This document shows, one piece after another, positions 1 to 44,769 of a stretch of 44,769 nucleotides of DNA. Below the pieces are notes generated by a model that was not told where the DNA came from, made no database searches, and saw only the letters and a program-made list of their open reading frames with translations. The position numbers were made by a program, and so were the translations under genes. Position 1 is the stretch's first letter. Each line of letters starts with the position of its first letter. This DNA comes from Deltaproteobacteria bacterium (GTDB taxonomy: Bacteria; Myxococcota_A; Polyangia; JAAYKL01): positions 1-44,769 of the forward strand of contig JAFGQN010000007.1 in the NCBI GenBank assembly GCA_016935665.1, read 5' to 3'.

Positions 1-23
1 ATCCCCGGCCGAAAACTGGTTGC

Positions 24-57
24 GGCGGCAGATAAACTACCGCCCTACAATTTTTTT
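24..57 (+). terminator. Possible rho-independent terminator
   Basis: An imperfect 8-bp stem (24-31 with 37-44, one C/A mismatch) closes a 5-base ATAAA loop and is followed six bases later by a run of seven T (51-57). It would end a + strand gene lying to the left of the window, converging on the kinase gene that ends at 112. The 6-base gap between stem and T-run weakens the call. Confidence 0.3.
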
Positions 58-111
58 CTATCAATTTCGACTTTGCGATTGCCCTGTAACGGGGGAGGCG
101 CGGCGTTGGAA

Positions 112-2148
112 TCAGGAGGCGTGCCAGGGGATGGTTGGCGCGTCGCAGGTCCATAATCCCGATTCTATAACGAAAAATAATGTTTTTCCGATGGACTCCA
201 CGGTATCGTCCGGTTCGAACAGAAGCGCGGATACGGGACACCAGTTCTGAATGGCGCGCACTTTATTGTCGATTTGCACCGGGAGCCGCAAGCGGTCCAT
301 TACTGCTGCAGTGAGGTTGGTGGGACAGATGTTTCGATGTTCCAGGGCTGTGAACAATTCCTGTCCCTTAACGCGGTCCATTCGCGACAGCAAATTGTTG
401 CGAACAAAGCCCACCAGGTCCAGTTGTACCTCCAGCACTCCCTGACGGACCTCCACACCCTCGAAAAATTCGTACTTTCCGCGATTCCAGGACAACAGGT
501 CGCCAAGGCGCTGCTCAATCTGCCCGCTGATGTGTTTGAACAGTTCCACCGCCGTCAACATGCCCAGTGCAATCAGCGTATCACCCAGATGTCCGTGAAA
601 TTTGGGCAGCAGCGCGAGGGCCATTTCCAGCTCCATGCGCTCAACGACGCCATTTTCCACCAGATATTCGCCCAGCAGTTCAGAGGATTGATTGGAGCCC
701 ACATAAACGGCCATCCCGTTGCGAACGTACACTTCCTTGCGGTGGCCATCTTTTTCACAGATCAGGGCGCCGGTGTCGCAGGCAGAGGCCACAGACAACA
801 GAATGTTGGAGGGGGATTCCATCTCCAGCAAACCGCGTCGTTTGGGCTGATTCACCACATCCCGTGTGGATGTGGGCGTGTACACCGGTAGATGTCGCAC
901 CAGTTCTTCAAAGGCCCGTGCCTCCCTGAAAAGCTGTCCGTCCGTGGAAATGAGTGTGTCCGCAGAGATTTGATCGCTGTACATGAGTTCCAAGATGTGA
1001 GCAAACGCGGTGGGGCCGATGGTCTGTTCATCGGACAGACGTGCCCAGTATATTGTTTGTCCGGGGACGTTTTCATCAAATTGCATGGTGACCGGAGTGC
1101 CATCGATGTTGAGATTCCCCAGTGCATCCACCGCTGTACTGCCATTGTCGCCGGCAATTTGAAGCCCCAGTATTTCCTTTCCCGCCAGATTTCGGGCAAT
1201 TGCGCCAATGTCCGATGTGACGTCCCGCCCGGAACGGGTTTCACTAAGAACTTTCTGAATTCTGTCGGCAAACTCAAGCCGGGATACCAGACGTCCGCTG
1301 GCTGTTTCAAACATCATCAGGGCCTCTTTGAACGCTTTGGCCGTTGGGTATCGATCGGTGGGATTGCGTGCCAGGGCGCATTCCAGAATCTGTTTGAGGC
1401 CTTTGGGGAGCATTTCTGCATTGCGTTCCAGTTTTTCCAGTCGGCCATCGCGTATATCCAGCATGACGCTTAATGGACTGGTTCCGGTAAAAAGCTGTTG
1501 TTGAATAATCAGTTCTGTCAGCACAACACCCGCGGAATAGACATCCGCCCGCATGTCAATCGGGCCTCCTTCCACTTGTTCAGGCGCCATGTATCCGTAC
1601 TTTCCTTTGGGGATTATTTCCACCGGTCGGAATCGGTTGGACTCAATTCGGGCAATACCAAAATCGCCCAGTTTAACACTGCCGTTGTACGATAAATAAA
1701 TATTGGAAGGGGAGAGATCGCGATGCACCACCTGCAAAAGCTCTCCGTTCACATCCCGCACGTTGTGGGCGTAGTCGAGCGCGGCCAACACCTGCCGGAT
1801 GATATAGATGGCCACGCCAATTCGATTTTCACCCCACAGGTCGGAGCGTTTTGCAAAACGCCAGCAGTCCAGCCCATCCACAAACTCCATCACCATGTAC
1901 AACCGGTCGTTTTCTTCTCCAAATTCGAGCACATGTACAATGTTGGGGTGATGCATGTGAGCGGCGAGTTGTGCTTCGTTTAAAAACATGGCGACGAATC
2001 GTTCATCGTTTGCCATATTTGGCAGTATCTGTTTGATTACAACAGGCGGGTCGTCAATTGGTGCGTTTATGGCCCGCGCCAGAAAAATTTCGGCCATCCC
2101 ACCGTGTGCGAGCTTTTTTTCAAGTCGGTATTTGCCAATTGTATTCAT
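112..2148 (-). CDS. Serine/threonine protein kinase with DUF4388-like C-terminal domain
   Basis: 678 aa, cytosolic: no signal peptide or membrane segment is seen. The N-terminal Hanks-type kinase domain (about residues 7-285) is intact. It has a Gly-rich loop (LAHGGMAEIF, 13-22), ATP-binding Lys39 in VVIK, alpha-C Glu58, catalytic HRDLSPSN with Asp144, DFG at 162-164 and APEQ at 188-191. The Lys usual in HRDLKPxN is Ser here, a variant familiar from myxobacterial-type kinases. A GYF-2-like segment (about 345-430) comes next. The C-terminal part (about 455-600, with NGMAVYVGSNQSSELLGEYLVENG and LGDTLIALGML segments) resembles DUF4388/PATAN domains, which occur in deltaproteobacterial signalling proteins. 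It probably phosphorylates protein partners; its targets are not visible. It is divergent from cca across about 145 bases. No strong Shine-Dalgarno precedes the ATG. Confidence 0.9.
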   Translation of the reverse strand: MNTIGKYRLEKKLAHGGMAEIFLARAINAPIDDPPVVIKQILPNMANDERFVAMFLNEAQLAAHMHHPNIVHVLEFGEENDRLYMVMEFVDGLDCWRFAKRSDLWGENRIGVAIYIIRQVLAALDYAHNVRDVNGELLQVVHRDLSPSNIYLSYNGSVKLGDFGIARIESNRFRPVEIIPKGKYGYMAPEQVEGGPIDMRADVYSAGVVLTELIIQQQLFTGTSPLSVMLDIRDGRLEKLERNAEMLPKGLKQILECALARNPTDRYPTAKAFKEALMMFETASGRLVSRLEFADRIQKVLSETRSGRDVTSDIGAIARNLAGKEILGLQIAGDNGSTAVDALGNLNIDGTPVTMQFDENVPGQTIYWARLSDEQTIGPTAFAHILELMYSDQISADTLISTDGQLFREARAFEELVRHLPVYTPTSTRDVVNQPKRRGLLEMESPSNILLSVASACDTGALICEKDGHRKEVYVRNGMAVYVGSNQSSELLGEYLVENGVVERMELEMALALLPKFHGHLGDTLIALGMLTAVELFKHISGQIEQRLGDLLSWNRGKYEFFEGVEVRQGVLEVQLDLVGFVRNNLLSRMDRVKGQELFTALEHRNICPTNLTAAVMDRLRLPVQIDNKVRAIQNWCPVSALLFEPDDTVESIGKTLFFVIESGLWTCDAPTIPWHAS

Positions 2149-2294
2149 AACTATCGTTCAGCGTTGGAAAAAGTAATAAACCGTTGACAGTTTTAGTAAA
2201 TGTAACATCTAAGTGGGGTGTGCAAAGTTTATATGGGCGATTTACAAAAAATGTGGAAGTGACTTTTAAAGACTGTACGAGGAGTGGTTTCGCG

Positions 2295-3548
2295 ATGGTG
2301 AGCACAAAATTCGATTTTCAGATTCCCGACAATGTGGTTCGGATTTGTAAAACCCTGAATGATAATGGGGAGGAAGGTTATCTCGTGGGCGGTTCGCTGC
2401 GCGATTTGATATTGGGCAAAGCGCCGGGAGACTGGGATTTGGCCACAACCGCCACCCCTGAAAAAATGATGAAACTGTTTCGTCGCGTGATTCCCACGGG
2501 AATCGATCACGGTACCGTTACAGTTTTGATAAAAGGAGAAACCTACGAAATAACCACGCTGAGGTCGGAGCAGGGGTATACGGACGGGCGACACCCCGAT
2601 TCGGTGCGATTTGTCACAAATATTGACGAAGACCTGTCAAGGCGGGATTTTACGGTGAACGCCATCGCCTGGAACCCTCTGTCGCGCCAGATATTTGACC
2701 CGTTTGGTGGGCGCGCGGATTTGGTGGCGCGGCGTATTGTGGCCGTGGGCGACGCTCGGGCCCGGTTTGAAGAAGACGGTCTGCGCATTATGCGAGCTGC
2801 CCGATTTGCAGCAACCCTCGAGTTCGAGGTGGAAGAAACCACACGGTGCGCCATTCGCGAATTTTCTCATCGACTGGAAAATGTGTCTGTTGAGCGCAAG
2901 CGAGATGAATTTCAGAAGATGCTGCTGGCCCGGCAGCCTTCTCTGGGGTTACGGATTTTATTGGAGAATGCGGTTTTCAAGTATGTGTGTCCCATCGTCG
3001 ACCAGACTGAAAAAAAGGACGACTGGACGCGCGTCCTGCAACTTGTGGACGCGGTTTATCCCGAATTTCATTTGCGTCTTGCGACACTCCTGGTGGATGC
3101 GGACGATGGGGTTCGAATCGCCTGGATGGATAGATTTTTAATTGATAAGCGAACTAAAAAACAGGTCTCCCATTTGCTTTCTTTCTTTCCTTTTTCTGTG
3201 GATGAAGCTCTTGATGAAAGGTCATTGCGTCGATTTGTATCGAGAGTCGGAAAAATTTACATGGCGGATTTTCTGCTGCTGCTGGACGCTCATGCGACTG
3301 CAGGATGGCTGGATGCAAAAAAAGTTGAGTCATTCAATCAGGCTGTCGATGCATTGGATTGGCGGAATGCGCCCTTGTCTGTGGCAGACCTGGCTGTGAA
3401 TGGTGCAGACCTGATTCGCGAGCTGCACACCGCTCCAGGTCCCCATATTGGCGATTTGCTGAATGAATTGCTGGCACACGTGATTGACACGCCTGCTGAC
3501 AATCAGAGAGACATTCTTCTGGCAATGGCACGGTCACGAAATTCTTAA
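2295..3548 (+). CDS. cca: CCA tRNA nucleotidyltransferase / poly(A) polymerase family
   Basis: 417 aa class II nucleotidyltransferase that would add or repair the 3' CCA of tRNAs using CTP and ATP. The head domain shows GGSLRDLILGKAPGDWD (residues 32-48) with the catalytic pair Asp46/Asp48. It is followed by the RRDFTVNAIAWNP motif and the DGLRIMRAARFAATLEFEVE nucleotide-recognition region. The rest is the helical body; no C-terminal HD motif is evident. I chose ATG 2295 over the upstream TTG at 2184 because GAGGAG (2279-2284) lies ten bases before it and the family fold starts just after. A TTGACA hexamer at 2184-2189 may be part of its promoter, but the -10 is poor. The gene makes sense here: tRNA-Val in this window has no encoded CCA. 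A poly(A) polymerase, or a CC- or A-only adding enzyme, cannot be excluded from sequence alone. Confidence 0.85.
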   Translation: MVSTKFDFQIPDNVVRICKTLNDNGEEGYLVGGSLRDLILGKAPGDWDLATTATPEKMMKLFRRVIPTGIDHGTVTVLIKGETYEITTLRSEQGYTDGRHPDSVRFVTNIDEDLSRRDFTVNAIAWNPLSRQIFDPFGGRADLVARRIVAVGDARARFEEDGLRIMRAARFAATLEFEVEETTRCAIREFSHRLENVSVERKRDEFQKMLLARQPSLGLRILLENAVFKYVCPIVDQTEKKDDWTRVLQLVDAVYPEFHLRLATLLVDADDGVRIAWMDRFLIDKRTKKQVSHLLSFFPFSVDEALDERSLRRFVSRVGKIYMADFLLLLDAHATAGWLDAKKVESFNQAVDALDWRNAPLSVADLAVNGADLIRELHTAPGPHIGDLLNELLAHVIDTPADNQRDILLAMARSRNS

Positions 3549-3637
3549 CAAATTGCCGCGTGTATATCCTGTTTTGATTCATATCAGAAGTTAAGTAAAA
3601 CGGATTATCGCCGAATGACTCTGTATGGGAGTGATTT

Positions 3638-5419
3638 ATGCGATTTCCAGCTGAACAGACAAGGTCGACAAAAAAATACAGTTTATTATGGTGGTTCCAT
3701 CTGAAGCGAATCCTGGCGGCGTCTTTTTTACTGCTGCATATTTCCTGTGGTACGCGAACCGGAATTAATCACGGGTGCGACAGTGATGATGAATGTCAAT
3801 TTGGATACGTTTGCCTTGAAGGTGAATGTGTGTCGTACGATGAACTGGAAGATACGTGGACGGAGGCAGATTCGAATACCTCTACCGGGACGGATTCAAC
3901 GACGGGAACCGAGTTCGAGACCGATACAACCTCGGATACGGATTCGGGAACGAACACTGGTTCGGATTTCAGCACTGATACCGGTAGTGAGACCGATTCG
4001 CCAACGGATTCTGGCAGCGAGACAGAAACCAATACCCATACGGACAGCGATACCGGAATGGACACGGAGTCTGTCACAGATTCAATTGTTGACTCCGCAA
4101 CAGATACGAATATCGACACTTTTACAGGTTCGGACAGCGAAACGACTACGGATTTCGATTCCGTAACAGGCACGGAAAGCGGAACGGAATCCGAGACTGA
4201 CTCGGATAACATGGATACGGGAACCGATCCGGATACGGGCACCGGGGCGGATACCACAGACACATCGGATACAGGGACGGATACCGACACCGGACTGGAT
4301 ACGGCTACCATTAATGCTACGGACACCGGTACTGCAGATACGGATTCCATTACGGACACGGGGGTGGATACCGGCGTGGACACGGGTGTGGATACGGGTG
4401 TGGACACAGGTGTGGATACTGAAACAATTGCGGATTCTGATTCTGATTCTGAATCCGAATCCGATTCGATTGGGGGGTGCGGCGGTATAAATGACGATAT
4501 GGATGGTGATGGATATACCGAGTTGGATGGCGACTGTGACGATTGTGATTCTGAAATTGGTCCCATGGCCCTCGAGGTGCTCGTGAACGGATACGATGAT
4601 GATTGCGATGGCAGCATTGACGAACCTGTTTTCCCCTGCGATTGTGACAGTGGGGCCGACTGGGTGGCGGGAATTGATTTATGCGATGAACGGTTTTATT
4701 TCAGTCCCTCAAAGTGGCATGCGACTTTGCAGGACCCGTCTTTGCTGGACGCGCTGTCTGTGGATCCGCATTATGGCGCTGCCGGCAATGATTTGGCGGT
4801 TTTGGCGGGGTGCAGATATACCATAATTACATCGGGAGCGATTCATACCGTTGGCCATCAGCAGGGGACCGATTGGGGGGCTTTGAGCGCTGATCCCATG
4901 CCCGTATATAATGGGTCGACTCCTTTTGTTGCGGACAATGCGTTTGCGTTTGACACGACACAATTGCGCGTGACGCTGTTTGTTCCTGCCAATGTGAGGG
5001 GCTTTTCGTTTGATTTCATTTATATGAGTACAGAATATCCGGAGTACGTGGGGGATGCATATAATGACGCCTTTTATGCCATCATTCAATCCGGCTCCAC
5101 CAATAACTGGGCCACCACCAATATCGCCTTCGACGATACGCCGGCACACAACGAGATAAGTGTGAATTCCGCCTTTTTCGAGGATCCGCCGGAAACCAGT
5201 ATTGAGGGAACCGGTTTTGATTGGGATGCAGATGCGCAGATACAGCTGGGTGGGGCAACCGGATGGTATCGCACTACGTGGCCGGTGACGCCAAACAGCG
5301 TGTTTTATTTGAAGTTTTCCATTCACGACGAGGCAGATGGCCTGTATGATTCCCTGGTGATTATCGATAATTTCAGGTGGTTGTTTACAACACCGGAAGG
5401 CACAACCTCTCAATTATAA
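3638..5419 (+). CDS. Surface lipoprotein: Thr/Asp/Ser-rich linker, MopE-like motif, choice-of-anchor L-type domain
   Basis: 593 aa. A basic N-terminus and hydrophobic stretch end in a lipobox-like LHISC, with the candidate lipid-modified Cys at residue 37; the pre-Cys region is long. Then come a short Cys-containing EGF-like patch (NHGCDSDDECQFGYVCLEGEC) and about 200 residues of low-complexity Thr/Asp/Ser/Gly sequence built on TDTG/SDSE units. A MopE-type putative metal-binding segment follows (about 279-335; DMDGDGYTELDGDCDD and NGYDDDCDGSIDE). The C-terminal ~250 residues resemble the choice-of-anchor L domains of myxobacterial secreted proteins. I infer an outer-surface protein held away from the membrane by the acidic linker. 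The start is supported by TGGGAG six bases upstream. It is likely a substrate of surface export, but that is not shown. Confidence 0.75.
   Translation: MRFPAEQTRSTKKYSLLWWFHLKRILAASFLLLHISCGTRTGINHGCDSDDECQFGYVCLEGECVSYDELEDTWTEADSNTSTGTDSTTGTEFETDTTSDTDSGTNTGSDFSTDTGSETDSPTDSGSETETNTHTDSDTGMDTESVTDSIVDSATDTNIDTFTGSDSETTTDFDSVTGTESGTESETDSDNMDTGTDPDTGTGADTTDTSDTGTDTDTGLDTATINATDTGTADTDSITDTGVDTGVDTGVDTGVDTGVDTETIADSDSDSESESDSIGGCGGINDDMDGDGYTELDGDCDDCDSEIGPMALEVLVNGYDDDCDGSIDEPVFPCDCDSGADWVAGIDLCDERFYFSPSKWHATLQDPSLLDALSVDPHYGAAGNDLAVLAGCRYTIITSGAIHTVGHQQGTDWGALSADPMPVYNGSTPFVADNAFAFDTTQLRVTLFVPANVRGFSFDFIYMSTEYPEYVGDAYNDAFYAIIQSGSTNNWATTNIAFDDTPAHNEISVNSAFFEDPPETSIEGTGFDWDADAQIQLGGATGWYRTTWPVTPNSVFYLKFSIHDEADGLYDSLVIIDNFRWLFTTPEGTTSQL
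4354..4420 (+). repeat. In-frame 12-nt tandem repeat encoding (DTGV)n
   Basis: About five consecutive near-identical 12-base units (consensus GTGGAYACSGGY) encode repeated Asp-Thr-Gly-Val within the linker of the surface lipoprotein. Units differ only at synonymous third positions (GAC/GAT, GGC/GGT). Gain or loss of a unit would keep the frame and change only linker length. Confidence 0.8.
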
Positions 5420-5422
5420 TTT

Positions 5423-6196
5423 ATGCGCTGGTTCAATTTTCTAAAAAAGCGAACGATTCAACAAGAGCGGGATTTTGCGCTGTACGACACGCATAGTCAT
5501 ATCCTGTGGGGGGTTGATGATGGCGCGTCGCAGATTGAGGATTCCGTTGCTTTTTTAAAAGCGTATGCCCGTTTGGGGTATCAGGGCGTGGTGGCGACGC
5601 CTCATTTGAACCATTGGATGTTTGAGACATTCCCTTTTGATGTCTATGAGGCGCGGTTGGCATCCATCTCATCAGATATGGAGAAAGAAGGCGTGACCGT
5701 TAAAATTGGTGGCGAAGTAATGTGTCGAGACGACTTCGTTTCCGGGTTTGACCGGGGGCTGTTTCTGGGGGTAGGTGACACCTGGCTGGTGGAGTTTGAG
5801 AATCGACCAGGATTGTTTACTCCTGCACTTGAGCAAATGGTGTTTAATTTTCGCATGGCAAATCGAACGCTGATCCTGGCCCACCCGGAGCGCTATGGCG
5901 ATGTTCAGAAAAATCCGAGCATTTTGTTGTCATTGAAAGAGCGCGGCATGCTAATGCAAATCAATCTGGGGTCTCTGGTTGGAAAAAATGGTCATCGCGC
6001 GCGACAGCTGGCGTGGATGTTTGTGGACAATGGCATGGCTGATTTGGCCGCCACAGACGTCCACCGGTTGTCGGATTTCAGTATCATTGAGTCCGCTTTG
6101 GAACGTCTTGCATATCACAATCCCGAAAAATTCAGATCACTGGTCAACGAGAATCCCGGACATGTATTCAACGGACAAAGCTACCGAATCGCATGA
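5423..6196 (+). CDS. PHP-type tyrosine-protein phosphatase, CpsB/YwqE family
   Basis: 257 aa, cytosolic. The N-terminal YDTHSHILWGVDDGA (residues 21-35) carries the His24-x-His26 metal pair. Further PHP ligands appear in VATPHLN, LAHPERY and AATDVHR. This is the signature of the CpsB/CapC/YwqE family of Mn-dependent phosphatases, which dephosphorylate bacterial tyrosine kinases controlling capsule or exopolysaccharide synthesis. No tyrosine kinase or polysaccharide genes lie nearby, so the partner must be elsewhere. The ATG follows the preceding stop by three bases without a clear Shine-Dalgarno, suggesting translational coupling to the lipoprotein gene. Length is normal for the family (about 250 aa). 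Confidence 0.85.
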   Translation: MRWFNFLKKRTIQQERDFALYDTHSHILWGVDDGASQIEDSVAFLKAYARLGYQGVVATPHLNHWMFETFPFDVYEARLASISSDMEKEGVTVKIGGEVMCRDDFVSGFDRGLFLGVGDTWLVEFENRPGLFTPALEQMVFNFRMANRTLILAHPERYGDVQKNPSILLSLKERGMLMQINLGSLVGKNGHRARQLAWMFVDNGMADLAATDVHRLSDFSIIESALERLAYHNPEKFRSLVNENPGHVFNGQSYRIA

Positions 6197-6260
6197 AGAG
6201 GACACCAGGCAGCGGATGCGCTTGCGTCCTTCGGTTGAAAATGATATCGCAATAATCGTG

Positions 6261-7085
6261 ATGACTGACAAACAAAAAAGAAAAACAGAAGCACTGGCTG
6301 CCTTCGCTGAGTTAATCGACATTATTGACACATTGCGATCTCCAGGCGGATGCCCCTGGGACAGAAAACAAACGTCAAAAACGTTGAAACCGTACTTTAT
6401 CGAGGAAACCTACGAGGCATTGGACGCAATTGATAACAATGATTTTTCCCATTTAAGAGAGGAACTTGGGGATGTGCTGTTACAGATTATGCTGCATTCC
6501 CAAATCGCATTTGAATCTGAGGAATTTCATATTGGACACGTCATTTCGGGATTGGCCAGAAAAATGATTCAGCGCCATCCCCATGTTTTTGCAGATGTTC
6601 AGGTGGATGGCGAGGCGGATGTACTGAAAAACTGGGAGCAGATTAAGGCTGAAGAGAAAAAGGACAAAGGTATTCTCGATGGCGTCCCCAGGGCGTTGCC
6701 TGGATTATTGCGTGCGTATCGCATGGGGCAGAAAGTCGGACGGGTTGGATTTGACTGGCCCAGCATAGAGGGCGTGCGTGAAAAGGTCCACGAGGAACTG
6801 GCGGAATTGCATGACGCATTGGAAGCGCAGGATGCCGATTCAATTTTTCAAGAGATGGGGGATGTGCTTTTTGCGATGGCTCAATGGGCAAGACACATCG
6901 GTGTGGACCCCGAGGATTCGTTGCGTCAGTGCTGCAATCGTTTCGGTAATCGTTTCGCACATGTGGAAAATTCAGTAATGGTGAACAACCGCTCGATTCG
7001 CGAGTACTCACTGGATGAGCTCGAGCAGCTTTGGAAGCAGGCCAAGGAAAATGAACAACTCAGAAAATTCGCGTCCGAGCAGTGA
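6261..7085 (+). CDS. mazG: Nucleoside triphosphate pyrophosphohydrolase MazG
   Basis: 274 aa. It hydrolyses (d)NTPs to NMP and pyrophosphate (house-cleaning). Two MazG repeats are visible. The first has LRSPGGCPWDRKQT, EETYEALDAI and EELGDVLLQI, giving the EExxE...ExxD Mg site. The second has EELAELHDAL and EMGDVLFAMAQWARH. FDWPSIEGVREKVHEEL links them, as in E. coli MazG. Start choice is uncertain: ATG 6261 gives a family-like N-terminus but has no Shine-Dalgarno. ATG 6216, 13 bases after AAGAGGA (6196-6202), would add 15 residues. ATG 6162 would overlap cpsB. Its 3' end overlaps the acyl carrier gene by 35 bases. Confidence 0.9.
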   Translation: MTDKQKRKTEALAAFAELIDIIDTLRSPGGCPWDRKQTSKTLKPYFIEETYEALDAIDNNDFSHLREELGDVLLQIMLHSQIAFESEEFHIGHVISGLARKMIQRHPHVFADVQVDGEADVLKNWEQIKAEEKKDKGILDGVPRALPGLLRAYRMGQKVGRVGFDWPSIEGVREKVHEELAELHDALEAQDADSIFQEMGDVLFAMAQWARHIGVDPEDSLRQCCNRFGNRFAHVENSVMVNNRSIREYSLDELEQLWKQAKENEQLRKFASEQ

Positions 7086-7338
7086 TGCTATCGAAGGCAG
7101 AATCCGGGAAATTATATCGTCCGTAACCGGGAAGCAACTCGCGGATGACGCAGACGGGTTGCAGAATCTGGGGCTCAGTTCTCTGGATAAGCTTGAAATC
7201 CTGACTCTGCTGGAGTCCGTTTTTGATGTGACCCTGACAGAGGAAGTGGCCCAGCAGTTTTCTTCGGTTTCAAGTGTCGCGCGTATCGTTTTGCGAATGA
7301 GAAATGACCGACAGGAGCATTGGCGTTTATCATTGTAA
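7051..7338 (+). CDS. Acyl carrier protein-like (phosphopantetheine) protein
   Basis: 95 aa. The central motif LGLSSLDKLEILTLLE matches the helix-2 start of acyl carrier proteins. Ser44 would be the 4'-phosphopantetheine site. The usual Asp of the DSL triad is Ser43. Helices before (IEGRIREIISSVTG) and after (VSSVARIVLRM) fit the four-helix fold. I chose ATG 7051, preceded by AAGGA at 7043-7047; it lies inside the end of mazG, so translation is likely coupled. No fatty-acid or polyketide genes adjoin it; an acyl-CoA ligase lies 5.6 kb downstream. It is probably a specialised carrier rather than the housekeeping AcpP, which normally keeps DSL. Confidence 0.7.
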   Translation: MNNSENSRPSSDAIEGRIREIISSVTGKQLADDADGLQNLGLSSLDKLEILTLLESVFDVTLTEEVAQQFSSVSSVARIVLRMRNDRQEHWRLSL

Positions 7339-7469
7339 CCACGCATTCAATCGCCGTGGCAAACGCCCTACTGAACGATGGGGCGTCAAACGCATTTCCG
7401 ATGTTTATCCTGCGACATTGCGTTTTTCTGTTATTTTCTGTTATACCCATAATTAATATAAATGAGAAG

Positions 7470-7497
7470 TTGACTTTCATTACATACTTTGGATACT
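7470..7497 (+). promoter_or_regulatory. Candidate sigma70 promoter for the envelope cluster
   Basis: TTGACT (7470-7475) and GATACT (7492-7497) are separated by 16 bases in the 242-base gap before the small lipoprotein gene. Transcription would start near 7504, leaving a leader of about 75 bases. Called by eye. Confidence 0.35.
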
Positions 7498-7580
7498 GTT
7501 TCGAAATAGTACCGGGCAATAATAGCATCCAGGGCATTATTGGTCGTATCCAATCATTTCACCTGTTTGGAGGATATTCT

Positions 7581-8012
7581 GTGTATCGTTTTTTTTCAGC
7601 TTTTACAGCGATACTCCTTCTGGGCATATCGATGGGCCTGGAAGGTTGTGCTCCTGTTGAATATTCTGTCGTCATCGTTGGCGCCTCCGATGCGATAGCG
7701 AAGGCAGAGGCGTCCGGCGCTTCCTGCACCGAGCAACAGCTGGCAGAGTTAAGCCCGGCGACGCGATTTAATGCTCTGGAGTCAGGCACCGAAGTCGCAT
7801 CCACCGAAGTGATGTCGGGCACATCTTTCGCCGGGCCGATTTGTGGCGCCCCCTACGAGTATTATCTTGCTGTGGAATACCTTAAAAAAGCGCGTGAAGA
7901 AGTGGGGTATTCTGACTACGAAGCGGCACTGGAGTACGCCAGAGAAGCAAGGAAGTATGCGCAGTTGGCCAGAGAAATAACGGTGAATTCGAGCGGGGGG
8001 AGCGGAAGATGA
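7581..8012 (+). CDS. Small lipoprotein, DUF4398-like
   Basis: 143 aa from GTG 7581, chosen because GGAGG (7569-7573) lies seven bases upstream and it gives a clean lipoprotein signal (YRFFSAFTAILLLGISM, then LEGC, Cys near residue 20). An upstream ATG at 7320 would put the signal in mid-protein. The mature part has a helical C-terminus (EYYLAVEYLKKAREEVGYSD and EAALEYAREARKYAQLA) that looks like DUF4398, a helical domain found in small envelope lipoproteins often encoded beside OmpA. The gene overlaps the OmpA gene by four bases (ATGA), so the two are probably co-translated and act together at the outer membrane or peptidoglycan. No enzymatic motif is seen. Confidence 0.7.
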   Translation: MYRFFSAFTAILLLGISMGLEGCAPVEYSVVIVGASDAIAKAEASGASCTEQQLAELSPATRFNALESGTEVASTEVMSGTSFAGPICGAPYEYYLAVEYLKKAREEVGYSDYEAALEYAREARKYAQLAREITVNSSGGSGR

Positions 8013-9106
8013 CGATGAGATTGTCTGCCCTGCTTTTTTTATTGTCAGGTTTTGTTGTAATGACAGGATGTGCATCCACTCGCATGATGCGCGCTGGAAT
8101 AGCGGATGGCCAGTTGCGGGTTCAACAGATTGAAGCCAATGGTGGCAGGAAGTGCGCCCCACGGGAACTGGCAGTGGCCAGAGCGCAAATACAGTTTGCT
8201 CTGCTCGAAATTTCGCAGGGGATGGGAAGTAGGGCCAGGGAGCACTACGACATCGCTATGCGGAATCTGGTGCTGGCTGAAAAGAAAACAGTGCCGGGAG
8301 AGTGCGGCGACGCACCTGTAAACACGACGCCGGACTGTGTGGACAGGGACAGGGATTTTATCTGCGAGGAAAATGATCAATGCCCGCGCCAGGCTGAAGA
8401 TTACGATGGTATCGAAGATTCTGATGGCTGTCCGGAGGATCAGGATACGGACATGGATGGTATTCTTGATTCAATCGATCAATGCATAACTGATAAAGAA
8501 GACTTAGACGGATTTGAAGATGAGGATGGGTGTCCGGATCTCGACAACGATTTGGATTCTGTTCCGGATGCGACCGATGAGTGTCCCATCGACGCTGAAG
8601 ATCCCGATTCATACGAGGATTCGGATGGTTGTCCGGATAATGATAACGATGCCGACACTATTTTTGACCTTGATGACGAGTGCCCGAACACTGCAGGGGT
8701 AGCAGAAGAGAAGGGCTGCCCCAAAAAATATGAGGGTGTTAAAATTACGAAGACCCGGATAGAAATCAATCAGAAGATATTTTTCGCATACAATAAAGCA
8801 AAGATAATGAATAAGTCTTACCCAATACTTGCAATGGTCGCGAAAGTGCTTCGGGAAAATCCAGATATTTCCCTGAGCATTGAGGGGCATACAGACAGTA
8901 AGGGGAAAGATGCGTATAACAAGAAGCTGAGCACTAAAAGAGCAAAAGCTGTTGTGGAACATCTTGTCAGTAACGGAGGCGTGGCACGTAATCGGCTGCG
9001 GTACGTCGGCTGGGGCGAGGAAAAACCGATTGACAGCAATTTGACAGAAGAAGGCCAGGCCGCGAACAGACGTGTGGAGTTTGTAAGAACTGATTCCGCG
9101 CATTGA
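8009..9106 (+). CDS. OmpA-family lipoprotein with thrombospondin type-3 repeats
   Basis: 365 aa. The lipoprotein signal ends at VMTGC (Cys21). A DUF4398-like helical segment (about 30-90, RELAVARAQIQFALLEIS) resembles the product of the preceding gene. About residues 108-235 form Asp/Cys-rich TSP type-3 repeats, roughly four DxDxDGxxDxxDxC units, which bind calcium in this family. The C-terminal OmpA domain (about 245-360) keeps the peptidoglycan-binding SIEGHTDSKG and LSTKRAKAV motifs, with the Asp and Arg that contact diaminopimelate. I infer an outer-membrane lipoprotein that reaches the cell wall through a Ca-stiffened stalk. ATG 8009 overlaps the upstream stop; ATG 8015 is an alternative. 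Confidence 0.88.
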   Translation: MTMRLSALLFLLSGFVVMTGCASTRMMRAGIADGQLRVQQIEANGGRKCAPRELAVARAQIQFALLEISQGMGSRAREHYDIAMRNLVLAEKKTVPGECGDAPVNTTPDCVDRDRDFICEENDQCPRQAEDYDGIEDSDGCPEDQDTDMDGILDSIDQCITDKEDLDGFEDEDGCPDLDNDLDSVPDATDECPIDAEDPDSYEDSDGCPDNDNDADTIFDLDDECPNTAGVAEEKGCPKKYEGVKITKTRIEINQKIFFAYNKAKIMNKSYPILAMVAKVLRENPDISLSIEGHTDSKGKDAYNKKLSTKRAKAVVEHLVSNGGVARNRLRYVGWGEEKPIDSNLTEEGQAANRRVEFVRTDSAH

Positions 9107-9115
9107 GATACAGGA

Positions 9116-10882
9116 ATGATTTGGAGTATGACGAGACCCCTCTTGAAACCACCCTTGACTTTTAAAATTTTCTTATACGCTGCAACTTTCTGTTTGGGCA
9201 CAATGTTCTCTACATTGGTGTCTGCGCAGTCGAATCCGGATGTCATTCAGAAGAACAGCGATGCAATGGACGCATACGCCAATCTGGAAATTGAAACTGC
9301 ATTGAGACTACTAAAGGAAGCAGAGCAGATTTGTATTGATAACAATATTTCCGGTCCCCAGATGGCGCGAACCCTGGTTAATCGAGGGGTTGTGGAAATG
9401 GGAGGCAATGGCGACAACGCAGTGGCGATGGAATATTTCAAAAAGGCGTTGTGTCACGATTCCGCTGTGATGTTGGATCCTCTGAATTCAACCCCTGAAA
9501 TGGCGGATTTGTTCAGTGGTGCTCACGCTCAGGTAAAATCTCAAGGCTGTGACGGTATAGGGCCCGCTTCCGAAGCTGGCGCAGATTCCTCAATGGATGA
9601 TCTGCTTGGCACACCGCCAGTGGGAACGACTCCCGTTGCGCCCGTTCCGGAACCTCCGACATCTCAACCGGAACGACCTGTCGCGTCCGGTGTGAGTCAG
9701 CCGGTTGAAGTTGTAAACGACGTGCTGCGTCACACGTCGGTCACTGAGCAAAAAAGAATGGTTCCCATCCCGTTTTATGTGGTCACCAATTCTGATGTTG
9801 ATGTTGCCAGTGTCGTGACATTTTACAGGACAGTCGGGGAACGAATTTTTCAGCAGTTGCCTTTGGTTCAAAAGGGGGACGGATGGTCCGCGTATATTGA
9901 ATGTGATGTTCTCACCACGCTCGATCCCTCTGCCATTGAATACTATATCGCGGTGACGGACGAATCAGGGCAGTTGCTGGCGACAGCAGGGTCGGAGGCT
10001 CAGCCGTTTACCATTCAAATCGGTCATTCCATCTCTTCTGAACCACCGTCTGTCCCCGGTGAGGCGCCTCTTCCTGCCTGTCAGGAAGACTGCCCACCGT
10101 GGAATCCGGATTGCAACGCCAGAAACTGTGGTAAATACGCCGAACTGTGTTCCGACGATGAACCCTGTTGTTCGGGGATGGCCTGCGTGGATGGTGTGTG
10201 TGAAGAGGCGGGAAGCCAACCTAAAGGCAAACCAGGAGCGATGACAGCCAGGGTGCGCCTATTCGTAAATGGCGGTGTTGGTCTCGGATTGGTGCCCAAG
10301 GAAGAATACACCGCCGATGATTTTCCCAATAAACGAAGTGTGGCAGCGATTGGTTCCGATAATCCGGGAATTGGTTTTTCCAAGTTGCATTTTAGAGTGG
10401 GAGCGATGATTCCGTTGACAGAGAAACTTGAAGTTGGCGCCAATTTCAGGGGGGACTTGCCGCTTTTCGCTGAGTTCTACGATGCGTTGGTACCATCTAT
10501 CATTGCCAACGTCGCCTATCGCATCGCTGGCAGCAATGCCGAAAGCGGATTTCAAATGTATGGGGTCGCTGGTTTTGGATGGGTCCAGATAATGCATCGA
10601 ATTCCATTCAAGGATTGCAAAAGCTGGATAGAACTTAAACCGGGCGAATCCGCTGAGGATGTGGTCTGTAAATATGACAATTGGAAAGATATTTCAAATG
10701 AACAGGTGGAAACTACCGGGTTTCGACGGGCCGGATATTTGGGCGTTGAGTTGGGTTTTGACATGAATTACTGGTTCACCAGGAATGTTGGCCTGAACGT
10801 TGGAACAATTTTCGATATTACTTTCCCAAAAAATTTCACAATAAATCTTGACCTCCAAATGGGACTTGCTCTCCGTTTCTGA
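9116..10882 (+). CDS. Secreted/outer-membrane protein: TPR-like, CPPWxxDC Cys-rich segment, predicted beta-barrel (paralogue 1)
   Basis: 588 aa; I recognise no named family. An N-terminal signal peptide ends near VSAQ. Residues 45-150 are helical and TPR-like (DAYANLEIETALRLLKEAEQ and AVAMEYFKKALCHD). A linker with SSMDDLLG leads to a beta-rich domain (about 215-305) ending in AQPFTIQI. A Cys-rich segment follows (CQEDCPPWNPDC, then CCSGMACVDGVCEE). The C-terminal ~200 residues alternate hydrophobic and polar residues with Gly/Phe ends (final LQMGLALRF), as in outer-membrane beta-barrels. The next gene has the same order of parts, so the two are paralogues. The start may be ATG 9116 or 9128. 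It follows the OmpA gene by nine bases and probably shares its transcript. Confidence 0.65.
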   Translation: MIWSMTRPLLKPPLTFKIFLYAATFCLGTMFSTLVSAQSNPDVIQKNSDAMDAYANLEIETALRLLKEAEQICIDNNISGPQMARTLVNRGVVEMGGNGDNAVAMEYFKKALCHDSAVMLDPLNSTPEMADLFSGAHAQVKSQGCDGIGPASEAGADSSMDDLLGTPPVGTTPVAPVPEPPTSQPERPVASGVSQPVEVVNDVLRHTSVTEQKRMVPIPFYVVTNSDVDVASVVTFYRTVGERIFQQLPLVQKGDGWSAYIECDVLTTLDPSAIEYYIAVTDESGQLLATAGSEAQPFTIQIGHSISSEPPSVPGEAPLPACQEDCPPWNPDCNARNCGKYAELCSDDEPCCSGMACVDGVCEEAGSQPKGKPGAMTARVRLFVNGGVGLGLVPKEEYTADDFPNKRSVAAIGSDNPGIGFSKLHFRVGAMIPLTEKLEVGANFRGDLPLFAEFYDALVPSIIANVAYRIAGSNAESGFQMYGVAGFGWVQIMHRIPFKDCKSWIELKPGESAEDVVCKYDNWKDISNEQVETTGFRRAGYLGVELGFDMNYWFTRNVGLNVGTIFDITFPKNFTINLDLQMGLALRF

Positions 10883-10938
10883 TACGCCCGCCACCTGCCC
10901 AAATTACAGGTACATTGTGCAATTGTGTGATGAAACGC

Positions 10939-10996
10939 TTGACATCTGCACAGAAAAACGTGCAATCTGGGGTGTCGTTTTAATGTGGTTAAAACG
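10939..10996 (+). promoter_or_regulatory. Candidate promoter with adjoining perfect inverted repeat
   Basis: TTGACA (10939-10944) and TGCAAT (10961-10966), 16 bases apart, sit in the 164-base gap between the two paralogues. Just downstream lies a perfect 8-bp inverted repeat (CGTTTTAA, loop TGTGG, TTAAAACG; 10976-10996) that begins about three bases after the expected start site. It has no T-run, so an operator or leader hairpin is likelier than a terminator. Called by eye. Confidence 0.35.
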
Positions 10997-11046
10997 CCGT
11001 CAGTGGTTTTATGGCAGCCTAATTTCGTAAGAATGGAGAGGATATT

Positions 11047-12936
11047 GTGCAAAGCGGGTTTTATTCAAAAATATCTGTGTTTTTCGTAACAGCTACTTTG
11101 GGTGTTTTGATAATGCCTTCCCTTGCTCGTTCTCAAGGGGTAGATGCCGAAGCCATCGCATTGAAAAAGAAAGCGATGGCTGCATATGGCAATTTGGACC
11201 TGGACGGTGCGATGAGTAAATTGGACGAAGCCGCCGCGATGGGCGCCGAGCTGGCTCCGAATACAGTGGCACAGATATATATCGGCTATGGAGTCGTTTT
11301 TGTCGGTGGACACGGCGATAATGCTCGCGGCCAGGATGCATTCACCATCGCTCGTTGCCTGGATGCCAGTGTTTCCATTGACCCACTTTTTTCGTCTCCT
11401 GAGGTGGACATGATTTTCAAAATGGCCCAGGCCAGGGCGAATCAGCAGGTCTGCCCCGGGCTCCTTTCCAATGTTGCATACATGGGTAATTCCGCCACAG
11501 GGTTGCCCTCTGCCGGGCCAACTGGTGGCGAGTCATCAATAGATGACCTGTTGGCCGCACAACAACAGGCGCAGCAGCCGTTGCCACCTGTTCAATCGGG
11601 TATGTTGCCGCCGTGCGGCAATCACAATTCGCCTGCTCAACAGCGAAAATCCACAGAACTGCCCTTAATGATACAAATTGAACCTGCCAAACTGGCAACA
11701 CTGGATAGAATCGTTCTGAAGTATGCGTACGACGGTGGGGGTACCTATTTCGAAATGGACATGACAAAAGGGGACCAGGGGTGGGTCACAGCGATGCTGA
11801 CCTGCGATGAAGGTCAAATCACTGCGTTCGATCCCGGGGAGGTTACCTATTATATTGTAGGATACGATGATTTGGGAGGTCAGGTCTGTGGACAAGGGTC
11901 CCAGGAACAACCATTTACGGTCATCATGGATCCCGGCGCGTCCATTGTAACCGGTCTGGCCGGGATGCCTACTCCTCAAACCTGTTCTGAGTGCCCTCCA
12001 TGGGATCAGGATTGCCATAATGGTGGTGGCTCTGCAGGCAGTCAGACCCCCTGTTTTTCGGATGAGGAATGTCTGCAGGGACAGTGGTGTTCCGATGCAG
12101 GGTTTTGTGAAGGGGACTCCACGGGCGGGGACGGTGACGATGGATTCGGAATGGGAGCTGATTCGCCACAAAAATTTTATATTCAAGTCATGGGTGGAAC
12201 CGGCGTTGGCTATGCCAATACACCGGAAGCCTGGTACATTCGAGCCACTTACAACGGGGGAGTGTACGACCCTGACGAATTTTTTGCCTATATGATCGAC
12301 GATGGAATAAAACGGGGCGGATGGGGAGGGGTACCCATTCGTGCGCATGTGGGTATCGTTTTTAGTTCCAAATTTTCTCTTGAGATTGGCGGGCGTTTGG
12401 ATATTTCTGCAGCCTGGCGAAAACAGACGGATGTACTATATTGTGCATATGCGAATCCAAACGAAAATGGTGCAATTAACGAGAGGGAGCAGGCTATCTG
12501 CGATGCGCCTCGTGCCGATGAGCCATTGGCTTTTGGTGCATGGCGGGATGCGCCGGATCCGAGTGACGAGAATTCTCTGCCCGGTGCAGTGCGGACCACG
12601 ACGCGATCGGGAATGAAGAATGCCTGGCTCGTAAATGCCAGGCTGAAAACACGATTTATAAACAAAGGAGGCAATCAGGTATCTTTCTTTGGTGGTCTCG
12701 GTTATGGCCATTTGTTTTTTGCGCCGGAGGTCAGTGATGTTGATGTGGATGGGAAGAAGGATAAAGTTGTTGCAACACCTGGAATGATTAATATTGAACT
12801 GGGGCTTGGATACGCGCACTATCTGAACAAAAAGTTCGGATTTGTAGTAGAAATGCCAGTGGACATTGTCCTTGGAGAAAATTCATCTTTCGGCCTTGGT
12901 GTCGATTTGATGCTGGGGATCAGTTTCGGAGGTTAA
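11047..12936 (+). CDS. Secreted/outer-membrane protein: TPR-like, CPPWxxDC Cys-rich segment, predicted beta-barrel (paralogue 2)
   Basis: 629 aa from GTG 11047, which follows GGAGAGGA (11035-11042). The signal peptide ends near ARSQG. The domain order matches the preceding gene: TPR-like helices (MAAYGNLDLDGAMSKLDEAA; compare DAYANLEIETALRLLKEAEQ in paralogue 1), a shared GGxGDNA motif, SSIDDLLA, a beta domain ending EQPFTVIM, and a Cys-rich block with CSECPPWDQDC and CFSDEECLQGQWCSDAGFC. The C-terminal barrel-like part (about 375-629) has many alternating strands and ends in LMLGISFGG. I infer an outer-membrane protein with a periplasmic TPR/beta region; the direction of topology is not proven. 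Separate promoter signals suggest it can be expressed independently of paralogue 1. Function unknown. Confidence 0.65.
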   Translation: MQSGFYSKISVFFVTATLGVLIMPSLARSQGVDAEAIALKKKAMAAYGNLDLDGAMSKLDEAAAMGAELAPNTVAQIYIGYGVVFVGGHGDNARGQDAFTIARCLDASVSIDPLFSSPEVDMIFKMAQARANQQVCPGLLSNVAYMGNSATGLPSAGPTGGESSIDDLLAAQQQAQQPLPPVQSGMLPPCGNHNSPAQQRKSTELPLMIQIEPAKLATLDRIVLKYAYDGGGTYFEMDMTKGDQGWVTAMLTCDEGQITAFDPGEVTYYIVGYDDLGGQVCGQGSQEQPFTVIMDPGASIVTGLAGMPTPQTCSECPPWDQDCHNGGGSAGSQTPCFSDEECLQGQWCSDAGFCEGDSTGGDGDDGFGMGADSPQKFYIQVMGGTGVGYANTPEAWYIRATYNGGVYDPDEFFAYMIDDGIKRGGWGGVPIRAHVGIVFSSKFSLEIGGRLDISAAWRKQTDVLYCAYANPNENGAINEREQAICDAPRADEPLAFGAWRDAPDPSDENSLPGAVRTTTRSGMKNAWLVNARLKTRFINKGGNQVSFFGGLGYGHLFFAPEVSDVDVDGKKDKVVATPGMINIELGLGYAHYLNKKFGFVVEMPVDIVLGENSSFGLGVDLMLGISFGG

Positions 12937-12937
12937 T

Positions 12938-14806
12938 ATGCCTTCCCTTTTGACCATTCCGGGTCAGTTTCTCTCACTTGTTGAGCGTTTTCCATCTAAA
13001 TCCGCCCTGATGGAATTTCAGGAAAATAAATGGGTTTCAGAGAGTTTTTGTGAGTGGGAGCAACGTTCCCGCGCTGTGGCTTCCGCACTGATTGCTGATG
13101 ATATATCGGTACAGGACAGTATTTCCGTTTTCTCGTATTCCCGTCGCGAGTGGCTGGAAGCCGATATGGGGATACTCATGTGCGGCGCCCGAACAGCGAC
13201 CATTTATCAGAACATCGCCGGTGAGACTGTTCATCGTATTTTAAAAGATGCAGAGGTAAAAGTGGTGTTCGCCGAAGGGCCTGTTCAGTTGAGAGCGATA
13301 TTTGGGCAGGAGGGCAACGCGCCATTGCCGCCATCTCTGAAACGCATCGTGTACTTTCAGAGTTCCCAGCAACCACCCAGTCGTGCTGGCAAACCAGCAC
13401 CATCAATGCTTACCCTGGCAGAGACCGTGCCCATTGATAAAAAGGCAATGCTTGTTTCTTTTGAAGACTACATAAAAAAGGGGCAGGAACTTTTGGGGCA
13501 AAATCAACCGGAACTGGAATCACGTCTGCGCAATTTATCGGAAGAAGACATTGCCAAAGTGGTTTATACATCTGGCACAACCGGAGTTCCCAAAGGAGCA
13601 ATGCTCACTCACAAGAATTTGACGTCGGTGACGGCACACCTGGAAGAAACAATTCGGCTGAAACCTTCGGATAAGACATTGCTTTTTTTGCCGTTGGCGC
13701 ATGTTTATGCACAATTGGTTTACCATGCACAAATGCGCTATGGATTTACCATTGCGTTCGCCCGAAGTCTGCTCACCGCCGTTGAGGATGCGGAATCGAT
13801 GCATCCCGATTTTTTTGTCTCGGTGCCGCGCCTGTTCGAAAAAATTTATGCCGGCGTGTTGGAACAGGTAGAACAGGGGGGCACACTAAAAAAGAAGATT
13901 TTTAATTGGGCAACCGACGTGGGTGCGAAAGTGAGTCGCCTGATGCAGGCCAATGAATCGCTGCCAATGGGACTTGCGATTCAGGCAAGTTTGGCGCATC
14001 GGCTGGTGTTTTCGAAATTACAGAGTAAACTGGGAGGCAAGGTTCGCATGATGATTTCCGGCGGGGCGCCATTGCAAAAGGAGATTATCGAATTTTTCCA
14101 TGCCGCTGGTCTGCTTATTATCGAGGGGTATGGTATGACGGAAAATGCCTCTCTCAGTCATCACAATCACCTGGATAACTATCGGTTCGGAACAGTGGGA
14201 CTGCCCCTTAAAGAAACGGAAATGCTGATTGCTGATGATGGTGAAATTCTGGTGCGAAGCCCCGGTGTGATGAAGGGATACTTGAATTTGCCAAAGGAAA
14301 CAGCGGAATCGATTGACGCAGGTGGTTGGTTGCACACAGGTGACATTGGCGAAGTGGATAGCGATGGGTTTCTGAAGATTACCGATAGAAAAAAAGATAT
14401 CATTGTGACGTCTGGGGGGAAAAATATCGCGCCGTCCCCAATTGAAGCGCACCTGACACGACTGAAATATGTGTCTCAGGCGTTAGTGTTTGGCAACAGA
14501 AGAAAATTTTTAACAGCGCTGATCACCCTGGATAGAGACGCATCAAAACAGTGGGCCGAGGCGAATGGTTTGGCAGATGCGGATATGGAAGCGCTTTCTC
14601 AAAATCCCCAATTGCGAAAACTGATTGAAGCGGAAATCATCGGTATGAACCGCCACCTTGAGCAGTATGAAACCATTAAACGATTTGCCATCGCCCCCAG
14701 GGAATTCACCATTGCAGATGGAGAGATCACACCCAGCCTAAAGCTTCGTAAAAAGATCATCGAAGAACACTACGGTTATCTCGTTGAAGAATTGTATAAG
14801 AATTAG
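12938..14806 (+). CDS. Long-chain acyl-CoA synthetase (AMP-binding, FadD15-like)
   Basis: 622 aa, cytosolic or membrane-associated. It activates fatty acids via acyl-AMP to acyl-CoA. The AMP-binding P-loop YTSGTTGVPKGAMLTH lies near residues 209-224. Further motifs are the A5-type GYGMTENAS, the A7 TGDIGEVDSDGFLKITDRKK hinge, and SGGKNIAPSPIE leading to the C-terminal catalytic-Lys region. Length and motifs fit the FadD15 / long-chain class rather than ACP-loading enzymes. The ATG is one base after the preceding stop and GGAGG lies just upstream, so it is probably cotranscribed with the barrel-protein gene. A link to lipid supply for the envelope cluster is only contextual. Confidence 0.88.
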   Translation: MPSLLTIPGQFLSLVERFPSKSALMEFQENKWVSESFCEWEQRSRAVASALIADDISVQDSISVFSYSRREWLEADMGILMCGARTATIYQNIAGETVHRILKDAEVKVVFAEGPVQLRAIFGQEGNAPLPPSLKRIVYFQSSQQPPSRAGKPAPSMLTLAETVPIDKKAMLVSFEDYIKKGQELLGQNQPELESRLRNLSEEDIAKVVYTSGTTGVPKGAMLTHKNLTSVTAHLEETIRLKPSDKTLLFLPLAHVYAQLVYHAQMRYGFTIAFARSLLTAVEDAESMHPDFFVSVPRLFEKIYAGVLEQVEQGGTLKKKIFNWATDVGAKVSRLMQANESLPMGLAIQASLAHRLVFSKLQSKLGGKVRMMISGGAPLQKEIIEFFHAAGLLIIEGYGMTENASLSHHNHLDNYRFGTVGLPLKETEMLIADDGEILVRSPGVMKGYLNLPKETAESIDAGGWLHTGDIGEVDSDGFLKITDRKKDIIVTSGGKNIAPSPIEAHLTRLKYVSQALVFGNRRKFLTALITLDRDASKQWAEANGLADADMEALSQNPQLRKLIEAEIIGMNRHLEQYETIKRFAIAPREFTIADGEITPSLKLRKKIIEEHYGYLVEELYKN

Positions 14807-14832
14807 TTTGCCAAACATTAAACATTTCTGGC

Positions 14833-14861
14833 TTGACGCTCCTCTGGTGTTCTGCTACGAA
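14833..14861 (+). promoter_or_regulatory. Promoter for tRNA-Val (and possibly thrS)
   Basis: TTGACG (14833-14838), a 17-base spacer and TACGAA (14856-14861) with an extended -10 TG at 14853-14854. The start would fall near 14868, about 28 bases before the tRNA. No terminator is seen between the tRNA and thrS, so the two may be cotranscribed. Confidence 0.45.
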
Positions 14862-14895
14862 TCACTCGCTGTCAAATAGAATGCAGCGATGTTAG

Positions 14896-14967
<72 letters not shown>

Positions 14968-15025
14968 TACTTTTGGTTTTTATTGCCAACAATTGCGAGA
15001 CAACCCTTTCAAACAAATTATCACT

Positions 15026-16924
15026 ATGAACAATTCAGATTCACGATACGAAAAAGGAACAGCGGGTGCCTTTCTCGCTGAAAAAGAACTGCTCCGTCAT
15101 GACACTGTTGCTGCGAAAGTAGATGGAAAGGTAATTGACCTTCAGTCAGCGATTTCAGAGGATGCGTCAATTTCTCCTGTTCATGCAACTGAGTCCGATG
15201 CGTTGGAAGTGATTCGCCATTCTACTGCGCATGTGATGGCTGATGCGGTTCAGCGACTGTTTCCTGGTACGAAAGTCACCATTGGACCTTCCATTGAAAA
15301 CGGATTTTATTACGATTTTGATAAAGTAGGGGGAGGCTTCACTGAAGATGATTTGGCGGCCATCGAGAAGGAGATGAAGGCAATTCTCAAAGATCGCAAA
15401 TCATTTGTGAGAAAGCTGGTAACGCGCGAGGAAGCCCGGCAACTTTTTGATGGAATGGGCGAATCCTATAAACTGGAATTGTTGGACGCCATTGCCGAGG
15501 ATGTTCCGGTGACACTTTATTATCACGGGGATTGGGTGGATTTGTGTGCAGGGCCGCATATTCCAGATACCCGTTTTATAAAAGCCTTTAAACTGTTGTC
15601 CACTGCAGGAGCATACTGGCGTGGCGATGCAAAAAATAAAATGCTGGCACGAATTTATGGGACAGCATTTGCCGACAAAAAAGATTTGCGCGCCCACCTT
15701 GATGCGTTGGAAGAAGCTAAAAAACGCGATCATCGAAAACTGGGCAAAGAGTTGGATTTGTTCAGTATTGACGACCAGATTGGCGGCGGTTTGGTGCTTT
15801 GGCACCCCAAAGGCGCTTTGGTGAGAACGCTGATTGAGAATCATTGGCGCAGTGTCCATATGAAACATGGATACGAACTGATTATGACGCCACATGTGGG
15901 AAGAAGCAAATTGTGGGAGACATCGGGGCATCTTGAAAACTATGCCGATGACATGTATGCCCCTATGGATATTGAGGGGAATCCCTATTACATCAAACCG
16001 ATGAATTGCCCGTTTCATATTGCGATTTATCGGAATTCTTTGAAATCGTACCGGGATTTGCCACTGCGTTGGGCAGAATTGGGTACGGTTTATCGATTTG
16101 AACGTTCGGGACAATTGCATGGGTTGCTGCGGGTGCGCGGGTTTACCCAGGATGATGCACACATTTTTATGCGCCCAGACCAGCTGGAAGCAGAAATTCG
16201 GCGCGTTGTTCGTTTTTCCCTCAAGCTGCTTGGTGACTACGGATTTACCGATTTGGACATTATGGTTGCCACTCGTCCTGAAGAAAAGTCAATCGGAGAT
16301 CCTGCGGCATGGGAGAAGGCTGAAGCCGCATTGAAAGCGGGACTGGAAGCCGAAGGCGTTCCCTATTCCATCGATGTGGGCGGCGGTGCATTTTACGGTC
16401 CCAAAATCGATGTGAAAATTAAAGACGCCATTGGGCGCGTCTGGCAGTGTTCCACTATACAGGTTGATTTCAATTTGCCGGAGCGATTTGATTTGACATA
16501 TGTGGGTGAAGATTCTGCAAAACATCGACCCGTTATGATTCATCGCGCGCTTCTGGGGTCCATTGAGCGATTCTTTGGCATTATGCTTGAACATTACGCC
16601 GGCGCGTTCCCCATGTGGCTTGCACCTGTTCAGGTATCGCTTTTAACTGTTGCAGATCGTCATGTGGAATATTCACGTAAGCTTGAAAGCACATTGAAAT
16701 CTCATCAGTTTCGAGTGAGTGTGAATGACGACAATGAAAAACTGGGTGCTAAAATACGACAGACACGTTTGGCGCGGGTTCCAGCCATGGCTGTAATCGG
16801 TGATAAGGAAGTTGAACAGGGGGGCGTGTCTCTTAAAACGCGTGCCGATGGGGATTTAGGGTTTATCAGCATTGAAGATTTTATCCGATTTATGGAAGAA
16901 AAGGCGGCTCCCCCCGAAATTTAG
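15026..16924 (+). CDS. thrS: Threonyl-tRNA synthetase
   Basis: 632 aa class II synthetase charging tRNA-Thr. Order: TGS-like N-terminus (RYEKGTAG, DTVAAKVDGKVIDL); editing domain with HSTAH (near 67-71 from this start) and the CAGPH motif; catalytic core with PMNCPFHIAIY (zinc Cys), motif 2 YRFERSGQLHGLLRVRGFTQDD, and the motif 3 region HRALLGSIERFFGIMLEHY; and an anticodon-binding domain (VQVSLLTVADRHVEYSRKLE). ATG 15026 is preferred. A TTG at 14993 would add 11 residues, and neither has a good Shine-Dalgarno. The first TGS strand (usually VTLPDG) looks shortened. The tRNA-Val, thrS, infC, rpmI, rplT, pheST order is the classic bacterial arrangement from thrS onward. Confidence 0.96.
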   Translation: MNNSDSRYEKGTAGAFLAEKELLRHDTVAAKVDGKVIDLQSAISEDASISPVHATESDALEVIRHSTAHVMADAVQRLFPGTKVTIGPSIENGFYYDFDKVGGGFTEDDLAAIEKEMKAILKDRKSFVRKLVTREEARQLFDGMGESYKLELLDAIAEDVPVTLYYHGDWVDLCAGPHIPDTRFIKAFKLLSTAGAYWRGDAKNKMLARIYGTAFADKKDLRAHLDALEEAKKRDHRKLGKELDLFSIDDQIGGGLVLWHPKGALVRTLIENHWRSVHMKHGYELIMTPHVGRSKLWETSGHLENYADDMYAPMDIEGNPYYIKPMNCPFHIAIYRNSLKSYRDLPLRWAELGTVYRFERSGQLHGLLRVRGFTQDDAHIFMRPDQLEAEIRRVVRFSLKLLGDYGFTDLDIMVATRPEEKSIGDPAAWEKAEAALKAGLEAEGVPYSIDVGGGAFYGPKIDVKIKDAIGRVWQCSTIQVDFNLPERFDLTYVGEDSAKHRPVMIHRALLGSIERFFGIMLEHYAGAFPMWLAPVQVSLLTVADRHVEYSRKLESTLKSHQFRVSVNDDNEKLGAKIRQTRLARVPAMAVIGDKEVEQGGVSLKTRADGDLGFISIEDFIRFMEEKAAPPEI

Positions 16925-16986
16925 TGTAATATTGTGGCAAGCCAATTTGTATAGTACACTGCAAAAAGCAAGCATACGTGAAGACT

Positions 16987-17013
16987 AAGGACGAACCGTC
17001 CTTTTAAAAGGAG
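16987..17013 (+). promoter_or_regulatory. Overlapping hairpins at the infC ribosome binding site
   Basis: A perfect 7-bp stem (AAGGACG, loop AAC, CGTCCTT; 16987-17003) is followed by the 12-base palindrome CCTTTTAAAAGG (17000-17011), which contains part of the infC Shine-Dalgarno (AAGGAG, 17008-17013). The two share bases 17000-17003, so they cannot both form. This suggests a switch controlling access to the RBS, though the second stem is weak (4 bp). Confidence 0.4.
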
Positions 17014-17021
17014 AAAACGCT

Positions 17022-17630
17022 ATTCAGTCCAGGCAATCAACATCGGCTTCAGGTAAAAAGAGGCCGCAGAAAACTCGAATCAATGAAATGATTCGCAGGC
17101 CAGAAGTTAGATTGATCAATCCCGACGGGCAGCAACTGGGGATTTATACAACCCGACAGGCTCTTGCGATTGCGCAGGAAATGAGTCTGGATTTGGTTGA
17201 AATAAGCCCCAATGCCAAGCCTCCAGTTTGCCGAATCATGGATTACGGCAAGTACAAGTACGAACAGAAAAAACAGGCACAGGCTGCGAAGAAGAATCAA
17301 AAAATAATCGAGGTTAAAGAAGTGAAGATGCGTCCAAAAACGGATACTCACGACTTCAACTTTAAGGTTAAGCATATTCGACGGTTTATCGCCGAGGGAA
17401 ACAAAACGAAAATCACCATTCGTTTCCGCGGTCGTGAAGTGGCGCACCCCGAGATGGCTGCCGCTTTGCTCGATAAGGTGGTGGATGCTGTGAAAGATAT
17501 TGCGGAAGTTCAGCAGCGATATCAATTGGAGGGCAAAGCAATGACAACCATTCTGGCGCCTTCCGGCAAAGCATCTGCGGTCGCTGAGCGTGCTCTCATA
17601 AAGGAAGAAGAGCTCGAGGACGACGAATAG
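17022..17630 (+). CDS. infC: Translation initiation factor IF-3 (AUU start)
   Basis: 202 aa. IF-3 binds the 30S subunit and rejects non-canonical initiation. Visible parts are the N-domain EVRLINPDGQQLGIYTTRQA, the linker YGKYKYEQKKQAQAAKKNQK and the C-domain (VKMRPKTDTHDFNFKVKHI, then FRGREVAHPEM). The first ATG (17088) would cut off the conserved RINE-type N-terminus. Reading upstream in frame gives KKRPQKTRINEMIRRPEVRL, preceded by ATT at 17022, eight bases after a strong AAAAGGAG. An AUU start is the known hallmark of infC in E. coli, where IF-3 represses its own translation by discriminating against it. The RBS also lies beside two alternative hairpins. Confidence 0.92.
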   Translation: MQSRQSTSASGKKRPQKTRINEMIRRPEVRLINPDGQQLGIYTTRQALAIAQEMSLDLVEISPNAKPPVCRIMDYGKYKYEQKKQAQAAKKNQKIIEVKEVKMRPKTDTHDFNFKVKHIRRFIAEGNKTKITIRFRGREVAHPEMAAALLDKVVDAVKDIAEVQQRYQLEGKAMTTILAPSGKASAVAERALIKEEELEDDE

Positions 17631-17663
17631 CGACATAGTCCATTATTGATATTTTTTTCTTGC

Positions 17664-17692
17664 ACTGTGTTTAAAGGATGTGTAAACACGGT
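17664..17692 (+). promoter_or_regulatory. Stem-loop in the infC-rpmI gap, possible L20 operator
   Basis: A 10-bp stem (ACTGTGTTTA, 17664-17673, with TAAACACGGT, 17683-17692; one G.U pair) closes a 9-base loop (AAGGATGTG) in the 136-base gap before rpmI. No T-run follows. In E. coli and Bacillus, L20 binds structured RNA ahead of its operon; this hairpin is a candidate counterpart by position only. Confidence 0.35.
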
Positions 17693-17766
17693 TACCCGTT
17701 ATTCATATTTGGATGACGGAAGCAGGTTATATCTGTTCCGCAAACATTAGATAATAGGAAAACGTT

Positions 17767-17964
17767 ATGCCTAAAATGAAAAGCAACAGAGCGGCGGCAA
17801 AAAGATTCCGCAAAACAGCAAAAGGAAAAGTTCGCTGCGCCCGGCCGTATCAAAGTCATATTCTGACCAAAAAGTCTACCAAACGAAAACGGAAACTTCG
17901 TAAGGACACCGTTATTGACCAGGGTAGCGAACGGCAGGTTCGCAGGCTCCTGCCTTATCTGTAG
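17767..17964 (+). CDS. rpmI: 50S ribosomal protein L35
   Basis: 65 aa, highly basic. It has the family start [20 protein letters not shown] and the conserved [11 protein letters not shown] stretch, and ends in RRLLPYL. L35 is a small protein of the large subunit. AGGA (17755-17758) precedes the ATG. It lies between infC and rplT in the standard order; in characterised bacteria L35 and L20 are translationally coupled and repressed by L20. Confidence 0.97.
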
Positions 17965-18000
17965 ACCCACAGGTGGGTTTCACGGACAGGCGAATTCCTG
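17965..18000 (+). promoter_or_regulatory. Two short hairpins between rpmI and rplT
   Basis: ACCCAC-AG-GTGGGT (17965-17978) starts directly after the rpmI stop codon. CAGG-CGAATT-CCTG (17987-18000) ends about ten bases before the rplT Shine-Dalgarno. Neither is followed by a T-run, so coupling or regulatory RNA structure is likelier than termination. Confidence 0.3.
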
Positions 18001-18022
18001 AATACGCAAAAGGAGCGTTAAG

Positions 18023-18373
18023 ATGGCGAGAGTAACCAGAGGATTTAAAGCTAGAAGAAGACGTAATAAAATTTTGAAGCGCGCCAAGGGTTTCTTTGGA
18101 TCACGCAGCAAAATGTATAAGGCCGCATATAATGCGGTGATGCACGCACAGATGGATGCGTACATTGGTCGTAAGCTGCGTAAAAGAGACATGCGTAAGT
18201 TATGGATTACGCGTATCAACGCAGCGGCCCGTCTGAATGAAATAAGCTATTCCAAATTGATGGGTGGATTGAAAAAAGCCGGCATCGATTTGAACCGGAA
18301 AGTGCTTTCCGATATTGCGATTGAAGACCCCTCGGGGTTTACTGCAATCGTATCCATGGCTCGCGGCAAGTAA
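18023..18373 (+). CDS. rplT: 50S ribosomal protein L20
   Basis: 116 aa, basic. It shows the family pattern ARVTRGFKARRRRNKILKRA, then AKGFFGSRSKMYKAA and LWITRINAAARLNEISYSKL. L20 is an early assembly protein of the 50S subunit and the usual autorepressor of this operon. AAAAGGAG lies about seven bases before the ATG. Length matches the family (about 117 aa). Confidence 0.98.
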   Translation: MARVTRGFKARRRRNKILKRAKGFFGSRSKMYKAAYNAVMHAQMDAYIGRKLRKRDMRKLWITRINAAARLNEISYSKLMGGLKKAGIDLNRKVLSDIAIEDPSGFTAIVSMARGK

Positions 18374-18436
18374 CCGCGGCGAATGATTTGCCCCCTCTCA
18401 TAACAATTCAACCAAACATATTTTCGGGAGTTTGCT

Positions 18437-19477
18437 ATGGATCCTAACGAGATCATTGCCAGACTGCAGCTGCTTGCTGAGCAGTTTGCAGGTGAATTGC
18501 AGAATCAACCCACTGAACAGGCCATTCGTGACCTGCAGGCGGCGTATCTCTCCAAAAAAGGAAAGTTGGGAGAACTGCAGCAGTCATTGGGAAAGGTTGA
18601 ACCCGCTCAACGCAAAGTAGTGGGACAGGCGTTCAATCAAGCCAAACAGGCTATTGTTCAGTCCGTGTCGGAAGCCATCGAAACGCTGGTAAAAAAAGCG
18701 GAAGATGTTTATCTGAATGAATACTTTGATGTCACGCTCCCGGGCCGTCTGCCTTTGCGCGGTACCATGCATCCCATCAGTATTGCAATGTATGACATTG
18801 TTGATGTGTTTACCTCGATGGGCTTTGATGTGGCAGAGGGACCGGAAATCGAAACCGACGAATTCAATTTTGCGAAATTGAATTTTCCCGATGACCATCC
18901 CGCTCGCGATATGCAGGACACGTTGTTTATTGAAGAAGGTAAAACACTTTTACGAACGCACATGTCACCCGTGCAGATTCGCTCGTTACTTGATCGACCT
19001 CTGCCAGTGCAGGTGGTGGCGCCCGGTGCCGTATATCGACGTGACGACGATCCCACACACAGTCCCATGTTTTTTCAGATAGAAGGTTTGCTGGTGGATA
19101 AAGGGGTTCATTTCGGGCATCTCAAAGGGGTGTTGAATACGTTCATTCATCAGGTATTTGGAGCGGATGTGCAGATGCGGGTTCGGCCCAGTTTCTTTCC
19201 ATTTACGGAGCCATCTGTGGAAGTGGATATTCAGTGTATTTATTGTAAGGGAGCAGGCTGCCGTTTGTGTTCTCAGACGGGATGGATAGAAATTCTTGGC
19301 GCCGGGATGATGGATCCCAATGTGTTGGAGGGCGTGGGCATCGATTCCGAGGTTTACAGTGGATTCGCATTTGGATTGGGAGTGGACCGTGTTTCAATGC
19401 TGAGATACGAAGGCATTTCCAGCATCAAGCTCTTTTATGAAAACGATCCGCGTTTTCTCGAAAGGTTCTGGAGGTAA
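18437..19477 (+). CDS. pheS: Phenylalanyl-tRNA synthetase alpha subunit
   Basis: 346 aa catalytic subunit of the (alpha-beta)2 enzyme charging tRNA-Phe. The N-terminal coiled coil (about 1-90, including YLSKKGKLGELQQSLGKVEP) binds tRNA. Class II motifs follow: motif 1 near HPISIAMYDIVDVFTSMGF, motif 2 GAVYRRDDDPTHSPMFFQIE, and motif 3 FAFGLGVDRVSMLRYEG. A CIYCKGAGCRLCSQTGW segment is a Cys-rich insertion common in bacterial PheS. CGGGAG precedes the ATG. No Phe-rich leader peptide attenuator is seen in the 63-base gap after rplT. Confidence 0.97.
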   Translation: MDPNEIIARLQLLAEQFAGELQNQPTEQAIRDLQAAYLSKKGKLGELQQSLGKVEPAQRKVVGQAFNQAKQAIVQSVSEAIETLVKKAEDVYLNEYFDVTLPGRLPLRGTMHPISIAMYDIVDVFTSMGFDVAEGPEIETDEFNFAKLNFPDDHPARDMQDTLFIEEGKTLLRTHMSPVQIRSLLDRPLPVQVVAPGAVYRRDDDPTHSPMFFQIEGLLVDKGVHFGHLKGVLNTFIHQVFGADVQMRVRPSFFPFTEPSVEVDIQCIYCKGAGCRLCSQTGWIEILGAGMMDPNVLEGVGIDSEVYSGFAFGLGVDRVSMLRYEGISSIKLFYENDPRFLERFWR

Positions 19478-19480
19478 GTT

Positions 19481-21862
19481 ATGCTGGCAAGTTACAAATG
19501 GCTTTGCGAATTGGCCGGATTTTCTCCTTCTCCAAAGGAGTTGGAAGAGAAGTTTACCTTTTCGGGGTTGGAAGTGGCCGGCGTAGTACATCGGCGGGCC
19601 GAGTTCGACAATATTGTTATTGCAAGAGTTGTAGAGAAAGAATCCCACCCGGACAGTAAAAAACTGAGTCTGGTAAAAGTGGATGATGGGGAGAACATCT
19701 GGCCCGTTGTTTGCGGAGCGTCCAATTGCCCCACCGCCGGCGGTACGGTTGTGCTGGCGAAAGAGGGGGCGCGTTTTGGGGATTTGGTCATTGCCCCACG
19801 CAAGGTAGGCGGATACGAATCGTTCGGGATGCTGTGCAGTGAAGAAGAACTGAACCTTGGGCCTGAGAGCGATGGAATAATAGTGCTCACCGACATTGAT
19901 GTGCCATTGGGGACACCCGTCGTGAACGCGCTGGATTTGGAAGACTGGATTTTTGAGCTGGAGGTCACCCCGAATCGGCCCGATGCATTGTGTCACCGTG
20001 GCCTCGCTCGTGAAATATGTTTGCTTTATGACAAACCCTTTTTGCCTCCGGTGCCGGTTGGTGCGGTCGTTGCCTCTCAGAGTGTAGCAGACGTGGTGAC
20101 TGTTGAAATCGAAAGTACGGCGGGATGTCCCCGGTATGCAGCGTCCATTGTTGAGAATGTGACTGTTAAACCCAGTCCGCTTGCGTTGCGATATCGGTTG
20201 CACAACCTTGGCATTCGTCCCATTTCCAATCTGGTGGATATGACCAACGCCATTCTGATGGAATACGGCCAGCCGTTGCACGCGTTTGACCTGGACAAAC
20301 TGAGTGGCAGTAAAATCATCGTGCGTCAGGCCAAAGATGGCGAGATTATGACGACGCTCGATGAGGTCGAACGGTCGTTTACATCTGAAGATCTGCTGAT
20401 TTGCGATGCGGACAAACCGGTCGCAGTTGCTGGCGTTATGGGTGGACTTGAAAGCGAAGTGACCGATGACACGACGCGCATTCTCATCGAGTGCGCTTAC
20501 TTCAATCCATCCAGTGTTCGCAAGACTTCGAAGAAACTCAAGTTATCCAGCGAATCATCCTATCGATTTGAGCGAGGCGTGGATCCCAATCATGAACCCG
20601 AGGTGTTGGCTGCTGCCAATGCCATGGTGTGTGCATTATCCGGTGGACAGGCATTGGCAGGCATTGTGGATTGTTACAAAATCCCCATCGCTCCCGTCGA
20701 AGTAATGTTTCGGCCATCCCGATATTCGCGGATGATGGGGCACTCTGTGCCATCATCGGAAATGGAACGAATTTTGGAAGGCCTTGGCGCCAAAGTCACA
20801 CCCGCCGGAGAGAATTTCAATGTAACCATTCCCACCCATCGCCCGGATATGGAGCGTGAAATCGATTTGATTGAAGAAGTGGCGCGGTTGACTGGCATGA
20901 ATCAGATAGAAGCGAAACTGCCTCGTATTCAGTGTCATATTCCGCAGCGGGACAATTTTGAGAGCATTAAAAAGGCTAAAGAGGTGCTTTCTGCTTTGGG
21001 GCTGATGGAGTCAATCACATATGCGTTTGTCCCGCTGACCATGTTGCAGACGCTGGGATGCGCCAATGAAGTGATTGCGGTGGCCAATCCATTGAATGCC
21101 CAGCGTGCGACCATGCGAACCACATTGCTGGCCGGTTTGCTGGAAAACCTGAAGCGAACGCGTTCAAGGTATATGGATAGTTTTGCGCAGTTCGAGGTGG
21201 CCAGAACCTATCATCCGACCAGCGAGACGCTTCCCTGTGAAATGGTGAGGGTTTCGGTTGTGCTTGATGGCTATGCGAAACAGTGGGTCAGTGAGCCCGA
21301 AAGGCGTTACGATTTCTTTGATGCCAAAGGCATTGCCTCGCAATTCTGCCAGGCAATGGCTGGCAGCGCGCCAGAGTTCAGGGTACCGGAGAATACGGCC
21401 ATGATGCATCCTGGACGTTGTCTTTCGGTATTCCTTGCCGGCAGGGAAATTGGGATATTGGGGGAGATTCATCCGGGTATTTTAAAGGAACTGAAACTCC
21501 CGGCCGGGGCGGTGGCATTTGAGCTGATGTTGAATTCTCTGTGTGCTCAAAAACAGATTGCTGCTGCTGTACCACTGAGCGAGTTTCCACCCATGTCGCG
21601 GGACGTGGCTGTGGTGGCGGATGAACAGCAGGATGTGGGGCCCGTGCTGGAAGCCTTCTCGGTAGCGGGGGGAGATCTTGTGACTGGCGTGCAACTGTTC
21701 GATGTATACCGCGGGAAGCACGTAGCCAAAGGAAAAAAATCTCTTGCATTCTCCGTGCAGTATCGATCTTTTGAAAAAACGCTAACCGACAAGGAAGTGG
21801 ATATGGTGCACCAGAAAGCCGTTTCAGCGATTTGTGATCAATTTTCCATGCAGTTGCGTTGA
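19481..21862 (+). CDS. pheT: Phenylalanyl-tRNA synthetase beta subunit
   Basis: 793 aa. An N-terminal EMAP-like tRNA-binding domain (about 40-150, ESHPDSKKLSLVKVDDG and CGASNC) is followed by the B3/B4 editing region (VTPNRPDALCHRGLAREI), the B5 domain (about 400-475, with THRPDMEREIDLIEEVARL), the class II-like core, and a C-terminal FDX-ACB anticodon domain (FPPMSRDVAVV). Length fits the family (about 800 aa). The start is three bases after pheS with GGAGG overlapping the pheS stop region, so the subunits are coupled for balanced expression. Confidence 0.97.
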   Translation: MLASYKWLCELAGFSPSPKELEEKFTFSGLEVAGVVHRRAEFDNIVIARVVEKESHPDSKKLSLVKVDDGENIWPVVCGASNCPTAGGTVVLAKEGARFGDLVIAPRKVGGYESFGMLCSEEELNLGPESDGIIVLTDIDVPLGTPVVNALDLEDWIFELEVTPNRPDALCHRGLAREICLLYDKPFLPPVPVGAVVASQSVADVVTVEIESTAGCPRYAASIVENVTVKPSPLALRYRLHNLGIRPISNLVDMTNAILMEYGQPLHAFDLDKLSGSKIIVRQAKDGEIMTTLDEVERSFTSEDLLICDADKPVAVAGVMGGLESEVTDDTTRILIECAYFNPSSVRKTSKKLKLSSESSYRFERGVDPNHEPEVLAAANAMVCALSGGQALAGIVDCYKIPIAPVEVMFRPSRYSRMMGHSVPSSEMERILEGLGAKVTPAGENFNVTIPTHRPDMEREIDLIEEVARLTGMNQIEAKLPRIQCHIPQRDNFESIKKAKEVLSALGLMESITYAFVPLTMLQTLGCANEVIAVANPLNAQRATMRTTLLAGLLENLKRTRSRYMDSFAQFEVARTYHPTSETLPCEMVRVSVVLDGYAKQWVSEPERRYDFFDAKGIASQFCQAMAGSAPEFRVPENTAMMHPGRCLSVFLAGREIGILGEIHPGILKELKLPAGAVAFELMLNSLCAQKQIAAAVPLSEFPPMSRDVAVVADEQQDVGPVLEAFSVAGGDLVTGVQLFDVYRGKHVAKGKKSLAFSVQYRSFEKTLTDKEVDMVHQKAVSAICDQFSMQLR

Positions 21863-22082
21863 TGTTTTTTGTCCATCGAGTCACTCAATCTGTTTTGGAA
21901 TGCCGACGAAGTGCCTTAAAAACACAATTGACCTGCTAATCCTCCTTTGTAAGTCCATCAAAAAAAGTGGAATATTTACTACTATTTTTAGTATTTCTTT
22001 AATTTCTTTCTGGAATTTCGAAAATATAAAAAAAAACTGGAAGGAAATGGAATAAACGATTATTTTTAGACGGTTACGGGGC

Positions 22083-22111
22083 TTGAACGCGTTTGCTTCA
22101 TGTGCTTAAAT
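22083..22111 (+). promoter_or_regulatory. Candidate promoter for the IHF gene
   Basis: TTGAAC (22083-22088), a 17-base spacer and TTAAAT (22106-22111) with extended -10 TG at 22103-22104. The expected start near 22118 is 46 bases before the IHF ATG. The rest of the 301-base gap from 21863 is AT-rich with no gene or clear terminator that I can support. Confidence 0.4.
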
Positions 22112-22163
22112 AATCTATACGCACAGTTTGAAAAAGTGGTCGCAGGCCAAAGGAGTTCCACGG

Positions 22164-22451
22164 ATGACCAAAGCGGATATTATTGAACGTGTCTATGAAA
22201 AAGTTGGGGGCTTTTCAAAAAAGGAAGCATCCGAAATCGTAGAAGCAGTTTTCGAAGTGATGAAATTCTCTTTGAAAGAAAATAAAAAAATTAAGATTTC
22301 CGGCTTCGGCAATTTCGTTGTCCGCCAAAAAAAGGAGCGTATGGGCCGGAACCCACAGACAGGCCAGCCGATCGTGATCGAGCCAAGGTATGTGTTGAGT
22401 TTCAAACCGAGTCAGGTTTTGAAAAACGCACTGAATTCCAGACCGCAATAA
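22164..22451 (+). CDS. ihfA: Integration host factor alpha / HU-family DNA-bending protein
   Basis: 95 aa. MTKADIIERVYEKVGGFSKK starts the dimerisation helices. The beta-arm region ISGFGNFVVRQKKERMGRNP carries the Gly-rich turn and the RxxRNPQTG arm whose Pro intercalates into DNA. The tail FKPSQVLKNALN is typical. ATG 22164 follows AAAGGAG with normal spacing and gives the family length; a TTG at 22128 would add a non-conserved 12 residues. Position directly after pheT is the standard ihfA location in proteobacteria, which favours IHF-alpha over HU. Confidence 0.9.
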   Translation: MTKADIIERVYEKVGGFSKKEASEIVEAVFEVMKFSLKENKKIKISGFGNFVVRQKKERMGRNPQTGQPIVIEPRYVLSFKPSQVLKNALNSRPQ

Positions 22452-22486
22452 GTGACTTTTCTTTTCATTTATAAGAGGCATGACGA

Positions 22487-22930
22487 TTGGCATACGTTGA
22501 ACTACCCGACAAGTTGTATTTTAAAATCGGCGAAGTTGGGGATATTGTTGGTGTCAGGCAGCATGTCTTAAGATATTGGGAATCGGAGTTTCCCTCCATT
22601 CGGCCTCAAAAATCAAAAACCAACCAGCGACTGTATCGGCGCAAGGATGTTGAGGCGGTACTTGCCATCAGACATCTTTTGTATGACCGTAAATTTACCA
22701 TTGAAGGCGCAAAGCAGCATTTGAAAGAGCAGGGGGTAGAGGCGTCATTGCCGCCTGTGGATGTTGAAACAGTTGTCGAGTCTGTGCGACAAAAGACCAT
22801 TGAAGAATTGTCCATAGAGGTGGCGTGCGCTAAAAAAGGGGTGCGTGATGAATACGAAAAGGCGTTGCTCGAGATAAGAACAGAGCTCCAGCGATTTTTG
22901 AGTTGTTGGCGCAAAGATGAGACCCCTTGA
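22487..22930 (+). CDS. MerR-family transcriptional regulator
   Basis: 147 aa. A winged-helix HTH of MerR type spans about residues 8-78 ([20 protein letters not shown], then [20 protein letters not shown] and [10 protein letters not shown]). A helical stretch (about 95-140) may form the antiparallel dimer coil. No effector-binding Cys cluster is present, so the signal is unknown. The start is TTG 22487, eight bases after AGAGG; no ATG gives the full HTH. It follows ihfA by 35 bases and is probably cotranscribed. The ihfA-merR pairing next to tRNA-Pro is, to my knowledge, a recurrent deltaproteobacterial arrangement. Confidence 0.85.
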
Positions 22931-22976
22931 CAGAACTGTTTGGAATTACGTACTTTTTGCACATCCTGCCATATTC

Positions 22977-22995
22977 AATCAAAATTGATTTTTTT
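22977..22995 (+). terminator. Possible weak terminator after the MerR gene
   Basis: AATCAA-AA-TTGATT (22977-22990) forms an AT-only-rich hairpin running into seven T (22989-22995). It would separate ihfA-merR from the tRNA-Pro unit. The stem is weak. Confidence 0.3.
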
Positions 22996-22996
22996 C

Positions 22997-23025
22997 TTGC
23001 GTCGTTAAAGTGGCTCTGGTAGAAA
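22997..23025 (+). promoter_or_regulatory. Promoter for tRNA-Pro
   Basis: TTGCGT (22997-23002), a 17-base spacer and TAGAAA (23020-23025) with extended -10 TG at 23017-23018. The start would be near 23032, five bases before the mature tRNA. It resembles the tRNA-Val promoter, which has the same spacing and extended -10. Confidence 0.45.
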
Positions 23026-23036
23026 GTCTCCTCATT

Positions 23037-23148
<112 letters not shown>

Positions 23149-23154
23149 GGGTTG

Positions 23155-23907
23155 ATGACAGTGATACGAATCTTGCTTACAAACGATGATGGCATTGACG
23201 CGCCGGGTCTTAAGGCGCTCGAGAACGTTTTTTCCCAAATAAATGACGTGGAGTGTTGGACGGTTGCACCGGATTCGCAACGCTCGGCCTGCAGTCATTC
23301 CATGTCGTTGGGAAAGCCTGTTTCAGTGGAACAGCAAGGTCCGCGTCGTTTTGCGCATAGCGGGGTGGTGGCGGATGGCGTATACTGGGCGATAGTTCAT
23401 CTGATGGTTGAAAACAAGCCGAAACTGGTGATTTCGGGGATTAATCAAGGGGCGAATCTGGCGGAGGATGTCATTTATTCCGGCACAGTGGCAGGCGCAA
23501 GGGAAGCTGTGCTGCGAAAAGTTCACGGTTTGGCGGTCAGCCTCGTAGAGGGAATTGATTTTTCATTCGCCGCATCCAATGTCGCCAGGCTGGCTGTTCA
23601 GATTGCAAAAGGGGCGGGCGATACGCCGCTTTTTTTGAATTGTAATTATCCCGCCGGAGCATTCGTTGGTCCCCATATTTGTCGCCTTGGCAATCGCCCA
23701 TACAAACCGTTGGTACGTCCATTGAGCGAAGAGGGGAAAAATGCGTACTTGCTGGGGGGCCCACCGGTAAACCGTGTTGAACATCCTGCAGGTACGGATA
23801 TGGCGTTGATTGAACGCGGCGTCGCCAGTATAACCCCGCTGCGAATCGATCAGACCGATGATGCAATTCTGAAGAGGAATGAACTGTCGTTCCTTTCCGA
23901 AAGATAA
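23155..23907 (+). CDS. surE: 5'/3'-nucleotidase SurE
   Basis: 250 aa. A metal-dependent phosphatase of nucleoside monophosphates linked to stress survival. It has the family start RILLTNDDGIDAPGLKAL with the metal-binding DD, the PDSQRSACSHSMSL loop, and SGINQGANLAEDVIYSGTVAGAREA. TTG 23152, ATG 23155 and GTG 23161 are all possible starts; none has a Shine-Dalgarno because a terminator T-tract lies directly upstream. Translation may be leaderless or rely on read-through from tRNA-Pro. surE followed by an nlpD-type gene recalls E. coli surE-pcm-nlpD; here pcm is absent and a DUF368 gene is in its place. Confidence 0.93.
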   Translation: MTVIRILLTNDDGIDAPGLKALENVFSQINDVECWTVAPDSQRSACSHSMSLGKPVSVEQQGPRRFAHSGVVADGVYWAIVHLMVENKPKLVISGINQGANLAEDVIYSGTVAGAREAVLRKVHGLAVSLVEGIDFSFAASNVARLAVQIAKGAGDTPLFLNCNYPAGAFVGPHICRLGNRPYKPLVRPLSEEGKNAYLLGGPPVNRVEHPAGTDMALIERGVASITPLRIDQTDDAILKRNELSFLSER

Positions 23908-23917
23908 AAGGTATAGC

Positions 23918-24934
23918 ATGACTGAACAGAAAAAAGGAATGTCCGGAAAAAGTATTTCGCTCACTGCCGTAAATGGGGCGTTGATAGGTCTCGCTAATAT
24001 TATTCCAGGGGTTTCCGGTGGTACATTCGCGCTGATTCTCGGTATATTTGACCGAATGGTGAATGCCATCAATGCCATCTCCCTGCAAACTGTGAAGGCA
24101 TGTCTCGGTTTGCTGACATTTCGAAAAGAGGCGCTGGATGGATTCAAAGCGGAGCTGCAGCGGATTGATGCACTTTTTCTTGGGATTCTGGTGGTCACGG
24201 CCGGCATTTGCGCCATGGCGTTGGCGTTTTTAATGGAATATCTGCTGGCGGAACAAACTGCGCCAACACTGGCGTTTTTTATTGGGTTGATTGTGCCATC
24301 TGTGGCAGTGCCATATACGATGATGGACAAAAAAGGCATGCGCCTGCTGCTGGTGATTCCTGGTATTGCCCTGACCGCGGGGATTTCGTTTATTATGCCA
24401 GACAATGCGGGAGGAACGGACAGTCCACTTGTAGCCGCAGGTGCAGGGGCGTTGGCCATCAGTGCAATGATTCTTCCGGGAATCAGCGGCTCTTTTGTCT
24501 TGCTGGTACTCGGACAGTATCAGAACTTCATCGCAAAAATTACTGCATTTCTTTCGGGGCTGACGGCAGGAAAATTTGAGGTTGCCGCATTTTTTTGGTT
24601 GGCGGCTTTTGGGCTTGGACTTGTTGTCGGGCTCTGGTTGTTTACCAAAGTGTTGGCGTGGTTGTTGAAAAAAGCCAAATCAGCCACCATGGCCTTTCTT
24701 ATTGGATTGATTATTGGCAGCCTGTTTGTGTTGTGGCCATTCAAAGATGTATCGCAGGGGGCCACGGTCGTGGATAGACACGGAGAAGTGAAGCAGGATG
24801 TGCAGATTGCAACTGCCAAAAACAAAATGCCCGACTCGGTGGGAGAAGGCGTTGTTGGTGGCGTGGCATTGCTGTTGGGACTGGGCGGTTCGTTCGGAAT
24901 GATTGCTCTGGGTAAGCGACGGGAAGAGGCGTAA
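23918..24934 (+). CDS. popT: DUF368 membrane protein, PopT-type undecaprenyl-phosphate translocase
   Basis: 338 aa, with about eight to ten hydrophobic segments. Two halves carry the same signature: ANIIPGVSGGTFALILGIFD (near 20-40) and MILPGISGSFVLLVLGQYQN (near 185-205), the inverted-repeat hallmark of DUF368. Members of this family were recently identified as flippases returning undecaprenyl phosphate to the cytoplasmic face for reuse in wall and O-antigen synthesis. ATG 23918 follows AAAAGGT and gives a normal N-terminus; an upstream ATG at 23879 lies inside surE. The C-terminal 60 residues include a periplasmic or cytosolic loop (DRHGEVKQDVQIATAKNK) before the last membrane helix. The symbol is by family, not by proven function. 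Confidence 0.8.
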   Translation: MTEQKKGMSGKSISLTAVNGALIGLANIIPGVSGGTFALILGIFDRMVNAINAISLQTVKACLGLLTFRKEALDGFKAELQRIDALFLGILVVTAGICAMALAFLMEYLLAEQTAPTLAFFIGLIVPSVAVPYTMMDKKGMRLLLVIPGIALTAGISFIMPDNAGGTDSPLVAAGAGALAISAMILPGISGSFVLLVLGQYQNFIAKITAFLSGLTAGKFEVAAFFWLAAFGLGLVVGLWLFTKVLAWLLKKAKSATMAFLIGLIIGSLFVLWPFKDVSQGATVVDRHGEVKQDVQIATAKNKMPDSVGEGVVGGVALLLGLGGSFGMIALGKRREEA

Positions 24935-25023
24935 CGCGTTACGCGCATCTTTGCCCATTTTGGAATTCTCTTTCTCCCTACAATCTCTTTGGCCCCTTTT
25001 AAGCACCGTGATATAAGTGCGGC

Positions 25024-25803
25024 ATGATGAAGTCGCTCTGTATATCCGTATCTTTTTTTCTGTTTTTGTCATGCGCGGCAACGGTTCCACCGTTGTCTGT
25101 TTTGGGCAAATGGCACGAAGTAAAAAAGAGCGACACAGTAGAGTCCATTGCCAGAAAGTACGGCGTGGATCGCATGGAAATAGCTGAATTAAATCAGATT
25201 CCGGCGTCCGGACGTGTTGTGGGGCGGTCGCGAATTTTTATACCGCAGGGGACGGGAATGCCACCGGGTGATGGGAAACCTCCCAAAGGTGAACCGACTG
25301 CGGTGGCAGCGACGTCATCCCATGTCTCGGTGCCCACTGCCCAAACGCACACCGCGTCCACAGTGTCGGCGCCCTCTGGAGGAAAAAAGAATGGAAGCCG
25401 GTGCGGAGTGGAGGGACGCCCATGCTTTCTATGGCCAACCGAAGGCAAATTGCTGCAGCGGTTTGGAATGTCCGGTGGTGAAAAGTCAGGGTCTGATGGT
25501 ATTGATATTCAGGCTGCGCGTGGTACCGCGGTGATGGCCGCAGATAATGGCGAAGTGCTGTATAGCGGGAACGCCATTAAGGGATATGGAAATCTGATTC
25601 TCATCCGTCACCAGGGGGATGTCATTACGGTGTATGCACACAATGAACGCAACCTGGTGAAAGAAGGAACAAAAGTGATGCGCGGGGAAAAGATAGCGGA
25701 AGTGGGCAATAGCGGTGTTGCTTCAAAGCCCCTCCTGCATTTTGAAGTACGAGTCAATGAGCAACCCGTTGACCCGATGTTATATCTACCAGCCAAGGAG
25801 TGA
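25024..25803 (+). CDS. nlpD: NlpD-like lipoprotein: LysM plus degenerate LytM (M23) domain
   Basis: 259 aa. The lipoprotein signal ends at LFLSC (Cys17). A LysM domain (about 35-80, [20 protein letters not shown]) binds peptidoglycan. A Pro/Thr-rich linker follows, then an M23 domain (about 138-258). The catalytic HxGxD is replaced by SDGID, and HxHF by LLHFEVR, so at least two zinc-ligand His are missing. E. coli NlpD has the same losses and very similar surrounding sequence ([32 protein letters not shown]). I therefore infer an activator of an N-acetylmuramyl amidase in cell separation rather than an active peptidase. The cognate amidase is not in the window. Start ATG 25024 or 25027. Confidence 0.85.
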
Positions 25804-25805
25804 GT

Positions 25806-26327
25806 ATGAGTGAAATAGATATTAAAACGTTGATTCGCGACATTCCCGATTTTCCCAAACCGGGGATTTTGTTTAAGGATATTACACCGCTTTTGCAGAA
25901 TGCGGTGGGCCTGAAGGTGGCGTTGGATGCGTTGGCTCAGCCGTTTGCCGACAAGGGGATTACTGCGGTCGCCGGCATGGAATCCCGGGGGTTCATTTTT
26001 GGTGTTCCGGTGGCGGAGCGGCTGGGTGTTGGATTTGTGCCAGTGCGCAAACCCGGGAAGCTTCCCGCTGAAACCGTAAGCGAGGAGTTTACCCTTGAAT
26101 ATGGTACAGATACATTGGAAATTCATAAGGATGCGTTGGCTCCCGGTGACAAGGTGCTGGTAATCGACGATTTGCTGGCGACAGGGGGGACCGCCAGAGC
26201 GACCATTAATCTCATCCGAAAACTTGGGGCTGAGGTAGTGGGAATCGGTTTCGTGATTGAGCTTTCCTTTTTAAATGGCAAAGACTCGCTCCAGGACGTG
26301 CCGGTTCACAGTCTGATCAGTTATTAA
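25806..26327 (+). CDS. apt: Adenine phosphoribosyltransferase
   Basis: 173 aa, cytosolic. It salvages adenine with PRPP to AMP. The PRPP-binding motif [16 protein letters not shown] lies near residues 117-132. The N-terminal [20 protein letters not shown] and [10 protein letters not shown] segments are characteristic of Apt. ATG 25806 is chosen because AAGGAG (25795-25800) is five bases upstream; GTG 25800 overlaps the nlpD stop and would add two residues. It is translationally close to nlpD, and no terminator is evident after it in the 113 bases before the convergent gene. Confidence 0.96.
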
Positions 26328-26440
26328 TTCGGAAAAATTTCGAGTCTTGATTTGCAATCAACGGGAGGCTTTGCCATCACGGGTGGGTCTAACGGTTATT
26401 CCCCCACGTTAATTTGGGATGTGATGTATGTTGGATGATA

Positions 26441-27742
26441 TTACGCTGCGGGTCGGCGCTTCTTTTTTAAATCGTCCAGATATGTGCGGAGTTTTCCGGC
26501 GCTCTTTTTGTGGCCGTCCATCATGAAGAAAATAGCTACAGCAAGTGACATGGAGAAGGAAATCATGTCCACTTTGGGCCAGAGCACGAACATGAGACAC
26601 CATGTCAAAATAGCGGTGCGTCTGATTTTGTTCTGGGCCATCGGGTATTTTTTCCGAACGTAGTTGATGACATACGCCAGAAGTATCATCAGAGCGAACA
26701 GAGATGCAATGTAAAGTAAAACCTGAAGCGGTGTCATGTCCTGCCTGTAAGCCTGCATAATTCCGAGTTTTCCGCCATATATAATTGGCAGGTGCACCAC
26801 ATAAATGGCAAGGGAGTCCTTGCTCATGAGTAGCGATAAGCGCGGCAGAATCACAATGAATTTTTCAACGAAATAAAGTGTTGAAATAACCAGCATGGCA
26901 CAGCCACAGCGCGCAAAAGTGTTTCCGGGGGTTTTGGCTATATCCACCGCAAACGGAAAAACACCGCCGGAAATTTGATTCCGGATAATGTATTCCACCA
27001 GAAGGAACGCCAGACCCGCAGCGGCCAGCGCTATCATTGCTTTCCAGTCTGTGCCTTTCTGTTTACCTTTCCAGAAAAAATACCCAAAGAAGGCGCCGAC
27101 AATCATGAACGCAGTGAATGGTATGAGCGGAAAGAGCGAGCGGTGATACATGTTTACCGCCGGCGCCAACCAGATGGGCAGATCAGCGTCAACCGCTGGA
27201 TCATACGTAACCGTTGCGAGCACGACGATTCCCGCAAAAAGAACCAGCATCGCCTTCCAGAAATGTTCGATTTTTTTTATGAGAAATGCCGCTGCATGGA
27301 GAATCAACAATCCCATGCCAATATTTTGCAGCACGTCGAATCGCAGGAAATACTCCATTTTCGCGGGAGTATGCCATGAGAACATCTGCGCCAGTGTGCC
27401 ACCGTACATGTGCAGCAGGTATGCGAGGAAAAGGATGTATCCAATCCGTCTCATTCGGGCCATGAGACGAGGCGAATAGGAAGTGTAGTCGTCCCAGTAT
27501 TTGAATGACGCCACGACAAACGAGAATCCGGATACCATTAAAAAGAGCGCTGATGTAATCCCTCGAAAAAATTGGTATTCATTATAGGCATTGCTGCTTC
27601 TCCAGGGCTCGCCCAGAAAATGATGAAGAGAATGGCCAACCAGCATCATCGTTAGGGCAAATGCTCTTGCCTGATCTATGAAAACGACTCGTCCTGGTTT
27701 TCTGGCGGCTGGCTTTTTCGGTTGTGCGTTGTCCTCGCCCAT
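26441..27742 (-). CDS. Multi-spanning membrane acyltransferase (HGSNAT / acyltransferase-3 like)
   Basis: 433 aa with about ten hydrophobic segments. The N-terminal part VVFIDQARAFALTMMLVGHS followed by LHHF matches the opening motif (R-x-x-x-D-x-x-R-x-x-x-x-x-x-M-x-x-x-H) of heparan-alpha-glucosaminide acetyltransferase-like (DUF1624) and related acyltransferase proteins. These move acyl groups across the inner membrane to sugars. The later KDSLAIYVVHLPIIYGG segment also fits acyltransferase-3 types. The start at 27742 is supported by AGGA six bases upstream on the minus strand; an ATG at 27811 would add 23 residues. It is the only minus-strand gene in the right three-quarters of the window. 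The basic C-terminus (DDLKKKRRPAA) is cytosolic. Substrate unknown. Confidence 0.65.
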   Translation of the reverse strand: MGEDNAQPKKPAARKPGRVVFIDQARAFALTMMLVGHSLHHFLGEPWRSSNAYNEYQFFRGITSALFLMVSGFSFVVASFKYWDDYTSYSPRLMARMRRIGYILFLAYLLHMYGGTLAQMFSWHTPAKMEYFLRFDVLQNIGMGLLILHAAAFLIKKIEHFWKAMLVLFAGIVVLATVTYDPAVDADLPIWLAPAVNMYHRSLFPLIPFTAFMIVGAFFGYFFWKGKQKGTDWKAMIALAAAGLAFLLVEYIIRNQISGGVFPFAVDIAKTPGNTFARCGCAMLVISTLYFVEKFIVILPRLSLLMSKDSLAIYVVHLPIIYGGKLGIMQAYRQDMTPLQVLLYIASLFALMILLAYVINYVRKKYPMAQNKIRRTAILTWCLMFVLWPKVDMISFSMSLAVAIFFMMDGHKKSAGKLRTYLDDLKKKRRPAA

Positions 27743-27914
27743 GTTGTTCCTGTGTGTGAAGGCGCGCGAGATTTCCTTGATTGCACGCGATACGTGCGGT
27801 GTCTGTATCACATTATTGTCATTTCCGTAATGGCCAGGTTTAGTTTTTTTCTCAAGACACGCTGGACGCGCACGGATTCAGGTGTGGGATTGACATTAAG
27901 GACAATGGCTTTCC

Positions 27915-27931
27915 CATTTTGTGACAAAATG
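27915..27931. promoter_or_regulatory. 17-bp perfect palindrome upstream of the T2SS operon
   Basis: CATTTTG-TGA-CAAAATG is a perfect 7+3+7 inverted repeat. It lies 20 bases after a consensus TTGACA (27890-27895), so a factor bound here would overlap or flank a promoter, though no good -10 hexamer is seen. Looks like a dimeric regulator operator. Confidence 0.35.
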
Positions 27932-27968
27932 TCGCTAGACCTGTTTGTTTCAGCTGGAGGAATCTCTT

Positions 27969-28106
27969 ATGTGGTTGAAATTTAGAGTGGTATTGGAGTC
28001 TGTGGCTTATGGCATGGAATTCGCTATCCATCTAATTCCCATGAGGGTTACCTTTGTCTCATGGTTTTGTTTTTTTTGGATTCTGGTCCTGGGGCCAGTG
28101 GTTTAA
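27969..28106 (+). CDS. Possible small membrane peptide or leader peptide
   Basis: 45-codon ORF starting MWLKFRVVLESV and ending FFWILVLGPVV. It is preceded by a strong GGAGGA (27956-27961) seven bases upstream, which is the main reason to report it. The C-terminal 18 residues (TFVSWFCFFWILVLGPVV) are hydrophobic and aromatic-rich and could span a membrane. It ends 61 bases before a terminator-like hairpin that precedes gspD, so it could be a leader peptide or a free-standing small membrane protein. No homologue is recognised, and its coding status rests on the RBS alone. Confidence 0.35.
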   Translation: MWLKFRVVLESVAYGMEFAIHLIPMRVTFVSWFCFFWILVLGPVV

Positions 28107-28166
28107 GAATGCGCAATTGAGCGGAATGGACACTGGGAGTCGGGTGCAGGACAAATTGGCAATATG

Positions 28167-28196
28167 CGCGCTCTTGAAAAAAGCGCGAGATTTTTT
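28167..28196 (+). terminator. Terminator/attenuator-like hairpin immediately before gspD
   Basis: CGCGCT (28167-28172) and AGCGCG (28182-28187) form a 6-bp GC-rich stem with a 9-base loop; after AGA come six T (28191-28196). The gspD Shine-Dalgarno (GGAG, 28197-28200) follows at once. A full stop here would silence the T2SS operon, so a conditional attenuator is the natural reading. Confidence 0.4.
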
Positions 28197-28209
28197 GGAG
28201 TTGTGAATA

Positions 28210-30771
28210 ATGGGTAGAAGCTGGATTGAGAAACGGGAGTTGAAACTGGGTATGAAGCGTACATATGTTGTATTGGGCATGCTGGTTACTGCGGTGTTGA
28301 TGATGCTTTCTTACACCCTCGCTGCGTCACCTCAACGTGGCGCAGCGGCCAGGCCAGGAGTTGCCAAGTCTGTCCCGCCAAGGGCACTGAACAGAAATCC
28401 GATGGCGCGACCGGCTGCAGCACCGGCCGCCGTGGCACCGGCCACCGCACCCTCGGCCTGGGACGACGTCAAGGACGCGCAAAACATGGATTTGAACATC
28501 GATTACAAAAAGCCCCGCCCCGGCGCGAAGTTCGCGTTTAATCTGGTGGATGCCGATTTAATCGAGCTGATTAAAATCATTGGAAACATCACCGGAAAGA
28601 GCTTCATTATCGGCGGGACCGTTCCGAAGATAAAGGCCACAATTTATGCGCCGACCAAAATCACCGCCAACGAAGCATATCAGACTTTTTTAAGTGTGTT
28701 GCAGGTGAATAATCTCACGGTGATGCCATCGGGGCGATATTTAAAAATCGTTCCCAATAAAAATGCAATTGCCCAAAATACGCCGATTCTCAATAATGTT
28801 CCCAACAGAGATCAGATTATCACCCGCCTTCAGCCACTCACTTACGTCTCTGCGGAGGAGTTGGCCGGTTTACTGATGAAATTCAAGTCAACGGAAGGCG
28901 ATATTACGGTTTATTCGCCCACCAATACATTGATAATCACTGACTACGGCACATCTGTGCGACGGCTGGTACGCTTGATCAATTTGCTGGATGTGGCGGG
29001 TACCCGCGAACAAATCTGGATAGAGCCGGTGAACTACGCGTCCGCAGAGGAAATCGCTGCGCGGATTCAGGAAATATTTGATGTGAACGGCGGTAAAGGG
29101 GCCAAACCCGCCCCTAAAGGACCCAAGGGGGGGCCGCCTGGCGGCGCGGATGTGTCCATGGGCGATGGGGGCGAAGAGGTCAATTTTTCCAAGGTAATTG
29201 CTGACGAACGCACCAATGCCCTGATTATTGTTGCTTCGGAAGAGGGCTATTTGCGGATACTGGAATTGGTGAAGGTGTTGGATGTACCCGTTGCCGGGGA
29301 AGGAACGCTTCATGTGATTCGACTGCAGCACGCCAATGCGGAGGAACTCGCCAAGACGTTGAACAGCCTGGCCAAGGCGGCGACCAAAGCAACGGGTAAA
29401 AAGAAAACAGCCACTCAGACCGAGCTGTTCGAAGGGGACCTGAATATTTCAGCGGATAAGGCGACCAATTCTCTGGTGGTTGTCTCTTCGCTCCGCGATT
29501 ATATGAGTCTTAAAGCGGTAATTGACGAGCTTGATTCCATGCAGCGGCAGGTATTTGTTGAGGCAGTGATAATGGAAGTGAGCCTTGAAAAAGATCGCAC
29601 AGTGGGCCTTGGTGTGCACGGGGGTAAAATTGTGGGTGATGGTTCCACCGAATCATTGCTCTATGGTTCCAGCCGCCCGAACTCTAACGTGAACAGCCTT
29701 GGGTTCGGTGCTGCGACGCTGACAGGATTGGCCGCAGGTGTGCGCGGTCCGGAAATTCCAGGTTCTGAAGAACTTATTGGTGTGTCCATTCCCGCATTCG
29801 GCGTGGCGCTTCATGCGCTGCAGCAAAATTCGGATGTGAATGTTTTATCCACGCCTCATATTCTGGCGACCGATAATGCAGAGGCATCCATCACTGTGGG
29901 AGAAAATGTTCCCGTACTTCAGGGCGTGAATACTGGCGCAGCGATGCTGGGGATGTTGGGCAATAATTCGAATAATGCCAATAATCTGTCCAGTCTCATG
30001 AGCGGCGGCGGTCTCAGCAGCTTAACAAGTTCCTACAGCCGTCAGGACGTTGGAATCACTCTTGCAATTACCCCCCATATTAATGATGACAATCAGGTGC
30101 GGCTGGAAGTGGATTTGGAGATCAGCGAAGTAAAATCACTCGATCCAGAGCGGGGACCGACTATTTCCAAGCAGAATGCCAAGACCACTTCGGTGGTGTC
30201 GGATCAGCAGACATTTGTATTGGGGGGGTTGATTACCGACAACGAAGTTGAAACCACCACCAAGGTACCCGTACTGGGCGACATTCCGCTTTTGGGAATG
30301 CTGTTTCGCAACAAGGTGAGTAAAACCAAAAAGCGGAATCTGCTTATTTTTCTAACACCTTACATTATTCGAAATACTGCGGATTTCAGGGAGATTTTCC
30401 AGCGAAAGATGGCCGAACGGCGTGAATTTATCGAGAGATATACGGCGTTTGAATACCATCGTTACGATCCGCATCTGGACTGGTCTCGAACCAAAGGTGC
30501 GTTGTCTATTATTAATGAAGTTGTGGGGCAGGCGCAGGAAGACCAGCAGATGCGCAAGGATTCGGAAAAGGAAGATGTGGATGGACATCAGCCCAAGGAG
30601 CCATTGCAGCTTAAACGGAGAGATTCCGGTCCAGAACCGGCAGACGGCGCTGAAATGGAGGAAGATGTCGTTGTCGAACCGGAAAAATCCGCAGTAACGC
30701 CGCAGTCCCTGGGGGGAGTTGCCGGCGACGAACCAAAAGTTGTTACCAATGCGGGAGGTGGTGGTGAGTAG
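28210..30771 (+). CDS. gspD: Type II secretion system secretin GspD
   Basis: 853 aa outer-membrane channel. A basic N-terminus plus hydrophobic helix (about 15-38) forms a long signal sequence, then an Ala/Pro-rich linker. The N0 domain begins near FNLVDADLIELIKIIGNITG. N1-N3 repeats follow, with a Gly/Pro-rich insertion (about 298-320). The secretin core shows the VPVLGDIPLLGMLFRNK signature and QTFVLGGLITD, with LLIFLTPYIIR near the end. A charged C-terminal extension of about 120 residues follows, possibly the pilotin-binding S-domain or a disordered tail. GGAG ten bases upstream supports ATG 28210; ATG 28252 is an alternative. First gene of the gspD-N series. Confidence 0.95.
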   Translation: MGRSWIEKRELKLGMKRTYVVLGMLVTAVLMMLSYTLAASPQRGAAARPGVAKSVPPRALNRNPMARPAAAPAAVAPATAPSAWDDVKDAQNMDLNIDYKKPRPGAKFAFNLVDADLIELIKIIGNITGKSFIIGGTVPKIKATIYAPTKITANEAYQTFLSVLQVNNLTVMPSGRYLKIVPNKNAIAQNTPILNNVPNRDQIITRLQPLTYVSAEELAGLLMKFKSTEGDITVYSPTNTLIITDYGTSVRRLVRLINLLDVAGTREQIWIEPVNYASAEEIAARIQEIFDVNGGKGAKPAPKGPKGGPPGGADVSMGDGGEEVNFSKVIADERTNALIIVASEEGYLRILELVKVLDVPVAGEGTLHVIRLQHANAEELAKTLNSLAKAATKATGKKKTATQTELFEGDLNISADKATNSLVVVSSLRDYMSLKAVIDELDSMQRQVFVEAVIMEVSLEKDRTVGLGVHGGKIVGDGSTESLLYGSSRPNSNVNSLGFGAATLTGLAAGVRGPEIPGSEELIGVSIPAFGVALHALQQNSDVNVLSTPHILATDNAEASITVGENVPVLQGVNTGAAMLGMLGNNSNNANNLSSLMSGGGLSSLTSSYSRQDVGITLAITPHINDDNQVRLEVDLEISEVKSLDPERGPTISKQNAKTTSVVSDQQTFVLGGLITDNEVETTTKVPVLGDIPLLGMLFRNKVSKTKKRNLLIFLTPYIIRNTADFREIFQRKMAERREFIERYTAFEYHRYDPHLDWSRTKGALSIINEVVGQAQEDQQMRKDSEKEDVDGHQPKEPLQLKRRDSGPEPADGAEMEEDVVVEPEKSAVTPQSLGGVAGDEPKVVTNAGGGGE

Positions 30772-32524
30772 TCCCAGAGACAATTTTGTCGGGGAAATAC
30801 TGGTAGACGCCGGTATTCTGGATGTTGCCCGGTTGAATGATGCCCTCATTATTGTGGCCACTCGGGATGGATCTCTGCTGGATTACCTGATAAACGAGAA
30901 GGTCGTGACAGAGGTTCAGGCGAGAGGCGCTATTGCCGCCCGCATGGGGCTGGCGTTTATGGAGACTATCCGCCCCGATGATGTGGCGCCACACCTGATA
31001 GAGGACTTGCCCATTGTTTTTGCTAAAAACAATCGGGTGTTGCCATTGCAGGAATCCGGTACAGGTGTGCGGGTGGCGTGCGCCAATCCGTTTGATCTCG
31101 GGGCTCTGGACGCGATTCAGGCCATACTTGGGCGCCCCGTTGAAGCTGTGGTGGCGCCTGGGGATGTAATCGTTGAAACCATCAATGCGGTGTACGAGCG
31201 TTCCGGGAAGGATGAAGACCTTGGGGGAACCGGCGCAGCTGAAGAGGAGGAACTCACCGACCTCATCGACGCGGAAGATGAAGCGCCCATTATTCGCTGG
31301 GTGAACAATCTCTTTTTTGAAGCGGTCCGGCGGCGGGCCAGCGATATTCACATTGAGCCCCTCGAAAAAGAAGTGGGCGTGCGATATCGCGTGGACGGTG
31401 TGCTGCAGAACGCAAAAAATGTAAAAAAAACATTCCTCCCGTCCATTATTTCCCGTGTGAAAATTCTGGCCAAACTGAATATTGCGGAGAAGCGATTGCC
31501 TCAGGACGGCCGCATCGCATTAAAGATTGCCGGTAAACCCATCGACATTCGTGTTTCCACTGTACCGACCAGTCAGGGGGAGCGAGTGGTGATGCGTCTG
31601 CTTGACAAACAGGCAGTGCTCCATGACATCACCGATTTGGGATTCTGGAAAGATCACTATACATTGTTCCACGGGTTGATTCGCAGACCTCACGGTATTA
31701 TTCTCGTCACGGGGCCAACGGGTTCCGGGAAGACCACCACGCTTTATGCGGGGCTGTCACAGATCAATACACCCGACAAAAACATCCTGACCGTGGAAGA
31801 TCCAGTGGAATACGATATTGAGGGTATTGGTCAGGTGCACGTGAATCCCAGGATTGATTTGACATTTTCAAGTGGATTGCGCGCCTTTTTGCGTCAGGAT
31901 CCCGATGTTATCATGGTGGGCGAGATTCGTGACCGGGAGACTGCCGAGATTGCGGTGCAATCGTCATTGACCGGTCACCTGGTGCTGTCAACGATTCATA
32001 CCAACGACGCTGCCGGCGCATTGACACGACTTGTTGAAATGGACATCGAGCCTTTTCTTGTGGCGTCCTCCATGATTGGTATTCAGGCGCAGCGGCTGGT
32101 GCGTGTCCTGTGTCCGCATTGCAAGGAGATGTTCGAGCCCACGCGGGATCAGTTAATCGAACTGGGTGTAAATCCAGACGATCCCTATAGACCATTTGGA
32201 CAGGAAAAAGAGGGTATTTACGCTGCTGCCGCTAAACATTTATCCCCATTGACCCCCCTTCATCCGGATAGACTGATGCTGTATAGAGCGGTGGGATGTG
32301 ATGAATGCCTGGGATTGGGGTATCGGGGCCGCACAGGGCTTTATGAGATGTTGATGATCACCGACGACATCCGGGCGCTGGTGTTGAAGAATTCGGATTC
32401 CAACACAATCAAGAAGACTGCGCTGCGTGAAGGGATGGTGAATCTGCGCGAGGATGGCGCCCGTAAGGTTTTGTCCGGGGTGACCACCATTGAGGAAGTG
32501 TTGCGTGTGACGCATGATGACTGA
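30764..32524 (+). CDS. gspE: Type II secretion ATPase GspE
   Basis: 586 aa cytoplasmic hexameric ATPase powering pseudopilus assembly. The N1E domain (about 1-150, FVGEILVDAGILDVARLND) binds GspL. The core shows the Walker A GPTGSGKTTTLYAGL, the Asp box (ILTVEDPVEYDIEGIGQ), Walker B (DPDVIMVGEIRDRETAEIA), and the His box (GHLVLSTIHTNDA). A zinc module has CPHC and CDECLGLGYRGRTGLYEML. Start GTG 30764 is chosen because GGGAGG (30753-30758) is five bases upstream. It overlaps gspD by eight bases. ATG 30749 and TTG 30719 are alternatives that would lie further inside gspD. Confidence 0.95.
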   Translation: MSSPRDNFVGEILVDAGILDVARLNDALIIVATRDGSLLDYLINEKVVTEVQARGAIAARMGLAFMETIRPDDVAPHLIEDLPIVFAKNNRVLPLQESGTGVRVACANPFDLGALDAIQAILGRPVEAVVAPGDVIVETINAVYERSGKDEDLGGTGAAEEEELTDLIDAEDEAPIIRWVNNLFFEAVRRRASDIHIEPLEKEVGVRYRVDGVLQNAKNVKKTFLPSIISRVKILAKLNIAEKRLPQDGRIALKIAGKPIDIRVSTVPTSQGERVVMRLLDKQAVLHDITDLGFWKDHYTLFHGLIRRPHGIILVTGPTGSGKTTTLYAGLSQINTPDKNILTVEDPVEYDIEGIGQVHVNPRIDLTFSSGLRAFLRQDPDVIMVGEIRDRETAEIAVQSSLTGHLVLSTIHTNDAAGALTRLVEMDIEPFLVASSMIGIQAQRLVRVLCPHCKEMFEPTRDQLIELGVNPDDPYRPFGQEKEGIYAAAAKHLSPLTPLHPDRLMLYRAVGCDECLGLGYRGRTGLYEMLMITDDIRALVLKNSDSNTIKKTALREGMVNLREDGARKVLSGVTTIEEVLRVTHDD

Positions 32525-32550
32525 GTTAAAACGCTGAGAGGAAATCAACT

Positions 32551-33768
32551 GTGCCACTTTACAAATATGAAGGCATTCGACGAAGTGATGGTAGAACCGT
32601 AAAAGGGGTTTTGGATGCCGACAGTGAGAAGGCGTTACGAGCCGCGTTGAAACGAGACGGCATCATGCCCACTTCCACCAATGTGAAAGGGGAGGGGAAA
32701 GATCGCAACGAAGTGGATTTTGGTCGGTATTTTAATCGGGTAAAAAAAGCGGACATTGCATTGTTCACAAGGCAGATGGCGACACTGACCCGCTCTGGTG
32801 TTTCCCTGGTGGAATCGCTGACTGCAGTCATTGATCAGTGCGACAAACACGATTTAAAAAGCGCGATTACCGATGTGCGCGACCAGGTAAATCAGGGCAC
32901 CAGTCTTTCCGATGCGTTTGCCAGGTATCCATCATTTTTCGATCGATTGTTTTGCAACATGGTGCATGCTGGCGAGCAATCTGGAACACTGGAACAGGTA
33001 TTGGAGCGTCTGGCGGATTTTATTGAAGCGTCGGATCGTCTTAAAAACAAAGTGGTCGGCGCCATGGCATATCCGGCATTCATGATGTTTGTTGGCGTTG
33101 TGGTTATCAATATCCTCATGATTGTGGTGGTTCCCAAAGTGACATCCATCTTTGAGAACTTCGACAAGGAATTGCCCATCTACACACGCATCCTTGTGGC
33201 GGTGAGCGATTTTATGAGTCAGTTCTGGTGGCTCGTGCTGGCGTTACTGGTGATTGGCATCTGGTCTTTTCGCAAATGGAAAAAAACAGAAAAAGGCGAG
33301 TATTCGTGGCATCGATTTACGTTGCGCGCGCCCATCTTTGGCAAATTGACGATGATGGTGGCCATTTCGCGATTCTCCAAAACGTTGGCGACGCTGTTAT
33401 CTTCCGGCGTACCGCTGCTTTCCGCCATGGATATTACCAAAGGCGTACTGGGCAATGTGGTACTGGAGAAAGTGGTGGTGGACGCCAGCACCTCCATTCG
33501 CGAAGGGGAAAGCATTTCTGAACCGTTGAAGGCGTCCGGGTATTTCCCTCCAGTGGTAACTCATATGATCGCCGTTGGGGAAAGAACAGGACAGCTGGAA
33601 GCCATGCTGGAAAATGTGTCAACGTCCTATGATGCGCAGGTGGACGCAAAGGTAATGGCGTTGACTTCAATATTGGAGCCTTTGTTGATTGTTATCATGG
33701 GTGTTGGGGCTGGCGGCATCGCTGCGGCGGTGTTGTTGCCTCTTGTTCAAATCAATGAGTTTATTTAA
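32551..33768 (+). CDS. gspF: Type II secretion inner-membrane protein GspF
   Basis: 405 aa platform protein. Two T2SSF domains (about 70-195 and 270-395) each show the family pattern (FTRQMATLTRSGVSLVESL; FSKTLATLLSSGVPLLSAM) and are followed by hydrophobic segments. Three membrane helices are visible, near 170-195, 222-242 and 375-400. The start is GTG 32551, preceded by GAGAGGA about nine bases upstream; the N-terminal PLYKYEGIRRSDGRTVKG is typical. It contacts GspE and GspL in the assembly platform. Confidence 0.96.
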   Translation: MPLYKYEGIRRSDGRTVKGVLDADSEKALRAALKRDGIMPTSTNVKGEGKDRNEVDFGRYFNRVKKADIALFTRQMATLTRSGVSLVESLTAVIDQCDKHDLKSAITDVRDQVNQGTSLSDAFARYPSFFDRLFCNMVHAGEQSGTLEQVLERLADFIEASDRLKNKVVGAMAYPAFMMFVGVVVINILMIVVVPKVTSIFENFDKELPIYTRILVAVSDFMSQFWWLVLALLVIGIWSFRKWKKTEKGEYSWHRFTLRAPIFGKLTMMVAISRFSKTLATLLSSGVPLLSAMDITKGVLGNVVLEKVVVDASTSIREGESISEPLKASGYFPPVVTHMIAVGERTGQLEAMLENVSTSYDAQVDAKVMALTSILEPLLIVIMGVGAGGIAAAVLLPLVQINEFI

Positions 33769-34200
33769 ATGGTCGGAACAACAAAAATTGTCGTTGGAAA
33801 AAAGGGTCATCGTCGCCGAAAACTGGGGCCCATCGCGCGACGAGTACGTGCAATATCCATTCTGATGTCATTGCTTCTTTTTGTCGGGTGGTCCACTGGA
33901 TGGTTGAGCAACAAAAGGCGAGTTCGGCAGGCGCAGCTGGATATTTCCAGAATTGCACATGCGGCCAGGCTGTTTCGCGCAGATTTTGGCCGATGTCCTC
34001 AGAATCTGGAGGAACTGATTGCCCCGCCCGAGGGCACTCCTTACCTGAGGGAGGTGAAGGACCCCTGGGGCAGCGCCTATGTATTGCATTGTCCGTCCAT
34101 GGTGGACTCGGATGATGTGGATGTTTTTTCTCCCGGACCGGACAAAGAGGCCTCCGGCGAGGATGATGTGAAGAACTATTTGGTTGAACTCAACCTGTAA
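33769..34200 (+). CDS. GspG-like T2SS protein lacking a prepilin signal
   Basis: 143 aa. The C-terminal half has the T2SSG-family end: DISRIAHAARLFRADFGRCP, DPWGSAYVLHCPS, then DVFSPGPDKEASGEDDV, matching the Ca-site region of major pseudopilins. The N-terminus is unlike a prepilin. It is strongly basic (KKGHRRRKLGPIARRVR) followed by a single membrane helix (about 28-46) and has no G-F/M-T-x-x-E cleavage motif. It should therefore stay as an anchored, uncleaved protein. ATG 33769 overlaps the gspF stop by two bases of frame context (TAAATG), so it is coupled. A role as pseudopilus tip, adaptor or assembly factor is inference; no gene symbol is assigned. Confidence 0.8.
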   Translation: MVGTTKIVVGKKGHRRRKLGPIARRVRAISILMSLLLFVGWSTGWLSNKRRVRQAQLDISRIAHAARLFRADFGRCPQNLEELIAPPEGTPYLREVKDPWGSAYVLHCPSMVDSDDVDVFSPGPDKEASGEDDVKNYLVELNL

Positions 34201-34218
34201 CGTTGAAGGAGAACGATA

Positions 34219-34614
34219 ATGGCATCAAAAAACACGGTGAAACGAAATCGGCGCGAATATCAGCGCGGCATGACATTAATTGAGATCATGATTGTGATCG
34301 TTATTATTGGTATGCTGGGAACCGGTGTAACTATTGCATTCATGGCACGGCTGGAAGATTCCAGAAATTCGACAGCCAAAACAGAGTCCTGCACCATTCG
34401 CTCTGCTGTGATGCTTTATATTGCGCAGAATCCCGGAAAGTGTCCAACTCTCGAAGACCTGAAAAACGGATATCTCGATTCTAAAAAGCGTACCAGCGAT
34501 CCATGGAATAATCCATATACCATTGATTGCGAAGGAAGCGACCCCGATGTGTATTCCACCGGAAAAGACGGCAGTGGCCGAATTGGGTGTGAAGAGAGCG
34601 AAGAACAGGAATAG
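34219..34614 (+). CDS. gspG: Type II secretion major pseudopilin GspG
   Basis: 131 aa. Prepilin-type N-terminus QRGMTLIEIMIVIVIIGMLG, with cleavage after Gly and Glu at mature position 5 for methylated subunit packing. The body has SDPWNNPYTIDCEGSD and DVYSTGKDG, the calcium-binding loop of GspG. It is the main pseudopilus subunit after processing by a prepilin peptidase not present here. GAAGGAGAACG precedes the ATG. Two Cys pairs in the body could form disulfides. Confidence 0.93.
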   Translation: MASKNTVKRNRREYQRGMTLIEIMIVIVIIGMLGTGVTIAFMARLEDSRNSTAKTESCTIRSAVMLYIAQNPGKCPTLEDLKNGYLDSKKRTSDPWNNPYTIDCEGSDPDVYSTGKDGSGRIGCEESEEQE

Positions 34615-34617
34615 TCG

Positions 34618-35463
34618 ATGCATCGTCGCGGGTTTACGTTGATGGAGATAATGGTGGTGCTGGTCATTATTGGCATTGTTGCCACTGGCGCTGCTCTTGG
34701 GTTTGGTGCGACGACCAAATCCCAGTTGCGGAGCGCTACATGGATGGTGGTATCTGCATCAAAGTACGCATATTCCCGCGCCGTGTCGAGAGGTGTGACG
34801 GTTCGCATGGTTCTGGATTTCGAAGAACGATCCATTCAACTGCAGGAAGCATCCGGGCGGGTTGTATTGAATCGTGAAGACGAAACCGGAGTGGGATTGA
34901 ACCGGAAGGATTCTGAGGATGTATATAAGGCCGATGGCAGTGTGGAAGAAAATTCCCTCAGGGATCGCTTGCAGAGAATTGGTCCCAAAGTGTCTTCGGG
35001 TACATCTGGAACTTCGTCTGGTGGGGATGGTGGCGCCACCGGTGAGGGGGGGATGGCATCCTTCCCTGTAACCGATGTTTTTTTGAAGAATTTGCTGGGG
35101 GGAACTGGCCTTGGCGATTCTTCCGGCGCCAACAGTGGCAAGGGATGGTCCGGATACAAAGGTCCACGTTTTGCAGAAATCGATGGAAATCAGGGCAAGA
35201 AGCGAATCTTTGCCGGGAAAGTGGGGTATCTGCAGGTATTCAGCCCCCACACTCCCAATGTCATCGATAAGGGGTTTGCCTTTGTGTACTATTTTCCTGG
35301 GGGCACTACGGAGCATACGTACATTCAAATGAGCGACAATGACGAGGACGAACCGGAGATAAAAACGGTTGAGATTCACCCGTTGAATGGCCGCGCGATT
35401 GTCCACCACGCGGAAGTGGAACCGGTTGGCGATTTGGATGATGTGCAGGAAGGGGAGCGGTAA
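34618..35463 (+). CDS. gspH: Type II secretion minor pseudopilin, GspH-like
   Basis: 281 aa, longer than usual GspH (about 170). Prepilin start HRRGFTLMEIMVVLVIIGIV, Glu at mature position 5. The early body (ATKSQLRSATWMVVSASKYA) fits GspH/FimT. A Gly/Ser-rich insertion (about 124-185: SGTSGTSSGGDGGATGEGG) and an acidic tail make up most of the extra length. AACAGGA seven bases upstream sets the start; it follows gspG by three bases. Assignment to H rests on order and on the short distance to gspI. Confidence 0.82.
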   Translation: MHRRGFTLMEIMVVLVIIGIVATGAALGFGATTKSQLRSATWMVVSASKYAYSRAVSRGVTVRMVLDFEERSIQLQEASGRVVLNREDETGVGLNRKDSEDVYKADGSVEENSLRDRLQRIGPKVSSGTSGTSSGGDGGATGEGGMASFPVTDVFLKNLLGGTGLGDSSGANSGKGWSGYKGPRFAEIDGNQGKKRIFAGKVGYLQVFSPHTPNVIDKGFAFVYYFPGGTTEHTYIQMSDNDEDEPEIKTVEIHPLNGRAIVHHAEVEPVGDLDDVQEGER

Positions 35464-36138
35464 ATGCGATTTCGTGCAAAGTACAGCCGCGGTTTTACCA
35501 TCATTGAGATAATGGTGGCCGTGCTGTTGCTTTCCTCGGCGCTTGTGGCCATTTTCGCTGCGCAGTTCGCAGCTGTGGCCACCACCGCTTATGCGCGAAA
35601 CATTACGCAGGCGACCCAGTTGGGCAGATGCAAGATGAACGAGTTGGAACTGCTTTTCATAGAGGAAGGATTTCAGGAAGGCGATGTGGTCGAATCGGGC
35701 ACATGCTGTGAGTTTCTTGAAGGCGAAGTTCCCGAAAACTTTCATTGTGAATGGATGGTGGAGACAGTGACGTTTCCGGATATGTCAGAGACAATGGACG
35801 ATTCGCTGGGCGATGAGGAAGGGGGCGGTCCAGGCAGTATCATGGACCAGGTGACAGGGGGCAGCGCCGGGATGGGTTCCATGATGGAGAGCGGCGCGAT
35901 GGATGACATGTCAGAGATGGGAATGGATATGCTCTCTTCATTAATGCCGATGATTACAGGACTGCTGGAACAGGCCATTCGACGAGTGACGGTGAAGGTA
36001 ACATGGAAAGAGGGAGTGGCTGAAAAAGAGTTTCAATTGATGCAGTACGTGACACATCCCTCTCAGGGGCCGTTGAAGCTGATGCAGGAGATGAATACCG
36101 CGGATGATATTATGAACACTGTGAATGGAGGCCCGTAA
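35464..36138 (+). CDS. gspI: Type II secretion minor pseudopilin GspI with Met-rich insertion
   Basis: 224 aa (usual GspI about 125). Prepilin start SRGFTIIEIMVAVLLLSSAL with Glu5. ARNITQATQLGRCKMNELEL is the conserved GspI body (QAxxLAxxKMxE). A Met/Gly/Asp-rich insertion (about 108-160: GSIMDQVTGGSAGMGSMMES and MSEMGMDMLSSLMPMI) splits the usual C-terminal strands (RVTVKVTWKEGVAEKEFQLM). The ATG directly follows the gspH stop. The insertion is unusual; metal binding or simple linker expansion are both possible. Confidence 0.87.
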   Translation: MRFRAKYSRGFTIIEIMVAVLLLSSALVAIFAAQFAAVATTAYARNITQATQLGRCKMNELELLFIEEGFQEGDVVESGTCCEFLEGEVPENFHCEWMVETVTFPDMSETMDDSLGDEEGGGPGSIMDQVTGGSAGMGSMMESGAMDDMSEMGMDMLSSLMPMITGLLEQAIRRVTVKVTWKEGVAEKEFQLMQYVTHPSQGPLKLMQEMNTADDIMNTVNGGP

Positions 36139-36143
36139 GCACC

Positions 36144-36881
36144 ATGAGGCGTACAACACAACGTGGGTTTACTTTGCTGGAAATAATGGTTTCGCTGGCG
36201 GTGACTGGAATGATCGCTGTGTCCATTTGGGCGGCGACGTCGCAGACCAGTAAAGCGCGAAATATTGTGGAGTACTCTCAGGACAAATATCACGAGGTTC
36301 GCGTTGCGTTCGATATGCTCAATAAGGACCTCAGCTCAGCGTTTTTGTCCTACCACCGTGGTGTGGAAGCGACCCATGATACTGTTTTTGTGGGAACAGA
36401 TGGTGGCAATCGGGACAGCATTGATTTTGCATCGTTTTCGTACACGAGAAGATATTTTGATGTAAAAGAATCCGACCAGGCGGAAGTCTCGTATTTTCTG
36501 GCAGATGATCCCGAGAAAAGCGGTGTGATGAATCTGGTGCGACGTGTGTCTCCCATTTTGGACGAAGACCCCCTTGAGGGGGGACAAACGATGGTGTTGG
36601 TTGACAATGTGGCCTCCTTCGATGTTGAGTATTACGATATTGCGAATAAGGAGTGGCAGGATGAATGGGATACAACCCAGGCATCGGGGGAAGGAAATGT
36701 GTTGCCCATTCAGATGCGAATCAAACTGGTGGTGAATGAGCGCAAAGGCGCCAGTCGTATCAATAATCTCGACGAAGAGTTTGAGCCGGTGGTGTATGGC
36801 ACTCAGATGGGCATTCCGTTGCGCACTCCCATTTTACTGGTGCCGGCATTCATACCGGGGCAACCGTTGGGGCTGAAGTGA
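36144..36881 (+). CDS. gspJ: Type II secretion minor pseudopilin GspJ
   Basis: 245 aa. Prepilin start TQRGFTLLEIMVSLAVTGMI with Glu5. RVAFDMLNKDLSSAFLSYH and later VSYFLADDPEKSGVMNLVRR fit the GspJ fold, which forms the pseudopilus tip with I and K. GGAGG lies 12 bases upstream of the ATG. It ends overlapping the gspK start (TGATG). Length is close to the family norm. Confidence 0.9.
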   Translation: MRRTTQRGFTLLEIMVSLAVTGMIAVSIWAATSQTSKARNIVEYSQDKYHEVRVAFDMLNKDLSSAFLSYHRGVEATHDTVFVGTDGGNRDSIDFASFSYTRRYFDVKESDQAEVSYFLADDPEKSGVMNLVRRVSPILDEDPLEGGQTMVLVDNVASFDVEYYDIANKEWQDEWDTTQASGEGNVLPIQMRIKLVVNERKGASRINNLDEEFEPVVYGTQMGIPLRTPILLVPAFIPGQPLGLK

Positions 36882-38149
36882 TGGCATCGGTTAAACGACA
36901 GAAAAACCAAAGGGGTATTGCGCTCATTCTGGTGTTGATCGCGTTGATGATTTTAACGGCAATGACAGCGGATTTCATGGAAGGCAATAAAGTGTATCTG
37001 CAGACCGCTGTAAATCATCGGGACGCTGTGAAAGCGGAATATCTGGCGCGTTCCGGTGTAAATTTAAGCCGGTTGCTTTTGTCCGTACAATCTTTGCCGA
37101 TGTTCAAAAAAGCGCTCAATTTTCCCTTCTGGCAATTTGCGGATATGATTTTGGAGCCATTTACCACGCACAAAGGGGAGGGGTCTCTGGCGGAGGAGGC
37201 GATGGGGTTCAATCTGGAAGAAGCTGAAGGGTTGGGCCTTGCCGATGGGGAGGAGTTTACGCTGAATATTGTGGATGAAGAGAGCAAATTGAATCTCAAT
37301 CTGGGTGCGCATCCCACCAGTCCGCTGAAAATGCTGGTATTCAACAGCATGAAAGCGATGATGGAACCTGAGATGTACGACAGTATATTTGAAGGGAGCG
37401 ATTATCGCAGCGATGTGACTCGCGAACAGGTGATATGCGAAATTTTTGACTGGGCCGATCCGGACGAGGAAGCATGCACCGGTGGTATGGGAGAAGAACC
37501 GTACTATTCAACCACCGAGCCCCGCTATGAGCGCAAGAATGCACCGTTTGACAGTCTGCAGGAATTGCATTTCGTGCATGGTATCGGCGATGATTTCTGG
37601 TCTGCGTTTGTTGAGCCCGATCCGCTGGACCCCGGCAGCAGAACGTTTACCATTTGGGGGCCCGGGAAGGTCAATATAAATACAGCTGCACCATCCACTC
37701 TGGTGGCGAGCATCTGCATGATGGCCACAGACTCGTCTGGGAATAATCCGTGTTTGAACCCATTTTCTCCCTTCGTTCAAAATCTGGTGATCCTGGTGAA
37801 CAACATGGTCAATATGCGTACCTTTCTGCCATACAGCAGTGTTAACGAATTTGTCGCGGGACTGGAGAATCCGCTGGAATCTCCGCAAAATATCATGGCG
37901 CTTATGTCGAACGTGCAGTTGACCGGGATTCAGTTGGCGAACAGACAGGCGGCAGATCAATTGTTTACCACCCAGAGCAAGGTTTTTTCCATTTATGCAG
38001 AGGGAAGCGTATCGAATCCGCTTACCGGAGAAACGAAAAAGCGAATTCATGTCGTTGTAGACATCGAACCCAAGGAACCGAGTATTATCGACCCGAGTCA
38101 ATCCATGGCAGCGGCGGGGGGCAAGGTTCTCTATTGGAGGCAGGAATAA
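36881..38149 (+). CDS. gspK: Type II secretion minor pseudopilin GspK
   Basis: 422 aa tip pseudopilin. Prepilin-like start NQRGIALILVLIALMILTAM without Glu at mature position 5, as usual for GspK, which caps the filament. The SAM-like insert region shows ICEIFDWADPDEEACTGG and later GKVNINTAAPSTLVASI, both typical of T2SSK. ATG 36881 overlaps the gspJ stop; GTG 36878 is an alternative. It is longer than E. coli GspK (about 330 aa), mainly in acidic and Asn-rich loops. Confidence 0.92.
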   Translation: MASVKRQKNQRGIALILVLIALMILTAMTADFMEGNKVYLQTAVNHRDAVKAEYLARSGVNLSRLLLSVQSLPMFKKALNFPFWQFADMILEPFTTHKGEGSLAEEAMGFNLEEAEGLGLADGEEFTLNIVDEESKLNLNLGAHPTSPLKMLVFNSMKAMMEPEMYDSIFEGSDYRSDVTREQVICEIFDWADPDEEACTGGMGEEPYYSTTEPRYERKNAPFDSLQELHFVHGIGDDFWSAFVEPDPLDPGSRTFTIWGPGKVNINTAAPSTLVASICMMATDSSGNNPCLNPFSPFVQNLVILVNNMVNMRTFLPYSSVNEFVAGLENPLESPQNIMALMSNVQLTGIQLANRQAADQLFTTQSKVFSIYAEGSVSNPLTGETKKRIHVVVDIEPKEPSIIDPSQSMAAAGGKVLYWRQE

Positions 38150-38150
38150 T

Positions 38151-39722
38151 ATGACACAGCATTTTATTGGCATAGACCTTGGCAGCCATGCTGTAAAAGC
38201 GATTGTTGTAAAGCAGGGATTTCGCGGTGGTGAAATTATCAGGTTTGATACTGAGCCAGTGAATCAGGATGAAAACGGCATCTCCATGGATTCAGACGTG
38301 GTTCAGGCGGCGGGACGCCTGTATTCTCGACTCAACCTTACCGATGCTTCCGTTTTTTGCGCATTGTCCGGGGAAAGTGTCAGTGTTCATCACATTACTA
38401 TTCCTCTTAGCGCGATAAAACGGGCGTCCGATGTGCTTAGCTTTGAGCTGGATGACTTGTTACCATATGATGTGGATGACGCTGTATTTGACTTTATGGA
38501 ATTGTCACGCAGCCAGCATGACGTGACGTACCTCGTGGCAGCCGTTCCCAGTAAACGCATTTCTGCATTGTTGTCCAATCTGCAGGCGCAGAACATTGAC
38601 CCGGCCGAGGTTTCGGTTGCGCCGTTGTGCTATGCGCCATACCTTGAGGAAATTGATGTTGTCAAGGAACCAGTGGCGATAGTGGATATTGGTCATCAGC
38701 GGACCAACGTGGTGGTTGCCGGGGATTCGCAAATTACAACGCGAACGATTTTACGTGGCGGCAGGGAATTGAGTCTTTTGCTGGCCACCGCCGGTAAGGC
38801 TGACTATACCAAAGGAGCGGAATTTAAGGAGAGGGAAGGATTGACAGGGAGAGTGGGAGAGGTTCTCAAGGATTCACTTGGAAATCTTGTGAGGGAGATA
38901 CAGCAGACCCTGACGGGTCATTTGGCGAACGGCGGTGCAGGGGCGCAAAAAGTGATACTTTGCGGTGGAACAGCGCGAATGAATGAGATTGTGCCTTTCC
39001 TCTCCCAGTCCCTGGGGCTGCCTGTTGAAATATACACCCCTCCTGTTTTCAAAGAAAAGGTGCAACCGTTTGAATCGGGGTTGAGTGCTGAATTTGGTGT
39101 TTTGGCCATGTGTCTTGCGGGTATGGGAGTTGTCCCCAAAAGTAAACGATTCAACTTTCGTCGGGGTGAATTTACTTTCAAGGGAGATACAGAAGCGGTC
39201 CGCCAGAAAATTCTTATCGCCGTTATGTGTTTTCTCAGCATCGTGGGAGCGTGGGTATTTTCCAGCGTATCGAGATATATGGCGGTGTCGGCACAGGCAG
39301 ATATTGTGAAAGCGCAATTGGAAGATGAGACGTTAAGAGTTTTGGGAGAGAAAACTGTGAGCCGCGTTACAATTGAAAAAAAGATGAATCCCGACGCAGC
39401 AGCCAAGGCGCCGTTTCCGAAAAAAGACGCCTATGACATCGTGATCGAGCTGTCAAAACGGATTCCTGATTCTGTTGTGCATGATGTGGATGAACTGGAT
39501 ATTAAACCCAGGCATGTTAAAATTCGGGGGCTCGTGGATTCGGAATTGAAACTACTCGTGGGAGAGATGGATGATGAAAATGCAGATTTGTCTCCGACAG
39601 ACCTGATAAAAAAGAAACTCGGTGAATTTGAAGAGTGTTTTGTCGCGTTTAAATTGCCCAGAGTGCGCACGGTGGATACTCGCCAGGAGTATACCATGGA
39701 AATCGAAAGCACTTGTCCGTAG
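38151..39722 (+). CDS. gspL: Type II secretion protein GspL (PilM-like actin fold)
   Basis: 523 aa. The cytoplasmic PilM/GspL actin-like domain (about 1-335) has FIGIDLGSHAVKAIVVKQG, SFELDDLLPYD, AIVDIGHQRTNVVV and CGGTARMNEI, the phosphate and adenosine motifs of the fold. A membrane helix (about 362-380, LIAVMCFLSIVGAWVF) leads to a periplasmic ferredoxin-like part of about 140 residues. It links GspE to GspM/F. The nucleotide-binding motifs look better preserved than in E. coli GspL, closer to PilM. AGGA seven bases upstream supports the start. Confidence 0.9.
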   Translation: MTQHFIGIDLGSHAVKAIVVKQGFRGGEIIRFDTEPVNQDENGISMDSDVVQAAGRLYSRLNLTDASVFCALSGESVSVHHITIPLSAIKRASDVLSFELDDLLPYDVDDAVFDFMELSRSQHDVTYLVAAVPSKRISALLSNLQAQNIDPAEVSVAPLCYAPYLEEIDVVKEPVAIVDIGHQRTNVVVAGDSQITTRTILRGGRELSLLLATAGKADYTKGAEFKEREGLTGRVGEVLKDSLGNLVREIQQTLTGHLANGGAGAQKVILCGGTARMNEIVPFLSQSLGLPVEIYTPPVFKEKVQPFESGLSAEFGVLAMCLAGMGVVPKSKRFNFRRGEFTFKGDTEAVRQKILIAVMCFLSIVGAWVFSSVSRYMAVSAQADIVKAQLEDETLRVLGEKTVSRVTIEKKMNPDAAAKAPFPKKDAYDIVIELSKRIPDSVVHDVDELDIKPRHVKIRGLVDSELKLLVGEMDDENADLSPTDLIKKKLGEFEECFVAFKLPRVRTVDTRQEYTMEIESTCP

Positions 39723-39746
39723 TACGTAGAGGAAGCAGGAGTTGGA

Positions 39747-40319
39747 ATGTCGTCTGTACTAAGAAATCTGTTGGCAGGATTGTCCGCAAGGGAAAAGAAA
39801 ATGGTTGCGGCCATGGGCATCACGTTTGTGTTGATGATTTGTTTTTTAATTGCATGGCTGGTTGGGGGCGCCATTTCTGATTTGGAACATGATACAACAG
39901 AATGGAATGAGTTGATTCAATATGTTCAGAAAATGGAGTCTTTCTACCAGGACAAGAAACAGTCCGATACCAGACTGGAAACGCTTGGGAAGCCAAGGCC
40001 GTTGCGTACTCTGGTAGATAACGTGGTGAAAAAGACGGGTGTTGCAGAGGTGGATACCAAGGAGCTGAATGACAAGAGCTGGGCTGGCGGTTGGCTGGAA
40101 CGCAGCGCCGAAGTGACTTTCAGACAGGTTGATTTGCAGGGAATCGTCGCGTTCATGAAGGAAGTGGAAAATAATCGTGTGACATTCCCCATTGCCATTA
40201 CAAATCTAAAAATTCTCAAACAGCGACGAATTGAGGGAATGTATCGCGTCTCGTTGACCATTTCAACTTACGAAAAAGTCGTTGAGCAGGCTGGGCCATT
40301 GAAGAAGGAGATGAAGTAA
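39747..40319 (+). CDS. gspM: Type II secretion protein GspM
   Basis: 190 aa bitopic inner-membrane protein. LLAGLSAREKKMVAAMG followed by one membrane helix (about 22-42) is the GspM signature; a periplasmic coiled and ferredoxin-like part follows (VTFRQVDLQGIVAFMKEVEN). It partners GspL. AGGAG (39737-39741) precedes the ATG. It ends overlapping the gspN ATG by one base. Confidence 0.88.
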   Translation: MSSVLRNLLAGLSAREKKMVAAMGITFVLMICFLIAWLVGGAISDLEHDTTEWNELIQYVQKMESFYQDKKQSDTRLETLGKPRPLRTLVDNVVKKTGVAEVDTKELNDKSWAGGWLERSAEVTFRQVDLQGIVAFMKEVENNRVTFPIAITNLKILKQRRIEGMYRVSLTISTYEKVVEQAGPLKKEMK

Positions 40320-42049
40320 TGATCAATCTGAGCTCCAGCCAAATGAGAATTGTGAAAGCGATTGGCTATCCGCTGTTCTTTTTCGGCTGTTATTTTCTGT
40401 TTTTAACGCTGACGTTTCCCGCCGATCGCTTTTTACCAGTGGCGGAAGCCAAACTGACCGAAGTATTGGGTCGGAAGGTGAAAATAGACGAGCTGTCGAT
40501 TTCCCCTTTGGGTTCTGTTTCGTTGAGCGGTGTGACCATTGAAGTGCCTCAGGTTGAAAATGTGGGGAAAAAAGATACCCACGAGGAAGACGCGGAAGAC
40601 GCGGAAGGCGAGGATGACGAGAATGACGACGATACACCTGAAGCAACGTCGGGCGCGGCCAAAGACACCAGTGCGGAAGGAAGTGCCAAACCTGCTCCTC
40701 CGTCAATTGTTCCCAAGTATTACATCGAAAAAATGAACGTCGATGTCAGCCTATGGTCGTTCATCTTTGGCGATTTGGAGCTTGAAATTGCTGCGGACTT
40801 TCTTGGTGGAAATATTCTTGTCAAATACAAGGGGCCGTTGTCATCAGGGTCCGAAGAGGAAGACTCGGCAGTAGAGGCTGCGGAAATAGCGAAACTCACG
40901 CCGTCGGAACGGATGAAACGCGCCAGGGAAAACAGTGAGCGACAACCGCAGCCATCAAACGATAAGGCTAAAAAAGCCGGTGATTCGAGATCGTTTTCGT
41001 TCGTCGCCACTGGATTGAACCTGATCCAGTTTTGGGATTTGAAAGACCTGTTGCCATTGCCCATGTTTGGCACACTGGATTTTGGAATCGAATTGAGCAC
41101 GTCCACAGGTAAAATGAAGAATGCTGAAGGAAAGATTTGGGTAGATGGACGAAATATTTCTCTGGGCAAGGGACAATCGAAAGTTGAAGTAATTGAAGGT
41201 ATGGGACCGATGACCGTGGATGCATTCGGCATACAGGCGCTTCAATTGGAAATGAATGTCAAAGAGGGGAAATGCTCCTTTGGTAGAGTAAAGTTGGTGT
41301 CCAACGATTTGGCGGCAACTGCCGAGGGCGACATTCAATTCAGTGACCCCATGTCCACCAGCGTATTGAATTTGTATTTCACTTTTAAACTACTGGATGG
41401 ATATGCGCAAAGAAGTCCCAATGCCAAAACGCTGGTTTCGCTGATGCCGGGCGCGTTGGCGGCAGCCCACCGGACAGATGGATTTTTTGGGTACAGTTAT
41501 AGGGGCACTTTCAAGACGGCTGTCTTCAGACCTCAAAAGTTTTTCGGCACTGCGGACAGAGGGCGGCGAACGCCGGCCATTCGAAATACACGGTCTGTTC
41601 CCAACAGACCTGTTGCCGTGCCGCGTACTCCAACACCGGCGCCGCCCACACCCGTTTTGCCCCCAACGATGCCTGAGCCGGAACCGGTGCCCGAGCCGGA
41701 ATCCGAACCAGAGATTGAGCCTGAGATTATACCGGAAGCGATACCGGCGCCCCACCGACCGCCTGTCAGTATTAAAGACATGTCCGATCGACTCGACGCA
41801 CGACAGGCAGAAAGTGAACGAAAGAGAATGGAGGCAATGATTCGCGCAGAATCGGCGAGTAAGGCTGCGCAAATGGACGAGGAGGAAGCCCAGGGAGAAG
41901 AAATTGAGAATCCGGGTGATGGTAACGATGAAGGAAATTCTCCTGGTGGAGAAGAGGGCGGTGCCGTAAACGAAGAAGGGGGCCCCAGTGGAGAGGAAGG
42001 GGAAGAGGGGGAGGACGTTGAGGTCGTTGAGGACGTTGAGGAAGAATGA
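40319..42049 (+). CDS. gspN: Type II secretion protein GspN-like with long acidic C-terminal tail
   Basis: 576 aa, about twice usual GspN. One N-terminal membrane helix (about 13-33, AIGYPLFFFGCYFLFLTLTF) leads to AsmA/GspN-like periplasmic beta repeats (LGRKVKIDELSISPLGSVSL; LEMNVKEGKCSFGRVKLVSN; FTFKLLDGYAQRSPNAKT). An acidic insertion (about 83-125) interrupts the first repeat. After about residue 405 comes a low-complexity tail: Pro-rich (RPVAVPRTPTPAPPTPVLPP), PEPEPVPEPESEPEIEPE, then Gly/Glu-rich to the end. The tail is not part of known GspN proteins and is probably a disordered periplasmic or wall-spanning extension. Last gene of the T2SS run. Confidence 0.8.
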   Translation: MINLSSSQMRIVKAIGYPLFFFGCYFLFLTLTFPADRFLPVAEAKLTEVLGRKVKIDELSISPLGSVSLSGVTIEVPQVENVGKKDTHEEDAEDAEGEDDENDDDTPEATSGAAKDTSAEGSAKPAPPSIVPKYYIEKMNVDVSLWSFIFGDLELEIAADFLGGNILVKYKGPLSSGSEEEDSAVEAAEIAKLTPSERMKRARENSERQPQPSNDKAKKAGDSRSFSFVATGLNLIQFWDLKDLLPLPMFGTLDFGIELSTSTGKMKNAEGKIWVDGRNISLGKGQSKVEVIEGMGPMTVDAFGIQALQLEMNVKEGKCSFGRVKLVSNDLAATAEGDIQFSDPMSTSVLNLYFTFKLLDGYAQRSPNAKTLVSLMPGALAAAHRTDGFFGYSYRGTFKTAVFRPQKFFGTADRGRRTPAIRNTRSVPNRPVAVPRTPTPAPPTPVLPPTMPEPEPVPEPESEPEIEPEIIPEAIPAPHRPPVSIKDMSDRLDARQAESERKRMEAMIRAESASKAAQMDEEEAQGEEIENPGDGNDEGNSPGGEEGGAVNEEGGPSGEEGEEGEDVEVVEDVEEE

Positions 42050-42088
42050 CACGACACTGGAATTCCTGCGAACAGATTTTTTGATAGA

Positions 42089-42871
42089 ATGAACGCCCCC
42101 GATACGTTTGATCGATTTAAACAGAAGCTCTCAAAAAATGTATATGGTTCCGTGAAGGGTGTTTTGCGACTCACACTGCTCGAAAAGGATTTGCTGGAAT
42201 TTTGCCCGGGGTTTACAGGCGATTCGCTGTCAATACTTGATGCTGGATGTGGAGAGGGCGCGTTTGCCAACATTTGCCTTTCGATGGGACATCGCCTTGT
42301 GCTGTTGGATGGCAGCGTGCACATGGTTGAAAAAGCATCGAGACGATGTGCTAAATTTATTGAGCGGGGAATGGCGCGCGTCGTTCGAGATGATTTTCTG
42401 CAATGGGACGAGCAGAATGGCGCCCGGTTTGATGTTGTGCTCATGCATGGTTCTGCTGAGTGGATGGCAGACAGTCGAAAAGCGATATTAAAAGGCGTCG
42501 AAATGTTGCGACCGGGCGGCATCTTGTCACTGCTGATGTTTAATCGGGATGTGCATGATATGAAACGGGGAATAAATGGTCATCTGATAGATGGGACACC
42601 CAGCCGAAAAAAAAAGTTATTTCCACCCCAGTCGCAACGGGTGGCGGATACCGAACAGATTTTACGCACGATGTCTGGCCGCGTTTTATTGCAGTCGGGT
42701 ATTCGTATCTTTCATGGCTTTTTTCGCCAGATGCGTTCGCGGGAAATGGAAAAACAGCAATGGATTCAGCAGGAATTGATGTATTATCGTGAGAAGCCAT
42801 TTACCATGCTGGGACAACACAGCCATTTTGTATGGCAAAAGAATACATCATTAGACTCAGGGGAATTTTAA
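42089..42871 (+). CDS. cmoM: CmoM-like tRNA U34 (cmo5U) carboxyl methyltransferase
   Basis: 260 aa class I SAM methyltransferase. Motif I LDAGCGEGAFANIC lies near residues 50-63. The protein matches E. coli CmoM (SmtA) along its whole length: FDRFKQKLSKNVYGSVKGVLR at the start, HGSAEWMADSRKAIL, RPGGILSLLMFN, PSRKKKLFPP, SGIRIFHGFFRQ, and PFTMLGQHSHF. CmoM methylates cmo5U to mcmo5U at the wobble position of some tRNAs. The two tRNAs here have G34, so are not its substrates. cmoA/cmoB are not in the window. ATG 42089 has a weak RBS. It lies between the T2SS operon and the DAHP synthase. Confidence 0.8.
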   Translation: MNAPDTFDRFKQKLSKNVYGSVKGVLRLTLLEKDLLEFCPGFTGDSLSILDAGCGEGAFANICLSMGHRLVLLDGSVHMVEKASRRCAKFIERGMARVVRDDFLQWDEQNGARFDVVLMHGSAEWMADSRKAILKGVEMLRPGGILSLLMFNRDVHDMKRGINGHLIDGTPSRKKKLFPPQSQRVADTEQILRTMSGRVLLQSGIRIFHGFFRQMRSREMEKQQWIQQELMYYREKPFTMLGQHSHFVWQKNTSLDSGEF

Positions 42872-42878
42872 GAATCCA

Positions 42879-43928
42879 ATGATTACACCAGAAATTGAAA
42901 ACATTAATATTCAAAGTGAAGAATCAATCATTACACCTGCAGCATTAAAAAAACAGTATCCGCTGACACCTGGGATGGTCAAAACCGTTCTGAACGGTCA
43001 AAACACTATAAAAAACATATTGCACGGGCAGGATACACGAATGGTCGTCATCAGCGGTCCCTGTTCCATTCATGATATTGATGCCGCAAAAGAATATGCG
43101 AGGCGCCTTTTTGAGTTGTCGATGGAGCTGGGGGACAAACTGTATCTGGTAATGCGGGTCTATTTTGAAAAACCGAGGACAACCACGGGATGGCAGGGGC
43201 TGGTTATCGATCCGTACCTGGACAATAGCTGCCATATCGAAGATGGACTAAAAATGTCCAGGGCACTGTTGACAGGAATTGCCGAAATGGGATTGCCCGC
43301 TGCCGGGGAGGCGTTGGATATTGTTACACCACCGTTTTTGCAGGATTTGTTTTCATGGACGGCCATTGGCGCGCGGACCACAGAATCTCAGAGTCATCGC
43401 AAAATGGCCAGTGCGTTAACGGCGACAGTGGGTTTTAAGAATGGAACAGATGGGAATATTGATATTGCCATCAATGCCATGCGGTCGGTGAGCGTGCCTC
43501 ACAATTTTGTCAGTATCAATCCGGACGGGCATGTGGCCGTGGTGCGCACAAGTGGCAATCCGAATACTCATTTAATATTGCGCGGCGGAAAAAAATCCAA
43601 TTATTCAGCCGAGCATATTGAGTTGTATGAACAAAAGCTCAAGACAGCTGGTTTTGAGCCGCGAATTATGGTGGACTGTTCCCATGCCAACAGTGGTAAG
43701 AATCCGGCGCATCAGGAAGTTGTGCTGAACGATGTGGTCGCCCAGAAAAGAAACGGCAACAGGTCCATTATGGGGGTAATGCTGGAAAGTCATCTGAACG
43801 CCGGAAAACAGTCGCTTCCAAAGGACAAATCCCAGCTGAAGTATGGTGTTTCCATCACAGACGCCTGCATCAATTGGGATACAACGGCGCAGTTGCTAAG
43901 AATGCTCCACCATGAATTGCCATCATAG
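42879..43928 (+). CDS. 3-deoxy-7-phosphoheptulonate (DAHP) synthase, class I
   Basis: 349 aa. It condenses PEP with erythrose 4-phosphate, the first step of the shikimate pathway. Class I-alpha (AroF/G/H) motifs are present: VISGPCSIHD, VMRVYFEKPRTTTGWQGLV, GARTTESQSHRKMASAL, FKNGTDGNIDIAI, the RGGKKSNYS loop and VDCSHANSGKNPAHQ (metal ligand His). Which aromatic amino acid feeds back on it cannot be read here. The ATG is seven bases after the preceding stop with no strong Shine-Dalgarno. Confidence 0.95.
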   Translation: MITPEIENINIQSEESIITPAALKKQYPLTPGMVKTVLNGQNTIKNILHGQDTRMVVISGPCSIHDIDAAKEYARRLFELSMELGDKLYLVMRVYFEKPRTTTGWQGLVIDPYLDNSCHIEDGLKMSRALLTGIAEMGLPAAGEALDIVTPPFLQDLFSWTAIGARTTESQSHRKMASALTATVGFKNGTDGNIDIAINAMRSVSVPHNFVSINPDGHVAVVRTSGNPNTHLILRGGKKSNYSAEHIELYEQKLKTAGFEPRIMVDCSHANSGKNPAHQEVVLNDVVAQKRNGNRSIMGVMLESHLNAGKQSLPKDKSQLKYGVSITDACINWDTTAQLLRMLHHELPS

Positions 43929-43957
43929 ATGGTGGCGAGTGCGAGATCTTTGCGCGG

Positions 43958-44194
43958 ATGTCTGTCTTGTCCGATGTGGCGTCACTGAACCACTACGCCC
44001 CCTCAAGAGCGTTGGCAAGATTGCGGGCACTCAAAGAGAGACGGCTCACTGTCTTTGAAGCAATGCGGGAATTATCAGAAGTCAGAGCCATACCGGTTAA
44101 AATGAAGAAGACCGCAATCTGGGTCCGGACGGACACTAAAGGCAATACCTTTATGCTGAATTCATTGAAGATTTGGGTTGAGAGATTCGGATAG
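43958..44194 (+). CDS. Short ORF, possible 5' part of the decayed transposase
   Basis: 78 codons (starts MSVLSDVASLNHY, ends VERFG). It ends in TAG at 44192 in the same frame as the ISL3-like sequence that follows, so it could be the interrupted N-terminus of that transposase. It lacks the Cys pairs of the ISL3 zinc finger and matches nothing I know, so it may not be coding at all. Confidence 0.3.
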   Translation: MSVLSDVASLNHYAPSRALARLRALKERRLTVFEAMRELSEVRAIPVKMKKTAIWVRTDTKGNTFMLNSLKIWVERFG

Positions 44195-44692
44195 AGCCCC
44201 ATTTTCTTCACATACACTCCCTGGGAAATACATTGCCCAACTCACGGCAGAGCACAGGAAGATATTCCATGGGCAGACGCCAATGCACGTGTTACGTACC
44301 GGCTGGAGTTCCTGATACTGACATATTCACAGTCAATGACTCAAAAGGCAGCGGCTGAGCTGCTCAGTATTCCCAAATCCACCTTTTCAGACATACTCCA
44401 CAGGACTATCAGTGGAACGCGTGAAGGACATCGGATACGAGGCCTCAAAAGCATTGGAGTAGATGAGGTATCATACGAAAAAGGGCACAAATACATGACT
44501 GTTGTTTACGATCTCGACAAGGCTCGTATTGTGTGGGTTGGTGAAGGGAAAAAGCGGGAAACCATTGATGCTTTTTTTGATAACCATCTCAGCGACTATC
44601 AAAAGAAGCAAATCCAGTGGGCTTTCTGCGATATGAGTGAGACATTCATCGGCGCCATAAAAACACACTGCCGCATTGCGAAACGGGTGTAA
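44195..44692 (+). pseudogene. ISL3-family transposase remnant
   Basis: An open stretch in one frame after a TAG at 44192. It reads CPTHGRAQEDIPWADANARV, then MTQKAAAELLSIPKSTFSDI (HTH region), then IGVDEVSYEKGHKYMTVVYD and LDKARIVWVGEGKKRETIDA. This is the N-terminal and first catalytic Asp part of ISL3 transposases (VDE-x-x-x-x-K-GH-x-Y-x-T-VVYD). It stops at TAA 44690 after KTHCRIAKRV, where intact enzymes continue to the DRFH region and the other catalytic residues. With an upstream in-frame stop and this early end, the gene is broken. No terminal inverted repeats are recognised. The last 77 bases of the window hold nothing I can support. Confidence 0.75.
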
Positions 44693-44769
44693 CCCTGAAA
44701 CTGGTCGAATCCAGATGCCCATTCAAGCTCTTGATTTGAATCTGAGTCATACCGCCAAATCCAACGGGC

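Follow-up and report, generated by a model that had tools for sequence, protein, structure and literature searches.

A candidate wall-tethered outer-membrane assembly in Myxococcota with barrels and wall anchor on separate proteins

How the outer membrane is fastened to the cell wall is poorly known outside the model Proteobacteria. Four adjacent genes, here A to D, in the window (the whole 44,769-nt stretch of Deltaproteobacteria DNA that was analysed) raise the question of whether two lipoproteins and two barrel proteins could provide such a fastening together. We examined the locus computationally, through its domain content, the homology between segments of A and B, its gene order and overlaps, and also through barrel models, conserved peptidoglycan-contact residues and parallel duplications. 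On balance, we favour the reading that A–D make up an outer-membrane assembly tied to the wall, in which a lipoprotein anchor and the barrels are separate subunits.

Organization of the locus

The four predicted reading frames are present at the stated coordinates, all on the plus strand, and lie between an acyl-carrier-protein (ACP) gene, overlooked by the original prediction, and an acyl-CoA synthetase gene. The features are as follows.

7051..7338, +, acyl-carrier-protein gene, 95 aa, between MazG and A
7581..8012, +, gene A, DUF4398 lipoprotein, 143 aa, GTG start
7647–7649 (codon), +, predicted lipidation site of A: lipobox ..GLEGC, lipid Cys23
A aa 90–132, +, helical DUF4398 region (DUF4398 match)
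8009..9106, +, gene B, outer-membrane-type lipoprotein, 365 aa: lipobox, DUF4398-like segment, TSP3 repeats, OmpA domain
within 8009..9106, +, predicted lipidation site of B: lipobox VMTGC, Cys21
8102..8287, +, B aa 32–93, DUF4398-like helical segment homologous to A
8330..8728, +, B aa 108–240 (approximate), Asp-rich TSP3 repeats with many invariant Asp and Cys
8780..9070, +, B aa 258–354, OmpA C-terminal-type peptidoglycan-binding domain (PF00691)
9116..10882, +, gene C, secreted protein, 588 aa: TPR, Ig-like, Cys block, barrel
9236..9544, +, C aa 41–143, TPR-like helices (model, fold matches, C profile)
9707..10024, +, C aa 198–303, Ig-like beta-sandwich; closest solved fold, P. gingivalis PPAD Ig-like domain (Z 11.3)
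10091..10213, +, C aa 326–366, Cys-rich linker with CPPWNPDC (sequence, model)
10241..10879, +, C aa 376–588, small OprF/OmpW/OmpA-type outer-membrane barrel with terminal Phe (beta-signal)
11047..12936, +, gene D, C paralogue, 629 aa, domain order as in C, GTG start
11983..12111, +, D aa 313–355, Cys-rich linker with CPPWDQDC (sequence)
12163..12933, +, D aa 373–629, small NspA/OprF/OmpA-type barrel (model, fold matches)
12938..14806, +, long-chain acyl-CoA synthetase-like gene (AMP-binding)

Translation of A is taken to start at the GTG at 7581; the mechanical reading frame begins further upstream with TTG. The start–stop overlap of A and B is 4 nt long; B and C are 9 nt apart, and C and D are 164 nt apart. 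This single transcriptional direction, with its overlap and short gaps, fits the proposal that the genes form one unit. A terminator scan found no clear stop internal to the set, and a sigma-70 promoter scan found promoter-like sites no more frequently than in shuffled sequence. The acyl-CoA synthetase gene begins after a gap of 1 nt beyond D, and the ACP gene is kept in 10 of the contigs examined from the source genome's family; both are neighbours of A–D and not proven parts. ThrS lies further along the same gene run.

Two lipoproteins share a helical segment

Protein A matches DUF4398 (PF14346) at 34.2 bits, above the Pfam gathering threshold of 27.9, and all 18 of the A homologues examined match this model too; with its putative lipobox, it is the DUF4398 lipoprotein that had been predicted. 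Residues 32–93 of B match the same model weakly, at 17.1 bits (gathering threshold 27.9), and DUF4398 is matched in 15 of 18 B homologues (best, 4.6e-6). By profile–profile alignment with hhalign, the N-termini of A and B are homologous (probability 96%, E 3e-9, 87 columns), upholding the description of B as an OmpA/TSP3 lipoprotein with an A-like helical start. Searches for relatives of A returned nothing useful among solved structures (profile search) and no match among plasmids. DUF4398 had no match in 14 control genomes, and the literature found to name the domain gives no function for it.

The remainder of B points to the cell wall. Its TSP3 repeats, sub-threshold against the TSP3 model (20.6 bits versus 25), probably form a Ca2+-binding rod. 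Its OmpA domain scores 81.1 bits against PF00691, above the gathering threshold of 27.2. Within this domain, D296 and R311 are invariant in 18 homologues and stand 15 residues apart, the same spacing as that of D271 and R286 in Acinetobacter baumannii OmpA, which bind diaminopimelate (PMC6572160). Judged from these sequence features, B probably grips the cell wall through its OmpA domain.

Predicted eight-stranded barrels at the C-termini of C and D

C and D are paralogous over their full length (E 8e-99). Modelled singly with AlphaFold, each ends in an 8-stranded barrel of the OprF/NspA/OmpA type at Z of about 15–16: the predicted C barrel aligns with OprF (4rlc) at Z 15.4 over 121 residues (1.9 Å), and the predicted D barrel with NspA (1p4t) at Z 16.4 over 147 residues (3.1 Å). 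OmpW, OprG and AlkL are also among the fold matches. These models and matches rule out soluble folds for the two C-terminal regions. The C-termini agree with this class: a terminal Phe is present in most C homologues, including all those of the source genome's family, and D homologues end in FGG, FGF, IGF or FGY, a variant beta-signal.

Sequence profiles were less informative. Pfam OMP_b-brl (PF13505) has no match in C or D of the window and matches 1 of 21 homologues, at 0.0022; comparing C directly with solved structures gave nothing useful, and a profile search of solved structures with C returned no more than TPR proteins, the Ig-like domain of PPAD and a weak match to Opa. The shared design originally proposed for C and D, of TPR-like helices, a beta domain and a barrel, holds, except that the Cys-rich block, described as lying within the barrel, is a linker joining the Ig-like domain to it. 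C-like TPR/Ig proteins are found away from A–B too.

A–B is the conserved core across the phylum

Gene-neighbourhood analysis, proposed originally as the check on the module, found the order A–B in at least 107 sampled genomes from 27 Myxococcota families, reversed in none, and the order A–B–C in at least 55 genomes from 16 families, with varying other neighbours. Among the matches listed, A adjoins 96 of 101 full-length B genes, and the 4-nt start–stop overlap of A and B recurs at 32 of 56 loci from 20 families. A, B and C are the only labelled same-strand gene families recurring in at least 13 families. Such phylum-wide recurrence of gene order rules out a chance neighbourhood. Neither outcome named at the outset as refuting the module, a lack of conserved synteny or soluble folds for the barrel regions, was obtained.

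The core of the locus is A–B, usually with C, which joins in only part of the phylum. No C was detected in the downstream stretch examined after A–B in families f24, f26, f30 and f40, some of these stretches being short; C is thus not an obligatory member, and in genome G214 it is present in the opposite orientation. D is a local duplicate: a quick tree places it among about five lineage-specific tandem duplications of C. The four-gene set with CPPWxxDC stands as a description of the source genome's family, to which the motif is confined, but not of the phylum. CPPG variants of the Cys motif occur in f5, f11, f14, f17, f21 and f22, and proteins of the remaining families have 0–9 Cys and no motif; CPPWxxDC is thereby ruled out as a hallmark of the module.

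A variant built from known parts

OmpA and OprF combine an 8-stranded barrel with an OmpA-like wall-binding domain in one chain, with a TSP3 linker in some. The C and D barrels belong to this class (Z 15–16), and B has the corresponding wall-binding domain, conserved Asp and Arg included. Here, however, barrel and wall anchor are separate proteins: B, putatively lipid-anchored, has a DUF4398 segment where OmpA and OprF have the barrel, whereas C and D carry TPR and Ig-like domains instead of a wall anchor. B also resembles Pal and the Pal-like OmpA lipoproteins in being an outer-membrane-type lipoprotein with an OmpA-type wall-binding domain, but it has additional DUF4398 and TSP3 regions and additional partners in A and C. 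It falls below all Pal-like NCBIfam equivalog cut-offs, including those of the YfiB and YiaD models, scoring 84.1 bits against Pal (TIGR02802; cut-off 125.35) and 120.2 bits against the PA1041-type anchor lipoprotein (NF053612; cut-off 250).

A simpler relative occurs in the same genome. At C210, a DUF4398 lipoprotein adjoins an OmpA-family lipoprotein that also carries DUF4398, as in A–B, but without TSP3 repeats and with no barrel genes noted alongside; a plasmid search with this OmpA protein returned OmpA domains only. PA2901–PA2900 of Pseudomonas aeruginosa is presumably another DUF4398 lipoprotein and OmpA pair, taking PA2900 to be an OmpA protein. No published function for such pairs was found in the literature searched. 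In Paraliomyxa miuraensis, orf8–orf9 form a pair of this kind, a DUF4398 lipoprotein with an OmpA-family neighbour (PMC10051162), and in Leptospira LipL71, DUF4398 is combined with LysM, a different wall-binding domain (PMC5406399). The original claim that no such system had been described holds in that the open literature searched yielded no description of the A–B–C–D set, but the two-gene relative elsewhere in this genome makes the design less isolated than it had seemed. Because the parts are of known kinds and the simpler pair is present in the same genome, the proposed split arrangement is a new variant rather than a new kind of system.

Proposed assembly and alternatives

In the assembly that we favour, A and B would be lipid-anchored to the inner leaflet of the outer membrane and paired through their related DUF4398 helical segments. 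The TSP3 rod would carry B across the periplasm, where its OmpA domain would hold peptidoglycan. C and D would be embedded in the outer membrane by their small 8-stranded barrels; both ends of a barrel of this kind lie in the periplasm, so the TPR and Ig-like domains would be periplasmic and would point inward, docking on A and B. The barrel and wall anchor of OmpA/OprF would in this way be divided over separate subunits, leaving the barrel subunit open to duplication and specialisation. Export of all four proteins and lipidation of A and B are predicted, and we infer complex formation and the tethering role.

The strongest competing explanation, to which we give about one chance in four, is that the functional unit consists of A–B only, as a general wall anchor of Myxococcota made of two lipoproteins, and that C and D are separate outer-membrane porins or receptors whose genes share its operon in some of the phylum. 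The four families with A–B and no detected downstream C, the C210 pair and the C paralogues elsewhere are as expected under this explanation; against it, C follows A–B in at least 55 genomes of 16 families despite differing neighbours, and several lineages have duplicated the barrel gene in place beside A–B.

Two further explanations assign the locus a more specific task. Uptake or modification of fatty acids or lipids, with the barrels admitting hydrophobic molecules and the ACP and acyl-CoA synthetase processing them, is suggested by the order MazG–ACP–A–B–C–D–acyl-CoA synthetase in the source genome's family (0–6 nt before the synthetase in most members) and by the fold matches to OmpW, AlkL and OprG, which are proposed to admit hydrophobic molecules. 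We regard it as improbable: a synthetase gene directly after D or C is confined to families f1 and f5 (after C in f5), A–B–C has other neighbours elsewhere, ThrS in the same run indicates a neighbourhood that mixes in housekeeping genes, and OmpA, OprF and NspA match the barrels as well as or better than OmpW. Less probable still is membership of a myxobacterial surface machine resembling TraAB (outer-membrane exchange), Glt/Nfs (gliding, spore coat) or a secretion apparatus. Machines of this sort do include TPR proteins and small barrels, and B shares its TSP3–OmpA C-terminal half with Myxococcus TraB. Yet the N-terminal part of B differs, no TraA-like partner was seen, and the TraB match (NF033763) reaches 150.2 bits against a cut-off of 700, over profile positions 315–496 of 522 only; B scores 82.4 bits against T9SS PorE (NF052230; cut-off 600), and C 13.6 bits against OMP_myx_plus (TIGR04565; cut-off 60), a weak match seen in 3 of 21 homologues. 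Moreover, only A, B and C recur together.

A broader form of the favoured assembly is possible, and we advance it tentatively: a phylum-wide 'split OmpA' of Myxococcota, in which the wall-gripping DUF4398 pair would be a docking base for exchangeable barrels that several lineages have independently duplicated in place for different surface complexes. If so, the role of the widespread DUF4398 domain would be that of an adaptor in outer-membrane lipoprotein assemblies.

The A–B(–C) locus recurs through much of the Myxococcota sampled and offers a concrete set of genes for knock-outs. It could also provide a testable function for the common domain DUF4398, namely the pairing of lipoproteins. Since the barrel gene has been duplicated in place repeatedly, one can ask what its product recognises or carries.

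Layout of the gene set

The four adjacent envelope genes of the original prediction, here A to D, are present as reading frames exactly where they had been placed, preceded by an acyl-carrier-protein gene that had gone unnoticed.

7051-7338, + strand: acyl-carrier-protein gene (PP-binding, 35 bits), between MazG and A, overlapping the end of MazG
7581-8012, + strand: gene A, GTG start; lipoprotein of 143 residues whose DUF4398 match exceeds the Pfam cut-off
8009-9106, + strand: gene B; lipoprotein of 365 residues that carries TSP3 repeats and an OmpA domain (81 bits, domain profile search) and matches DUF4398 weakly at residues 32-93
9116-10882, + strand: gene C; signal peptide without a lipobox, as judged by eye
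11047-12936, + strand: gene D; signal peptide without a lipobox, as judged by eye

The reading frames of A and B share 4 nt, gaps of 9 nt and 164 nt separate B from C and C from D, and an acyl-CoA synthetase gene begins 1 nt past D. The envelope genes are thus flanked by acyl carrier and acyl-CoA synthetase genes, the former retained in 10 fetched contigs of the window's family. Immediately upstream of MazG lies a CpsB/CapC-type tyrosine phosphatase (5423-6196, +; 113.6 bits), typical of capsule/exopolysaccharide regulation; a further gene (3638-5419, +) encodes a lipoprotein-like protein in which a long stretch of Thr/Ser/Asp/Gly repeats (TDTGVDTGVDTG...) precedes a C-terminal domain.

Conservation across Myxococcota

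Among the fetched members of the window's family, those with sufficiently long contigs retain the order MazG-A-B-C-D-synthetase-ThrS, with two exceptions: in G011 D is missing between C and the synthetase, and in G007 it is the synthetase that is absent. Beyond this family the flanking genes differ and A-B-C remains grouped. In a phylum sample of 235 genomes, where tallies are lower bounds, B comes after A in at least 107 genomes from 27 families, the reverse order occurs in none among the matches listed, and A-B-C is found in at least 55 genomes from 16 families, bearing out the expectation of synteny in related genomes. Of the full-length B genes listed, 101 in all, 96 adjoin a listed A; the remaining five comprise four in genomes with an A match of unstated position and one that lies on a different contig from A. 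A and B share a start-stop tetranucleotide overlap at 32 of 56 loci (20 families).

A-B forms the core, with C as an extra, because no C was detected downstream of A-B in families f24, f26, f30 and f40, the stretch examined being short in some. At one locus (L142, genome G214; 4062-8069) C runs opposite to A-B, the otherwise constant order being inverted locally. In f3, f12 and f20, a membrane protein of ~180-240 residues lies directly upstream of A (L055 7559-8272, -; L091 2902-3456, +) and may be an additional component of the unit in part of the class.

Domains of A and B

Profile-profile comparison shows that the DUF4398 region of A and the N-terminal segment of B, which had been thought similar, are related (probability 96%, E 3e-9, 87 columns), and 15 of 18 B homologues match DUF4398 independently. 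Within the OmpA domain of B, D296 and R311 are invariant in 18/18 homologues and 15 residues apart; on motif and spacing, they would correspond to D271 and R286 of Acinetobacter baumannii OmpA, shown to be critical for diaminopimelate binding (PMC6572160). Many Asp and Cys residues of the TSP3 part are invariant among homologues, and this part probably binds calcium, judging from its family.

Structure and evolution of C and D

C and D match across their entire length (E 8e-99; 26% identity in another alignment), consistent with their proposed paralogy. In the predicted model of C (mean pLDDT 81), TPR-like helices span residues 41-143 and an Ig-like sandwich residues 198-303, followed by a Cys-rich linker with little order and a barrel at the C terminus; the model of D is weaker (pLDDT 70) with the same layout. 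In fold searches with these models, both proteins end in barrels rather than soluble folds, as anticipated: the C barrel matches OprF (Z 15.4, 121 residues, 1.9 Å) as well as OmpW, NspA and OmpA, and the D barrel matches NspA (Z 16.4, 147 residues, 3.1 Å) and OprF (Z 16.3, 132 residues, 3.3 Å). The Ig-like domain of C resembles that of Porphyromonas gingivalis PPAD (Z 11.3, 102 residues, 2.6 Å). Most C homologues have a C-terminal Phe, and D homologues terminate in FGG, FGF, IGF or FGY. Both termini of small barrels of the OprF/NspA/OmpA class lie on the periplasmic side, which would place the TPR and Ig-like domains there.

In a quick maximum-likelihood tree of 63 C-type proteins, C and D of the window's family are sisters (support 83), tandem copies pair within f21 (100), f14 (98) and f45 (100), and the f11 copies lie in a single family clade (100). 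The simplest reading would be that the barrel gene was duplicated in place about five times independently; gene conversion among tandem copies could produce the same pattern. The C and D subtrees of the window's family are largely congruent, indicating that both have been retained since its ancestor. The Cys motif tracks the tree: CPPW occurs only in the window's family and CPPG forms in f5, f11, f14, f17, f21 and f22, with neither in the other main clade.

Discussion

No curated family covers the whole of B, which missed the cut-offs of Pal, PA1041, TraB and PorE, and none covers C in profile searches with its homologues. We found no description of the A-B-C/D set in the open-licence literature; one may exist outside it. 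The component parts are nevertheless of known kinds. On contig C210 of the window's genome, a DUF4398 lipoprotein gene precedes one for a DUF4398-OmpA lipoprotein (locus L123, 7226-8116 and ~8158-8496, minus strand), the same design as A-B but simpler: TSP3 is absent, and no barrel gene was noted alongside. An SDTDTDSD-rich lipoprotein resembling the 3638-5419 protein adjoins this pair (L123 8896-10986). A DUF4398/OmpA pair is annotated without comment in Paraliomyxa (orf8-orf9; PMC10051162), and Leptospira LipL71, like B, joins DUF4398 to a wall binder, there LysM (PMC5406399). We therefore regard the set as a variant on a known design.

A lipid-handling role has been raised from the acyl carrier protein and acyl-CoA synthetase neighbours, but these neighbours are confined to the window's family, apart from the synthetase, which is also found in f5. 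The main rival is that A-B functions alone, the barrels being co-transcribed clients. We take the A-B-C-D set instead to be an outer-membrane assembly fastened to the wall. Alongside the computed domain content, conserved order, barrel folds and contact residues, we infer export and lipidation, pairing, docking and tethering: A and B would pair through their DUF4398 segments, the C and D barrels would dock through their periplasmic domains, and B would reach across to the wall.
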